Below, in pieces: positions 1 to 64,000 of a stretch of DNA of 64,000 nt. Made by a program: the position numbers and the translations under genes. Numbering within the stretch: the first letter of the stretch is position 1; each line of letters starts with the position of its first letter. The DNA is taken from positions 124,001 to 188,000 of the forward strand of contig JAURJU010000050.1 of assembly GCA_030832085.1 (NCBI GenBank), read 5' to 3'. Source of the stretch: Chitinophagales bacterium. GTDB taxonomy: Bacteria; Bacteroidota; Bacteroidia; Chitinophagales; Chitinophagaceae. The notes under the pieces are model-generated. The model ran no database searches and was not told the origin of the DNA. It saw nothing but the letters and a program-made list of their open reading frames with translations.

Positions 1-570
1 TGAGACCAACAAGGTTTTTCCCTGCTCCTTGCTGAGCATAAGGATAAGGTTTCTTACGTCCGCAATACCCTGTGGATCAAGTCCATTGGTGGGTTCATCA
101 AGAATGATCAACGATGGATTGTGCACCAGCGCAACAGCGATGCCCAGGCGTTGCTTCATGCCCTGTGAATATACCCTTACAGGGTCTTTTGCACGCTTGT
201 CCAACCCAACCAACTCCAAACATTTCATCAATTCTGCCCTGGCGATTTTCTTGTTGCTGAGTTTGGCAAAAACATTAAGGTTTTCGTATCCTGTCATATA
301 ACGGTAGAGATCGGGCTTTTCAACAACAGCTCCAACCTGATGCAAAATTTTTTCGCGTTCCTTTTCGATGGACATGCCGAAAATATTGATGCTTCCCCCG
401 GTAGGACGAATAAGGGAAAGGATCATTCGGATTGTTGTAGATTTTCCAGCCCCATTTTGACCCAAAAACCCATAAACCTCACCTTCCTTCACAGAAAATG
501 AAAGGTCATCAACAGCGGTGAAACTGCCGAATGATTTTGTAAGGTGGGTAACTTCGAGGAGCATGCTCAT
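1..570 (-). CDS. ABC transporter ATP-binding protein, 3' part truncated by window edge
   Basis: Reverse-strand reading MSMLLEVTHLTKSFGSFTAVDDLSF...GQNGAGKSTTIRM...YSQGMKQRLGIAVALVHNPSLIILDEPTNGLDPQG shows Walker A, signature and Walker B motifs; ORF open at window start. Confidence 0.9.
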   Translation of the reverse strand, partial: MSMLLEVTHLTKSFGSFTAVDDLSFSVKEGEVYGFLGQNGAGKSTTIRMILSLIRPTGGSINIFGMSIEKEREKILHQVGAVVEKPDLYRYMTGYENLNVFAKLSNKKIARAELMKCLELVGLDKRAKDPVRVYSQGMKQRLGIAVALVHNPSLIILDEPTNGLDPQGIADVRNLILMLSKEQGKTLLVS

Positions 571-663
571 TGAGGATTGACGCAGGGGGTTGAAAAGATT
601 TTAATCACAACAAAGTGACAACAAAAATGCAATACCAATGGTTGGCAGAGTGGGCAAATAAAA

Positions 664-691
664 AAGGTCCGAAAGATGTCTTCCGGACCTT
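664..691 (-). terminator. Rho-independent terminator downstream of atpA
   Basis: Reverse strand AAGGTCCGGAAGA/TCTTTCGGACCTT stem followed by a T-run. Confidence 0.8.
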
Positions 692-711
692 GGTATGGTG
701 AAGTTTACAAA

Positions 712-2289
712 TTATTTGTACTGTGCCATCAGGCCTTGTGCAAGTTCAACCATTTGCTTGATTCCGTCTTCAGGAAGGTTGCCCTTTTTAAATTCGGCTA
801 AAACATGGGGGAGCTTGTTTTCCATTTCAAGCAGAAAATGTTCTTCGAAATCCTTTACTGACCTGACAGCGACGTCCTTTAACAAGCCTTGGGTACCAAG
901 ATAAATGATGGCTACCTGCTTCTCAACAGCAGAAGGCTGGTATTGACCTTGCTTGAGGATTTCAACATTACGGGCTCCCTTGTCGATCACCGACTTGGTC
1001 GCAGCATCAAGATCTCCACCAAATTTGGAGAATGCCTCAAGCTCGCGGTAGAGGGCCTGGTCAAGTTTTAAGGTACCTGAAACTTTTTTCATGGACTTGA
1101 TCTGTGCGTTACCACCTACACGGCTTACCGAGATACCAACATTGATGGCAGGACGAATACCTGCATTGAAGAGGTTCGACTCAAGGAATATCTGACCATC
1201 GGTAATCGAGATCACGTTGGTAGGAATATAAGCAGAAACGTCACCCGCCTGTGTTTCAATGATTGGCAATGCGGTCAGCGACCCACCACCTTTTACAAGA
1301 TGTTTGATGGAGTCAGGCAGGTCATTCATTTTGGCTGCAACCTCATCCTTGGCGATGACCTTTGCCGCACGCTCGAGCAAGCGGCTGTGAAGATAGAATA
1401 CATCACCTGGGTATGCTTCACGGCCTGGTGGGCGGCGAAGGAGCAGTGACACTTCACGGTAGGCTACTGCCTGTTTTGAAAGATCATCATATACAATCAA
1501 CGCTGCATTACCCGTGTCACGGAGGAACTCTCCAATTGCGGCACCGGAAAAAGGCGCATAGAACTGGAGTGGTGCAGGATCAGCGGCTGGAGCAGCTACT
1601 ATAATGGTATAATCCATTGCACCGTTGTCCTCCAGTGTTTTCATCACACCTGCAATGGTTGATGCCTTTTGACCAATCGCAACATATATGCAATAAACAG
1701 GCTTTCCGGCCTTGAAGAATTCCTTTTGGTTGATGATTGTATCTATCGCGATGGCAGTTTTCCCTGTTTGACGGTCTCCAATGATCAACTCACGTTGACC
1801 ACGGCCGATTGGAATCATGGCATCGATGGCTTTCAAACCTGTTTGCAAAGGTTCTTTCACAGGCTCACGAAAAATAACACCTGGCGCCTTGCGTTCCAAT
1901 GGCATTTCATAGAGTTCACCAGCGATCGGACCTTTTCCGTCGATGGGTTCTCCGAGGGTATTGATCACGCGGCCAACGAGCCCCATACCTGCCTTGATGG
2001 AAGCAATCATTCCCGTACGCTTTACTTTTGACCCTTCCTTGATACCGGCCCCATTACCCATCAATACAACACCCACATTATCCTCTTCAAGGTTAAGTGC
2101 AATGGCCTTTACACCATTCTCAAACGCTACAAGTTCGCCTGATTTTACATTGTTCAAACCATAGATACGGGCAATACCGTCACCCACTTGTAAAACTGTA
2201 CCCACTTCTTCCAATTCTGCTGATGTGTTGAAGTTGCTCAACTGCTGGCGGAGTATCGCTGAAATCTCGTCGGGCTTAATGTCTATCAT
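712..2289 (-). CDS. atpA: F1F0 ATP synthase subunit alpha
   Basis: 525 aa; [19 protein letters not shown]-loop and full-length alpha-subunit sequence. Confidence 0.98.
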
Positions 2290-2322
2290 AACTGCTGATT
2301 TAAATTGTAATCTGTTTATTGA

Positions 2323-2886
2323 TTATCCTAACTCGCTTACGTACATGTTTTTGATGAATTGGCGCTTGATGTGCTGCAGGTCGTGCTTGATGCTTGCATC
2401 AAACAACTTGTCGTCCATTTGTACAATGAGCCCCCCAATGATGGAAGAATCCACTTTTTCCCTCAGCTCAATGGTTTTGCCTTGCAGGAACTTGTTGTTT
2501 TTCAATTGCTGATTTACTGCATTTCTGACTTCATCTGTTGCTGCGATGGCTGTAGTGAGTTCCACCACTTTAATGCCTTTGTGTTCCCTGTACTTGTCAG
2601 CATAGGCTTCAATGATTTCATCAACGGCAACCGAGCGTCCTTTTGAAAAAACCAACTTGAAAAATGATGCTGTAAGTGGTTGCACATGCTTTGAAAAGAT
2701 GGCATCAAAAATGGCGGTTTTCTTTTCGCTAGAAACAACAGGTGAAACCAGCAAAATGCTGAGCTCCTTGTGGCCAATGCCCTTGATCAGGTCAAGGTCA
2801 TTCTTTACTTCCTCAAGCTTGCCTGTTTCAATGGCAAGGTCAAAAAGTGCTTTTGAATACCGTTGTGCAACTTTGGTTTGACGCAT
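2323..2886 (-). CDS. atpH: F1F0 ATP synthase subunit delta
   Basis: 187 aa; delta-type sequence and operon position between atpF and atpA. Confidence 0.95.
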   Translation of the reverse strand: MRQTKVAQRYSKALFDLAIETGKLEEVKNDLDLIKGIGHKELSILLVSPVVSSEKKTAIFDAIFSKHVQPLTASFFKLVFSKGRSVAVDEIIEAYADKYREHKGIKVVELTTAIAATDEVRNAVNQQLKNNKFLQGKTIELREKVDSSIIGGLIVQMDDKLFDASIKHDLQHIKRQFIKNMYVSELG

Positions 2887-2888
2887 GA

Positions 2889-3392
2889 TTATTGGTTTCC
2901 AAACTGATGAAGTTCACCAGCCATTTGCTGAATATATTTTTCCTGTTCTGCCTTGTTTTCGAGTTGTTTGCGGATTACTTTCTCAGAAATTTCAATCACC
3001 ATGTTGCCTATTTGGTTTTTGACATCGGTGAGTGCCGCCATTTTTTGGGCCTGTATTGCAGCCTGGGCATCTGTTATAATTTTTGCAGCCTCTGCCTTGG
3101 CCTGATCCTTGGCCTCATTGATCATTCTATCCTTTGTTTCTTTTGCTTCTTTGATCAATTGCGCACGCTCCTCTCTTGCTTGGGCCATGAGTGCTTCGTT
3201 CTCATTTTTCAACTGGGCCATTTCAGCCTTGACTTTCTTTGCAGTGTCAATGGCATCGGTAATGCCTTGCTCACGCTCCGAGAGGGACTTGATGATGATT
3301 CCCCAGGCGAATTTTTTGAGAATGAAAAAAACAATCAGGAATGCCAAGAGGGTCCATACCAGAAGGCCAATACCAGGTAATAAGAGATCCAT
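2889..3392 (-). CDS. atpF: F1F0 ATP synthase subunit b
   Basis: 167 aa; single N-terminal TM followed by a charged coiled coil; operon position. Confidence 0.95.
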   Translation of the reverse strand: MDLLLPGIGLLVWTLLAFLIVFFILKKFAWGIIIKSLSEREQGITDAIDTAKKVKAEMAQLKNENEALMAQAREERAQLIKEAKETKDRMINEAKDQAKAEAAKIITDAQAAIQAQKMAALTDVKNQIGNMVIEISEKVIRKQLENKAEQEKYIQQMAGELHQFGNQ

Positions 3393-3473
3393 GTTCTATA
3401 GTTTGAATAACAATGTTAAAAGTACTGCATCCTCCGCCCTGTGCTTTGGATGCAGTGTTTTTTTGCGAAACGA

Positions 3474-4822
<1,349 letters not shown>

Positions 4823-4842
4823 ATACGCCTTAAAATTTTGCG

Positions 4843-4850
4843 CAAAGATA
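4843..4850 (-). promoter_or_regulatory. Bacteroidota-type -7 promoter element (TATCTTTG) upstream of atpB
   Basis: Exact match to TAnnTTTG on the reverse strand, about 20 nt before the re-assigned atpB start; no convincing -33 TTTG seen. Confidence 0.5.
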
Positions 4851-4889
4851 GCACTGAGTGGGTTAAAATTGCCCGAAAATTTTAAAAAT

Positions 4890-6692
4890 CTATTGCTCAT
4901 TTTTCCTCTGCTGGAGGGAAATCATCTGCGCGTATTTGCCACCCTGGGCAACAAGTTGGTCATGGCTGCCCATTTCCACCCTTTTCCCCTTGTCCATGAC
5001 CAAAATACTGGTTGCCTGACGAATGGTGGACAGGCGGTGGGCCACCACAATGGAAGTCCGGCCCTTGGTCAGCACGGCAATGGCATTTTGGATCAGTTGC
5101 TCAGAATGGGTATCTACAGAAGAAGTTGCTTCATCAAGTATTAAAATTGAGGGTTTAAACAAAAGTGCCCTGATGAATGACAACAATTGCCTTTGCCCTA
5201 CTGAGAGTGTGCCACCCCGCTCCATGACATCAAAATCATAGCCACCAGGAAGTTGCTCAATAAATTCGTGGATTCCAATCATTTTGGCTGCCTCGACCAC
5301 TTCTGCTCTGCTGATGGAGGGATTTCGAAGGGTCAGGTTATCGTGAACGGACCCCGGAAAAAGAAATACATCTTGCAGCACAACTGCAATCCCGGTCCGA
5401 AGGCTGTTGATGGTAAATGCCTCTATGGGCAACCCGTCAATCAATATGGAGCCTGATTGGTGTTGATAAAGCCGGTTGATGAGGCTGATGATGGTTGATT
5501 TTCCACTTCCGGTCTGCCCCACAATGGCCAAGGTTTCGCCTTCCGAGACGCTAAAACTGAGGTCCGTCAACACAGGGTGGCCTTCGGTATAATGAAATCC
5601 CACATGATCGAATTCAATCCTGCCGCTGATTTTTATGTCCATTGCATGGGCCGCATCGGGTAAGATATCCTGGTTGTCCAAAACAACCAATACCCTTTCA
5701 CCTGCCACCATGCCCATCTGCAGCACATTGAACTTGTCTGCAATGACCCGAAGCGGGCGGAAAAGCAAGTTCAACAAGAGTGTAAAAGAAACTATGTTGC
5801 CAGTCACTTTGATGGCTTCTTCCGGGTTCAAATGGTATGCATCTTTCGCCGCATACCATACAAGAATTCCCATTGAAAAAGCCAAGACAATTTCCACTAC
5901 TGGGAAAAAAACCGAATAGGCAAAAATAGCCTGTATATTGGCGTCCCGGTGCTTCTTGTTGATGGCTTCAAAACGCAGTTGCTCCCTTTTTTCTGCGGTA
6001 AAAGCCTGGATGATTTGCATGCCGGAAAGGTGCTCCTGAACAAACGCATTGAGCGCCGCAATGGCATTCCTGACACTGGTGAAAGACCTGTTGACACTTT
6101 CCTTGAAAAAATAAGTAGCCATGATCAGAAGAGGAAAAGGGATGATACAGACAAGGGTCAATTGCCAGTTGGTGTAAAACATGGCAGAAAGGATGGCTAT
6201 GATTGAAAGAAAATCAGCAACAATTGGCACAAGCCCCTCTGAAAAAATATCATTGATTGCCTCAATATCATTGATGGTTCTTGTGGTCAAGGTTCCAATG
6301 GGTGTCTTGTCAAATTGTCTGAGGTTGTATGAAAGCACCTTTTCATAAACCTTTACACGGATATCCTTGACCACACGATGTCCCAGCCAGGACGTTGCAT
6401 AAGAAAAGAAAAAGCGCATTGCCGTCTCCACAAGCAGTAAGCCAACCTGAACAACAGTGATCAAGAACAAAAAATCCAAAACCACCTGCATGCCCAAAAC
6501 ACCAGCGGCATTGATGCGCTGAAGTGTTAAGTTGATCATCATGGGACGCAAAGGAGAAAGAAAGGCCAGTGCAAAGGCCAAACCAATAGAAAGGTAAAAA
6601 ATGGTTTTATATGGCTTTGCAAAGGCAAATATTCTTGCCAACAAGGGAAGGTCGAAAATCTTTTTTTTGGATGCTTTGCCTGTGTTTTCCAT
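4890..6692 (-). CDS. ABC exporter, fused permease/ATPase (MsbA-like)
   Basis: 600 aa; N-terminal TM domain, GQTGSGKSTIISLINRLY Walker A, LSVGQRQLLSFIRALL signature, ILILDEATSSVD Walker B. Confidence 0.93.
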   Translation of the reverse strand: MENTGKASKKKIFDLPLLARIFAFAKPYKTIFYLSIGLAFALAFLSPLRPMMINLTLQRINAAGVLGMQVVLDFLFLITVVQVGLLLVETAMRFFFSYATSWLGHRVVKDIRVKVYEKVLSYNLRQFDKTPIGTLTTRTINDIEAINDIFSEGLVPIVADFLSIIAILSAMFYTNWQLTLVCIIPFPLLIMATYFFKESVNRSFTSVRNAIAALNAFVQEHLSGMQIIQAFTAEKREQLRFEAINKKHRDANIQAIFAYSVFFPVVEIVLAFSMGILVWYAAKDAYHLNPEEAIKVTGNIVSFTLLLNLLFRPLRVIADKFNVLQMGMVAGERVLVVLDNQDILPDAAHAMDIKISGRIEFDHVGFHYTEGHPVLTDLSFSVSEGETLAIVGQTGSGKSTIISLINRLYQHQSGSILIDGLPIEAFTINSLRTGIAVVLQDVFLFPGSVHDNLTLRNPSISRAEVVEAAKMIGIHEFIEQLPGGYDFDVMERGGTLSVGQRQLLSFIRALLFKPSILILDEATSSVDTHSEQLIQNAIAVLTKGRTSIVVAHRLSTIRQATSILVMDKGKRVEMGSHDQLVAQGGKYAQMISLQQRKNEQ

Positions 6693-6710
6693 CTTGGGTA
6701 GCGCCTGCGC

Positions 6711-8906
6711 TTACTGTGGTCTGTTGTTAAATGCTTTGATAAAAAGGGCGCCAAGGTTTTTGTGAGGAGGAATGTAATTGTCAAACCGTTCCTTTGCAAC
6801 GCCTGCATTGAACTGCTTTTCCAATTGAGTCCAAATGGAAATCCAGTTGACACCGTTGCCCAACCGTACAGATTCATTGATTTGTTTCAGCACAGGCTCA
6901 TTGACAAGCTTGGTTCCCACTTCCTTTGATGAAACAATGTGTGCGTCAGGACAAAGATCAAGAACAGTATTGAGGTTTTGATAACTTCCACACGATCCCA
7001 AAATGATAATTTTCGCTGAAGCTGGCATTTGTTGGATGGTGTACTTGAGGTGATAGCTGTGTCCACGGTGAATCACAATAGTAGGCTTCAGACCATTTTC
7101 ATTCAGGTACTCAACCAACAAGGCCTGTGCCTTTGCATCCGGATCGTCGCCCTGTGTGTTGTCCAAAGGTAAATTGGCGAAAATCCATACAGGCTTACCC
7201 AACAAGGATTTGATTTCAACCCAATGCTCCAGTTGAACCACCTTCCATTCTTTCTTGCCCTTGAACATCGAAATGAAATTGGCAAATGATTCTTTTCCGT
7301 CTTTATCGCCATAGAAAAAAACCTGCTGAACAACACGACCTCCAACATCAGAAAGCGCTGAGAGGGGAAGAGCATAGACGGGAGGAATATGGTACTTTTG
7401 GGTCAGGAGCTGCGCACTGTCTGTAGCAGACTTGAACAAGAGTTTTAGGATATCGTAAATGGCTGTTCCCCGGGCATTGCCCTGCAATTGCTGCTGTTCA
7501 AGGTTTTTCTCGATTTCGGCTTTGATAAGCTCCCTGATGCTGTTGCTGCTGATGCTACCATAAGAGTCAGAAACATCAACGGCGTCTTCAAGATTGAAAT
7601 TTTTCTCCAAACCCCTCACAAAACTTTTCATCAACAATTGTGCATTTTCTGCAGGCATGGTTGAAAGAAAATGATCAAGCTTGTTGTAGGCAGCTGCCAT
7701 GCGCACAAATTTCTTGAACTTGTCAAAACGCAGTTCCACCAGCAGGTCATCGCCACCAAGTTTCTGCAGCCGTGCCATCATCCTGTTGTATACCCCGGTA
7801 TAACTGGATGTGTACAATACATCCTCACCAGTTACAATGATATAGTACAATTCTGCTGGACCCAGGGGTGCCAATATTTTGAACCTCACTTCGTCGGGGG
7901 CATCGTGCAAGGCATTGATTTCATTGATGAATATTTCTTCTGCCTTTCTTTTGATGGTCAATCCCATTTCCTGAAACAATATCGGTGTATCGTTTGCCTG
8001 CATGTCGTCCATGTACTGCAGCTGTGTACGAATCAACAACTGATAATACTGAAGATCATTGCTGACCAATGATTTGATGCTGTCGATGGAAATTTTTCTT
8101 TTGAGGATGGAATGTAAAAAAGGGAAGATGAGCCTTCCTGCGCTTTCTTCAGCAATGCCGGTAATCATTTTAACCAGGCTGTCATCAATTGTTCTGATTT
8201 TTTTTCCGATGGCTGTTTCTGTTGCTGCTGCATAGTCATAAAATCGTGATGGAAACTGGTGAGCAGCTGCGGCAATAAGACTGTCGGCAAAGGGAGCCGC
8301 CAGATAAGGTTCAATCCTGGAAAGCACTTGCTCAGGATAAAGCCCTGCAAACTGACGGAAAAGCAGCAGCCTTGCTGATGTCAAGTCGGGGTTTTCAAAA
8401 AAAACACTGTTTTCTCCCAGCAAAATTCTGTTGACCCCATATGGAAACTTTTCAACGAGGCCATAGATGCCCAAACCAATCAGGTCGCGGCCCATGTACT
8501 GTTTGTAGGCATCCAACAGCACCAGGGCTTCAGATACGGACAAAGCACTGCCCCGAAATGATTTGGCCATTTCTTCCAACAGGATGTGCAGACCAGAAAG
8601 GTATTTTACCTTGATGCGGTGGTCTGCCAAAATGTTTCTCTCAATATCCTGCTGCAAATCATCGGTCTGGCGGGTATAAATATCCGTCAACAAGAGATCC
8701 AAATCGACATCACGACTGATGGCAATCATTTTGTCGGGCTTGCCATCCAAGGCACAAATTCGGGATTGCAGCACATCAATGTCTTCGTGCAATTTCACGC
8801 GCCGAATGTCCACAATGGGGCGTATGCTGTCTTGCTGGGACAACGAAAATGCCGAAAACGGCAAGAGCAGCAGCAGAAACAAACGAAAGGACAACATCAA
8901 CTGCAA
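6711..8906 (-). CDS. Secreted protein of unknown function with putative C-terminal clan-CD (caspase-like) domain
   Basis: 731 aa; signal peptide MQLMLSFRLFLLLLLPFSAFS; C-terminal TIVIHRGHSYH and AKIIILGSCGSY blocks. Confidence 0.75.
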   Translation of the reverse strand: MQLMLSFRLFLLLLLPFSAFSLSQQDSIRPIVDIRRVKLHEDIDVLQSRICALDGKPDKMIAISRDVDLDLLLTDIYTRQTDDLQQDIERNILADHRIKVKYLSGLHILLEEMAKSFRGSALSVSEALVLLDAYKQYMGRDLIGLGIYGLVEKFPYGVNRILLGENSVFFENPDLTSARLLLFRQFAGLYPEQVLSRIEPYLAAPFADSLIAAAAHQFPSRFYDYAAATETAIGKKIRTIDDSLVKMITGIAEESAGRLIFPFLHSILKRKISIDSIKSLVSNDLQYYQLLIRTQLQYMDDMQANDTPILFQEMGLTIKRKAEEIFINEINALHDAPDEVRFKILAPLGPAELYYIIVTGEDVLYTSSYTGVYNRMMARLQKLGGDDLLVELRFDKFKKFVRMAAAYNKLDHFLSTMPAENAQLLMKSFVRGLEKNFNLEDAVDVSDSYGSISSNSIRELIKAEIEKNLEQQQLQGNARGTAIYDILKLLFKSATDSAQLLTQKYHIPPVYALPLSALSDVGGRVVQQVFFYGDKDGKESFANFISMFKGKKEWKVVQLEHWVEIKSLLGKPVWIFANLPLDNTQGDDPDAKAQALLVEYLNENGLKPTIVIHRGHSYHLKYTIQQMPASAKIIILGSCGSYQNLNTVLDLCPDAHIVSSKEVGTKLVNEPVLKQINESVRLGNGVNWISIWTQLEKQFNAGVAKERFDNYIPPHKNLGALFIKAFNNRPQ

Positions 8907-9018
8907 AAATAAGATTTAATTTCCAGCACGCTTTACCCCTTTGGCTTAACAATTTAATAATCCTGATGAATTGCGATTTGCGGAAACAGCAGTTTAACTT
9001 TACATAAACATACCAGCC

Positions 9019-9699
9019 ATGGCGCCAGCCGCAAAAAAGATCCTTATTGCAGACGATGAGCCAGATATCCTGGAGATCATCGCTTATAATCTGCAACTGC
9101 ATGGATATGAGGTGGTTACAGCCAAAGATGGAGACCAGGCACTGCAGAAAGCCAGAGAAATCAATCCTGACCTCATCATTCTTGACATCATGATGCCCAA
9201 TAAAAATGGCATAGAAGTCTGCAAAATACTCCGTTCCCAACCTGCATTTGAAAAAACCCTGATTGTTTTTCTTACTGCCTTGAACGACGAACTCTCGCAT
9301 GTCAAGGGTCTTGAATTTGGTGCAGATGATTTCATCAGCAAGCCCATCTCTCCCAAAGTCATGGTTTCTAAAGTCAATGCTTTCTTCAGGCGCTTGCTCA
9401 AGCCCGAAGAAAGCAAGGCCATTGAAATTGGGGAACTGAGAATTGAGCCCGAAGAATACATGGTGTATTTCAAAGGGCAGCCCATCAACCTTGCCAAGAA
9501 AGAATTTGAACTTCTTGGATATCTCGCATCAAAACCTGGTAGGGTATTTCTTCGCAATGAAATACTCAACCAGATTTGGGGAAGCGAAGTTATTGTTGGA
9601 GACCGCACCATTGATGTACACATCAGAAAAATCAGACAAAAGTTAGGTATCGATTGCATAACCACCGTCAAAGGGGTTGGATACAAATTTGAAGTCTGA
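9019..9699 (+). CDS. OmpR/PhoB-family response regulator
   Basis: 226 aa; receiver domain (ADDEPDILE, LIILDIMMP, FLTA, SKPIS) plus winged-helix DNA-binding domain (RTIDVHIRKIRQKLG, VKGVGYKF). Confidence 0.95.
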   Translation: MAPAAKKILIADDEPDILEIIAYNLQLHGYEVVTAKDGDQALQKAREINPDLIILDIMMPNKNGIEVCKILRSQPAFEKTLIVFLTALNDELSHVKGLEFGADDFISKPISPKVMVSKVNAFFRRLLKPEESKAIEIGELRIEPEEYMVYFKGQPINLAKKEFELLGYLASKPGRVFLRNEILNQIWGSEVIVGDRTIDVHIRKIRQKLGIDCITTVKGVGYKFEV

Positions 9700-9738
9700 T
9701 ATTCATTCAATTCAACAACGAATGCCGTACTTTGCGGT

Positions 9739-10797
9739 ATGTTCGATTCCAAGAACTATTCGCCCGTAAAAATCGCTTTTTTGACCTCCCTGGTAGCAGG
9801 CTTGTTGGCCGCAATTGCTGGTAGCTTGGGGTCCAAGAATATTGTACTGGGTGCCATCATTTTGCTGCTGGTATTTTTTTCCACCTATTTCATTTCCCGC
9901 TACCTCATTGAAAAATTCATCCACAGGCAAATTAAATTGATTTACAAATTTATTCATCAAACCAAGGCATCCAAGAGAGAAGAGTTTTTTTTGAAAAAAG
10001 TACTGCCCAAACAAAGCCTGGAGGAGGTTGGGGAGGAAGTGCTGCAGTGGGCAGATCAGCGAAAAACAGAAATGGAAATCCTTGAAAAAAACGAGGCATT
10101 CAGAAAGGAATTCCTGCAAAATCTTTCGCATGAATTCAAAACGCCTGCATTTGCCATTCAAGGATATTTGGAAACTCTTTTGTCCGGCGCCATGAACAAT
10201 CCGGAAGTGAGCCAAAAATTCCTTTCCAATGCATTCAAAAACACAGAGCGATTGATCAACCTGATTTCAGATCTTGATGAAATCACGAAATTGGAAAGTG
10301 GCAAACAGGAACTCCATTATCAGCACTTCATCATACAAGACCTTGTTACAGATGTTTATGAAGCGCTGACCATTAAATCAGAGGCAAAAATGATCCGTTG
10401 CCTGATCAAAAAAGGCTGTGAACAACCCATCAAAGTGTATGCAGACAAGGAAAAAATCAGACAGGTATTGATCAATCTTGTTCACAACGCCATCAAATAT
10501 GGCAACCAGGAGGGAAAAATAGAAGCCAGCATGTACAAAACTGAGAACAACAACGTGTTGGTGGAAATCACAGACGATGGCATTGGAATTGCGGAAGAAC
10601 ATATTCCCCGGATCTTTGAACGATTCTACAGGACTGATTATGGAAGAAGCAGAAACATAGGGGGCACAGGACTTGGATTGGCCATCTGCAAGCACATCAT
10701 TGAGGCCCACGGAGAATTTATACAAGCAAGAAGTACTCCTGGCATTGGAACAACATTTGGATTTACATTAAAAGTTGGGAAGGAACAATTGCGCTAA
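9739..10797 (+). CDS. Sensor histidine kinase (PhoR-like)
   Basis: 352 aa; two TM helices, LSHEFKTP H-box, N-box LVHNAIKYG, DDGIGI, GGTGLGLAICKHI. Confidence 0.93.
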   Translation: MFDSKNYSPVKIAFLTSLVAGLLAAIAGSLGSKNIVLGAIILLLVFFSTYFISRYLIEKFIHRQIKLIYKFIHQTKASKREEFFLKKVLPKQSLEEVGEEVLQWADQRKTEMEILEKNEAFRKEFLQNLSHEFKTPAFAIQGYLETLLSGAMNNPEVSQKFLSNAFKNTERLINLISDLDEITKLESGKQELHYQHFIIQDLVTDVYEALTIKSEAKMIRCLIKKGCEQPIKVYADKEKIRQVLINLVHNAIKYGNQEGKIEASMYKTENNNVLVEITDDGIGIAEEHIPRIFERFYRTDYGRSRNIGGTGLGLAICKHIIEAHGEFIQARSTPGIGTTFGFTLKVGKEQLR

Positions 10798-11818
10798 AAT
10801 CCTCTATCTTGTCTGGCTCCAAACAAGAATTTAAGGGATGAACAACTTCACCAATAATGGATTGAACCGGATTGGACAGTTCCAACCGCTCAACCGGCCC
10901 AGCATCGAAGAGCCACTTGTTGAAAAAAACCGGAAAATCATCATCCATGTTAGTGGCAATGCTTACATTAAAATCCCTCAACGCAGCTGCATTGCAGGCC
11001 TGTTCATACTGACCCTTCATGGGCATGACCATGAGTTTTTTTTCCAGAAATAACGCTTCTGAAGGTGTTTCAAAACCTGCTCCTGTTATAATACCATGAC
11101 AATTGATCATGCTTTTATCAAAAAGCGACTGGCTGATTGGAAGTATATTAACGTTCTCTAATTGACAAATGTGTTCTGACTTCCTTGAAAAAAGGTGAAA
11201 CCTGGTTTTTTTCAATTTGAGCAACTGTTGTAAAACGATCTCATCAGCATATTGTCCGAGGTATACGGTGATATGGCCCTCGTCGCTGGGATTGGCATGT
11301 AAAATGGATGGCTTGATGATGGGTGAAAAGACTTGTGCATCATACTGTTTAAAATGAAGGCCAACGGACCTTGAACCACCGGCATAATTGGCAAGCACCC
11401 ACTCTCCAATTCTATTTCTCTTTTCCGGTCGGGGCACCTTTTTGCTTGCGAAACTAGCCTGGTGACCAAAATGCACTGAAGGAATTCGCTTGAGTTTACA
11501 GGCCAGAGATGTGACACATTCAAAATCGTTGATGACCAAATCATATTTCTCCACTGGAAGGTACCTGGCCTCGTTCCACAATTTCTGCAATTGTAGGGAA
11601 GCCAAGGTCTTGCAAATATCAATACCGCCGGAAGAAAGTTCGTATTGCAAACTGACGCCTTTGCTTCTGTAAGCCACAGGCAAGTTGGTCCTCAAGGCAC
11701 TGTTGCTGCCACTCAGGAAAACATCTACTGTTCCATATTTTTTTAGCAATGGGAGAATTGCATTGGCCCTGCTGATATGGCCGTTTCCGGTTGCCTGAAC
11801 TGCGTAAAATATTTTCAT
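10763..11818 (-). CDS. Glycosyltransferase-like protein (Glyco_trans_1_3-type)
   Basis: 351 aa; VQATGNGHISRANAIL N-terminus and C-terminal ITGAGFETPSEALFLEKKLMVMPMKGQYEQACNA. Confidence 0.75.
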   Translation of the reverse strand: MKIFYAVQATGNGHISRANAILPLLKKYGTVDVFLSGSNSALRTNLPVAYRSKGVSLQYELSSGGIDICKTLASLQLQKLWNEARYLPVEKYDLVINDFECVTSLACKLKRIPSVHFGHQASFASKKVPRPEKRNRIGEWVLANYAGGSRSVGLHFKQYDAQVFSPIIKPSILHANPSDEGHITVYLGQYADEIVLQQLLKLKKTRFHLFSRKSEHICQLENVNILPISQSLFDKSMINCHGIITGAGFETPSEALFLEKKLMVMPMKGQYEQACNAAALRDFNVSIATNMDDDFPVFFNKWLFDAGPVERLELSNPVQSIIGEVVHPLNSCLEPDKIEDFSAIVPSQLLM

Positions 11819-11823
11819 TTTCT

Positions 11824-12699
11824 TCAGTGCGCTGCTGTTGCAATTGAGGTGAAAAATAGGGCAACTTCATCCGTCAAGACGTTCAACATTGGAATTTTGT
11901 TTACTGTGGTTAAGGCATTTTGATCCTTGAGGAAATCTGCTGTTTCTTCGAAGAAGTGGATATCCCAATTGCCTTCTGAATACTCAAGGGAACTGAGATT
12001 CTCTATCCAATCCCCACTGTTCATATAAACAACAGAACCTTTTGGGCTGGTCACTTCCCTGATTTGAGGCTGGTGGATGTGACCGCAGATGACATTGGCA
12101 TATCCGTTTTCAATCGCTAATTCAGCAGCAGTGTCTTCAAAATTCCCAATCCATGCCACTGCTTTTTTTACACCATTTTTCACTTTCTTACTAAAGCTCA
12201 TTTTCTCACGGCCCAAGGATTTCAGTATCCAGTTGATGAACCTGTTCAACAGAATCAACAGGTCGTAACCATGTCCTCCAAGTTTTGCAATAAACTTGGC
12301 ACTCCCCTTTGTCGTTGCATCAAAAACATCTCCATGAAAAATCCATGTTTTTTTACCATCAATATCCACGACCAGCTTATCTACCAGCTGGAAATTGCCC
12401 AACTGTATTCCACTGTATCTTCGGAGTGATTCATCATGGTTTCCAGTGACATAAATAATTTGTGTACCCTTGGACATCAAGCCAAATATTTCCTTGATAA
12501 CCTGCATATGGGATGATGGAAAATAATGTTTTCTAAATTGCCAAATGTCAATGATATCACCGTTTAGAACAAGCAATTTGGGCTGAATGGACCTGAGGTA
12601 TGCAACCAGTTCAGCCGCATGACATCCATAGGTACCCAAGTGAAGGTCGCTGATGACTGCTACTTCTAATTTTCTTTTGTTCATGAAAAGGGATTTCAT
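11824..12699 (-). CDS. Calcineurin-like metallophosphoesterase, UDP-2,3-diacylglucosamine diphosphatase (LpxH)-like; internal start near 12684 possible
   Basis: ISDLHLGTYG, LNGDIIDIW, VTGNHDE, FHGDVFD, CGHIHQP metallophosphoesterase motifs. Confidence 0.85.
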   Translation of the reverse strand: MKSLFMNKRKLEVAVISDLHLGTYGCHAAELVAYLRSIQPKLLVLNGDIIDIWQFRKHYFPSSHMQVIKEIFGLMSKGTQIIYVTGNHDESLRRYSGIQLGNFQLVDKLVVDIDGKKTWIFHGDVFDATTKGSAKFIAKLGGHGYDLLILLNRFINWILKSLGREKMSFSKKVKNGVKKAVAWIGNFEDTAAELAIENGYANVICGHIHQPQIREVTSPKGSVVYMNSGDWIENLSSLEYSEGNWDIHFFEETADFLKDQNALTTVNKIPMLNVLTDEVALFFTSIATAAH

Positions 12700-12772
12700 G
12701 AAATTCCCATGTTACCATGAAGTGAATGTTAGCTGCTGATGAATTTATCCTGACCAAAAGGTAAAGCGAATG

Positions 12773-13654
12773 TTATGAACCAGAAATGGCATAAAGGTGT
12801 TGGATCAAGCCATCAGCCAATCCAATTTTGGGAACCAGCATTTCCTCCATGTTTCCCCATTTCATAACTTGAGTATAGATCATCAAGGCTGGTACGATGA
12901 CATCTGCCCTGTCCTCCCTAAGGTTGTAAAGCCTGATGCGATCCTGAACTGAGCAGGATGAAAACTCCTTGTGATAATCTTTGAGGACATCGATGTGTAG
13001 CGGCTTGCCGTCTTTCTTCTTGCTGAGGGAGAAAACCTTGTTGATATTGCCTCCTGTGCCTATAGCAATGGTATTTTTCAGGCCACGCAGGTGTTCCCGC
13101 AAGGCCTCTTTCATTTCCGCCCAGTCTTCGTCAGAAACCATGTTTTTTAACAACCGAATGGTCCCGATATTGAATGAGCGTTTGTACATCAGGGTATTGT
13201 TGCTGAACAATGTAAGTTCAGTGCTTCCGCCGCCCACATCCACGTAAAGGTAATTGCTATTGACATTCAGGTTCTCCGCGACATGTGATTCATAGATCAA
13301 TGCAGCCTCAAAATCTCCTGTAATCACCTTGATGTTTATGCCAGTTTCCAGATAAATTTTTCTCACTACTTCACTGCTGTTTCTAGCATCACGCATGGCA
13401 CTTGTGGCCACAGCAATGGACTTCTCCACTCCGTATGCACTCATCAAATGGGCATACGCCTTCATGGTTTGAAGCACCATCTGCTTTTTTTCCTTTGAAA
13501 TCTCACCTGTTTCAAAAACATCAAACCCCAAACGAAGTGGAACCCGGATGAGATTGAGCTTGTTAAAGGCAGGCTTCCCCGAAATAGATGGAAGCACCTC
13601 GGAAATAAGGAGCCTGCTTGCATTTGTACCTATATCGATTGCTGCCAGTCGCAC
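12773..13654 (-). CDS. Ppx/GppA-family phosphatase (exopolyphosphatase-like)
   Basis: 293 aa; AAIDIGTNASRLLI, VATSAMRDARN, VDVGGGSTELTLF, IGTGGNINK. Confidence 0.92.
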   Translation of the reverse strand: MRLAAIDIGTNASRLLISEVLPSISGKPAFNKLNLIRVPLRLGFDVFETGEISKEKKQMVLQTMKAYAHLMSAYGVEKSIAVATSAMRDARNSSEVVRKIYLETGINIKVITGDFEAALIYESHVAENLNVNSNYLYVDVGGGSTELTLFSNNTLMYKRSFNIGTIRLLKNMVSDEDWAEMKEALREHLRGLKNTIAIGTGGNINKVFSLSKKKDGKPLHIDVLKDYHKEFSSCSVQDRIRLYNLREDRADVIVPALMIYTQVMKWGNMEEMLVPKIGLADGLIQHLYAISGS

Positions 13655-13660
13655 GTATTC

Positions 13661-15763
13661 TTACCGGTTATTTTTTAACAGGTGATTGTAAATCTCCTGT
13701 TGTGAGCGTATGCGTTTTCTACCTGGTGAAGATACATAGTTGTTCATAAACTCCGGATCTAAAATCCTTGCCTTGACGTTGTCACTCAATTGAATCTTCA
13801 AAATCTCCAACAACTCCTTTTTCAGGTCGTTGTCAAGAATAGGGCAAGCGGCCTCTACCCGATGGTCAAGGTTTCGCACCATCCAGTCGGCACTTGAAAT
13901 AAACATCAGCACATTGCCCCCATTGTGGAAAACCAATACCCTTGCATGTTCCAGGTATGCATCTACAATGCTGATGGCAAATGGTGATGAAAATGGCTTT
14001 TTCTTTGTTTGTCTTTTTGCTGAATAAATCCCCCGAATGATCAGATTGACTTCAACTCCAGCAACAGTGGCTTGATTGAGCTTTTCAATCAGCGATACGT
14101 CACTGAGTGAATTCAATTTCAATGTTATCGATGCAGGGAAGCCTTTTTTTGCCTCCTTTATCTCCTTGTCAATCAATTCATTGATCTTTTTTCGCATGCC
14201 GACAGGACTCACCAAAACTGTCTTACAGTCCTGCAATGCACTTGCATGTGACAATGGATTTTCCAGGAAATAAAAAATCCTGTTGATATCTGCCATGATA
14301 TTCCGGTTGGACGTAAGCAGGCAATGATCACCATAGAAATTGGCAGTTTTTTCATTCAGGTTTCCTGTACTCACAAATCCATATTGAACGGTACGATTAT
14401 GCATGCGTTTATTGATGATGCAGACCTTTGCGTGAACTTTCATGTTTGGAATGCCCAAAATCACCTTGACGCCTTCCTCTTCAAGGACTGCTTTCCATTC
14501 AAGGTTTGCCTCTTCATCAAAGCGCGCCTTCAATTCCAACATCACTTCAACTTTTTTACCATTGCGGGCAGCATTGACCAGTGCATTGATGACTTTGGAT
14601 TCGGAAGCCAACCTATAAGCGGTTATCTTGATAGATTTAACATCAGGATCAATTGCCGCCTCCCGCAAGAGATCAATAATTGCATTGAAAGAATGGTAAG
14701 GAAAATGAAGCAATATGTCCTTTTTCACAATTACATCCGTTACCCGGATGGCAGAATTCAGGGACGGGTGTGGAATTGCAACCGTCTTTCTTTTGCTGTT
14801 AGGGAATACATCCGGAAAATCCATAAAATGTTTGAAATTGTGGATTCTGCCTCCCGGGATAATACTCGATTTATTGTTGAGTTTCAATTTCTTGATCAAG
14901 TAATTCAACAACCCACTGTTCATCTCCTTATCATACACGAACCGGACCGGTTTTCCTTTTCGACGTTTTTTTAAACCCTTTTGTATTTTTTCAACGAATG
15001 AAGTGCTGACGTCATTGTCCAGGTCAATCTCGGCATCTTTGGTCACCTTGAAAATATTTGCTTCAAAATGGTCATATCCAAAATAGGAAAATATATAGGG
15101 CAAGTTGACCCGCACGATATCCTCCAACAGGATAATATGTGTTTCGCCTTTGGGAGTTGGCAGTTTCACAAACCTGCCAAGTGTTTTAGAGGGAATTTCA
15201 ATCAAAGCATATTTTTGCTTGTATGCAGAATTTTTCTTTTGCATTACCACACCAAGGTATATGCTTTTATCCCGCAGATAAGGCAGTTCAGGTAAACCTT
15301 CAATCATCAGAGGAATGATGTTGGACCGCACCTCATTTTCAAAATATTCAATCACAAACATCTTTTGATCCTTTGTAAGCTGTTGATCGTTCTTAATGAA
15401 AATCCTGTCCTTTTTCATCTCAAGTTGAATATTGGCCCAGATGCGATCAAATTCACTTTGCTGTTTCAATACGATGTGCAACAGGTCAACCAAAACCTCA
15501 GACACATCATTTTCCATATGGATGTTGAGCCTAGTCTTGCTGGATGTCAACTCAGCCATTCGTTTTAAAGTTGCCACCCGCACACGAAAAAACTCATCCA
15601 TGTTATTTGAAAATATTCCCAAAAAACGAATTCGTTGATTGGTGGGGACAGAAGGGTCGTTGGCTTCCTGCAATACCCGCGCATTGAAACTCAGCCAACT
15701 GATGTCTCGTTGCACAAAACCTGACTTGTTCACCATAAGATCGATTTTCCGATTACTATTCAT
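13661..15763 (-). CDS. ppk1: Polyphosphate kinase 1
   Basis: 700 aa; RDISWLSFNARVLQEA, FFRVRVATL, PYHSFNAIIDLLREAA, KVHAKVCII, YGFVSTGNLNEKTA. Confidence 0.97.
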   Translation of the reverse strand: MNSNRKIDLMVNKSGFVQRDISWLSFNARVLQEANDPSVPTNQRIRFLGIFSNNMDEFFRVRVATLKRMAELTSSKTRLNIHMENDVSEVLVDLLHIVLKQQSEFDRIWANIQLEMKKDRIFIKNDQQLTKDQKMFVIEYFENEVRSNIIPLMIEGLPELPYLRDKSIYLGVVMQKKNSAYKQKYALIEIPSKTLGRFVKLPTPKGETHIILLEDIVRVNLPYIFSYFGYDHFEANIFKVTKDAEIDLDNDVSTSFVEKIQKGLKKRRKGKPVRFVYDKEMNSGLLNYLIKKLKLNNKSSIIPGGRIHNFKHFMDFPDVFPNSKRKTVAIPHPSLNSAIRVTDVIVKKDILLHFPYHSFNAIIDLLREAAIDPDVKSIKITAYRLASESKVINALVNAARNGKKVEVMLELKARFDEEANLEWKAVLEEEGVKVILGIPNMKVHAKVCIINKRMHNRTVQYGFVSTGNLNEKTANFYGDHCLLTSNRNIMADINRIFYFLENPLSHASALQDCKTVLVSPVGMRKKINELIDKEIKEAKKGFPASITLKLNSLSDVSLIEKLNQATVAGVEVNLIIRGIYSAKRQTKKKPFSSPFAISIVDAYLEHARVLVFHNGGNVLMFISSADWMVRNLDHRVEAACPILDNDLKKELLEILKIQLSDNVKARILDPEFMNNYVSSPGRKRIRSQQEIYNHLLKNNR

Positions 15764-15798
15764 GTGAAAATTAAATCATTATCCAACAAATTGATTGA

Positions 15799-15827
15799 AA
15801 TACAAATTGTTTACAGTAACTTAATAA
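15799..15827 (-). promoter_or_regulatory. Weak candidate Pho-box-like 11-bp phased repeat upstream of ppk1
   Basis: Reverse strand TTATTAA-gtta-CTGTAAA-caat-TTGTATT, three heptamers with 11-bp spacing. Confidence 0.3.
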
Positions 15828-15830
15828 TGG

Positions 15831-17045
15831 ATGAACACAACCAAAAAGTCCATATTGACGTATTTTTTGGCTTTCTTTTGGGGCAATATAGTCCTGGGTC
15901 TTGGAAGCATCCAAGAAAACCGCATCCAATTCTCATTTCTTGGCAAGGAATACTCCATTAAAGCAAAAGAAATACCTGGCGGCTTTCCTAAAAGCCATAG
16001 CAGCCAAAAGAGCTTCACTGAAATAACTTTGGCTTTAGAGAAAAATTGTGCAGGGATAATTCCTGAGATATCCGCCATCAAAAAATCGCTTGATTTGTCT
16101 GATTGGTTATACTATCAACTCATAAGGAAGGTATCACAACAGTTGTTTCCAAAAGAAGAGGATTATTGGGGATACACCTATTGCAAACGATTTTTCTTGG
16201 CAAGCTGCGGGTTCAATCCCTTGCTGTGTACAATTGATAATAAACTGCTTCTATACATTCAAAGCAACTCAACAATCTACAATGTTCCCATCAAGATGGT
16301 TTCAGGAAAGCAATATGTATGCCTGAACTTTCATGACCATGATTTTGACGTCCCCCTTGAGAGAGAGGTGCCGAGAATCATTGAAAAATCAAATAATGAA
16401 AATGGGGTGGCTTTCGACTATGAAATCAGCGTCATGCCAGATTTACCAGCTGAAAAATACATCGATAAAAAGATTGAGTTCAAATACAAGAATACTATTC
16501 AAAAATTTGACATCAAGGTATTCCCCGAAATAAAAGACTACTTCAAGAATTATCCAGTAACAGACTACAGGTTTCAATTCAATATACCTCTCAGCAAAGC
16601 CACTTATGCTTCTATCATTTTGCCTCTTAAAAGAAAACTAGAGAACAAAACAGTTGCATACGGCGTAGAGTATATCCTGTTTCTAGTAAGAAATGCATTT
16701 TTCTATGAAGCGGATTCGACCCTGTATGGCAGGGAAAAAAGATTTTCACCTGAAGAGGCACTGGCCTCAGAAAGAAGTGATTGTGAAGATTACGCAGGAT
16801 TGTTTTTTTCCCTTATACGTGAAGTGTACAATATTCCAATGATCGTACTCAGCTATCCGGACCACGTCAATGTAGGGGTGGCTTTGAAGAAGCCAAAATA
16901 CAAAACCATCCTTCACAATGGCATTGAATATACCATTTGTGAACCTACACCACAGAAAAAAAATCTTCACCTAGGTCAAATGGCAAAAAAAACCGAAAAA
17001 CAACCCCATGAAATTGTATACGTATTTGAACCCAAAAACAATTGA
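15831..17045 (+). CDS. Secreted transglutaminase-like cysteine protease-fold protein
   Basis: 404 aa; N-terminal hydrophobic segment; ASERSDCEDYAGLFFSLIREVYNIPMIVLSYPDHVNVGVA matches the transglutaminase-like Cys/His arrangement. Confidence 0.7.
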   Translation: MNTTKKSILTYFLAFFWGNIVLGLGSIQENRIQFSFLGKEYSIKAKEIPGGFPKSHSSQKSFTEITLALEKNCAGIIPEISAIKKSLDLSDWLYYQLIRKVSQQLFPKEEDYWGYTYCKRFFLASCGFNPLLCTIDNKLLLYIQSNSTIYNVPIKMVSGKQYVCLNFHDHDFDVPLEREVPRIIEKSNNENGVAFDYEISVMPDLPAEKYIDKKIEFKYKNTIQKFDIKVFPEIKDYFKNYPVTDYRFQFNIPLSKATYASIILPLKRKLENKTVAYGVEYILFLVRNAFFYEADSTLYGREKRFSPEEALASERSDCEDYAGLFFSLIREVYNIPMIVLSYPDHVNVGVALKKPKYKTILHNGIEYTICEPTPQKKNLHLGQMAKKTEKQPHEIVYVFEPKNN

Positions 17046-17051
17046 AAAGAA

Positions 17052-17528
17052 CTAGTTGCTTGCTTTGGGCGCTATAGCATGGATACTTAATGAATCAATC
17101 AATTTTTTTGACGACAAACCCATGCGGGTAAAATGCTTATCACCATTTTTTATAAATGAAAATGTCATACAGGAGTCTATGATTGAAAAGTAAACAACAT
17201 CAACAATGTCTCCTTTGCCATAAAAATAAAATTTACCCATGGAAGGACATTCTTCAAACCCATATAAAAATTCCCCATTGATTTCCGCCATTGTGCCCTG
17301 CAAAAGACTTAGGTTACGCAATTTTACAACCCTAAAAAATCTTGGGTTTGCAGGCTGGTTATAATAAATTACTGCCGCACTGTCTGCCTTTTCAATTTGC
17401 TCCATAACTCCCTTTGGCTTCATTGGCAAATAAGCAATCTCTGGAACATCAGTTCTTTGTTCTGTGTTCCTACTGGAGCACGAAGAAAGTAATGCCAAGA
17501 CGAAGAATGATTTGAATATGCATCTCAT
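17052..17528 (-). CDS. Small lipoprotein, unknown function
   Basis: MRCIFKSFFVLALLSSCSSRN lipoprotein signal; start placed at the internal ATG because the longer ORF begins inside a terminator. Confidence 0.6.
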   Translation of the reverse strand: MRCIFKSFFVLALLSSCSSRNTEQRTDVPEIAYLPMKPKGVMEQIEKADSAAVIYYNQPANPRFFRVVKLRNLSLLQGTMAEINGEFLYGFEECPSMGKFYFYGKGDIVDVVYFSIIDSCMTFSFIKNGDKHFTRMGLSSKKLIDSLSIHAIAPKASN

Positions 17529-17540
17529 GATAAAAAAATA

Positions 17541-17570
17541 AAAAAAAGCCACTCCAAAAGAAGTGGCTTT
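17541..17570 (-). terminator. Rho-independent terminator of the TonB receptor/lipoprotein operon
   Basis: Reverse strand AAGCCACTTCTTTTGGAGTGGCTTTTTTT. Confidence 0.8.
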
Positions 17571-17585
17571 GAAAACAATGATTTT

Positions 17586-18977
17586 TTAGTACGCCTTGTT
17601 TTGCGGATCCCAGTTTGTCCAACCGGTGGTCCAGTCTGTAGTACCCATGGCGCCACGGAAGGTAGTGGGCGTAAAATATGAATTCATCCCGGTGAAGCTT
17701 ACACCGGAAAGTGCAGGAGAACCGGTGTTTGGCAAAAAGTTGGGGGCTGTAGAATAAAATGGAGACTTCAACATGGCAGCATCAGCTGTTGACAATGATA
17801 TGCATCCATCAGTTTCAGCCTTGGTTTTCATTTGTGCAGGTGTAACAATGGCCAATGCTGCTGCATCATTCCTATAAACATTGGCAGCATCATTGGAATG
17901 CAGCAGGTTATTCTTGAATTCAGAAAGATTGTCTACATAGTAGGCCTTTGCAGTATTTGCAGATTCAAAAGAAAGACCACCTTTGGGCCAACCCATAACA
18001 ATAGAATTTCTCAATACAAACTGAGTGGACCTCCTCCACCGGTTGCCAAAATTGTGGTTGGCTGCTGTTCCTGTTGCATTGTTGGCCCCCACAATCGTAA
18101 AATTGCTCAACTGAGGTCTAGTAAATGGAGTTGCAGTAGTACCAGTTCCATCATTGTCGCACTCAATGCCATTTCCAGCATCACCAGCATCAACAAAATC
18201 AGGTTTGCGACAGGCAATACCGTATTGAATTTTACCAGTATAGCCGAAGTCAAAATCGAAATCATCATCAGCAGTGGCAAATGCTATCAGGTTCTTGCAG
18301 TTCACTGTTCCACCAAACCACTCATAGGCATCATCGTTACCAAAAGAAACCTGTATGTTTTCGATGATGGTTCCCGAACCAACGCCACCCATGGTAAGAC
18401 CATTGATTTCAGATCCGGGTTCGGCTGCAATTCCAGCATATTCAATGCGAACGAAACGAAGAATTCCACTTTCGTCGTTTGCATCAGTGCCACCAAATTT
18501 CCTGCCTACACCACCCTCAACGGTTGGAGCAGGATCTTGGGGACGGTTGGTTGGTGCTTTACCCAAGAGTATGATTCCACCCCAATCGCCAGGCGTCCTT
18601 TGCCCAATGGACTTCCCACTGGTGAATACGATGGGATCAGTCGCCCGACCATCAGCAATCAATTTAGCCCCTCGTTCAATGATCAAAGCTCCTTTCTCAG
18701 TAATATCACTCACTATTACGCTCCCTGGAGCAATTGTGAAGGTGTTGCCATCAGTGATATAAACATAACCCTTCAGTGTATATTTACCCTTGGGCAAATA
18801 ATAACTTTTGTTTAAAATACCCTGAATGATTCCACCATTGGTAGCAGGGTCTTGTGGATCAGAAGAAACAGTTCCACCACCTGTAGTATTATTAACGGTT
18901 TCTTCGAAATTGACTTTAATGCAAGAGCTGACTGAGAACAAGGTAATGGCTACAATTGCCAAGAAAACTCTTTTCAT
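17586..18977 (-). CDS. Surface lipoprotein, right-handed beta-helix-like, paired with TonB receptor
   Basis: 463 aa; lipobox VSSC; repetitive beta-helix-like sequence (ALIIERGAKLIADGRATDPIVFTSG, ATADDDFDFDFGYTG). Confidence 0.7.
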   Translation of the reverse strand: MKRVFLAIVAITLFSVSSCIKVNFEETVNNTTGGGTVSSDPQDPATNGGIIQGILNKSYYLPKGKYTLKGYVYITDGNTFTIAPGSVIVSDITEKGALIIERGAKLIADGRATDPIVFTSGKSIGQRTPGDWGGIILLGKAPTNRPQDPAPTVEGGVGRKFGGTDANDESGILRFVRIEYAGIAAEPGSEINGLTMGGVGSGTIIENIQVSFGNDDAYEWFGGTVNCKNLIAFATADDDFDFDFGYTGKIQYGIACRKPDFVDAGDAGNGIECDNDGTGTTATPFTRPQLSNFTIVGANNATGTAANHNFGNRWRRSTQFVLRNSIVMGWPKGGLSFESANTAKAYYVDNLSEFKNNLLHSNDAANVYRNDAAALAIVTPAQMKTKAETDGCISLSTADAAMLKSPFYSTAPNFLPNTGSPALSGVSFTGMNSYFTPTTFRGAMGTTDWTTGWTNWDPQNKAY

Positions 18978-19006
18978 ACAATGGTTTTTGCTGATTTTAA
19001 TTGAAT

Positions 19007-21826
19007 TTATTTTGTTTTTTTGCTGATATTAAAGTCATAAGTAAATCCTACTGAAATGGTTGATCCTGGTGTATAGGAATTGAACAACCTGTCAACTCCA
19101 CTTTTGAAGGCAGTGGGGCCATCAACGTTTTCATAGAAATAAAATGCATTGTTGAGAATGTCTGCAAAATTGATTTTAATCTCTCCCTTGCCGTCAATGA
19201 CCTTTTTGGAGAGCTGAAGGTCCAGCTGGTTCCTTGGGCGTTCAAATACATTGGGAAACTCCTCATTACCGACCAATGCAAGGCGTTCTCCAACCCTGTT
19301 GTACAATAGGGATGCATTGAATTGTGTGCTACTAAACTGTAAGCCTGCGTTGATGAGGAATGGTGATTGTCCTTGCAAGGGCCTGTCTGCCTTAACTGCT
19401 TTGTTGCCAGCACTGATATCATTGAAGGTGACTTCAGATCGGATATAGGTATAATTTCCAAAAAATGCGAAATTCTTCAGCACGGGAGAAATGAATTCTA
19501 GCCCAGTTCTCGCTTCCAACTCGAAGCCAAAAGTTTTTGCATTGATGGCATTTTGATAGAAATACCTGCGGGAATCTCCATTGCTAGAAGGGTCGAGCCT
19601 GAATTCAATCGGATTGGAGAAATCTTTGTAGAAAGCACCAACCGTGATTGCTTCGCCTGCCTTGGGATAGAGCTCATACCTGACATCATAGTTTAGGATG
19701 GAGCTTCTCAACAGTCCCGTATCACCCTTCACTCCATAGTTCATTTCATAATCATAAAATGCAAATTCTGCTATTTCCCTGAATTCAGGGCGTGCAACAG
19801 TCCTGCTAGCAGACAACCTGATGTTCTGCTTGTCGCCTGCATTCAAAGAAAGGTTAATGGAAGGTAGCAGGTCCAACTTTTCAGTGAGCCTTGTATTCCT
19901 GTTGCCGGTTTGATCTTTTGATGAAAGCAACTGTTGAAAATTTTCTGCCCTCAGCCCCCAAATAATCCTTGCAGGACCAAATTTGTTGTCCATCATACCA
20001 TATCCTGCATTCAAAACAGAAACACCGAAATACCTGTCTTGGTTGTTGGTAAACTCTTCCAAAACATAACCACTCTGGCCCATGTTATCATAGAAAAACG
20101 CAGACTCAATAGGTTTGAAGGCATTTGCTGCAACGAAAGAGTTGATGTTGGTGGTGTTGTACCTAAAAATTCGGCTCCTAAAGTCGCGGATGCGTGCAAG
20201 ACTTGAACCACCAATCTTCAGGGTTTGCTTGTCCTTGCCACCCCAGTTCATCGGAACGATGAACTGTCCCCCACCGCCAAAACTATAATCTTTTAAAGCA
20301 CTGTAAAACCTCCTTGTATCGTCAGGATCAATTTCAAATTTATTGTTCGTGTTGATGGCCCTTGCATACAATGCACTTCTGAGGTCTGGCTGTTTTTTAA
20401 GGTTATAACCTGCATTTCCATTCCATTTGAACTTGATACCTTTTGCAGTGAGCTGATGCTCCCCCTCAAGCTGAGCGCTGTAGAGTGAGCGCTGGCTCAT
20501 GTTGGATGAATAAAATTGGATATCATTCAACCGGCTGGTATTATAACCCTTTCTCGTATAATAATTGTCATCAAACAATTGATTGAAGAGATTCTTCAAG
20601 GAGACCTTGTGCCTGCCTTTAACCCAAGTGATGTTGGCCACTGCACCCAGATTGGTCTGGTAGCGATTCTGGTTATCGTTATAATTGAAAATCGTTGTTC
20701 CATTGGTCTCATAAAAAGATCGCTCTACATTGTAGACCAACATTGAATTCCTGTAATTTGCCGCAACCAGAACACCAAGGTTTGAACCATTTTTCAACTT
20801 ATGGTTTTGTGCGTAGGTGATATTGAAGGTTTTGATTGGAGCGGCATTCATTGTATGTTGCTGATATACATCCCCACGGAAAAGTTGCGTAAGCTCAATT
20901 TGTTTGTTCAATCCCCCTGCATCTTTACCCAACGCCCTGTACAACTGTGCAGTTGCAGGAAAGCTATCAGGAAGGGCTCTGGTTCCATCATCAAATCCCA
21001 GCCAATCATACTGGTTGCGCTGGTTGCTGACAAATGGCTTGAAAGTGGATTGGGTATTGTATCCCAGACCAAAACCAACCGTCAACAGATCCTTTGAAGG
21101 AATGTCTCTTGTATTTACCTGAACAAGCCCACCTGAAAATTCTCCTGTAAACTCAGGAGTTGCAGTTTTGTTGATGACAATGTTGTCAATCAAAGCAGCG
21201 GGAAACATGTCAAATGAAAATGCTTTCTTGTCGGGCTCGCTACTAGGCAAAAGGGCTGAATTGAGCATGGCTGAATTATAGCGGTCAGACAATCCACGCA
21301 CAATGACAAACTTGTTGTCTTGAACTGATGCTCCACTCACACGCTTCAACACCTCTCCAGTATTCTTATCTGGTGTTCTCCTGATAAAGTCAGCAGCCAG
21401 TCCGCTGGACATGGCAGGATTGTTCCGCTGGAAAGTCAGTAATGCGATACTGCTTTCCTGGCGGCGTGTGGACTTGATGACAATCGCGTCGCTGTTTTTA
21501 GACTGGGGCTCAAGCACTACTACAATGGAATTTTCACCTGATAAAGAAAACTCAAGGTCTGATACGGACTTTGAGTTGAATCCCACACTGGAGATTACAA
21601 TGCTATATTTTTTTCCAAGCTCCATTTTAATACTGAAGTTTCCCTGTACATCAGCAACAACAGTGTTTCTCGAACCTTCAACCATGATTGAAGCACCGGC
21701 AATGGGTTCATTTTGGGTATTGATGACCTTACCCAAGAATATTTGAACCTGTGCGAGCGATGTTGAAGAGGCCAAAAAAGAGAGGACCAAAACAAAGAAT
21801 AATCGGGATATTGGCTGCTTGAACAT
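19007..21826 (-). CDS. TonB-dependent outer-membrane receptor with N-terminal carboxypeptidase-regulatory-like domain
   Basis: 939 aa; signal peptide, GKVINTQNEPIAGASIMVEGSRNTVVADVQGNFSI, plug (VLKRVSGASVQDNKFVIVRGLSDRYN) and C-terminal beta-barrel sequence. Confidence 0.93.
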   Translation of the reverse strand: MFKQPISRLFFVLVLSFLASSTSLAQVQIFLGKVINTQNEPIAGASIMVEGSRNTVVADVQGNFSIKMELGKKYSIVISSVGFNSKSVSDLEFSLSGENSIVVVLEPQSKNSDAIVIKSTRRQESSIALLTFQRNNPAMSSGLAADFIRRTPDKNTGEVLKRVSGASVQDNKFVIVRGLSDRYNSAMLNSALLPSSEPDKKAFSFDMFPAALIDNIVINKTATPEFTGEFSGGLVQVNTRDIPSKDLLTVGFGLGYNTQSTFKPFVSNQRNQYDWLGFDDGTRALPDSFPATAQLYRALGKDAGGLNKQIELTQLFRGDVYQQHTMNAAPIKTFNITYAQNHKLKNGSNLGVLVAANYRNSMLVYNVERSFYETNGTTIFNYNDNQNRYQTNLGAVANITWVKGRHKVSLKNLFNQLFDDNYYTRKGYNTSRLNDIQFYSSNMSQRSLYSAQLEGEHQLTAKGIKFKWNGNAGYNLKKQPDLRSALYARAINTNNKFEIDPDDTRRFYSALKDYSFGGGGQFIVPMNWGGKDKQTLKIGGSSLARIRDFRSRIFRYNTTNINSFVAANAFKPIESAFFYDNMGQSGYVLEEFTNNQDRYFGVSVLNAGYGMMDNKFGPARIIWGLRAENFQQLLSSKDQTGNRNTRLTEKLDLLPSINLSLNAGDKQNIRLSASRTVARPEFREIAEFAFYDYEMNYGVKGDTGLLRSSILNYDVRYELYPKAGEAITVGAFYKDFSNPIEFRLDPSSNGDSRRYFYQNAINAKTFGFELEARTGLEFISPVLKNFAFFGNYTYIRSEVTFNDISAGNKAVKADRPLQGQSPFLINAGLQFSSTQFNASLLYNRVGERLALVGNEEFPNVFERPRNQLDLQLSKKVIDGKGEIKINFADILNNAFYFYENVDGPTAFKSGVDRLFNSYTPGSTISVGFTYDFNISKKTK

Positions 21827-21858
21827 AAATTAATTTGAAACACAAAAAAACAAGCTTG

Positions 21859-21924
21859 TCATTACCCCACCGTTAGCGCCTTGTTAACCAATTGTAACGG
21901 GTATGTTACGCCAATGTTAAGGGC
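21859..21924 (+). promoter_or_regulatory. 11-bp phased direct-repeat array (candidate tandem Pho box / PhoB-family operator)
   Basis: TCATTACCCCA|CCGTTAGCGCC|TTGTTAACCAA|TTGTAACGGGT|ATGTTACGCCA|ATGTTAAGGGC; six consecutive 11-mers, the last four matching (A/T)TGT(T/A)A(A/C). Confidence 0.65.
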
Positions 21925-21972
21925 AGAAAATCTTGTTAAAAAATCGCATCTTTGTATCTAGAAAATTATTGT

Positions 21973-22833
21973 ATGAAAGGAATCATTTTAGCAGGCGGTT
22001 CAGGTACCAGGCTTTACCCCATCACTTATGCGATCAGCAAGCAAATCATGCCTGTTTATGACAAACCAATGATCTATTATCCCCTTTCAACGCTCATGCT
22101 CTCAGGCATAAAAGATATCCTGATCATTTCCACTCCCCAAGACCTCCCTCAATTCAGAAAATTATTTGGTGATGGAAGCCATATCGGTTTGAACATGAGC
22201 TATGCCGAACAGCCCCTGCCCAATGGGTTGGCCCAGGCATTTGTAATTGGAAAGGATTTCATCGGCAATGATCCCTGTGCCCTAGTGCTCGGGGACAATA
22301 TATTTTACGGGGCGGGATTGGGAAAAACGCTTGAGAAAAACACGAACCCCGATGGTGGCATTGTGTACGCCTATCAGGTAAGTGATCCCGAAAGGTACGG
22401 TGTTGTTGAATTTGATGCCCAAATGAAAGCCATTTCAATAGAAGAAAAACCCGAACATCCCAAGAGCAGGTATGCTGTGCCGGGGCTTTATTTTTATGAC
22501 AACAATGTCGTGGAAATTGCAAAAAACATCAAGCCATCCCCAAGGGGTGAGTATGAAATCACCGACATCAACCTGGAATACCTCAACCGAGAAAAACTCA
22601 GTGTCTCCGTGCTCGACAGGGGTACCGCATGGCTGGATACCGGAACTTTTGATTCGCTCATGCAAGCCTCACAGTTCATCCAAGTAATTGAACAAAGGCA
22701 AGGCATAAAAGTCGCCTGCATAGAAGAAATCGCCTGGAGAAAAGGATTTATCAATACAGATCAGCTTGTTAAGCTTGCACATCCGCTACTCAAAAGCGGA
22801 TATGGAAAATACCTGATGGAACTCGTTAACTAA
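21973..22833 (+). CDS. rfbA: Glucose-1-phosphate thymidylyltransferase
   Basis: [42 protein letters not shown]; start placed at second Met of called ORF. Confidence 0.96.
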
Positions 22834-22839
22834 TACCAC

Positions 22840-23901
22840 ATGATAAAAAAAATACTTGTCACCGGAGGGTCCGGATATATTGGATCCCACACATTGGTGG
22901 ACCTGATTGAGCATGGATTCGAGGTGATTTCCGCCGATAACAATTCCCGGTCAACCATCGGCATGTTGGAGGGTGTTGAAAAAATAACAGGAGTAAAGGT
23001 CAAGAACTACAATGTTGACCTCTGCAACTTCGATGAAACCAGGGCCATATTCGAAGAAAACAACAATATTGAAGGCATCATCCATTTCGCAGCGTACAAA
23101 GCCGTCGGAGAATCTGTGGAGAAACCCCTGCTTTATTTCCACAACAACATGGGATCGCTGGTCAATATTTTGCGGTGCATTGAAGAGTTCAAAATTCCCA
23201 ATTTTGTATTTTCATCTTCCTGTACGGTCTATGGCAACCCTGATGCAATACCAGTTACAGAAGATACGCCAAGGAAAAACGCTGAATCTCCTTATGGCCT
23301 GACCAAACAAATGGGAGAACAAATGATTGAGGCATTTGCCGCTTCCAACGCAACAACCAACTCGGTCTTGCTCAGGTATTTTAATCCTGCAGGTGCCCAT
23401 GCTTCTGCACTGATTGGTGAACTTCCGATAGACAGACCACAAAACCTAACGCCTGTCATTACACAAACTGCCATAGGTAAAATCCCGCAGCTGACCGTTT
23501 TCGGCAACGATTATCCAACCAGGGATGGCTCCTGCATACGTGACCTGATTCATGTGTGTGACCTGGCACATGCGCATACCCTTTCCATTCGCTTTTTGCT
23601 TAACAAAAAGAACAAGACAAATTGTGAAGTATTCAACCTTGGGTCTGGTGATGGCATCACGGTGCTTGAGTCCATCAGGGCATTTGAAGAAAGTACCGGG
23701 GTACCACTGAATTATACCATTGGTGAAAGAAGACCAGGGGATGTAGTGGCCATTTACGCGAACAACGATAAGGCAAGAACAGCACTTGGCTGGGTTCCCC
23801 AGTTTGGCCTGAAAGACATCATGACCAGCGCCTGGAAATGGGAACAGTACATTCAAAACCAGCCAAAGCATCTTGACCTGAGGGCGCACCGTTTGAATTA
23901 G
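22840..23901 (+). CDS. galE: UDP-glucose 4-epimerase
   Basis: 353 aa; VTGGSGYIGSHTLVDL Rossmann motif, SSSCTVYGNP, YGLTKQMGE YxxxK motif. Confidence 0.95.
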   Translation: MIKKILVTGGSGYIGSHTLVDLIEHGFEVISADNNSRSTIGMLEGVEKITGVKVKNYNVDLCNFDETRAIFEENNNIEGIIHFAAYKAVGESVEKPLLYFHNNMGSLVNILRCIEEFKIPNFVFSSSCTVYGNPDAIPVTEDTPRKNAESPYGLTKQMGEQMIEAFAASNATTNSVLLRYFNPAGAHASALIGELPIDRPQNLTPVITQTAIGKIPQLTVFGNDYPTRDGSCIRDLIHVCDLAHAHTLSIRFLLNKKNKTNCEVFNLGSGDGITVLESIRAFEESTGVPLNYTIGERRPGDVVAIYANNDKARTALGWVPQFGLKDIMTSAWKWEQYIQNQPKHLDLRAHRLN

Positions 23902-23973
23902 GAATAAAAATTAACCAATTGCAACCAAAATAACGCTTGATTTAATGTTATTTTGCAACAAACTGTAATTATC

Positions 23974-24936
23974 ATGTTGGATGCAATTGAAGTAACGGGA
24001 CAAAAAGATACCAGAAGCGGCTTTGGAGATGGCATTTTTGAATTGGGGCAAACCAACCCAAATGTTGTGGCGCTGACTGCTGATCTTGCAGGCTCGATGA
24101 AGTTGAATGCATTCATCAAGTCATTTCCAGAACGTTTCATTCAATGTGGAATTGCCGAAGCAAACATGATCAGCATTGCAGCAGGACTAACAATTGGAGG
24201 AAAAATCCCCTATACCACCACCTTTGCCAACTTCTCAACCGGAAGGGTTTACGACCAAATCAGGCAATCCGTTGCCTATTCCGGCAAAAACGTCAAGATT
24301 TGCGCATCTCATGCCGGCTTGACCCTGGGAGAGGATGGTGCAACACACCAAATCCTTGAAGACATCGGCTTGATGAAGATGCTGCCAGGGATGACAGTGA
24401 TTGTGCCCTGCGATTACAACCAAACAAAAGCAGCAACCATAGCCATTGCCGATCATGAGGGACCTGTATACCTGCGTTTTGGAAGACCTGTATGGCCAAT
24501 TTTTACCAGCGCAACGGAACCCTTCATTGTTGGCAAGGCCCAAAAGTTTTCAGAAGGAACTGATGTCAGCATTTTTGCATGTGGACACCTTGTATGGAAA
24601 GCCATCGAAGCGGCAAGAATACTGAAGGAAAAGGGAATTCATGCAGAAGTGATCAATATCCATACCATCAAGCCCCTGGACACAGCAGCAGTTATCGCTT
24701 CCATCCAAAAAACAGGATGTGCAGTAACGGCAGAAGAGCACAATGTGCTGGGTGGCCTGGGCGATAGCATTGCACAAACCGCATCCAAGTCATTTCCAAT
24801 TCCCATCGAGATGGTCGGCACACAAGATACTTTTGGGGAAAGCGGAAAACCCACTGAACTCCTTAAAAAATATGGCCTGGATACTGAATTCATTGTTGCA
24901 GCTGCAGAAAAAGCCATGTCCAGAAAGAAAGGATAA
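23974..24936 (+). CDS. Transketolase, C-terminal subunit
   Basis: About 320 aa; RSGFGDGIFELGQTNPNVVALTADLAGSMK, ERFIQCGIAEANMISIAAGL, AEEHNVLGGLGDSIA; start placed at MLDAIE. Confidence 0.92.
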   Translation: MLDAIEVTGQKDTRSGFGDGIFELGQTNPNVVALTADLAGSMKLNAFIKSFPERFIQCGIAEANMISIAAGLTIGGKIPYTTTFANFSTGRVYDQIRQSVAYSGKNVKICASHAGLTLGEDGATHQILEDIGLMKMLPGMTVIVPCDYNQTKAATIAIADHEGPVYLRFGRPVWPIFTSATEPFIVGKAQKFSEGTDVSIFACGHLVWKAIEAARILKEKGIHAEVINIHTIKPLDTAAVIASIQKTGCAVTAEEHNVLGGLGDSIAQTASKSFPIPIEMVGTQDTFGESGKPTELLKKYGLDTEFIVAAAEKAMSRKKG

Positions 24937-25493
24937 TGAACATGATTCCCGATCAGGACGATAACGAATTGGTCAGGCTGTTCAAGGATGATGCGCAGCG
25001 GGATAAGGCATTCACCATCATCGTAAAAAAATACCAGGAGAAAATTTATTGGCAGGTCAGAAGAATGGTCATCCATCACCAGGATGCAGATGATGTGCTG
25101 CAAAACGTATTCATCAAGGCCTGGAACGGACTGCAGAATTTTAGGGAAGATGCCAAATTGTACACCTGGATCTACAGGATTGCGGTCAATGAATCACTGA
25201 CCTTCCTGGAACAGCAAAAGAAAAAGGCATCGGTTTCATTTGATGATATCAGCGCCAATCTTGAAGACAAAATGCGCAGTGAGAAGGGTTTTGATGAAAA
25301 CAAGGCAGTTTGGAAACTGCAACTGGCAATTCAACAACTCCCTGAAAAACAAAAGATTGTGTTCAATTTGCGCTATTTTGAAGAGATGCCCTACGAAGAG
25401 ATGAGCCAAATCCTGGACACTTCTGTGGGGGCCCTAAAAGCCAGTTATCACCATGCGGTCAAGAAAATCGAGGAATATATCTTAAACCATTAA
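24936..25493 (+). CDS. ECF-type RNA polymerase sigma factor
   Basis: 185 aa; sigma region 2 (HHQDADDVLQNVFIKAWNGLQNF) and region 4 (LPEKQKIVFNLRYFEEMPYEEMSQILDTSVGALKASYHHAVKKI). Confidence 0.93.
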   Translation: MNMIPDQDDNELVRLFKDDAQRDKAFTIIVKKYQEKIYWQVRRMVIHHQDADDVLQNVFIKAWNGLQNFREDAKLYTWIYRIAVNESLTFLEQQKKKASVSFDDISANLEDKMRSEKGFDENKAVWKLQLAIQQLPEKQKIVFNLRYFEEMPYEEMSQILDTSVGALKASYHHAVKKIEEYILNH

Positions 25494-25525
25494 ACCCTTA
25501 GAGAACGACATTGTCTAAGAAATGC

Positions 25526-26161
25526 ATGTCAACTACCATTTCCATACAGCAAGAATTGTCCTCAATAAGCCAGCACGTTGCCAACCTGCAGAACAACACC
25601 CCTTTTCTGATGCCCAATGGATATATGGAATCATTTCATGGTAGATTGATGGATCGACTTATGGATGAATCATCCCAGTCGGAATCCGCAGAAATTTCAC
25701 CCCTGCTCAGGTCCCTTCAGGACCAAAATCCTTATGCCATACCCGAAGGATATTTCAACACCTTGAAAGTTGCGATCTCCAAGCCCCAGGCTCCAGTGGT
25801 GAAGGTGTTCACCATGGGTATTTTTGCCCGGTACGCTGCCGCTGCTTGCTTGATTGGTATCCTGGCAACAGTATTTTTAATTGGCAGTAAAAAAGATGGC
25901 ATTTCAACGGCGGTAGCCAAAACAGACATTGAAATACCCGCTGCCCAGGTTTCGCCGGATGCCATTTCCTCTTACCTGGAAGAAATGGACAACCTTTCCT
26001 TTGATGAAGATGCTGAAAATGAAGTATTTTCATCCAAAAGCAATCTTTTGGTTGACATCAACAGTTCAACAATAAAAGAAATTTTACAAGAAATACCAGA
26101 CAATGAAATTTCGTTGTACATGGCCCAAAATGATTTTGGGGATGTACGTTCACTCAATTAA
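25526..26161 (+). CDS. Single-TM protein encoded after ECF sigma factor (possible anti-sigma)
   Basis: One central TM (YAAAACLIGILATVFLIG); two NxPxxxPxGYxxxx-type motifs in the N-terminal half. Confidence 0.6.
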   Translation: MSTTISIQQELSSISQHVANLQNNTPFLMPNGYMESFHGRLMDRLMDESSQSESAEISPLLRSLQDQNPYAIPEGYFNTLKVAISKPQAPVVKVFTMGIFARYAAAACLIGILATVFLIGSKKDGISTAVAKTDIEIPAAQVSPDAISSYLEEMDNLSFDEDAENEVFSSKSNLLVDINSSTIKEILQEIPDNEISLYMAQNDFGDVRSLN

Positions 26162-26610
26162 TGGCTAAAATCAACAGAACCATGAAAAAACCATTGTTTA
26201 TCATTGCAGTTGTACTAATGGGATATGCTGCCCAGGCCCAAGGTAAATTTGACCGGGAAACCAGAACTGCAGAAATAAAAAAAATCCAGGCCATGGAAAT
26301 GGCATTCATAACAAAGGAATTGAACCTTACCCCGGACGAGGCACAAAAATTCTGGCCTGTATTCAACCAGTACAGAACAGAACTCAAAGGCATGGCCATA
26401 GAAAGAAAGCATGGAGACCAGCTGGAAAAGCAGCAAAAAATGCTGGACATCAGAAAAAAATACAGAGAGGACTTTACAAAAGTAATGAGCCATGAAAGGG
26501 CAAACAAGGTCTTTGGGGCAGAAGAAGAGTTCAAATCATTGGTCAGAAGAGAGTTTCAAAAGCGGCAAATTGAGAAAAAACAGCTTGAACCCCGGAAAAA
26601 AGGGTTTTGA
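26161..26610 (+). CDS. Spy/CpxP-like periplasmic protein
   Basis: 149 aa; signal peptide then LNLTPDEAQKFWPVFNQYRTELKGM and charged helices. Confidence 0.6.
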   Translation: MAKINRTMKKPLFIIAVVLMGYAAQAQGKFDRETRTAEIKKIQAMEMAFITKELNLTPDEAQKFWPVFNQYRTELKGMAIERKHGDQLEKQQKMLDIRKKYREDFTKVMSHERANKVFGAEEEFKSLVRREFQKRQIEKKQLEPRKKGF

Positions 26611-26663
26611 TTATTTTATACAATAACGTAATTTTAATGCGGTGTTTTTCATAGGTTAGCAAC

Positions 26664-26698
26664 GGCTGGCTCTTTTTAGAGCCGGCCTCTTTTTTTTA
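26664..26698 (+). terminator. Rho-independent terminator after ECF/Spy-like operon
   Basis: GGCTGGCTCT-tttt-AGAGCCGGCC stem followed by a T-run. Confidence 0.85.
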
Positions 26699-26759
26699 AT
26701 TGGCATTAAAAAACACACTCAATACTTAATTTGATTACGTATTTATACTGATTTTTCTT

Positions 26760-27503
26760 CTAGAATGTTTGATAGACAGGGGTTTTGATGTCATGATAGA
26801 AAAGGAACTTCCAATGTTCGGTGTGTGAAGTCTCCCACCATTGTTGACGCAACTCCATGGCCTTTTTGCCATCGTGATCGTATTTGGCAACAAACCTCGT
26901 TTTCATCTGCTGCAATTGGGGTGCCTCATCACCACCAAAAAAGACCACCTCATCATCTTCCCGGATCCAAAAAACCCTGTGGAATGGCGAATGTCCCCCA
27001 CTCTGCTCATATTCAATGTATCCGTTGATTTGCCCGTTTTCACCAGTTAAATGGACCTTTTCATTGTTTTCCAGGATGGAAAGCCCCTTGGTATCATAAG
27101 ATGCACTTCCTTTATTCAGTGCATGGTCCAATTCCAATTGGGAAATATAATGTTCTGCCTGGGGAAAACTCAGGTGAAATGAACCGTTGTAGTCATCAGG
27201 AACAATCATACCCCCTGCATGATCCCGGTGCAAATGGCTCATCAGAACCATCGTAATATCTGATGGCGAAAAACCGTGCATTGCCAGGTTATGGTAGATT
27301 TGCAAAATACCGTCTTTAGAAAATCCCAGCCCCGTATCCAAAAGAACAATGTCTTTTCGTGTGACCAATAAAAATGGTTGTATTTCTACGAGCAAACTTC
27401 CCTTGGGCCTTTGCTGCAGTTCATCTTTCCCCGTGTCAAACGGAACAAATATTTTGGTGTGGTCAATTGTAAATGAACCCTCAGACAGCGGTATGATTTT
27501 CAT
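26760..27503 (-). CDS. MBL-fold metallo-hydrolase
   Basis: 247 aa; LMSHLHRDHAGG HxHxDH motif. Confidence 0.85.
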   Translation of the reverse strand: MKIIPLSEGSFTIDHTKIFVPFDTGKDELQQRPKGSLLVEIQPFLLVTRKDIVLLDTGLGFSKDGILQIYHNLAMHGFSPSDITMVLMSHLHRDHAGGMIVPDDYNGSFHLSFPQAEHYISQLELDHALNKGSASYDTKGLSILENNEKVHLTGENGQINGYIEYEQSGGHSPFHRVFWIREDDEVVFFGGDEAPQLQQMKTRFVAKYDHDGKKAMELRQQWWETSHTEHWKFLFYHDIKTPVYQTF

Positions 27504-27512
27504 GCAGTAAAG

Positions 27513-28850
27513 TTAACGCAGCACCATTTGACGGTCAGCATCTAGGCGAATCAGGATGAAAAGAAGTATAGAAAAGGTAATCAGGGATGTACCGCCATAG
27601 CTCATGAAGGGAAGGGTAATCCCAATGACGGGTATGATGCCGATGGTCATTCCAACATTGATGAAAACGTGAAAGAAAAACACGGAGGCTACACCATAGG
27701 CATAGGTCCGGCTGAACACGCTCCTTTGTCTTTCAGCCATATGGATGATCCTGAACAGCATAAAGAGATAAAGACCCAGCAAAGCGATGCTGCCGACGAA
27801 ACCAAAGCCTTCGCCGATGGTACAAAAAATGAAGTCCGTCCTTTGTTCGGGGACAAAGTCATACCTTGTTTGTGTTCCCTTCATCAATCCTTTGCCCCAA
27901 AATCCACCAGAACCAATCGCAATTTTGCTTTGCTTTACGTTATAGTTGCCTGCTTTTTTCTTATCCTCCATCTTCTTGATGTCTTCTTCAGACATGGATT
28001 CTGTATCTACCTGAAAATCCTTTCCAACAGTGGCATAAATGCGCTGCACCTGATAGGGTTTTAGGACATTGTTGAAAAAATAGGGAACAGCAAACCTTTG
28101 AATGCCAACCGCAATGGCCCAAATGCTGATGATGAGCACCAGCACTGACTTATTCCGTTTGATCAGCCTTTGCAATCCATAGATGAATCCAATGGCGCCA
28201 AGAGACAGGATGATGGCCAATACATTCTGGTCAATCAACAAGGTCATCACCACAAGCATTGCAATTGAAAAACCGATCACCAAAACGGCAGATGGAAGCC
28301 CTTCCCGGTACATGACCAGAAAAAATGAAAAATATACCAATGCGAGTCCTGTTTCACTTTGCAGAATTGTCAAAACAGCAGGTACCAATACCAGGCAAGC
28401 AGCAACCAACTGAGACCGCAGCTTCCTGAAGTTCAGGTCCGTCGAAGAAAGGTATTTTGCCAGTGCAAGGTTGACAAATACCTTGCATAATTCGGCAGGC
28501 TGCAATTGGAACCCTGAAAACCGTATGATGGACTTTGTCCCTTTTACGTCAGTATGAAAAGGGAAGACCAGTATCAACAGGATCAACCCTGCAAAGTAAA
28601 GTATATTGGAAGTGGCTGTAAAAAATTTGCTATCCATGAGCAAGATGAATACTGCCAGTACTGCAGAAAGAAAAAAATACAGGAGCTGTCTGCTGTAGTC
28701 CGTCTTGAAGGAAAGAAATCCAGTGATGATGTTTTCATCCCTGTATGTTGTTGCAAAAATGCTGGCAATGCCAGTCAACACAAGGACCAGGTAGACGCCA
28801 ACCAAGGTCCAATCAACCCCTTTGGACATATCAAACGAATTGTTCTTCAT
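27513..28850 (-). CDS. rodA: Rod shape-determining protein RodA
   Basis: 445 aa SEDS family; VFINVGMTIGIIPVIGITLPFMSYGGTSLITF. Confidence 0.95.
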   Translation of the reverse strand: MKNNSFDMSKGVDWTLVGVYLVLVLTGIASIFATTYRDENIITGFLSFKTDYSRQLLYFFLSAVLAVFILLMDSKFFTATSNILYFAGLILLILVFPFHTDVKGTKSIIRFSGFQLQPAELCKVFVNLALAKYLSSTDLNFRKLRSQLVAACLVLVPAVLTILQSETGLALVYFSFFLVMYREGLPSAVLVIGFSIAMLVVMTLLIDQNVLAIILSLGAIGFIYGLQRLIKRNKSVLVLIISIWAIAVGIQRFAVPYFFNNVLKPYQVQRIYATVGKDFQVDTESMSEEDIKKMEDKKKAGNYNVKQSKIAIGSGGFWGKGLMKGTQTRYDFVPEQRTDFIFCTIGEGFGFVGSIALLGLYLFMLFRIIHMAERQRSVFSRTYAYGVASVFFFHVFINVGMTIGIIPVIGITLPFMSYGGTSLITFSILLFILIRLDADRQMVLR

Positions 28851-30876
28851 TTTCGGGTTTAATGGCTGAAAGATGGTATACCGTGATGCTTGACTTTTTG
28901 TCTTGGTTTTGACGTTGGGGAAGATTGCCTGAGGCTGTTGCTTTTAGCTGCAGTTTTCGCATCTTTTCCCTCCGGAGAGAATCCAGCCTGCTGCGTTTCT
29001 GCCTGACAATCGGTAGGATAATCTCAGTATTTTCTATCCGCTCCACTTCTTTCCACCTTGCAGCAGAGAGGGTATCACGGAGGTACTTCTCCATCACCAG
29101 CGCTGCCATGGGGCCAGCCCATGTGGCTCCAAACCCGGCGTTTTCCACTATAACGGCAACAGCTATTGTCGGATTTTCCCTGGGAGCAAAACATACAAAC
29201 CATGAATGGTCTTTCAATTTTTCCCGCTTCCCATAAATGATGCCATAGTTTTCTGCAGTGCCCGTCTTGGCTGCTACAGAAATGCCCTCGATTCTTGCAA
29301 CACCACCAGTTCCTTGCTCAACAACATCCTGCATTCCAAGCTGGACGATCTCATAGGTTTCTGCTGAAATATTGGTCACCTGGTGTTTTTTCTTATAGGG
29401 ATTCAATACAGTATCCGTCTGCAATTGGCCATCAATTGATTTCACAAAATGGGGAGTATAATAATATCCCTTGTTGGCAATGATGCACATCATGTTGGCC
29501 ATCTGTAGCGGCGTTGCCTGCATCTCACCCTGCCCTATGCCCAGGAATACATTGGTGCAGGAACTCCAGGACCTGTTGTACAAGCGGTTGTAAAAACTGG
29601 TATCAACGATCAACCCCTTGTCTTCGCTCGGCAGATCTACCCCCAATCTTACTCCCATCCCAAACGAGTTCATGTACTGCTTCCATTTCAGGTATCCCTT
29701 GGCTGTGCCGCCCAACCTGGGATTGTCCACGGCAAGCCTGTAGAGATGTGAGAAATAACTGTTGCATGAATTGGCCAAAGCCACCCTCAAATTGCCTGCA
29801 TGTCCTGGTGTCTTGTGTGTGCATCCTATGGGCCTTCTGCATCCAAAATAAGCTCCTCCACAACCCAATCCAAAAGACGGTGTTATAACCCCCTCGTCGA
29901 GTGCAATCAATGCTCCCGTTGGTTTGATGGTTGAGCCAGGTGGATATTGACCTTTGATGGCCCGGTTGAACAAGGGCCTCGCCGTATCCCGCAACATCCA
30001 TGAAAAATTGTTTTTTCTTTGGTTCCCGGTCAACATGTTCGGATCATAGGTGGGACCGCTTGCCATCGCAATGATTCCACCGGATCTGGGGTCGATGGCT
30101 ACAATGGCGCCAAGTTTATTTTTCAGCATGCGCTCTGCAATGACCTGTACATCGATGTCAATATAGGTCCTCAGGTTGCGCCCGGCTATGGCAACGGAAT
30201 CATAGAGCCCTTTTTCATAAGACCCCACTATCCTGTTTTTATTGTCTTTAATTTGGTATCTCACGCCCCTTTGCCCCATCAATATGGGTTCATAAAATCG
30301 CTCCAACCCACTCAAACCCATGTAATCACCCATTTGGTAATAGTAATTGGTTTTTTTCAAAATGCTGGAGTCCACCTCCCCAACATAGCCAAGTATGTGG
30401 GCTGCCGCTTTGAATGGGTATGAACGAATTGGTCTTTCCTGAAGAAAAAAACCAGGTTCAAAGCGAAAAATGTTTTCTTGCAACTGCACAAATGTTTCAA
30501 GCGACAAGGAAGATTCAAATATGGAAGGACGGTACCGGCCATTTTTAACAATGGCCCCAATCACCCTTTCCCGAAACTCCTCCAGGTCAATTTTAAGAAT
30601 GTTGCAAATTCCCAATGTATCCAAACCCTTGAGTTGGGTTGGCATCACCATGAGGTCATAGGTCTGTGTATTTTCAAGAATTGATCTTCCCTTCCGATCA
30701 AAAATGATTCCCCGGTCTGGATAAACAATTTTCTTGCTTACCGCATTGTCAAGCGCAAGCAGGTCATATTTGGTTGAAGCAAATTGCAGGAAAAGCAACC
30801 TGATGCCCAGGATTACAAAGGAAACCAAGAAGAGCAGCTTGATGACGTTTTGTCTGGACTGGTTGAATGCAGGCAT
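28831..30876 (-). CDS. mrdA: Penicillin-binding protein 2
   Basis: 681 aa; PPGSTIKP (SxxK), SCNSYFSHL (SxN), AAKTGTAEN (KTG). Confidence 0.95.
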   Translation of the reverse strand: MPAFNQSRQNVIKLLFLVSFVILGIRLLFLQFASTKYDLLALDNAVSKKIVYPDRGIIFDRKGRSILENTQTYDLMVMPTQLKGLDTLGICNILKIDLEEFRERVIGAIVKNGRYRPSIFESSLSLETFVQLQENIFRFEPGFFLQERPIRSYPFKAAAHILGYVGEVDSSILKKTNYYYQMGDYMGLSGLERFYEPILMGQRGVRYQIKDNKNRIVGSYEKGLYDSVAIAGRNLRTYIDIDVQVIAERMLKNKLGAIVAIDPRSGGIIAMASGPTYDPNMLTGNQRKNNFSWMLRDTARPLFNRAIKGQYPPGSTIKPTGALIALDEGVITPSFGLGCGGAYFGCRRPIGCTHKTPGHAGNLRVALANSCNSYFSHLYRLAVDNPRLGGTAKGYLKWKQYMNSFGMGVRLGVDLPSEDKGLIVDTSFYNRLYNRSWSSCTNVFLGIGQGEMQATPLQMANMMCIIANKGYYYTPHFVKSIDGQLQTDTVLNPYKKKHQVTNISAETYEIVQLGMQDVVEQGTGGVARIEGISVAAKTGTAENYGIIYGKREKLKDHSWFVCFAPRENPTIAVAVIVENAGFGATWAGPMAALVMEKYLRDTLSAARWKEVERIENTEIILPIVRQKRSRLDSLRREKMRKLQLKATASGNLPQRQNQDKKSSITVYHLSAIKPENEEQFV

Positions 30877-30918
30877 AAATGAAATAGGATTACGCTATAA
30901 AATTACAGCTTTGCAAAA

Positions 30919-31440
30919 TTAGCGCAGTTTTGATTTTCGGTTGAGGAAGAGGTCTGTGATGGATATCAGCAAAAGACTCACCAAAGTAGTTGCAATCAAC
31001 TTTCCAAGAAAATAAAGAAAACTTCCGAACTGCATCCATTCGAGCAATATAAGATAGAAATGGTGCAGCAACGTGAGCATGACCAGATAGGTGGTATAGG
31101 GCACAGGCCCCATTGTTTTCTTGGACGGTTCTTCGTTTCCCCAATCTGTCGCTTCTTTTGGAAGCAACAAATTGACCAGGAATGGCCTGATGTAAGCAAT
31201 CAATACGCAAGCGGCGGTATGAAGGCCTGGAGTCTTGAAAAACATATCGCTTGTCATCCCTGCTGCAAATCCAATGAAGAGCAGTGCAGCCCTGCCAATC
31301 CTGAATGGCAACCACAAAATAAATGCAAAATAAAAATAAGGAACAATGAATTGGTGCAAGGGGGGAATCTTGCTGAGCACAAAAATCTGGATGAACAACA
31401 TCACAGCGAACCTGAAAATATTTTTTATGATGAGGCTCAT
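30919..31440 (-). CDS. mreD: Rod shape-determining protein MreD
   Basis: 173 aa multi-TM; position between mreC and mrdA. Confidence 0.8.
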   Translation of the reverse strand: MSLIIKNIFRFAVMLFIQIFVLSKIPPLHQFIVPYFYFAFILWLPFRIGRAALLFIGFAAGMTSDMFFKTPGLHTAACVLIAYIRPFLVNLLLPKEATDWGNEEPSKKTMGPVPYTTYLVMLTLLHHFYLILLEWMQFGSFLYFLGKLIATTLVSLLLISITDLFLNRKSKLR

Positions 31441-32285
31441 TCCTTGATCAGTGTACTTTTCAATTTGTCCATTTCTTCTTGCAACAGGTTTTTTACCACA
31501 TAAGCGTGTTGAACCGTATAAAAGTCTACAGCGGTCTTGATCTTCAGCTTGTAGGTGTTCGTCTCCTGGTCTTGTTCAACTTTTTCGACAAAACCAATCG
31601 GCAACCCGGGCGGAAATTTGTCTGAATATGTACTGGTCACCACAGTATCCCCCTTCTTCACTTCAATGGTCTTTGGAATTTTATTGAGGACTAAAAAACG
31701 GGGATCCTTGCCATCCCAACTGACCTCTCCCAATCCGCTGCCTTTTTTCAAAACAGCAATTACCTTCGACTGTCTGTGAAGCAAACTCATCACAATGGAC
31801 ATGTTCTTGCTGACATTGACTACAGTTCCAATCAATCCATCGGTCCCCACTACGGCCATGTTGGGTTCTATGCCCTGATCACTGCCTCTGTGGAGTACGA
31901 TGATATTTTGTTGCAGAAACACTGAGTTGGAAATGATTTTGGCAGAAAAATATTGAAACTGCCGAAAGCCTGCCAATGAATCAACCAAAGCAGTATCAGA
32001 TACGAGGCGAAAGGCCGTATCAGCATAAAGACTGCCAGAGGGCAGGTAAGAAAGCAGCTTGGCATTTTCCTCCCGAAGTGATTCATTTTGCTTGTTCAGC
32101 GTAAAAAATGTTTCGACACCATTGACTTTTTTGTTCAATTCTCCTGCAACCTCGTTGGAAAACATACCATATGCAGTTTGGTGAAACCGGTTGTAGCTGA
32201 ACAACATTGAAAGGGCCACTCCCTGCATGACAAGAAAAAAAATGAAGACTGAGTATCGCTTGAGAAATAAAAAAACGTTGCGCAT
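31437..32285 (-). CDS. mreC: Rod shape-determining protein MreC
   Basis: 282 aa; N-terminal TM, MreC-like beta domain (VGTDGLIGTVVNVSKNMSIVMSLLHRQSKVIAVLKK). Confidence 0.92.
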   Translation of the reverse strand: MRNVFLFLKRYSVFIFFLVMQGVALSMLFSYNRFHQTAYGMFSNEVAGELNKKVNGVETFFTLNKQNESLREENAKLLSYLPSGSLYADTAFRLVSDTALVDSLAGFRQFQYFSAKIISNSVFLQQNIIVLHRGSDQGIEPNMAVVGTDGLIGTVVNVSKNMSIVMSLLHRQSKVIAVLKKGSGLGEVSWDGKDPRFLVLNKIPKTIEVKKGDTVVTSTYSDKFPPGLPIGFVEKVEQDQETNTYKLKIKTAVDFYTVQHAYVVKNLLQEEMDKLKSTLIKE

Positions 32286-32321
32286 GGAGATCTTGCTCCT
32301 AAGGGTTTAATGTTCCAATGA

Positions 32322-33347
32322 CTAGCGCATGATGAAAGGGAAATTATGGTAATTCTTCAAAGCCAGACCAGTACCCCTCACCACACTTTTCAGTGGATCT
32401 TCTGCGATATGAACAGGTAGCTTTATTTTTTGTGCCAGGCGCTTGTCCAGACCCCTCAGCAATGCACCACCACCGGTTAGGTATAGCCCCCTCTTGTAAA
32501 TGTCTGAAGCAAGTTCAGGGGGGGTTGTTTCCAGCGCCTTTAAAATGGCTTCCTCAATTTTAAAAATTGATTTTTCCAATGCTTCTGCAATCTCCTGGTA
32601 GCTTACCATGATTTGCTTCGGAATTCCTGTCACCAAATCCCTACCGTTCACCGGGATATCATCGGGAGGGGATTCCAGGTCTTTCATTGCAGCACCAATG
32701 TGAATCTTGATCTGCTCAGCAGTCCGCTCACCAATCAACAAACTGTGGTATCTCCTCAATGCCTCCATGATATCGGCAGTGAATTCATCTCCTGCAATCC
32801 TGATGGATTGGTCGCAAACAATTCCAGCCAATGCGATAACGGTAATGCCTGTGGTTCCGCCACCAATATCAATGATCATGTTTCCGATTGGTTCCGTCAC
32901 ATCAATGCCAATACCCAATGCAGCAGCCATCGGTTCGTGGATCAGGTACACTTCTTTTGCACCGGCTTGTTCTGCACTGTCCCGGACGGCCCTTTTTTCC
33001 ACTTCTGTGATGCTGGATGGAATACAAATCATCATCTTCCAACTTGGGGGGAACAATGGCTTCTTGGGGTAGATCAACTTGATCATTTCCCTTATCATCA
33101 GTTCTGCAGCATTGAAATCTGCAATTACACCATCTCTTAAAGGTCTTACCGTTCTAATGCTTTCATGGGTTTTTTCATGCATCAACAAAGCCTTTTTTCC
33201 CACTGCCAACAACTGCTTTGGATTGTTCCTATCCAGTGCCACAATAGAAGGCTCGTTCACCACAATTTCATCGTTGTGGATGATCAGCGTATTTGCAGTG
33301 CCAAGATCAATGGCGATATCCTGTGTAAACCATGTAAAAAGTCCCAT
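32322..33347 (-). CDS. mreB: Rod shape-determining protein MreB
   Basis: 341 aa actin-like; IAIDLGTANTLI, IIDIGGGTTGITVIAL, LTGGGALLRGLD. Confidence 0.98.
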   Translation of the reverse strand: MGLFTWFTQDIAIDLGTANTLIIHNDEIVVNEPSIVALDRNNPKQLLAVGKKALLMHEKTHESIRTVRPLRDGVIADFNAAELMIREMIKLIYPKKPLFPPSWKMMICIPSSITEVEKRAVRDSAEQAGAKEVYLIHEPMAAALGIGIDVTEPIGNMIIDIGGGTTGITVIALAGIVCDQSIRIAGDEFTADIMEALRRYHSLLIGERTAEQIKIHIGAAMKDLESPPDDIPVNGRDLVTGIPKQIMVSYQEIAEALEKSIFKIEEAILKALETTPPELASDIYKRGLYLTGGGALLRGLDKRLAQKIKLPVHIAEDPLKSVVRGTGLALKNYHNFPFIMR

Positions 33348-33454
33348 TATTGCTGTATTTTAAGCGCTTCACAAAGTTCAAATAAATAAATCAATAAACA
33401 ATCATGAATTTTATTGAAATCCCATTTTGTATGTCTGGGAAAGCAGAATAGCAA

Positions 33455-34738
33455 TCAGGGCTTAAACTCATGGCCAATGTCTTTTCTGAAAGCCATGTTT
33501 TCAAAGCTTATTTTTTGAATGGCTTGCAACGATCGGCTGACGGAAGATCCAATGCTTTCACCATAGGAAGTTACTGCTGCAACCCGGCCACCACTTGTAA
33601 CCAGGTTCTCGCCTTGCTGGCCAATCCCTGCATGAAATACCATGGTTTCTGCTGGAAACACAGTATCAAGGCCGTGTATGGTCTTCCCCCGTTCATATTC
33701 ACCTGGGTATCCACCGCTCACCAAAACCACTGTAGCAGCAGCCCTTGGATCTATTTTCACCTCGACTTCAGAAAGCCTGTTCTGGTCCATGGCCAGGAAC
33801 AGATCCACCAAATCAGATTCCAACCTGGGCATCACAACTTCTGTTTCAGGATCACCCATCCGGCAATTGTATTCTATCACAAAGGGTTCACCCCCAACAT
33901 TGATCAATCCGAAAAATACAAAGCCATGGTAGACAAGTCCTTCCTTTTCCAAACCCGAAATGGTAGGAACGACAACCCTTTCGAGCACTTTTTCCATGAA
34001 TGCACCCTGGGCAAATGGAACCGGACTGACGGCGCCCATACCCCCTGTGTTAGGACCCATGTCTCCCTCCCCAATGCGCTTATAGTCTTTGGCTTCAGGT
34101 AGCAAAACAAACTGGCGGCCATTGGTCAAGGCAAACACACTCATTTCAACACCTGCAAGAAACTGTTCAACCACCACCTTTTCACTTGCTGCACCAAAAC
34201 GTGCAGAAAGGATCATTGCTTCAAAATTAGAAAGTGCTTCCTCATGGGTTGCTGCAATTACAACACCTTTTCCGGCTGCCAGTCCGTCTGCCTTCAAGAC
34301 GATGGGCAGTGCGTGTGCTTTCAGATAGGCGATGCCGTCCAGGTAATTTTCCTTTGTAAATTCCTTGTATGCCGCTGTGGGTATGCCCTGGCGCTCCATA
34401 AATGCCTTGGCAAAAGCCTTGCTGCCTTCCAACCTTGCTGCAGCTGCAGAGGGCCCCACCACAATGGTATTGGAGAGCGCAGGATCCGCCTTGATGTAAT
34501 CGTAAATGCCATTCACCAATGGATCTTCCGGACCAACCACCACCATTCCAATGGCTTGTGCTTTGCAAAAAGCTGTTATGGCGCTGAAATCTCCCACCCC
34601 CATGGCAACATTCTCACCGATGGCTGCAGTACCTGGGTTGCCAGGTGCAATGTAGAGGCGGTTGCAATGTTTACTTTGCTTGATTTTCCAGGCAAGTGCA
34701 TGTTCCCTGCCGCCAGCACCCAAAAGCAATATATTCAT
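33455..34738 (-). CDS. purD: Phosphoribosylamine-glycine ligase
   Basis: 427 aa; MNILLLGAGGREHALAWKIKQS, GDMGPNTGGMGAVSPVP. Confidence 0.97.
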   Translation of the reverse strand: MNILLLGAGGREHALAWKIKQSKHCNRLYIAPGNPGTAAIGENVAMGVGDFSAITAFCKAQAIGMVVVGPEDPLVNGIYDYIKADPALSNTIVVGPSAAAARLEGSKAFAKAFMERQGIPTAAYKEFTKENYLDGIAYLKAHALPIVLKADGLAAGKGVVIAATHEEALSNFEAMILSARFGAASEKVVVEQFLAGVEMSVFALTNGRQFVLLPEAKDYKRIGEGDMGPNTGGMGAVSPVPFAQGAFMEKVLERVVVPTISGLEKEGLVYHGFVFFGLINVGGEPFVIEYNCRMGDPETEVVMPRLESDLVDLFLAMDQNRLSEVEVKIDPRAAATVVLVSGGYPGEYERGKTIHGLDTVFPAETMVFHAGIGQQGENLVTSGGRVAAVTSYGESIGSSVSRSLQAIQKISFENMAFRKDIGHEFKP

Positions 34739-34819
34739 GGTTGTTGTTTATTGTTTTCCGAAAAGCGTCGCGCGAAGATACAAATTGCTTATTTTAGGCA
34801 AATCAACAAATACAGTAGC

Positions 34820-36523
34820 ATGTCTTCCAACCAAAACACAAACCATCCGAAGGGCCTCTATATCCTTTTTTCAACAGAAATGTGGGAGCGTTTCAACTAC
34901 TACGGAATGCGGGCCATACTGGTGCTGTTCATGACCAAGGCCCTGATGTTTGACAAAACCCTCGCATCGCAACTCTACGGAAGCTATACCAGCCTTATAT
35001 ACCTGACGCCATTGATTGGAGGATTCATGGCAGACCGCTATTGGGGAAACAAGAAGTCGATCATCGCTGGTGGACTCACCATGGCTTTGGGAGAATTCAT
35101 CCTGTTCTTTTGCGCATCAGTATATGACACCAACAGTTCCCTCTCCACCTTTTTGTTTTTCAGTGGTTTGGGTTTCATGATTGCAGGCAACGGTTTTTTC
35201 AAACCCAACATTTCCTCAATGGTAGGACAACTCTATCCGGTTGGAGACCGGAGAATTGATCCTGCCTATACCATTTTCTACATGGGCATCAATGTGGGCG
35301 GGGCACTGGGACCATTCCTGTGCGGCGCTTTTGGCGACACCGGCAATCCAGCCGATTTCAAGTGGGCATTTCTTGTTGCAGGCATTGGCATGTTGCTGAG
35401 TGTGCTGGTACAAAGGATGTTCCAGGAAAAATACCTCGTGAACCATGAAGGGAATCCAATTGGAGAAGTGCCGGAAGGCACTAAGGCAGCATTGCTGAAC
35501 CCTGTTCTAATGACTGTAGGACTTGGCCTTTTTGCCTCCCTCATGATTTCGTTGTTGTACATTGATGCAAGGATTTTCAGCTTTCTTTTTTACCTGCTGA
35601 TCGGGTCTTTGCTTTTGATTCTGTTTGTGATCTTCAGCGATAAAAGCCTTTCTGTCATTGACAAGAAAAAGGTTGGCGTGATTTTTATTGTTTCATTCTT
35701 TGTTGTTTTCTTCTGGAGTGCCTTTGAACAAGCGGGCGCATCCCTTACTTTTTTTGCTGATGAACAAACTGACAGGACCCTGGGCTGGTCAATCCCCGTT
35801 TGGACAATTTATATTGCTTCTGCGGGTCTGTTGTTCTTCATCTTCAAACTGTACCATCGCGCTAAAAACAACCTCTCTGCACAGGACGTTTTGTTGAGAA
35901 ATGTTGTGTACCTCTTGCTACTGCTGTTGACAGTGGGCATTTTTTACCTGAATTTCAATATCCTTGCACAAGGCGCTCCGTCGTTGTTGTTTGATGAAGT
36001 GCCAGCCAGCTTTTTCCAATCACTCAACTCTACATATGTGGTGGTTTTTGCTCCTGTCTTTGCATGGCTTTGGATCAAGCTTGGCAAGCATGAACCTTCC
36101 TCTCCCACCAAGATGGCCATAGGCCTGTTCTTGCTTGCCTTGGGATATTTGTGGATCAGCGTGGGTGTAAAAAACATTCAACCTGGCATGAAGGTAACCA
36201 TGATCTGGCTTGCGGGGCTTTATATGCTCCACACCTGGGGAGAACTCTGTCTCTCACCCATCGGGTTATCCCTTGTCAATAAACTTGCTCCATTGAAGCT
36301 GGCTTCATTGTTGATGGCGGTCTGGTTTTTGGCGAGCGCCTTCGCCAACAAATTGGCTGGTCAGCTCAGTGCATTGTATCCTGAAAACAAATCCACTTCA
36401 TTTCTTGGATTCGAGATGCACAACATGTATGACTTCTTCATGCTGTTTGTGATCCTTTCTGGTATTGCATCGTTGATCCTGTTCTTCCTGACCAAATGGT
36501 TGCAAAAAATGATGAACTCCTAA
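34820..36523 (+). CDS. POT/PTR-family peptide MFS transporter
   Basis: HPKGLYILFSTEMWERFNYYGMRAILVLFMTKAL, GGFMADRYWGNKKSIIAGG; start placed at ATG 34820 rather than the upstream-extended ORF (34244). Confidence 0.95.
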   Translation: MSSNQNTNHPKGLYILFSTEMWERFNYYGMRAILVLFMTKALMFDKTLASQLYGSYTSLIYLTPLIGGFMADRYWGNKKSIIAGGLTMALGEFILFFCASVYDTNSSLSTFLFFSGLGFMIAGNGFFKPNISSMVGQLYPVGDRRIDPAYTIFYMGINVGGALGPFLCGAFGDTGNPADFKWAFLVAGIGMLLSVLVQRMFQEKYLVNHEGNPIGEVPEGTKAALLNPVLMTVGLGLFASLMISLLYIDARIFSFLFYLLIGSLLLILFVIFSDKSLSVIDKKKVGVIFIVSFFVVFFWSAFEQAGASLTFFADEQTDRTLGWSIPVWTIYIASAGLLFFIFKLYHRAKNNLSAQDVLLRNVVYLLLLLLTVGIFYLNFNILAQGAPSLLFDEVPASFFQSLNSTYVVVFAPVFAWLWIKLGKHEPSSPTKMAIGLFLLALGYLWISVGVKNIQPGMKVTMIWLAGLYMLHTWGELCLSPIGLSLVNKLAPLKLASLLMAVWFLASAFANKLAGQLSALYPENKSTSFLGFEMHNMYDFFMLFVILSGIASLILFFLTKWLQKMMNS

Positions 36524-36643
36524 ACACAGTTGTCAGCAAGTACCTTTAGGGATGAAAAAAGCCAGCCATTTGTTGACCCTGAAACATGATAAGGGAATTT
36601 GCATTGAACGCTTTTTCCCAAGCCGCATCAACCATCCAACACC

Positions 36644-37702
36644 ATGCAGACAAGAGCCCTGAAATTTGCCGCCCCACTCAGCATTTATGTGCTTTCCTGT
36701 TGCGCATTCAGCCAAGAAGGGTGGACGATTGCACTTCCGTTGATCTATGTGTTCCTTTTCATTCCATTGGTTGAACTTGTTTTTCCTCCTTCTCCTGACA
36801 ACCTCAGTGAAGCCGAGGAACAGGTTGCAAAAGAGGATCGGCTTTACGATATTTGGCTCTACATCATGGTTCCACTGCAATATGCTGCGCTGTTCATGTT
36901 CCTCAAAACCATACGGGAATCCAACCTCACGGCACTTGAAACAATTGGCAGGATCATCGCAATGGGTCTGCTTTGTGGCACTTTCGGCATCAATGTGGCA
37001 CATGAACTTGGACACAGAAAAAAACGCTACGAGCGACAGATGGCCAAAGCACTTTTGCTGACTTCACTCTACATGCATTTTTACATTGAACACAACAAGG
37101 GGCACCATAAAAATGTCTCTACCCATGAAGATCCGAGCAGCGCCAGAAAAGGAGAAACTGTTTACTTTTTTTATTGCAGGTCCATTGCAATGGGATTTGC
37201 ATCTGCTTGGAAAATTGCGGCAGAAGAACAGAGGAAAAAAGGCCTTCCTGTATTGCACTACAGCAACCAAATGCTTCAATTCCAAGCCATTCAACTTGTT
37301 CTGATCACCACCATTTTCATGTATTTCGGAAGCTCAGCACTCTTCTGTTTTCTAGCAGCCGCTGGATTGGGTATTTTGTTGCTGGAAACAGTCAACTACA
37401 TAGAACACTATGGGTTGGAAAGGAAAAAAACCCATGAAGGATATGAAAGGGCAATGCCTGAACACAGCTGGAACAGCAGCCACATCGTAGGGAGATTGAT
37501 GCTTTTTGAATTGTCAAGGCACAGCGATCATCATTATATGGCCAGCAGGAAATACCAAGTACTCCGGCACCATGAGCATGCACCACAGATGCCAACAGGC
37601 TATCCCGGTATGGTACTGCTTTCATTGGTTCCTCCTGTTTGGTTTGGCATCATGCACAAAAGAATTGATAGCTACCAAAAGAAAAAATCATTGCAACAAT
37701 AA
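36644..37702 (+). CDS. AlkB-like alkane 1-monooxygenase / membrane fatty-acid-desaturase-fold di-iron enzyme
   Basis: 352 aa; NVAHELGHRKK, IEHNKGHHKNVST, VNYIEHYGLERKK, LSRHSDHHY histidine boxes. Confidence 0.88.
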   Translation: MQTRALKFAAPLSIYVLSCCAFSQEGWTIALPLIYVFLFIPLVELVFPPSPDNLSEAEEQVAKEDRLYDIWLYIMVPLQYAALFMFLKTIRESNLTALETIGRIIAMGLLCGTFGINVAHELGHRKKRYERQMAKALLLTSLYMHFYIEHNKGHHKNVSTHEDPSSARKGETVYFFYCRSIAMGFASAWKIAAEEQRKKGLPVLHYSNQMLQFQAIQLVLITTIFMYFGSSALFCFLAAAGLGILLLETVNYIEHYGLERKKTHEGYERAMPEHSWNSSHIVGRLMLFELSRHSDHHYMASRKYQVLRHHEHAPQMPTGYPGMVLLSLVPPVWFGIMHKRIDSYQKKKSLQQ

Positions 37703-37714
37703 CAAGTGTCCTGT

Positions 37715-38986
37715 CTACGAGATCATGCTCGCCCCAAAATATGGACGGAGCACCTCGGGAATGACAATGCCCTCAGGGATCTGGCAATTTTCGAGTATGC
37801 TTGCTAGAATCCTTGGCAAGGCAAGTGAGCTTCCGTTTAGGGTATGGACCAATTGGGTTTTGCCATTTTCATCCCTTGTCCTGATTTTCATGCGGTTCGA
37901 TTGGAAACTTTCGAAGTTGGAAACTGAACTGACTTCAAGCCAACGTTCTTGTGCTGCACTGTACACTTCAAAATCATAGGTCATGGCAGACGCAAATCCC
38001 ATGTCTCCACCACATAACAGCAAGATCCTGTATGGAAGACCCAGAGACTGTATGAGCTTTTCCACATGCAGTACCATTTCCTCCAACACTTCATAACTGG
38101 TAGATGCCTCTGTCATGTGCACCACTTCCACTTTATCAAACTGATGCACCCTGTTAAGCCCACGCACTTCTTTGCCAAAGCTGCCCGCCTCTCGCCTGAA
38201 GCAGGGTGTATATGCTGTCATTTTAATGGGAAGGGATGCGGGAGGAATGATGTCGTCGCGGTAAATATTGGTGATGGGCACTTCAGCGGTCGGGATCAGG
38301 TAAAGGTCATCGGTTGCCATATGGTACATCTGTCCCTCCTTGTCGGGCAATTGTCCGGTACCATATGCAGAAGCGAAGTTTACCACATGTGGAGGCAAGT
38401 ACTCGGTATAGCCCGCAGCAATGTTGTAATCAAGGAAATATTCGATCATTGCTCGTTGCAATTTAGCCCCCTTCCCCTTGTACAAAGGAAAACCACTGCC
38501 AGTGATTTTAACACCGGTTTGAAAATCAACCAGGTCGTATTTTGTGATCAGGTCCCAATGGGGCGCAGCAGCCCCGTGAAGTTTTGGTATTTCTCCATGC
38601 TGGCGCACAATGACATTCTCTTCGGCAGAGGTTCCTGCAGGGACCCTTTCGTTGGGCAAATTGGGCAATCGAAGCAACATTCCGTCAAGAATGGCTTCCA
38701 CTTCTGCGAGTTGGCCGGCATACAGGTCAATCGTTTCTTTCATCACAGTAACCTCAGCCTTCTTGGCTTCTGCCTCGCTGTGCTTTCCTTGGGCCATCAG
38801 TGCTCCAATAGACTTAGAAGCCGCATTGCGTTGGGCAAGCAACGCATCGGATTGAATTTGCAGTTTTTTGCGTTGGTCGTCTGACCCAATAATGCTGTCA
38901 ACCAGTTCAAGATCCTTAAAGTTCTTCTTTTTCAATCCTTCCAGCACTTTTTCCCTGTTGCTGCGAATAAAACCAAGCTGAAGCAT
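37715..38986 (-). CDS. serS: Seryl-tRNA synthetase
   Basis: MLQLGFIRSNREKVLEGLKKK; class II motifs TPCFRREAGSFGKEVRGLNRVHQFDKVE; LNGSSLALPRILASILEN; start at second Met. Confidence 0.97.
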   Translation of the reverse strand: MLQLGFIRSNREKVLEGLKKKNFKDLELVDSIIGSDDQRKKLQIQSDALLAQRNAASKSIGALMAQGKHSEAEAKKAEVTVMKETIDLYAGQLAEVEAILDGMLLRLPNLPNERVPAGTSAEENVIVRQHGEIPKLHGAAAPHWDLITKYDLVDFQTGVKITGSGFPLYKGKGAKLQRAMIEYFLDYNIAAGYTEYLPPHVVNFASAYGTGQLPDKEGQMYHMATDDLYLIPTAEVPITNIYRDDIIPPASLPIKMTAYTPCFRREAGSFGKEVRGLNRVHQFDKVEVVHMTEASTSYEVLEEMVLHVEKLIQSLGLPYRILLLCGGDMGFASAMTYDFEVYSAAQERWLEVSSVSNFESFQSNRMKIRTRDENGKTQLVHTLNGSSLALPRILASILENCQIPEGIVIPEVLRPYFGASMIS

Positions 38987-39041
38987 GCTAACAAATTTGT
39001 ACAAAGATAAGCAATCGCTACAGATGCACTAATTTTGCAGC

Positions 39042-39386
39042 ATGATGATATCTGACGACTTGCAAGCCAGGTGGTGGAAACTTGAAGAAAAACTGATTGA
39101 GCGATTTGGCAAAAAGCCAGACATGGAGTCCATTCTTTTTCTGATTGGGGTGCAGGAAGTGGGAGGCGTTGGTCACAGTTTCACAAAGGAACAAAAACAG
39201 GACCTGATGCATGTTGCCGTTTGCAGCATCCTCATTCCCGGAGGATTTTACGAGCACGAAGGTTGGGATGAGGATGGATGGCCTCATTTTAAACAAATCA
39301 AGGAATTGCCGGCCATGGAATTCATGCAACAGGAAAATTTCATGAAAGACCATATTCTGTTTTATTTTTCCCAAAATGAATTTTAA
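39042..39386 (+). CDS. Conserved hypothetical protein
   Basis: 114 aa intact ORF; TAATTTTG -7-like element 5 nt upstream; ATG overlap with following PPIase gene. Confidence 0.6.
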   Translation: MMISDDLQARWWKLEEKLIERFGKKPDMESILFLIGVQEVGGVGHSFTKEQKQDLMHVAVCSILIPGGFYEHEGWDEDGWPHFKQIKELPAMEFMQQENFMKDHILFYFSQNEF

Positions 39387-40093
39387 TGAAAAAATCAAAC
39401 CTTTCATTTGTGCTTTTCACTTGGCTGTTGCTGCTCACCATGGCCACAACTGCACAAACAACTGGGAAGGTTAGAAAATCGGATTTCAAAAGGGATATCC
39501 TGGTGAAAACAGACTCAGGCAATATGGTGCTGAGGCTGAATGATTCAACACCCTTGCACAGGGACAATTTCATTCGATTGGTCAGGTCCAAATACTACAG
39601 GGGAATCAGTTTCCACAGGGTCATCAACCGCTTCATGATTCAGGCGGGTGATGAAAAAACAAGGCTTGACTTTGATTCTACACGGATGCAAGAACAATAT
39701 ACACTTCCTGCAGAGATTCGCCCGGAACTGTATCACCGAAAAGGTGTTCTTGCTGCGGCCAGGATGGGTGATGATGTCAACCCCAACAGGAACAGCAGCG
39801 GAGTGCAATTTTACATCGTTCAAGGCAAGGTATTCGATGACAAGGCACTGGACTCTGTCGAGACCTTCCGTCTCAAAGGGAGAAAGCTGCCAGAGGCACA
39901 CAGGAGTCAGTATAAGGTTCAGGGAGGTGCTCCCCACCTTGACCAGCAGTATACCATCTTTGGAGAACTTGTCAGTGGTTACGATACACTGGACAAAATT
40001 GCAGGAACAAAAACCAGTGGTAAACAAGGCGGTGACAAGCCCCTGGTGGCCATCCGGATCAGGGAAGTAAAAATGGTAAGAAGGCTGAAATGA
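39386..40093 (+). CDS. Cyclophilin-type peptidyl-prolyl cis-trans isomerase
   Basis: 235 aa; signal peptide; NFIRLVRSKYYRGISFHRVINRFMIQAGD; SSGVQFYIVQG; YTIFGELVSGYDTLDKIA. Confidence 0.92.
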   Translation: MKKSNLSFVLFTWLLLLTMATTAQTTGKVRKSDFKRDILVKTDSGNMVLRLNDSTPLHRDNFIRLVRSKYYRGISFHRVINRFMIQAGDEKTRLDFDSTRMQEQYTLPAEIRPELYHRKGVLAAARMGDDVNPNRNSSGVQFYIVQGKVFDDKALDSVETFRLKGRKLPEAHRSQYKVQGGAPHLDQQYTIFGELVSGYDTLDKIAGTKTSGKQGGDKPLVAIRIREVKMVRRLK

Positions 40094-40211
40094 ACATTGA
40101 CAATTGTTACAAAAGATGCCAACAACATAAGGCTACAGCAGAAAGGGCTGATTTTTGAAAGATTTTTCTCCGTGGGTACAAATTATTGTAAACTTGCACA
40201 AAATAAAGAAC

Positions 40212-40592
40212 ATGACTTTTCCAGATCAATTGCATTATACCAAAGAACACGAATGGATTTCAGTGGAAGGAAATATTGCAACAGTTGGCATTACTGAATT
40301 TGCACAAGGCGAGTTGGGTGATATCATTTATGTTGACATTGAAACCACTGGAAAAGAATTGGGCGCAGATGACGTATTTGGCAGTGTGGAAGCAGTTAAA
40401 ACTGTAAGTGACCTCTTTTTACCCGTTTCAGGTACCATCACCGAAAAGAACCCATTGCTGGACAGCCAGCCAGAACTGGTCAACCAGGATCCTTATGGGG
40501 ATGGCTGGATGATCAAGATGACCATCAGTGATCCTTCCCAACTTTCTGGATTGCTGGATGTCAATGCATACAAGGCACTTATAGGTGCCTGA
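40212..40592 (+). CDS. gcvH: Glycine cleavage system H protein
   Basis: HYTKEHEWISVEGNIATVGITEFAQGELGDIIYVD; lipoyl-lysine region FGSVEAVKTVSDL. Confidence 0.97.
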   Translation: MTFPDQLHYTKEHEWISVEGNIATVGITEFAQGELGDIIYVDIETTGKELGADDVFGSVEAVKTVSDLFLPVSGTITEKNPLLDSQPELVNQDPYGDGWMIKMTISDPSQLSGLLDVNAYKALIGA

Positions 40593-40596
40593 TCCA

Positions 40597-40989
40597 ATGA
40601 AAATGCTCAAATCCAGCAATTGGCCGGCATTGCTCTGGACCTGCCTTATCTTCTATGCATTGAGCATGGATCCCAAAGGCATGGGAGAAATGAGCTTGAT
40701 GAAAGTCGATGGAATAGACAAATTGATCCATTTCATTCTGTTTGCGGTATTTTCATTTCTTTGGGCAGCAAGGCTCAACGAAAAGTCAATTGACAATGAA
40801 AACAGGTTGCTGCTGCTGGTGATTGCCTTGGGAGCCGCTTATGGCATGGGCATGGAATACTATCAAAAATTCTTTACAAGCAGGAGTTTTTCCTATTGGG
40901 ATGGGCTTGCAGATGCACTAGGAGCAGCCGCAGGTTCATGGGCAGTAAAAAAAAGCCCCTATGGAAATAGGGGCCGTAACCAAAACTAA
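40597..40989 (+). CDS. VanZ-like membrane protein
   Basis: About 130 aa, several TMs; WTCLIFYALSMDP, DKLIHFILFAVFSFLW, GMGMEYYQKFFTSRSFSYWDGLADALGA. Confidence 0.8.
   Translation: MKMLKSSNWPALLWTCLIFYALSMDPKGMGEMSLMKVDGIDKLIHFILFAVFSFLWAARLNEKSIDNENRLLLLVIALGAAYGMGMEYYQKFFTSRSFSYWDGLADALGAAAGSWAVKKSPYGNRGRNQN
40947..40974 (-). terminator. Rho-independent terminator lying inside the VanZ-like coding sequence
   Basis: Reverse strand GCCCCTAT-TTCC-ATAGGGGC followed by eight T. Confidence 0.85.
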
Positions 40990-41096
40990 CTGCTTATGAG
41001 AAAAAATCGTTTCTACATGTTTGATGCTGGAGAAAGCTGTTTTCCATGCTTTCTTTCGTTAAAGATTTCTAAATTCTGAATGTGCAACGTTTATAC
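40947..41096 (-). ncRNA. Candidate small RNA (about 150 nt), antisense to 3' end of VanZ-like gene
   Basis: Reverse strand: TTG-N19-TATATTG promoter-like element (41130..41102), internal hairpin AGAAAGC/GCTTTCT, strong terminator GCCCCTATTTCCATAGGGGC-T8 ending at 40947. Confidence 0.4.
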
Positions 41097-41192
41097 CTGC
41101 ACAATATATAGACGAAACAACTGTCCTCAAGGTTGTTAAAGACAATATAAACCTGGAAAATATTTTTTTACAAGAAAACAGGCGATGTTGCC

Positions 41193-42251
41193 CTATTGGG
41201 TGAGCTTGCTGGCGTTTTCAGCAAACTGCAAGGCCTCAATAAGCTCTCCGATATTGCCATTCAGGACGTCTGGCAAATTGTAGAGGGTCATGCCAATCCG
41301 GTGATCGGTAACACGGCCTTGTGGAAAATTGTATGTCCGAATTTTGGCAGAACGGTCACCAGAGCTGACCAGGCTTTTTCGGTGCCTCGAAATTTCATCC
41401 TCTTGTTTTCTGACCTGTTCCTCATAAAGACGCGTACGCATCATTTGCATGGCCTTTTCCCTGTTGCCCAGCTGGGTGCGTTCCGTTTGACATATCACCA
41501 CAGTGCCTGTGGGCACATGTGTCAACATTACTTTTGTTTCCACCTTGTTCACGTTTTGTCCGCCTGCACCACCACTTCGGGAGGTTTCCATCTTCACATC
41601 TGCCTCCCTTATTTCTACGTCAACCTCCTCTGCCTCGGGCATTACAGCGACAGTAGCAGCGCTAGTATGCACCCGTCCGCTGGCCTCCGTATTCGGTACC
41701 CGTTGTACGCGGTGTACCCCACTTTCAAATTTCAATGTTCCGTATACCTCGTCACCCGTAACCTCAAGCTGTACTTCCTTGTATCCACCCATGGTGCCCT
41801 CATTCTCATTGAGCAGCGCAATTTTCCATCCCTTGCCCTCGCAGTAACGCATGTACATGCGCAAAAGGTCTCCCGCAAACAGTGATGCCTCGTCTCCACC
41901 TGTTCCCGCACGGATTTCAAGAATGGCATTCTTGTCATCTTGAGGGTCTTTTGGGATCAACATGTTCCTGATCTGCTTTTCCAGGGTCTCCTTTTGTTGC
42001 TCCAGGTCTGTGGTCTCCATCTTTGCGAGCTCCCTCAGTTCTTCATCGTCTCCCATCAGGGCTTCCCGGTTGAACTCAATATCCGAAAGCAATCGCTTGT
42101 ATTGTGTGAATGCATTCACCACCTTTTCTAGGCTTCTGTATTCCTTGGAAAGCTGGCTGAAACGCTTGTTGTTGGCCACGATTTCCGGATTGGTGAGGGC
42201 AACACCGATATCATCAAATTTGGCCTTTATGGCTTCTAATTTATCCAGCAT
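41193..42251 (-). CDS. prfA: Peptide chain release factor 1
   Basis: 352 aa; [38 protein letters not shown] motif. Confidence 0.97.
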
Positions 42252-42319
42252 ATGTTTGGGCGGACTCCATCCGGTATTTAATCTTTAATTTCGTTTGCAA
42301 AGTTAATTCTTTTCAAGAG

Positions 42320-43498
42320 ATGAATTACCGCAAGTTTCAGGCCGACAAGATCTTTAACGGATTTGAATTCCTCGACCCAGGCCATGTGTTGATCGTGGAA
42401 GACAATGGAAGGGTCGTAGAAATCATCGCCGAAATGGATGCCGGTGAAGGTATTGAAAGACACAAGGGCATCATTTGCCCAGGGTTCATCAATGCACATT
42501 GTCACCTGGAGCTCAGTCACCTCAAGGATGTTATCCCGCCGCATACAGGCCTTGTTCCCTTTTTAAGGGATGTAGTGGGAAAGCGTGATTTCAAACCTGA
42601 AATCATTTTGGAATGCATAGAAAAGGCCGAAAAGGAAATGGAGCAGGCCGGTATCGTTGCGGTTGGGGATATCGGAAATACCAACAACACACTTCATACA
42701 AAAAAGAAAAGCAGGATTGTCTGGAACAATTTTGTTGAAGTACTCAGCTTTACAGATGAGGGATCAGCATCGAACATGCACCATTACTCAAATGTCCTGG
42801 AATCTTTCATTGAAGCAGAAAAAGACCTAGAAAAGGATCATTTCAAATCATCGCTCGTTCCACATGCGCCATACACGATCAGCAGCAAAACTTTCAAGGC
42901 GATCAATGAACGCACAGAAAATGCTGTGGTTTCAATGCACAACCAGGAAAACCCGATGGAGGACCAACTCTATGAAAAAGGCACAGGAGAATTCATTCCT
43001 TTTTTCAACGTATTCGGGTTTCAATCATCTCCTTTCCCTGTAACTGGAAAATCATCCCTGCAATCATGCCTTCCTCACTTCAAGAGGAACCAACGGATGA
43101 TACTCGTACACAATACATTCACTGCTGAACAAGATGTCAACTTTGCAATCAGCTATGCAAAAGAACACCTTGCAGGAATCCATTTCTGCATCTGTGCCAA
43201 TGCAAACCTTTACATAGAAAATAGCATGCCCCCCATCAGCATGTTGATCCGCAATGGGGCAGAAATCGTTTTGGGCACAGACAGCTACAGCAGCAATTGG
43301 CAACTGAGCATTGCGGCGGAGATCAGAACCATCAGGGAGAAAATGCCGGAAATTCCTTTGCAACAGATGTTGCAGTGGGCCACCATCAATGGGGCGAAAG
43401 CATTGGGAAGAAGTGATGCCCTGGGAAGCTTTGAGACAGGGAAACGCCCCGGAATGGTACTCCTGGACTCCACACTGAATGCCCGCAGCATATTTTGA
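42320..43498 (+). CDS. Amidohydrolase family protein (aminofutalosine/SAH-deaminase-like)
   Basis: 392 aa; [53 protein letters not shown] metal-site motifs. Confidence 0.82.
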
Positions 43499-44245
43499 TC
43501 ACTGTTCCAATACCATGCGGATGACAGGCAGTGATTTCATGCTGCCAAAAGGGTTGATGTGCAGCCCATAAAAAAGAAGACATGCATCCAGCAGTTCATT
43601 TCTCATTTGCCTGTTTAGCCTGATCTGGTCCAATTCGTCCAATTGCATAACCCTCAGGAACATGGAAATGCATTCACTTTGCGGATGGGGAACCACCATT
43701 TGGTGAATCGGACATGCTGCAACAAACTGGCCCTCATGCAGGTCCAATATATTGTTTTCGGGGCTGTAATTGTCCATCATCCTGAAACCAAAAAAATGAG
43801 ACAAATGCAAAACGAAAAACAGTGGTAGGTTGGCCGTCTGGTAAGCAGTTCCACTGTCCAACCCCCTGAATACGTCTTCAATGAAATAAAAAAGTTCAGG
43901 ATGCGGATCTGGCTCTTTAAGGCATTTCTGCAACAGCTCAACCATGAAAAGCATTACTGCATTTTTGGTGACATCTGCATGCAATGCATGGCAATGGGCG
44001 GCCTGCTTGCATTCCTTGATCCGTTGCAGCGCATTCCTTTCGTTTTGATACACCACCATCTCAAGGATATTACCTACCTGAAGCTGGGCTGCTGAAATAC
44101 CTGTTGATCTTTTAGCTGTTCTTACTCCGTTCACCATGTATTGCTGCAGCCCAAAAAGTTCAGTAAAAGCAGAGACCACCAAAGAGGTCTCACCATACTT
44201 TACGGTGCGGATGATGATGCCTTTTGTAGTATGAACATTTGACAT
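43499..44245 (-). CDS. recO: DNA repair protein RecO
   Basis: 248 aa; TKGIIIRTVKYGETSLVVSAFTELFGLQQYMVNGVR. Confidence 0.92.
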   Translation of the reverse strand: MSNVHTTKGIIIRTVKYGETSLVVSAFTELFGLQQYMVNGVRTAKRSTGISAAQLQVGNILEMVVYQNERNALQRIKECKQAAHCHALHADVTKNAVMLFMVELLQKCLKEPDPHPELFYFIEDVFRGLDSGTAYQTANLPLFFVLHLSHFFGFRMMDNYSPENNILDLHEGQFVAACPIHQMVVPHPQSECISMFLRVMQLDELDQIRLNRQMRNELLDACLLFYGLHINPFGSMKSLPVIRMVLEQ

Positions 44246-44246
44246 C

Positions 44247-46532
44247 TCAGTTCAGAAAAAATATTTTTGCAGCCACTTGTTGCTGGTTGTTTTCGTCTGC
44301 AACGTAAACCAGGTATACCCCACTGTTGACACGTTCACCCTTGTAATTTTTACCATTCCATATCGCTTGTCCGCCCAAAGACCGGGATTGAAAAACCAAT
44401 CGCCCATCCAGTTCGGTAATGCGCACCCATGCATTGGATGGTAAATCCCTGATGGCAATGGTGCCAGAATATCCTGATGGTACCGGATTGGGGAATACGA
44501 AAGGCTTTCTTTTTTCAGTCACCGGTTCAGTCGCAGTACTTCTGAAGGAGCATATGCCATTGGCTGTAAAAAAGAAAACCTCACCAGTGGAAGGCTGTAT
44601 TGAGATGGACAACACATCATTGCTGAGCAAATTGCTGTTGGTCGAAGTAAACCGATAAATTGTTTTTTGACCATCAGCGCCCAACAACCAAACACCATTT
44701 TTGGAGGCAACCCATTTCCGGTCGGCACCATCCACCTTGATGTCATTTACAACTTCTTCACCGAGCAGCAAGCCGGCAAAATTATCCTGTTGAACAACGG
44801 GTAACGTTGCTTCACAACTTGACCCGCTGAAAAGGTCATCACCGCATTGGATGATGGCTACTCCTCGATCCGTCCCCACCCAAACAAAACCATTTTTATC
44901 ACATGCCACACTCAATACATTTGAGGAAGGCAGGTTCCCATTGCCCCTCCCCTGTCGAAAATACCGCCACTTGTCGTCATTGGTCTGGTCAATCGTTCCA
45001 CCATCATCAAAACAAAAAAGACCATTTCCCTGTGGAGAAATTATCCATTTTCTGTTTTGGTCATCCACCACTATGGTGGAAAGGGCGTTGCCAGCATGGG
45101 CAAATGGTACAGTAAACTTTTTCCAACTGCCATCTCTTTTTTTCACCACAAGGTCTTGGGCAGCCCCATGATTGGCAATCCACAGGTTGAGGTCCAAATC
45201 ATGGCACAAACCACTTACCCGATAGGACCTGAAGTCTGCCTGGGATGCTCCAATTGAAGATCCTTGTTTATAGACAATGGGCTTGTTTTGTTTGTTGATT
45301 TCCAACAAGCCTCCTCCATAAGAGCCTGCATAAATATGCCCTGTAGCAGGGTCAACTGCAATGACATTGACATCAGGCATGGAGTCCAATGCTTTGATGG
45401 CTGTTGAATTGTAGTTCTTCCACTGCCCTTCCACAAAACCAAAAAAACCGCTCATGTTCATTTTGCCCTTGCCATCTTGTCCAATGGTGCCGGCCGGAGC
45501 CCAAACAGTTTCATAGGCATGACTTCCCCTTCCGAGGGCAAGATCATACGGTGCATTGGGTAAAAAAACTGCATCCCCGTTGGGGGTTGTTTTGATGAGT
45601 CCATTGTTGCTGTCTCCAATCCAAATTTCCTGGTTGTGTCTTAAAAAAGAAACAGGAAAAGTCATGGATGGGGTTTCCATGGTTTGAGGGGCAGCACCTG
45701 GATCAGTAAAAACAACAGCACTGCCCTTTTTTTGAAAAGATAAGCCGATGTAAAGACTGCTGCCAATTGCACTGATGCAAGTAATCTGCTTGGCGGAGGA
45801 AAAAAGCAGTCGCCAGGCGCCATTTGTCCTGACATATAAAGTATCGTTCTTTCGGGCCACCAATTGATCATTCCACTGGAGCACATGATCAATGCTCCCC
45901 CCAATCCCCGGAATGGCTTCAGGCTGCCATGACCTGAAATCACCCAGTGTCGATACATTGAATTCAGCCCTTTTCAAGCCCTCGGAGGTTGCTGCATAGA
46001 GTTGGTTGTTCAAAAGTGCAAGTGCATATATGTTGACATTTGCTCCATTTGTCCCAGGCCTGTAAGTGTCCCTTATTTCTTTTCGTTGGGTGTTGACTGA
46101 AATGATACCCAGGTTGGAAGAAAGCAGCGCATCTGTGCCTGTCCAAAGTACATGGTGAATGGTTTTGTCACCCTGAATCTTGCTCAAGAGAACATCAGGA
46201 ATATTTCTGATCTGATCACCATCCACCACATCGATATTGCTGTTTTCATAAACAATGATGAATTTCTCAGAGAGTGGGTCTTTTGCCATGCAACGCATGC
46301 GGACTTCGGAAAGCCCTGTCGATCTTGTTTTGACAACAAACGAGTTGCTTTCAGGAGCATAAGAAAAATAGCCAAAAGACGTACCTGCAACAATAGAGGA
46401 ACCTGAAGAATTGAGCGAAATCAAGTTCCGCATGGGCAAATGATCACGCCATTGACCAATTGCCGGCAAGTTTTGTCCCTGGAGACAATCCAGGGAAAAT
46501 AAGGCCAACAAAAGGATCGCAGCAGGTTTCAT
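44247..46532 (-). CDS. porZ: PorZ-like beta-propeller protein with C-terminal T9SS sorting domain
   Basis: 761 aa; signal peptide, IGQWRDHLPMRNLISL start, propeller repeats, C-terminal VFPNPVPSGYSGTIAIRDLP...GERVNSGVYLVYVADENNQQQVAAKIFFLN sorting-type domain. Confidence 0.8.
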   Translation of the reverse strand: MKPAAILLLALFSLDCLQGQNLPAIGQWRDHLPMRNLISLNSSGSSIVAGTSFGYFSYAPESNSFVVKTRSTGLSEVRMRCMAKDPLSEKFIIVYENSNIDVVDGDQIRNIPDVLLSKIQGDKTIHHVLWTGTDALLSSNLGIISVNTQRKEIRDTYRPGTNGANVNIYALALLNNQLYAATSEGLKRAEFNVSTLGDFRSWQPEAIPGIGGSIDHVLQWNDQLVARKNDTLYVRTNGAWRLLFSSAKQITCISAIGSSLYIGLSFQKKGSAVVFTDPGAAPQTMETPSMTFPVSFLRHNQEIWIGDSNNGLIKTTPNGDAVFLPNAPYDLALGRGSHAYETVWAPAGTIGQDGKGKMNMSGFFGFVEGQWKNYNSTAIKALDSMPDVNVIAVDPATGHIYAGSYGGGLLEINKQNKPIVYKQGSSIGASQADFRSYRVSGLCHDLDLNLWIANHGAAQDLVVKKRDGSWKKFTVPFAHAGNALSTIVVDDQNRKWIISPQGNGLFCFDDGGTIDQTNDDKWRYFRQGRGNGNLPSSNVLSVACDKNGFVWVGTDRGVAIIQCGDDLFSGSSCEATLPVVQQDNFAGLLLGEEVVNDIKVDGADRKWVASKNGVWLLGADGQKTIYRFTSTNSNLLSNDVLSISIQPSTGEVFFFTANGICSFRSTATEPVTEKRKPFVFPNPVPSGYSGTIAIRDLPSNAWVRITELDGRLVFQSRSLGGQAIWNGKNYKGERVNSGVYLVYVADENNQQQVAAKIFFLN

Positions 46533-46626
46533 TCCATAAAATTAACGAATTGGCCGATGACACCAATCCTTAAAAAGATTGAAAAGGAGCGGTATAAAAT
46601 CCTTTCCTTTGTAAAAAATTTATCAT

Positions 46627-48954
46627 ATGTGGCAGGCATTGGGAAAGGCGGTTCTTCGATTTCGCATACCATTGATGATTGCATTGGTGTTGCTTACCGC
46701 CTTCATGGGTTACCATGCAAGCAAGGTACAGATGAGCTACGACTTTTCAAGAGCCATTCCAACAGATCATCCAAAGTACAAGGCATATCTTGAATTTAAA
46801 AAAACATTCGGTGAAGACGGCAACCTGTTGACCATCGGATTCACTACGAAAGATTTTTTCAACATCAATAACTTCAATGCTGTCACCGCGTTTCAAGAGC
46901 GGTTGAAAAAAATTGATGGCGTCGAGGATATCCTCAGTGTGAATGGGGCAATAACGCTGAAAAAAAATGATAGTACTGGCAAGCTGGATGCCATCAAGAT
47001 ATTTCCTACCCCTGTTGCCAGCCAACCAATGCTGGACAGCCTCAAAAATATTTTCTATACCCTTCCGTTTTACAGGGGACTGCTGTACAATCCCAACACC
47101 AATGCCTATTTGCTCGGATTAAGGATCAACAGAGAAGTGTTGGGTTCAAAAGAAAGGGAAAGGGTCATTGGTGCAATCGAAAAAGAGTCGGCGGCCTTTG
47201 CTGAATCAACCCATTTTGACCTTCACCTGAGTGGGCTACCCCTGATCAGAACGAACGTTGCATTGCGCATAGCGCAGGAAATGCAGTGGTTCCTGATTGG
47301 ATCAATTCTACTTTCTGCCTTGATTCTATTCATCTTCTTCAGGTCATTGAGTACCACGTTCCTTTCCCTTGCCGTGGTAATGATTGGAGTGGTATACAGC
47401 CTGGCCACCATTCACATGCTCGGATTCAGGATCACCCTGCTCAATGCATTGATTCCTCCATTGGTAGTGGTCATCGGCATTCCCAACTGCATCTATTTCT
47501 TGAACAAGTACCATACCGCATTCATGAAAACGGGTGACAAGAAAAAGGCCATTGTGGAAATGATTGGCAAGATGGGTATTGTCACCTTGTTCTGCAACAT
47601 CAGTGCAGCGCTGGGCTTTGCTGTTTTTGCACTTACCAAAAGCATTATCCTAAAAGAATTCGGAATCGTTGCGGGCATCAACATCATGGGATTGTTTTTC
47701 ATATCACTTGTCCTGATTCCCATCGCGCTGTATTATATGGCAGCACCCAAGAAAAAACACACACTATACCTTGAAAACAAATGGCTGCAAACATTGCTCA
47801 CCAAAATCGAGCAATGGGTATTCTCCAATCAACGTACAGTTTACCTGGCTACAGCAATTGCGTTGGTATTTTCTGTGGTGGGCATTTCCAAATTGAAAAC
47901 CCAATCCTTTATTGTTGATGACCTTCCAAAAAAAGACAAAATATTTACCGATCTGCGGTTTTTTGAATCCAATTTCAAAGGTATCCTGCCGTTGGAAATT
48001 CTTGTAGACACCAAAAAAAAGAATGGCATTGCAGGCGCCAGGGCACTTTCCGTTTACGAAAAGGTTTCCTCTTTCAGTTCCTATATGGAAACCTATCCTG
48101 AATTGGCAAGGCCGCTTTCCTTGGCGGAAGGTTTGAAGTTTGCACGCCAAGGATTCTATGACGGAGACAGCAACAACTATTCCATGCCCAATGCTTTTGA
48201 TGGTGCATTCCTGGCGGACTATCTAAAGCCAGGAAAAGGAAAGACCACCAACCAGGGATCGCTTGAAAAGTTGATGTCCTCTTTCATTGACAGCAACAAA
48301 CAAATCACCCGCATCAGTGTAAACATGGCCGATGTGGGCAGCATGCGCATGCCCGTTTTGATTGATAGCCTGGAGGCCCATATCCCTGAATATTTTGACA
48401 CCAGCAAGGTCTCCGTAAGGTTGACAGGATCCAGCATCACTTTTCTTGAGGGAAGCAGGTTTATCATCAAGGGGCTGAAGGAAAGTATTTTTTGGGCCTT
48501 TCTTTTCATTTCCCTTTGCATGCTTTATCTCTTCAGGTCATTCCGTATCCTTTTGTGCTCCCTGATACCAAACCTGATTCCACTGGTAATGACAGCCGGA
48601 CTGATGGGCTGGATGGGGATTGCCATAAAACCCTCTACCGTATTGGTTTTCAGTGTAGCATTGGGAATTGCCATAGACATCACCATTCGATTTCTCGTCA
48701 ATTACAAACAAGAGCTTCCTCATTTCAATGGCCAGGTACATGAAACGGTGGTGCAAACCATTCGGGAGACGGGTATCAGTATTGTCTATACCTCATTGGT
48801 GCTGATTGCAGGATTCGTGATTTTTGTCTTTAGCGGATTCGGAAGCACGCAGGCATTGGGTTGGCTTACCTCCTTTACCTTGCTTGTAGCAACCTTGACC
48901 AATCTTATCCTGCTGCCTGCACTTTTGCTGTTGGCAGCAAAAAAAAGAAAGTAG
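46627..48954 (+). CDS. MMPL/RND-family transporter
   Basis: 775 aa; two 6-TM halves with large extracytoplasmic loops; duplicated TM region. Confidence 0.85.
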   Translation: MWQALGKAVLRFRIPLMIALVLLTAFMGYHASKVQMSYDFSRAIPTDHPKYKAYLEFKKTFGEDGNLLTIGFTTKDFFNINNFNAVTAFQERLKKIDGVEDILSVNGAITLKKNDSTGKLDAIKIFPTPVASQPMLDSLKNIFYTLPFYRGLLYNPNTNAYLLGLRINREVLGSKERERVIGAIEKESAAFAESTHFDLHLSGLPLIRTNVALRIAQEMQWFLIGSILLSALILFIFFRSLSTTFLSLAVVMIGVVYSLATIHMLGFRITLLNALIPPLVVVIGIPNCIYFLNKYHTAFMKTGDKKKAIVEMIGKMGIVTLFCNISAALGFAVFALTKSIILKEFGIVAGINIMGLFFISLVLIPIALYYMAAPKKKHTLYLENKWLQTLLTKIEQWVFSNQRTVYLATAIALVFSVVGISKLKTQSFIVDDLPKKDKIFTDLRFFESNFKGILPLEILVDTKKKNGIAGARALSVYEKVSSFSSYMETYPELARPLSLAEGLKFARQGFYDGDSNNYSMPNAFDGAFLADYLKPGKGKTTNQGSLEKLMSSFIDSNKQITRISVNMADVGSMRMPVLIDSLEAHIPEYFDTSKVSVRLTGSSITFLEGSRFIIKGLKESIFWAFLFISLCMLYLFRSFRILLCSLIPNLIPLVMTAGLMGWMGIAIKPSTVLVFSVALGIAIDITIRFLVNYKQELPHFNGQVHETVVQTIRETGISIVYTSLVLIAGFVIFVFSGFGSTQALGWLTSFTLLVATLTNLILLPALLLLAAKKRK

Positions 48955-48992
48955 CAAGCAGGTTGGTTTGCCTGTGTGAAAAGGCATGAAAT

Positions 48993-50132
48993 TTATTTCA
49001 ATACTGAAGCAAGCTTGGCTTGAAGCGCTTCCCCTCTCAGCCCTTTGGCAATTATTTTACCATTGGGATCAACAAGCACATTGAAGGGGATTCCCTCAAT
49101 CTGATAAAGGGGCACTACTGCACTCTCCCATTGCTTCAAATCGCTGACATGCGGCCAATCCAGCATATCATCCTTTATCGCCTTTAGCCAGTCATCCTTG
49201 TCCTTGTCCAAGGACACGCCGAGCACCGTAAAGTTCTTGCCTTTAAATTGTTGATAGGCAGCCACAACATTGGGATTTTCCATGCGGCAAGGCTTGCACC
49301 AGCTGGCCCAAAAATCCACCAAAACATATTTCCCCTTCAACGATGCCAGCGAAATCAGCTTTCCGTCAACTCCAGGCAATTCAAAAGACGGAGCTTCCAT
49401 GCCCACCAGATCTACCTCCTTTTGGGGTGCAGTTTCTTTGTTAAAATCTCCAGCCAGTTTTTTGATTTTGGAGGATGATGGAAATCGCTTTGCCAAACTG
49501 CTGATTGCAGGCTTAATTTGTTCTGGCGCTACTAGATTTCTTGACATCCCTAACGCGTAAATAGCGACTACAGGGGTTTGGGTACTGTCGGCATACGACA
49601 ACAAATATGATCCTGCAGCAGTAACTTTATTGCGAAAACTGGTTTCAAGCACTACCCTGCTGCTGTCCATTGCTTCACCCTTTGCAACAATTGCATTTCG
49701 AATGGAATCAATTTCCTGCAGGCGTGCATTGAATCCCGTCAACAGCGATTTAAAGGAATTGCTTCCATCAGAATTTGTTGAAAAAACATCCGGATTGCCA
49801 AGGTCGGCCTCAACAGTAATTTGTCCTTTGTCTGCAATCACCAGAAAATAAGCCTGTGTTTTTTCAAACCTGACCCTGTAAAGGGCTTCAGGATCTACGT
49901 TGCCGCCTGTTACTTCAAATACAGCCTTCCCTTTTTCGGCAATGGCAGTATCCATCGTAAGGGGTTCTCCCTCCAACTCAATCAAATCAAGGTATACAGC
50001 CTGTTTCTCTGTATTGTTCTGAACATTGAACTTGAAGGTGACATTTTTTTCTGTGCGCTTGCAGGAAAAGGCAATTGCGGTAACGAGCAAAGCACCTGCC
50101 ATCAATACATTTTTCATCTTAATGTTTTTCAT
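48993..50132 (-). CDS. TlpA/ResA-like thioredoxin-fold protein with N-terminal DUF4369-like domain
   Basis: 379 aa; VDFWASWCKPCRMENP active site; lipoprotein-like N-terminus. Confidence 0.88.
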   Translation of the reverse strand: MKNIKMKNVLMAGALLVTAIAFSCKRTEKNVTFKFNVQNNTEKQAVYLDLIELEGEPLTMDTAIAEKGKAVFEVTGGNVDPEALYRVRFEKTQAYFLVIADKGQITVEADLGNPDVFSTNSDGSNSFKSLLTGFNARLQEIDSIRNAIVAKGEAMDSSRVVLETSFRNKVTAAGSYLLSYADSTQTPVVAIYALGMSRNLVAPEQIKPAISSLAKRFPSSSKIKKLAGDFNKETAPQKEVDLVGMEAPSFELPGVDGKLISLASLKGKYVLVDFWASWCKPCRMENPNVVAAYQQFKGKNFTVLGVSLDKDKDDWLKAIKDDMLDWPHVSDLKQWESAVVPLYQIEGIPFNVLVDPNGKIIAKGLRGEALQAKLASVLK

Positions 50133-51579
50133 TTAAAAATTTGTCCAATAAGGAAGTGGTGGCCTTGGGGTCGGCCTTTCCTCTTGATATTTTTTTCACT
50201 TCCCCAACAAACAAACCCATCAACCCTTTTTTCCCTTTTTTGTATTCGCTAACCTTCTCGGGCATCGATACCAATACCTGTTTTACCCATGATGCAATTT
50301 CATCATTCCCCGCATCCTGAAGCAAGTTCAGTGTTGTTGCCAACGCAATGGGGTCTGCACCATTGTCTTCCAACATCAATGGTAAAAGCCTTTGTGCAGC
50401 AACAGAGAACCCCAATTTCCCATCTGCAACAAGCGCCAATATACTGTTCCAGTGCTCTCCAGAAATTGCAACACTGCTCCAATCTGCGCCAGTTGTATTC
50501 AGGTGTGAACGTACAGGGCCGATTAAAAAATTGGCCAGGTTTTTTTTGTGTTTTGTATTGGCTGCAATGCGGTCAAACAAATCACTGAGTTCTTTCTCCT
50601 CAGTCAATTGCTCTGCGTCATATGCAGAAAGACCAAATTCATCTACATATTGAAGGGCACGCTGGCTCGGCATGGTTGGAAGTGATGCCCTGATGTTGTT
50701 GATAAAATCATCCGTAAATGCAAAGGGTGCAAGATCAGGTTCAGGAAAATAGCGGTAATCTTCTGCGTCTTCCTTTGTCCTGATGGAGAAAGTGATTCCT
50801 GCCGCTGCATCATAGCTCCTGGTTTCTTGGACAATTGTCTCCCCGTTTTCACACAAGATGGACAAGCGTTCAATTTCGATTTCAATGGCATGCCTGAGGT
50901 GCCTGATGGAGTTGAGGTTTTTCACTTCCACCCTTGTTCCCAAAGCCTTGCTGCCCCTTGGCCTTACCGAAATGTTTGCATCACAACGCAAGCTTCCTTC
51001 TTCCATGTTCCCATCGCAAATGCCAATCCAGCGCACCAGTTTCCTGATCTGGCTCAAATAAGCAGAGGCCTCTTCTGCACTGTGCAAAACAGGATCAGTC
51101 ACAATTTCAATAAGGGGTACCCCTGCTCTGTTGTAATCCAACATTGTCAGGCTTTCATGCTGATCGTGAATGCTTTTACCAGCATCCTCTTCCATGTGGA
51201 TGCGCGTAAGTTGAATGTCTCGGGCTCCAGATGATGTATGAATGGTTACGAAACCCCCACTGCAAATAGGGGTAGTATGTTGTGAAATCTGATAGCCTTT
51301 GGGCAGATCAGGATAGAAATAATTTTTTCGGGCAAAGTAATTGTTCTTTTCAATGGTTGAATGGCATATCAACCCCATCCTGATGGCATAATCCACTGCC
51401 GTCTTGTTCATTCTTGGCAGGGTGCCCGGATGGCCAAGTGTTATGGCGCTTACATGGGTATTGGGATCGGCACCAAACGAAGCAGCATCGCCTGCAAAAA
51501 GCTTGCTCTTTGTCTGAATTTGTGCATGCACTTCAAGACCAATCACGGCTTCATATTTCGTTGTCAGGTCCTCCGGCAT
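50119..51579 (-). CDS. gatB: Asp-tRNA(Asn)/Glu-tRNA(Gln) amidotransferase subunit B
   Basis: 486 aa; YEAVIGLEVHAQIQTKSKLF; LTRIHMEEDAGKSIH; DYNRAGVPLIEIVT. Confidence 0.97.
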   Translation of the reverse strand: MPEDLTTKYEAVIGLEVHAQIQTKSKLFAGDAASFGADPNTHVSAITLGHPGTLPRMNKTAVDYAIRMGLICHSTIEKNNYFARKNYFYPDLPKGYQISQHTTPICSGGFVTIHTSSGARDIQLTRIHMEEDAGKSIHDQHESLTMLDYNRAGVPLIEIVTDPVLHSAEEASAYLSQIRKLVRWIGICDGNMEEGSLRCDANISVRPRGSKALGTRVEVKNLNSIRHLRHAIEIEIERLSILCENGETIVQETRSYDAAAGITFSIRTKEDAEDYRYFPEPDLAPFAFTDDFINNIRASLPTMPSQRALQYVDEFGLSAYDAEQLTEEKELSDLFDRIAANTKHKKNLANFLIGPVRSHLNTTGADWSSVAISGEHWNSILALVADGKLGFSVAAQRLLPLMLEDNGADPIALATTLNLLQDAGNDEIASWVKQVLVSMPEKVSEYKKGKKGLMGLFVGEVKKISRGKADPKATTSLLDKFLNEKH

Positions 51580-51624
51580 GCTATTCTGTTTGTTCGCAAA
51601 TTAGATAAAGTAAACCAGCATTGT

Positions 51625-54252
51625 TTACACGAGGGCATTCTTTATGGCAGCGATGGCTGCAGTCAAACCGCTGGTATCCTGACCTCCTGCAGAGGCCAAG
51701 GTTTTTTGACCTCCACCCCCGCCTTTGATGGGTCCGGCAACATGGGTTTTAATCAAAGCCACTGCATCAAGGCCTTTTTCAGTCACCAGTTTATCCGACA
51801 GCCCCACCGCAACGGCAGGCTTTCCGGCAATATTGGCAGCAAGTACCACAGTGGTATATGCATAGGTACCCCTCAGGTCATTGCAGAGTTTTTTTAATGA
51901 ATCCGAAGATGATGCTTCTGTAATGGCCCCAATAAAGTTAACCCCATTCACCACTTCGGCCTTTTGTACCAGGTCTGTTCTGAGGTAGGCCAGCAGCCTG
52001 CTTTCCGTTTGTTCAAGCTGCTTTTTCAACATTGAGGACTCTTCCAGGTGCTGTTCAATGGAACGAACCAATTCACGTGGATTTTTGAGCAGAGAACTGA
52101 TCTCCTTCAGAAGTGCCTGCTCTTCAAGATGTTTTTTATCTGCCGCCAACCCACAAACTGCTTCAATTCTCCTTACCCCGGCTGCAACACCGGATTCAGC
52201 AATGATCATGCAGTGACCCAGCTCACCCGTATTGGACACATGCGTGCCCCCACAGAGTTCAACCGAATAATTGGGGTCAATCGTTACCACCCTTACCTTT
52301 TCGCCATATTTTTCGCCAAACAGTGCCATGGCGCCCAATTTCATTGCCTCATCCTTGTTCATCTCCCTGATAACAACCGGAATGTTTTCACGGATTTTTG
52401 TATTGACCATTGCAGCAACAACTGCCAATTCTTCATCCGTCATTTTTGAAAAATGCGAGAAATCAAACCGCATGCCACCTTCAGTTACCAGTGATCCCTT
52501 TTGTGCCACATGGGTTCCCAATGCCTTTCTCAGTGCTGCATGCAACAGGTGTGTAAGGGTATGATGGTTGGTTATTTCCTTTCTCCTTTGTTCATTGACC
52601 ATTGCAAAAACAGCCGGCGTCAGGTCTTGTGGCAATGAAGCCACGGTATGCACAATAAGGTCGTTTTCCTTTTTTGTATTCAACACTTCAATGACATGGT
52701 CACCCATGGTGATGCTGCCTGTATCGCCCACCTGTCCGCCACTCTCAGCATAAAAAGGGGTCTGCTCCAATACCAACTGGAAACTGGATTGTCCCTTTGC
52801 GGAAACCTTTCTGTAGCGCAGGAGGTTCGTACTGCAAGACAGTTCGCCATATCCCACAAAAGGCTGTGATGAGATCCCTTGGCTGGAGACTTCAACCCAA
52901 TCCTCGACATCAGAAGCGGTTGCTGCACGGCTCCTGTTTTTTTGTACCTGCATCTCACGCTCAAAACCTTCCTCATCCACTTTTATTCCCTGTTCCAATG
53001 CAATCAACCGGGTAAGGTCAATGGGAAAGCCATACGTGTCATACAACTCAAAAGCCGCAGCCCCTTCAATGCTCCCTGTATCTTTGGCCACTTCAAGAAT
53101 ATCATCCATTTTTTTCAAACCCTTGCCAAGGGTACGCAGGAATGTTTCCTCTTCTTCTTTCACCACTTTTGAAATAAAATCCAGTTGCGCAGCCAGTTCT
53201 GGAAACACATCCTTGAACTGCTCAGCCAATCCCGGCAACAACTTGTGCAACATGGGTTCCCTGACTTCCAAATAAGAATAATAGTAGCGCACTGCCCTGC
53301 GCAGGATTCTTCTGATGACATATCCTGCTCCTGTATTTGAAGGAAGTTGCCCATCAGCAATGGTGAAAGCAATGGCCCTGATATGATCGGCCAAGACCCT
53401 GAAGGCAACATCTTGCTTAGCATCACCTGCTGTATATTTTTTTCCTGCGATGCGTTCTGCAGTTTGGATGGACCCTGAAAAAATATCTGTATCGTAATTC
53501 GAAGACTTTCCCTGCAATACCCTGACCAGCCTTTCCAAGCCCATACCCGTATCCACATGTGTGGCAGCAAGTGGCTGAAGGCTGCCGTCTTTTAATCGGT
53601 TGTATTGGATGAATACATTGTTCCAAATTTCTATGACCTGGGGATGATCCTTGTTGACCAGCAAATGTCCGGGAACAGCGGCCCTTTCTTCTGCTGATCT
53701 GCAGTCCACATGGATTTCACTGCATGGGCCACAGGGACCGGTGTCCCCCATTTCCCAAAAATTATCTTTCTTGTTGCCCAGCACAATATGATCGGGTGGA
53801 AGCAATTCCTGCCAAATGCCCAGTGCAATGGTCGATGCTGGAATATTTTCTTTGGCATCACCTTCAAAAACAGTGGCATAGAGGCGGTCCTTTTCAATGT
53901 TATACACCTCTGTCAAGAGTTCCCAACTCCATGAAATTGCCTCTTTCTTGAAGTAATCGCCGAAACTCCAATTGCCCAACATTTCAAACATGGTATGGTG
54001 GTATGTATCAACACCCACTTCCTCAAGGTCATTGTGTTTGCCGCTCACCCTCAGACACTTTTGGGTATCAACAGCCCTTTTAAAGGGCGCAGACTTGTTT
54101 CCTAGAAAATAATCCTTGAACTGGTTCATCCCCGCATTGGTGAACAAGAGTGTTGGGTCATCTTTCAACACAATGGGGGCAGAGGGAACAATCTGGTGTC
54201 CTTTCCCTTCGAAAAACTTTAAAAATCGATTTCTGATCTCCGCTGATGTCAT
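51625..54252 (-). CDS. alaS: Alanyl-tRNA synthetase
   Basis: 875 aa; FLKFFEGKGHQIVPSAPIV; LLFTNAGMNQFKDYFLG; SVELCGGTHVSNTGELG. Confidence 0.98.
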   Translation of the reverse strand: MTSAEIRNRFLKFFEGKGHQIVPSAPIVLKDDPTLLFTNAGMNQFKDYFLGNKSAPFKRAVDTQKCLRVSGKHNDLEEVGVDTYHHTMFEMLGNWSFGDYFKKEAISWSWELLTEVYNIEKDRLYATVFEGDAKENIPASTIALGIWQELLPPDHIVLGNKKDNFWEMGDTGPCGPCSEIHVDCRSAEERAAVPGHLLVNKDHPQVIEIWNNVFIQYNRLKDGSLQPLAATHVDTGMGLERLVRVLQGKSSNYDTDIFSGSIQTAERIAGKKYTAGDAKQDVAFRVLADHIRAIAFTIADGQLPSNTGAGYVIRRILRRAVRYYYSYLEVREPMLHKLLPGLAEQFKDVFPELAAQLDFISKVVKEEEETFLRTLGKGLKKMDDILEVAKDTGSIEGAAAFELYDTYGFPIDLTRLIALEQGIKVDEEGFEREMQVQKNRSRAATASDVEDWVEVSSQGISSQPFVGYGELSCSTNLLRYRKVSAKGQSSFQLVLEQTPFYAESGGQVGDTGSITMGDHVIEVLNTKKENDLIVHTVASLPQDLTPAVFAMVNEQRRKEITNHHTLTHLLHAALRKALGTHVAQKGSLVTEGGMRFDFSHFSKMTDEELAVVAAMVNTKIRENIPVVIREMNKDEAMKLGAMALFGEKYGEKVRVVTIDPNYSVELCGGTHVSNTGELGHCMIIAESGVAAGVRRIEAVCGLAADKKHLEEQALLKEISSLLKNPRELVRSIEQHLEESSMLKKQLEQTESRLLAYLRTDLVQKAEVVNGVNFIGAITEASSSDSLKKLCNDLRGTYAYTTVVLAANIAGKPAVAVGLSDKLVTEKGLDAVALIKTHVAGPIKGGGGGQKTLASAGGQDTSGLTAAIAAIKNALV

Positions 54253-54349
54253 TTCTTAAACCTTTTATAAGGATCCATCTAGGATCAATGGGTTATATTT
54301 GCAATTCGCCAGGCCAGCAAAAATACATTTTTTAAAAGATGGGCAGCGG

Positions 54350-55321
54350 ATGAAGAAGATCAAATATTATTACAATACCCACACGCTTCGGTATGAGAAG
54401 CAGGTGGTGCCCCTCAGGGTGGCACTGCTAAGGGTATTGGCCTTCATTTCCACTGCCATTGTTACTGGACTGATCATTGTTGCCATTGCATTTCGTTTTG
54501 TGGATTCCCCCAAAGAAAAACTCTTGAAAGTGCAGCTTGAGAAAGCGGAAGAAGTAAACCGGATCTATGCAACCCGCTACAATGACATAGATGAACGCCT
54601 GAAACTGCTGGAAAGAAGGGACAATGAAGTCTACCGGTCTGTATTTGAAGCTACACCAATACCCGACAGTGCCCGTGCCAAACAAATTGAATCGAAAAAA
54701 GAATTGCAGGTTGTTGCTGGAATGGAAAACAGTGAAATGGCCGAGCGTATTTTCAATAGCCTCAATACCCTTTACAACAGGCTTTCCCACCAGGAAAGCT
54801 CATACAAAGAAATTGAGCGGATGATCAAAAACAAGGAAAAGCTGTTGGCCAGTACGCCCGCCATACAACCCCTGAGCAACCGCAACCTCAACAGGTTGTC
54901 TTCTGGCTTTGGATACAGGATTGATCCGGTCTACAAGACCGTTAAGTTTCACCCCGGGCTGGATTTCAGTGCCCCACAGGGAACACCTATCTATGCAACA
55001 GCAGAGGGCGTTGTTGAAACCTCAGGTAACCTTGGCAATGGATATGGCAACCATATCGTCATCCAGCACGGATACGCCTACAGCACGCTGTACGGACACA
55101 TGTCCAGGATCAAGGCAAAAAGGGGCCAACGGGTGAAAAGAGGCGAGGTCATTGGGTATGTGGGCAGTACAGGAAAATCCACAGGGTCGCACCTTCACTA
55201 TGAGGTTTTCAAGGGCAAAAAGCGCTTAGATCCCATTTACTTCTTTTACAACGACCTAACTCCCGAGCAATACCAGCAAATCCTGAAACTCGCTGCATCC
55301 AGGAACCAGTCCTTTGACTGA
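54350..55321 (+). CDS. M23-family (LytM) metallopeptidase, membrane anchored
   Basis: MKKIKYYYNTHTLRYEKQ start, TM segment, SGFGYRIDPVYKTVKFHPGLDFSAPQGTPIYATAEGVV, GSHLHYEVF; TATATTTG -7-like element at 54294 excludes the longer called start. Confidence 0.9.
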   Translation: MKKIKYYYNTHTLRYEKQVVPLRVALLRVLAFISTAIVTGLIIVAIAFRFVDSPKEKLLKVQLEKAEEVNRIYATRYNDIDERLKLLERRDNEVYRSVFEATPIPDSARAKQIESKKELQVVAGMENSEMAERIFNSLNTLYNRLSHQESSYKEIERMIKNKEKLLASTPAIQPLSNRNLNRLSSGFGYRIDPVYKTVKFHPGLDFSAPQGTPIYATAEGVVETSGNLGNGYGNHIVIQHGYAYSTLYGHMSRIKAKRGQRVKRGEVIGYVGSTGKSTGSHLHYEVFKGKKRLDPIYFFYNDLTPEQYQQILKLAASRNQSFD

Positions 55322-55379
55322 TCAGTTTTGTGTATAACTCGATGATAACCGGGAAAAATTAGTTCCTAATTTTGTTGTG

Positions 55380-55973
55380 ATGCTCCAACAGTTAGACCTT
55401 TTTGGCGGTGAACCCACGAAAGTGACAGGCAAGCCTGCCGAACCCAAAAAAAAATCCTACAAGATTGCACCCCCAACGCAGTTGGTGGAAGATTTCCCTG
55501 TTGATGAACCAGCGGAAGATTCAACAAGCGCCACTCAACTTTCTGACAAACCCATACCAGTGGTTGGAGAAAAAAAGGCGAAAAGGGGAAGACCTGCATC
55601 CGTCAGGGCAACAACGGATATCGCAATGCTGGACGTTCCAGAGGACAGCGTCCTTTACAGCAAGCAATATTATCCCATTGGAGATGTAGCAGCCATGTTC
55701 AGGGTAAATATCTCCCTTATTCGCTTTTGGGAAAATGAATTTGACATCCTCAAACCAAGAAAAAACAAAAAAGGAGACCGGTTTTTCAGACCGGAGGATG
55801 TGAAAAACCTCAAACTGATTTATTTTCTGCTGAAAGAAAAGAAATATACAATCAGCGGTGCAAAAAGCTTTATCAAAAGTGGCAAAAAAGTAAATGAGCG
55901 ATTTGAAGCCATCGAAAGCCTTAAAAACATTCGCGCCATGTTGGTGGAGCTGAGGGCTGGTCTATCTCAATAG
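55380..55973 (+). CDS. MerR-family transcriptional regulator with N-terminal extension
   Basis: YPIGDVAAMFRVNISLIRFWENEFDILKPRKNKKGDRFFRPEDVKNLKLIYFLLKEKKYTISGAK; KAKRGRPAS AT-hook-like segment. Confidence 0.88.
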   Translation: MLQQLDLFGGEPTKVTGKPAEPKKKSYKIAPPTQLVEDFPVDEPAEDSTSATQLSDKPIPVVGEKKAKRGRPASVRATTDIAMLDVPEDSVLYSKQYYPIGDVAAMFRVNISLIRFWENEFDILKPRKNKKGDRFFRPEDVKNLKLIYFLLKEKKYTISGAKSFIKSGKKVNERFEAIESLKNIRAMLVELRAGLSQ

Positions 55974-55980
55974 ATTTTCA

Positions 55981-57048
55981 TTATTTTTTATCTTTCCCTG
56001 CAACAGCAATTCCATGTGATTCCAACAATTGCAGGACATCGAAATTGACTTTTTGCTTTAATGCGTTGAACGCCGCAATGGTGATCATCCCTGTATAATA
56101 TTCAATGGAAACAACATAGGCATCCATCCTGATATCGCTCAACAGGATGGTCTTTTCTTCCAAGCCGGGATACGACAATGTTGATTCCATTTCCTTCAAG
56201 ACCAACTTCAACTGGTCTACTGTTGAACGAGGGTGCAGTTCCAATACCAGCTCAACGCGGCGTTTGTTGCGGAGTGAAAGATTGTCTACAATGCTGTCTA
56301 CCATCTGCTTGTTGGGAATGGTTACATAGGTGCGATCTGTTGTCCTGATCCTGGTACTGCGCAACCCAATCTTCTCAACGGTCCCATTGATCTGTTGCAC
56401 CTTCAAAAGGTCTCCAACTGTAAAAGGCCTGTCAAAAAATATAATGAAAGAGGCAATCAGGTTCTCAATGCTTTCTTTCGCAGCAAGTGCAATGGCTGCA
56501 CCAACCAGACTCAAGCCTGCCAGCAATTTTGTAATGTCCTGGTTGAACACATAGCGTATCATGACCAAAACGCAAATGATGATGAGTATGACCTTAAGGA
56601 ATTCCCGGAAAAAAATAATCAGCTGATCATCACTGTAATCTTCCGTAGTCTTTGCCTTTTTCTCCATCACGATGGCGAGGTAATCCGTGACCCTTAAAAG
56701 CGTATGGAAAAAGAAGTAAATGAGCACGCCTGAAGCTGCCCGGTCCAACAATACATCAGACTTGATTTTCATGATCTTGAACATGAGTTCCCTTGGAAAT
56801 TCAAGGCTATTGATGGCCAGATAGGAAGCGAGGAAAAAGATGAAATTTTCAAGTGGGGCAAGCACCAGGTCAAAGAATTCCTTTTCATTGATTTTGCGAC
56901 CCATTTTTCGGAAGAGGTAAAAAATCAAGCGGGTGATTTTTTTACTGGCGACCTTCCTCAGGATGAGCACCAAAAGGATGAAGCCTGCCACAATAAGGTA
57001 GTCTTTCAGCGTGTTGTCAAGAATGGTCCTGTTCAAGGTGTCCAGCAT
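55981..57048 (-). CDS. MscS-type mechanosensitive ion channel
   Basis: 355 aa; TM helices then LLAGLSLVGAAIALAAKESIENLIASFIIFFDRPFTVGDLLKV. Confidence 0.9.
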   Translation of the reverse strand: MLDTLNRTILDNTLKDYLIVAGFILLVLILRKVASKKITRLIFYLFRKMGRKINEKEFFDLVLAPLENFIFFLASYLAINSLEFPRELMFKIMKIKSDVLLDRAASGVLIYFFFHTLLRVTDYLAIVMEKKAKTTEDYSDDQLIIFFREFLKVILIIICVLVMIRYVFNQDITKLLAGLSLVGAAIALAAKESIENLIASFIIFFDRPFTVGDLLKVQQINGTVEKIGLRSTRIRTTDRTYVTIPNKQMVDSIVDNLSLRNKRRVELVLELHPRSTVDQLKLVLKEMESTLSYPGLEEKTILLSDIRMDAYVVSIEYYTGMITIAAFNALKQKVNFDVLQLLESHGIAVAGKDKK

Positions 57049-57067
57049 CTTTTGAAGGGTTTTTATT

Positions 57068-57826
57068 TCAGTTGAATTTCAATTGAAGATCCGTTCCATC
57101 CAGGACTGCATAGGAGTCATACTTTATCCAATCACCCAAATTGATGTACCTGCTCTGTTGATTCAGCTTGACATCAATGGGAAGGTGGCGGTGTCCAAAA
57201 ATAAAAAAATCGTATTCTTTTTGCCTGAGCATCTCTCTGCAATAAACAATCAGCCATTCGCCCTCCTCACCCAGGAATTTTTCATCGCCCGTTCCCGTGG
57301 ATGCCCGGCTGCTTTTGCTGAAATATTCTGCCAGGGAAATGCCGAAGAATGGTGGAATCAAGCCAAAAAGAAATTTAGATACCGGATTCCTGAAGATTTG
57401 CTTGATGGTCTTGTAGCCATAATCACCGGGGCCCAGGCCATCTCCATGCCCAATTAAAAAACTTTTCCCATTGAATTCAAATTCCTTTGGCCCGTGGTAT
57501 ACCGGGATGTTCAATTCCTTTTCAAAATACCCGGTCATCCACATATCATGGTTGCCAATGAAAAAATGAACCGGAATCCCACTGTCAGTCAACTCGGCCA
57601 ACTTGCCCAGAATTCTCACAAAGCCTTTGGGAACGACTTTTCTGTACTCGAACCAAAAATCAAAGAGATCTCCCACCACAAAAATCACTGCTGCATCAGC
57701 ACTGGCCCTGTTGAGAAATGCAACAATTTTTCTTTCGCGGACAATGCTTGATGCATGGTCAGGAACACCCAGGTGAAAATCAGATAAAAAATAAACCTTT
57801 TTTCCTTCAGGAATGTGCATATTCAA
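57068..57826 (-). CDS. UDP-2,3-diacylglucosamine diphosphatase (LpxH)-like metallophosphoesterase
   Basis: 252 aa; LSDFHLGVPD, VVGDLFDFWFEYRKVVPKG, FIGNHDMW, GHGDGLGPGDYGYK, FGHRHLP. Confidence 0.87.
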   Translation of the reverse strand: MNMHIPEGKKVYFLSDFHLGVPDHASSIVRERKIVAFLNRASADAAVIFVVGDLFDFWFEYRKVVPKGFVRILGKLAELTDSGIPVHFFIGNHDMWMTGYFEKELNIPVYHGPKEFEFNGKSFLIGHGDGLGPGDYGYKTIKQIFRNPVSKFLFGLIPPFFGISLAEYFSKSSRASTGTGDEKFLGEEGEWLIVYCREMLRQKEYDFFIFGHRHLPIDVKLNQQSRYINLGDWIKYDSYAVLDGTDLQLKFN

Positions 57827-57859
57827 AGATACTGCTTATTGGGAATTGCGTTTGTGCGG

Positions 57860-58501
57860 TTATTTGTCCAGCAAAAAACAATAGACCTCTTTTGGCCCAT
57901 GTACACCAACCACAAGGGTCTTTTCAATGTCTGCAGTGCGACTTGGTCCTGTAGCAAAAGAGATCATGGAAGGGAGCCTGTCGCCGTATTTTTTTTGCAT
58001 GAATACAATGGCATCCTTTACATCATGAACCAATTGGTTGGTCTTGGCAATGCAGATGTGAATGGGGGCATATACACTGGATAACCTTCCCGAGGATTCA
58101 GTGCTGCTCAGCACCATAGATCCAGTGCGGGCCACCAGCACTTCGCACTTTGTGATGGACACATCAACATCAGCCAATTGTTTTTCTGAAAAGGCAGGAA
58201 ATCCAAATGATGACAAAGCTGATTTGATGTTTTCATCAGCACAATGGATTTCAGTCCACCCCCTTTCTTCGACCAATGCAAGCAGCTGGTTCACCAGGTC
58301 TTCCTCATTCTCACAAAAGGAAAATCTTCCCAACAACGAAGTGAATTTTTCAGCAAATTGAATGGAAAGATCATCTTCTCCTTTTTCAAATGCAAAATCA
58401 ATTTTTTCAATTCCAGGAAAGGGTTGATCTGCCGATTGGATAAGTGCCTTTCGGATGTTTTTCAATATGCCTTCCTTTCCCAAAGATGCTTCCATACTCA
58501 A
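57860..58501 (-). CDS. LUD-domain (LutC/YkgG-like) protein
   Basis: 213 aa; [76 protein letters not shown]. Confidence 0.88.
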
Positions 58502-60612
58502 ACAGGTTGTTGTTCCCCATCCAAACCTTGCGCTGGTTCAATACCTGCAACTGGTGCAGTTTCTGGAAGTTCAACGACGGGTTCCTGAGGTGTGATGAGT
58601 TCTGTATCTGTTGCAAATATTTTCTTTTCCTCATATGGGCGTTTACCAATCAGGTCTTCAACATCCTGCTGGTGGAGCACTTCACGGTCAAGCAATGCCA
58701 ACGCAATCTTTTCTACCTCCGCCTTTTTCTCTGTCAGCAGCGCAATAGTACGCTTGTATGCATTGTCAACCAATACCCTTACTTCAGTATCAATGAGCTT
58801 GCCGGTTTCTTCACTGTATGGTTTGGTGAATGTACTTTCTTGTGCAGGATCATAGAAACTCACATTGCCCACTTTTTCGCTCATCCCATAAACAGTAACC
58901 ATTGCGTAAGACATTTTGGTCACCTGCTGAAGGTCATTCTGTGCTCCTGTAGAGATCTTGCCAAAGAAAATTTCTTCACTGGCCCGGCCTCCCAATGTCA
59001 TGCACATTTGATCGGTCAACTGCTCTGTATTATAGAGGTACTGTTCTTTTGGCGTGTATTGTGCATATCCCAATGCTGCTACACCACGCGGAACAATTGT
59101 CACTTTCAACAATGGATAAGCGTGTTCAAGGTACCACCCGCAAACAGCATGTCCCGCTTCATGGTAGGCAATGATTTTCTTTTCTTCGGGAAGGATGATC
59201 TTGTTCTTCTTTTCTAACCCACCGATAACACGGTCAATGGCATCCTGAAAATCATCCATGTCCACCTGTTCTTTCCCCTTTCGGGCCGCAATCAGGGCGG
59301 CCTCATTGCATACATTGGCGATGTCTGCCCCAGCAAATCCGGGCGTTTGTTCGGCAAGTTTATGGATATCCAGTTTTTCGGAATGCTTGATGGGCTTGAG
59401 GTGCACGAGGAAAATTGTTTCCCTGCCCTTCACATCCGGTTTATCAATGCTGATTTGCCGGTCAAACCTGCCCGGCCTCAGCAGGGCACTGTCAAGCACG
59501 TCAGGACGGTTGGTTGCTGCCAGGATGATGATGCCGCTGTCTCCACCAAAACCATCCATTTCCACCAGCAACTGGTTGAGTGTGTTTTCACGCTCATCGT
59601 TGCTCATCATCATGTTCTTGCCGCGGGCACGACCAATGGCATCGATTTCATCGATGAAGATGACACAGGGCGCCTTCTCCCTCGCTTGTTTGAAAAGGTC
59701 CCGAACCCTGCTGGCACCGACACCTACAAACATTTCTACAAAATCCGAGCCCGACATGGAGAAGAAAGGTACTTGGGCCTCACCAGCCATGGCTTTTGCA
59801 AGGAGTGTTTTACCCGTGCCAGGAGGACCCACCAGCAATGCGCCCTTGGGAATTTTTCCTCCTAACGCTGTATATTTTTTGGGATGTTTCAGAAAATCAA
59901 CAATCTCCATCACTTCCTGCTTCGCCTCATCCAATCCTGCAACATCCTGGAATGTGATGTTCACCCTTGTACCCTTGTCAAACAGCTGGGCCTTGGATTT
60001 GCCGATGTTGAATATGCCGCCGCCACCGCCGCCGCCACCTGCACCACCACCCATTTTTCTCATCATCAGAACAAACAACAAACCGAACATGAGCAATGGG
60101 AAAAGTACATTGAGCAATGGGCCGAAAAATTCAGGATCGCTGACAGGATCCACAGGAACCGGATCAACCTTAGGATTGGCTGTAAAATAAGCATCAAGGT
60201 TTTCCTGGTAGTCATCCACTTTGGAATAACTGAACTGGAAATGTGGTCCCTTGGAAGCCTGTGCATATTTGAGCTTATCTCCCAACAATTCCTTGTAGGC
60301 TGGCTTGACAAGGCTGTCCTGTTTGATGTATACCCTGATAACACCCTTGTTTTTTACAGGTTCAATTTTTAAAACGTCGTTCTGCACAAGCATTTTCTGC
60401 TTGAACTCCAATTCAGTAATGTTGCGCGCATCAGGATTCACACCCCTCATGACCTGATAGCCAATCAGCATGACTGCTGCAATTACATATATCCAATAGA
60501 AACTGAACTTTGGCCCCTTTGAAGAAGGTCCATTTTCTCCAGCACCCTTGTTGCGCTTGAAAGCACTGAAGGGATTGGATCTTTTTTCGCTACTGTTGTC
60601 TTGCTGATTCAT
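58498..60612 (-). CDS. ftsH: ATP-dependent zinc metalloprotease FtsH
   Basis: 704 aa; [24 protein letters not shown] core, [10 protein letters not shown] zinc site. Confidence 0.98.
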
Positions 60613-60621
60613 AAGAGCACT

Positions 60622-61089
60622 TTATTTCGTGGATGTCTTTTTTGTTGTTTTGGCGGATTTTTTCACTTTGGTTGGCGCTTCAACGGGGGCATCATTTTCG
60701 TCTTCGGCGACGCCATCGCTCCACATTTCCTCGAGCTTGTAAAACTTCCTTGTTTCAGCGAGGAAAACATGCACCACCACATTGACATAATCGATCAATA
60801 CCCATTGACCGGCACCATGCCCTTCGTGTTTGTAGGGCTTTTCTCCGCATTCACGTTTTACTTCAGCCTCTACCCAGTCTGCTATCGCCCTCACCTGCAC
60901 AGTGGAAGGTGCCTCGCAGACAATAAAAAAATCGGAAACTGCTTCTGAAATTTTTCGGAGGTCCAGGGATACCACATTTTCCCCCTTTTTATCGTGGATA
61001 GCATTGATGATCACCTTCAGGATCTTGCTGCTTCTGGTTAATCTCGAAATTCTCTTGGGTGATGCTGCTGACTCGGATCTTGATGCCAA
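60622..61089 (-). CDS. rsfS: Ribosomal silencing factor RsfS
   Basis: 155 aa; KGENVVSLDLRKISEAVSDFFIVCEAPSTVQVRAIADWVEAEV; called start codon is TTG. Confidence 0.9.
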   Translation of the reverse strand: MASRSESAASPKRISRLTRSSKILKVIINAIHDKKGENVVSLDLRKISEAVSDFFIVCEAPSTVQVRAIADWVEAEVKRECGEKPYKHEGHGAGQWVLIDYVNVVVHVFLAETRKFYKLEEMWSDGVAEDENDAPVEAPTKVKKSAKTTKKTSTK

Positions 61090-61163
61090 TGATATAATTT
61101 TAATTGTTCCTTAAGTAACTTGCCCAAAAATAAGGATTATTTCCATCCCTTGGGGAGAGCATC

Positions 61164-61898
61164 ATGACTGGCGAACCATTTAACATATTGCCCACAACTG
61201 ACAGTACCAATAACCATGCCATGGTTGAAGCCCGAACAGGAAAGGCATCAGATGGCACGGCTTACTTTGCGCTTGACCAACAACAGGGAAAGGGCCAGCG
61301 GGCAAAGGCCTGGTCCAGCAAACCCGGAGAAAACATCATCCTTTCCGTGGTCAAAACTTGCACACACTTGCAAATTCAATCACAGTTTGAACTTTCCTGC
61401 GCAGTTGCATTGGCTTGTTTTGACCTGTTTTCTTCTTATGCAGGTGACGAAACCAGGATCAAATGGCCCAATGATATCTATTGGCGTGACAGAAAGGCAG
61501 GGGGAATCCTGATTGAAAACATCATCACATCAAACAAGTGGGACAAGGCTATCATAGGAATGGGCATCAATGTCAACCAAACCTCCTTCCAAGGGATGGA
61601 ACAACGTGCCGTTTCTCTGAAACAAATCACTGGTCAGACATTTGACCCGATTTCACTGGCCAAGGAACTTTGTGGTCACCTTGATTACCGGTTTACCATG
61701 CTCCAATCAGCACCCTTTGACATTGCGCTTTCAGCATACAACCAACACCTGTTCAAGCGACATGAAACAGTGCAATTCAAAAAGGACAATCTCCTGTTTC
61801 ATGCCTTGGTCAAGGAAGTGAATACCAAGGGACAGCTGGTGATTGAGCATGGAATTCAAGAGGCAGTGACACTGGGTGAAGTAGGCTGGGTGCTATAA
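61164..61898 (+). CDS. birA: Biotin-[acetyl-CoA-carboxylase] ligase
   Basis: 244 aa; TDSTNNHAM, QQGKGQRAKAWSSKPGENIILSVV, IKWPNDIYWRDRKAGGILIEN. Confidence 0.94.
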   Translation: MTGEPFNILPTTDSTNNHAMVEARTGKASDGTAYFALDQQQGKGQRAKAWSSKPGENIILSVVKTCTHLQIQSQFELSCAVALACFDLFSSYAGDETRIKWPNDIYWRDRKAGGILIENIITSNKWDKAIIGMGINVNQTSFQGMEQRAVSLKQITGQTFDPISLAKELCGHLDYRFTMLQSAPFDIALSAYNQHLFKRHETVQFKKDNLLFHALVKEVNTKGQLVIEHGIQEAVTLGEVGWVL

Positions 61899-62354
61899 GC
61901 CAAAACCCTCTGCAATTTCATCTGCATGCGCTTTGGTATTGGGCTTGGAGATGATTTTCACCAGAACACCGTCCTCATCTATGAGAAATGTAGTGCGCAA
62001 CACACCCATGTATTTCTTACCATACATCGACTTTTCAGCCCAAACGCCAAATTTCTCACACAATGATTTTTCCGTATCTGCAATGATGCGGAAAGGCAAA
62101 GCCTGCTTGGCAATGAATTTGAGGTGTGATTTTTCATCATCCGGGCTTACTCCAACCACCTCAATTCCTTTTTTGGTCAGCATCTTGTATCCATCCCTGA
62201 TGCTGCAGGCCTGTACGGTGCAGGTGCTGGTGGCATCCTTTGGATAAAAGTAGAGGGCGAGTTTTTTACCCTTGTAGTCTGATAATTTGAGCTTCTGCCC
62301 ATCCTGGTCCACCGCTGTAAATGCAGGTGCCTTTTTGCCTTCAATGAGTGACAT
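61893..62354 (-). CDS. bcp: Thioredoxin-dependent thiol peroxidase (Bcp-type peroxiredoxin)
   Basis: 153 aa; LALYFYPKDATSTCTVQACSIRDGY. Confidence 0.95.
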   Translation of the reverse strand: MSLIEGKKAPAFTAVDQDGQKLKLSDYKGKKLALYFYPKDATSTCTVQACSIRDGYKMLTKKGIEVVGVSPDDEKSHLKFIAKQALPFRIIADTEKSLCEKFGVWAEKSMYGKKYMGVLRTTFLIDEDGVLVKIISKPNTKAHADEIAEGFGL

Positions 62355-62363
62355 GCTATCGGT

Positions 62364-64000
62364 TTAATTGCGTTTGATGATGAAATCTCGGGTGGAATTG
62401 TTTCCCGCTTCATCATAAACAACAATGGAAAGTTTATGTTCACCCATGGGGAAATGTTCATCAATGGTATACACAAATCGGTTCCCGTAAGGCTGGAACA
62501 TCAGCCATTGGCCATCTACTGTCCCCCGAAACTCCCTGATCATTTTGTTGTCGTCAGCAACATCTACCACAACCCTTGACCCTGTTCGCAACGCTGCACC
62601 CGACTGAACCGATGCAGATATGGTAGGTGGCTGCAGATCTTCCAACAATTGAAAATACCCAAAATCACGAAAAGCTGCTGTATACCAGCCTTTCTCTGGC
62701 ATGGCTTTCTTCAGTTCTGTTTTGGTTTTATAGGTCCGTTTTATCAGCACCCTGTCCCCGTTGACCAGCGCAGCACTTCTGTTGGGCTTCAAACGAACCG
62801 TAAAATTGCTTTGAACAGGAAGATCTGCGGGCAGTGTTTGATAGACAGAGGAAAGTTCATTTGCCGTGTTGGCATAATACCCATTGACCCTGAAGTGAAA
62901 AGCATCGTAAAACGCATCTTCCTTGAATACAAACTGGATGTTTTCGTCTTCATAAATGTTGACGTTCAAGGGTTCCATCCGATCGCCAGGTACAACATGG
63001 CCGGGTCGATCATCGGGTTTTCTGGACACCCGAAAATCCAGGTAAGCGCTGTTGCCATAAGCATCTGTCACTTTTATGCTGTATGCTGACGGTTCAGGTT
63101 GTACATCAATATGATCCTTTTCCGCATTGCCAAGGGTGTACATGTTCAGACCAAATCCCTTGGCGGGAAATAACATTTGGTAGTATGGCCCTCCTTTGGC
63201 CCTTGTCATATAATCAATGTGTCCGTTGAGGTACCTGGTTTTGTCATAACCGATATTGTCCAGTTCGAAGCCGGTAACCATTTGGTCATCCTTGAGCAGG
63301 GTCGCGCTGAAAAAGCCATTTGGATTGGGAATGCCAGTCATTCGGTCGGTTGCCTGAATGGCAATGAAGGCCTTGTCAAAAGGCAATCCAATTGTGCCAG
63401 CAGTTTTGAAAACATTTCCCTGCCTGATCAAGTTGCAGGTGATTGGAGATTGCTCATAAATGCTCTTGTCCCGGTCATAAAAGACAAGCCGATAAATGTC
63501 CGGGGGAGTGACATCCGCCAGAGGGAACCTGTACAACAAGGGATTCAGGCAGTTTTCTGTTTTGGTGTCCCTGATTTCAAAATGCACATGAGGGCCTTGT
63601 GATGCACCAGTGTTGCCGCTGTATCCTATCAGCTGGCCCTTCTTCAAGGGGATGAGGTTTTCTGGTACCACAACATCAATTTTCCAGGTTTTTTGCTCAT
63701 ATTGCTTCGATTTCAGGAAGGTTTCCGCAGCAGGAATAAACCTGTTCATGTGTGCATAAAGTGTCGTGGTTCCATTGGGATGATTGATGTAAATGGCACG
63801 GCCAAATCCTCCGGACTCAATCTTGATTCGGGCTATATACCCTTCAGCAGGAGCAAAAACAGGCAGGTTTTCCCTTCCTTCTGTTGAAAGGTCCAGCCCC
63901 ATGTGAAAGTGATTGTTGCGCATTTCGCCGAAATTGGCATTCAACTTGGGCTTGATGGACAGTGGATACGAAAAATAAGCCACCCCGCCCGGTGGCTGTG
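62364..64000 (-). CDS. M23-family peptidase, 5' end truncated by window edge
   Basis: NFGEMRNNHFHMGLDLSTEGRENLPVFAPAEGYIARI and GPHVHFEIRD; reading frame stays open (QPPGGVAYFSYPLS) to the window end. Confidence 0.88.
   Translation of the reverse strand, partial: QPPGGVAYFSYPLSIKPKLNANFGEMRNNHFHMGLDLSTEGRENLPVFAPAEGYIARIKIESGGFGRAIYINHPNGTTTLYAHMNRFIPAAETFLKSKQYEQKTWKIDVVVPENLIPLKKGQLIGYSGNTGASQGPHVHFEIRDTKTENCLNPLLYRFPLADVTPPDIYRLVFYDRDKSIYEQSPITCNLIRQGNVFKTAGTIGLPFDKAFIAIQATDRMTGIPNPNGFFSATLLKDDQMVTGFELDNIGYDKTRYLNGHIDYMTRAKGGPYYQMLFPAKGFGLNMYTLGNAEKDHIDVQPEPSAYSIKVTDAYGNSAYLDFRVSRKPDDRPGHVVPGDRMEPLNVNIYEDENIQFVFKEDAFYDAFHFRVNGYYANTANELSSVYQTLPADLPVQSNFTVRLKPNRSAALVNGDRVLIKRTYKTKTELKKAMPEKGWYTAAFRDFGYFQLLEDLQPPTISASVQSGAALRTGSRVVVDVADDNKMIREFRGTVDGQWLMFQPYGNRFVYTIDEHFPMGEHKLSIVVYDEAGNNSTRDFIIKRN

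Follow-up and report, generated by a model that had tools for sequence, protein, structure and literature searches.

A predicted six-unit PHO-box array at the promoter of a TonB receptor-lipoprotein operon in a Chitinophagales bacterium

Six contiguous 11-mers occupy positions 21859-21924 of the window (the whole 64,000-nucleotide stretch analysed here), within the 146-bp gap between a TonB receptor gene and rfbA. This array is very probably the PHO box of the TonB receptor-lipoprotein operon, through which PhoB would activate transcription under phosphate scarcity, and on comparative sequence evidence it is a well-resolved predicted PHO box for the Bacteroidota. An earlier interpretation made from the letters alone (the sequence-only reading) had proposed an operator for a PhoB-like regulator controlling the receptor, the rfbA-galE unit or both, with the repeats reading toward rfbA; the kind of operator (PhoB/OmpR family) stands, whereas the direction and the rfbA target do not.

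On the receptor sense strand the units are CTTAACATTGG CGTAACATACC CGTTACAATTG GTTAACAAGGC GCTAACGGTGG GGTAATGACAA, with KTAACATT as the common form, which reads TGTTAM on the rfbA sense strand. All six 11-mers are present exactly as first written, and the decay described in two of them is borne out, the weaker pair being the two units closest to the TonB receptor. The features of the locus are collected in Table 1; no RNA elements or tRNAs were found in the 64-kb window.

Table 1. Features of the phosphate locus, in window coordinates
Feature	Position	Strand	Basis
Six-unit 11-bp PHO-box array (predicted)	21859..21924	-	unit phase, matrix score, conservation
-7 box of TonB-receptor promoter, TTTTTTTG (consensus TAnnTTTG)	21843..21850	-	phase to array, consensus from PMC9723704
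TonB-dependent receptor (PF07715 plug, PF13715, PF14905), domain set as in Fjoh_0545	19007..21826	-	
FII-like beta-helix lipoprotein, partner of the receptor and 29 bp downstream of it	17586..18977	-	
rfbA/rmlA, transcribed divergently, preceded by its own CATCTTTG (21947-21954); not the array's conserved target	21973..22833	+	
Polyphosphate kinase (Ppk1)	13661..15763	-	
Exopolyphosphatase (Ppx)	12773..13654	-	
Degenerate candidate array upstream of metallophosphoesterase	12713..12778	-	15.3 bits over six units, Markov controls <=0.3
Metallophosphoesterase (PF00149/PF12850), PlcP-like; orthologs with arrays in relatives	11824..12699	-	
Glycosyltransferase (PF13528), downstream of phosphoesterase	10763..11818	-	
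PhoR/PnpS-like sensor histidine kinase	9739..10797	+	
PhoB-like response regulator, probable binder	9019..9699	+	profile match, domains
Weak candidate array (about two units) just upstream of phoB	8981..9013	+	score near background

Upstream regions of receptor orthologs were collected from 40 related genomes and 80 named genome contigs, giving 106 scored regions. On the receptor sense strand, 91 of the 106 scored 15 or more out of 18 over three KTAACA units at period 11, compared with 0-4 of the 106 at each of the other periods between 7 and 16; the phasing on which the sequence-only reading had staked its proposal is thus kept in relatives. The sampled relatives are mutually related and their counts not independent, but the period control is unaffected by kinship because it is built on identical sequences. 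Using a position matrix trained on 72 relatives with receptor identity below 60%, we recovered the array as the top site in the window, at 46.4 bits over six units, against 15.3 bits for the runner-up and at most 0.3 bits in 40 Markov versions of the 64 kb. Among 13 close relatives, the TAAC core columns were more conserved (0.94) than the linker columns (0.67; p = 1.5e-6). The makeup is that of a PHO box, a 7-bp motif and four looser bases set as period-11 direct repeats, and period 11 alone is enriched.

The position of the array points to the receptor promoter. In the window, the TTTG of the receptor -7 box (Bacteroidota consensus TAnnTTTG, PMC9723704) begins 13 nt past the last array hexamer. 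The same spacing was found in 50 receptor promoters, and spacings of 2 or 24 nt in 22 more. Of the 74 scorable promoters, defined as those with TTTG within 40 nt, 72 thus keep it in a common phase (13 nt, or one 11-nt period more or less); two were out of phase, and 17 further promoters had no TTTG in that range. Such fixed-phase placement just upstream of the -10/-7 element is a further property of PHO boxes.

The divergent gene rfbA also carries a -7-like element, CATCTTTG at 21947, which the sequence-only reading had marked and which is present, but its distance from the array varies (24-34 nt by eye), in contrast to the fixed distance of the receptor box. It is unlikely that the array operates rfbA-galE, or both sides jointly, with nucleotide-sugar and envelope synthesis answering phosphate. 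Such a role would suit the window's own clade, where rfbA is immediately divergent at about 146 bp, and it would suit the units themselves, which read TGTTAM on the rfbA sense strand and so match the TGTCA-type orientation in which E. coli PHO boxes are usually written. In more distant loci holding both genes, however, rfbA is mostly divergent but 2-4 kb off, and the arrays stay at the receptor. The rfbA gene of L197 has no array, and that of L199, where the receptor is absent, reaches at most weak scores, with no clear array. One locus, L198 (genome G007), does have an array ahead of rfbA without a receptor, which would favour rfbA, but this array is partly decayed. It lies at 15147, between ppk and rfbA, with degenerate middle units, in a locus missing both the TonB receptor and its lipoprotein partner, and is possibly a relic of gene loss. 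Because the array keeps a fixed phase with the receptor -7 box and stays at the receptor when rfbA lies kilobases away, we assign it on positional grounds to the TonB receptor and not to the sugar-nucleotide gene; the same two observations rule out rfbA as a conserved target. Of the two targets first proposed, the receptor is therefore retained and rfbA-galE dropped, and the repeats, said to read toward rfbA, are instead phased to the minus-strand box.

In 87 of 93 loci, the receptor and lipoprotein genes are same-strand neighbours. The predicted structure of the lipoprotein is a high-confidence beta-rich fold (pLDDT 89.6), and its top PDB matches are pectate-lyase-like and related beta-helices, weak hits (best E 0.01) that indicate fold class only. 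Within 13 kb of the array lie the PhoB-like regulator, the PhoR-like kinase, ppk, ppx, the PlcP-like phosphoesterase and the glycosyltransferase, and in many families phoB is found within about 13 kb of the receptor on one contig. A conserved 404-aa protein of this cluster (15831-17045, plus strand) gave no Pfam or NCBIfam match; its homologs were found in the phosphate loci of many relatives. The arrangement resembles the PhoBR cluster of Flavobacterium johnsoniae (PUSIV, Fjoh_0541 to 0549), which comprises phoB, phoR, a TonB receptor, a beta-helix lipoprotein and a glycosyltransferase and is strongly induced at low phosphate, with log2 fold changes of 8.0 for Fjoh_0545 and 9.9 for Fjoh_0546 (PMC8115612). 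The receptor has the same Pfam set as Fjoh_0545 and its partner is a beta-helix protein, as assigned to Fjoh_0546, while the window cluster additionally holds ppk, ppx and the phosphoesterase. Only by analogy with these two genes would the receptor be expected to be induced at low phosphate.

Scanning 1.40 Mb of relative loci with the matrix yielded 347 positions above 17 bits at period 11, compared with 0-7 at six other periods. The genes that follow them include the receptor (90), the FII lipoprotein (30), phosphoesterase (6), phoB (2) and ppk (2), and among the remaining carriers are phosphate-selective porin O/P (PF07396), PhoU-like DUF47 and PAP2 phosphatase genes. Strong arrays lie upstream of phoB in L096, L100, L162 and L202. 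The array is thus common to phosphate-acquisition genes and the regulator gene, mainly in relatives. In four genomes searched whole, arrays also precede genes for a phosphonate HD oxygenase (TIGR03276, just under cut-off), a phosphonate-associated oxidoreductase (TIGR03364) and myo-inositol oxygenase (PF05153), and those at unrelated genes such as urocanase may be chance occurrences. The phosphonate-degradation and myo-inositol oxygenase arrays fall in L223, L226 and L227 (genomes G043 and G044), suggesting that phosphonate and inositol-phosphate use could fall under the same regulation. Large CarboxypepD_reg outer-membrane receptors carry arrays as well (L167 10428 and 10634, L150 8890, L160 10331, L136 11039, L140 13155), of PF25183 type where scanned (L167), and may also serve phosphorus uptake.

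In the organism's own genome, the array is the one strong site. The exact three-unit pattern has no second occurrence in the 2.89-Mb genome, relaxed patterns gave no clear further site exceeding the reversed-pattern controls, and the sites at the phosphoesterase, phoB and the PhoU-like gene are weak. The regulon looks very small here. Phosphoesterase orthologs in Chitinophaga-type loci carry clear arrays. The weak site ahead of phoB makes autoregulation possible. Upstream of the organism's PhoU-like DUF47 gene (G000:C7:21147-21749, L239), a weak two-unit site, CTTAACAATTTGGTAATC, scores near background and is the best place in that gene's 3.6-kb locus.

The probable binder of the array is the PhoB-like regulator at 9019. 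It scores 226 bits against a cut-off of 296 and 207 against 270 with the PhoB equivalog models TIGR02154 and NF053854, respectively, below the cut-off in both, yet these are its two best-scoring families. Its DNA-binding domain matches the PhoB-DNA complex 1gxp (E = 3.4e-16), and the protein has the receiver and winged-helix domains of PhoB and is encoded beside a PhoR-type kinase. The genome holds only three OmpR-type DNA-binding domains, this one included. Binding by one of the other two OmpR-family regulators, perhaps as part of an envelope or redox response, is very unlikely: the 11-bp direct repeat is common to OmpR-family sites, and PhoP of Riemerella anatipestifer binds a TTTAACA motif that its authors likened to ArcA (PMC9603813), but the array-bearing genes of relatives are those for phosphate, phosphonate, porin O/P and phoB, and no array lies near the genes of the two other regulators in the organism's own genome (best 1.4 bits). 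The Riemerella motif, obtained by DAP-seq, comes from the same phylum and regulator family and has a near-identical core; its 583 peaks were tied by the authors to virulence and redox, not phosphate (PMC9603813). Phosphate control is assigned to the array because of the genes that accompany it, and a PhoB-type reading of the site is well supported. The multimeric OmpR/PhoB-family operator first proposed likewise finds support in the conservation, the cluster content and the other array-bearing genes of relatives.

Across a sample of the phylum, arrays above 12 bits were found at 25 of 32 receptor homologs from outside the class, 6 of 6 from the same family and 9 of 25 from the same class, giving 40 matches at period 11 and at most three at any other tested period. 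The misses, at 16 of 25 same-class homologs and at all five from one family of the order, are uninformative because the sample contains paralogs, many of them among the same-class matches, and regions with poorly placed gene starts. Plain self-similarity is insufficient as proof of the array, since Tandem Repeats Finder does not list it even at score 30; the proof lies in phase and conservation. That the array is a fortuitous series of TGTTA-like words in AT-rich sequence, as its absence from the Tandem Repeats Finder output might suggest, is vanishingly improbable given period-specific conservation over many families, and the period controls rule it out.

PHO boxes of E. coli sit just upstream of the -10 element, replacing a good -35, and the array is placed likewise at the -7 box. 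In contrast to E. coli, arrays here usually have at least six units, of the form KTAACATT. Provided that TGTTA makes the same contacts as TGTCA, these units are reversed relative to the promoter (TGTTAM antisense). That the array would face its promoter opposite to the E. coli box is a lead drawn from comparing consensus sequences. The PhoP boxes of Bacillus are TTAACA-like multi-unit 11-nt repeats that resemble the GTTAACA found here, and both these and the GTTCACC boxes of Streptomyces lie on the sense strand. The Streptomyces boxes (GTTCACC N4) are again multi-unit 11-nt direct repeats resembling GTTAACA (PMC4415409); unlike either group, the array is coupled to TAnnTTTG, the -7 box of Bacteroidota, and belongs with TonB-receptor operons. 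A 7-bp motif with a 4-bp spacer in an 11-bp direct repeat, typical of OmpR/PhoB-family sites, is shared with the CTGTCAT repeats of the E. coli PhoB box (PMC4415409, PMC4832192). Six units are reasonable because cooperative binding of PhoP from Mycobacterium tuberculosis reaches trimers and tetramers on proper repeats (PMC4832192).

From the elements observed directly, namely the array, its conserved period, the -7 phase, the phosphate genes that accompany it and the phoBR cluster, we propose the following model. When phosphate is scarce, PhoR (9739) would phosphorylate PhoB (9019), and PhoB molecules would line up head-to-tail along the six units, each 11-bp unit taking up one helical turn. 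The PhoB molecule nearest the promoter would bring in the housekeeping sigma factor at the receptor -7 box, making a good -33 element dispensable. PhoB would thus act from the promoter-proximal end as an activator, not a repressor. The operon would supply an outer-membrane importer of the TonB-dependent type together with a surface lipoprotein of beta-helix fold, and these would scavenge phosphorus compounds as their probable substrate.

We lean slightly towards a broader reading, in which a KTAACATT array of about six units that replaces the -33 element, is phase-locked to TAnnTTTG and is reversed relative to E. coli represents the ancestral Bacteroidota PHO box. If so, the PhoB-sigma contact would differ from that in E. 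coli, and the array would have been kept with one TonB receptor-lipoprotein operon across classes of the phylum. TonB and SusCD systems of F. johnsoniae are known to be induced at low phosphate, but no operator for this induction was found in the openly licensed literature, nor was a published PHO box for Bacteroidota; neither 'Pho box' nor 'motif' appears in the text of the PhoBR paper (PMC8115612). The usual Pst transporter of high affinity is reportedly missing from plant-associated Bacteroidota (PMC8115612). A defined, phased box would make phosphate regulons predictable across this abundant phylum and would single out, among TonB receptors whose substrate is unknown, those devoted to phosphorus uptake, and its orientation poses the question of how PhoB contacts sigma in Bacteroidota.
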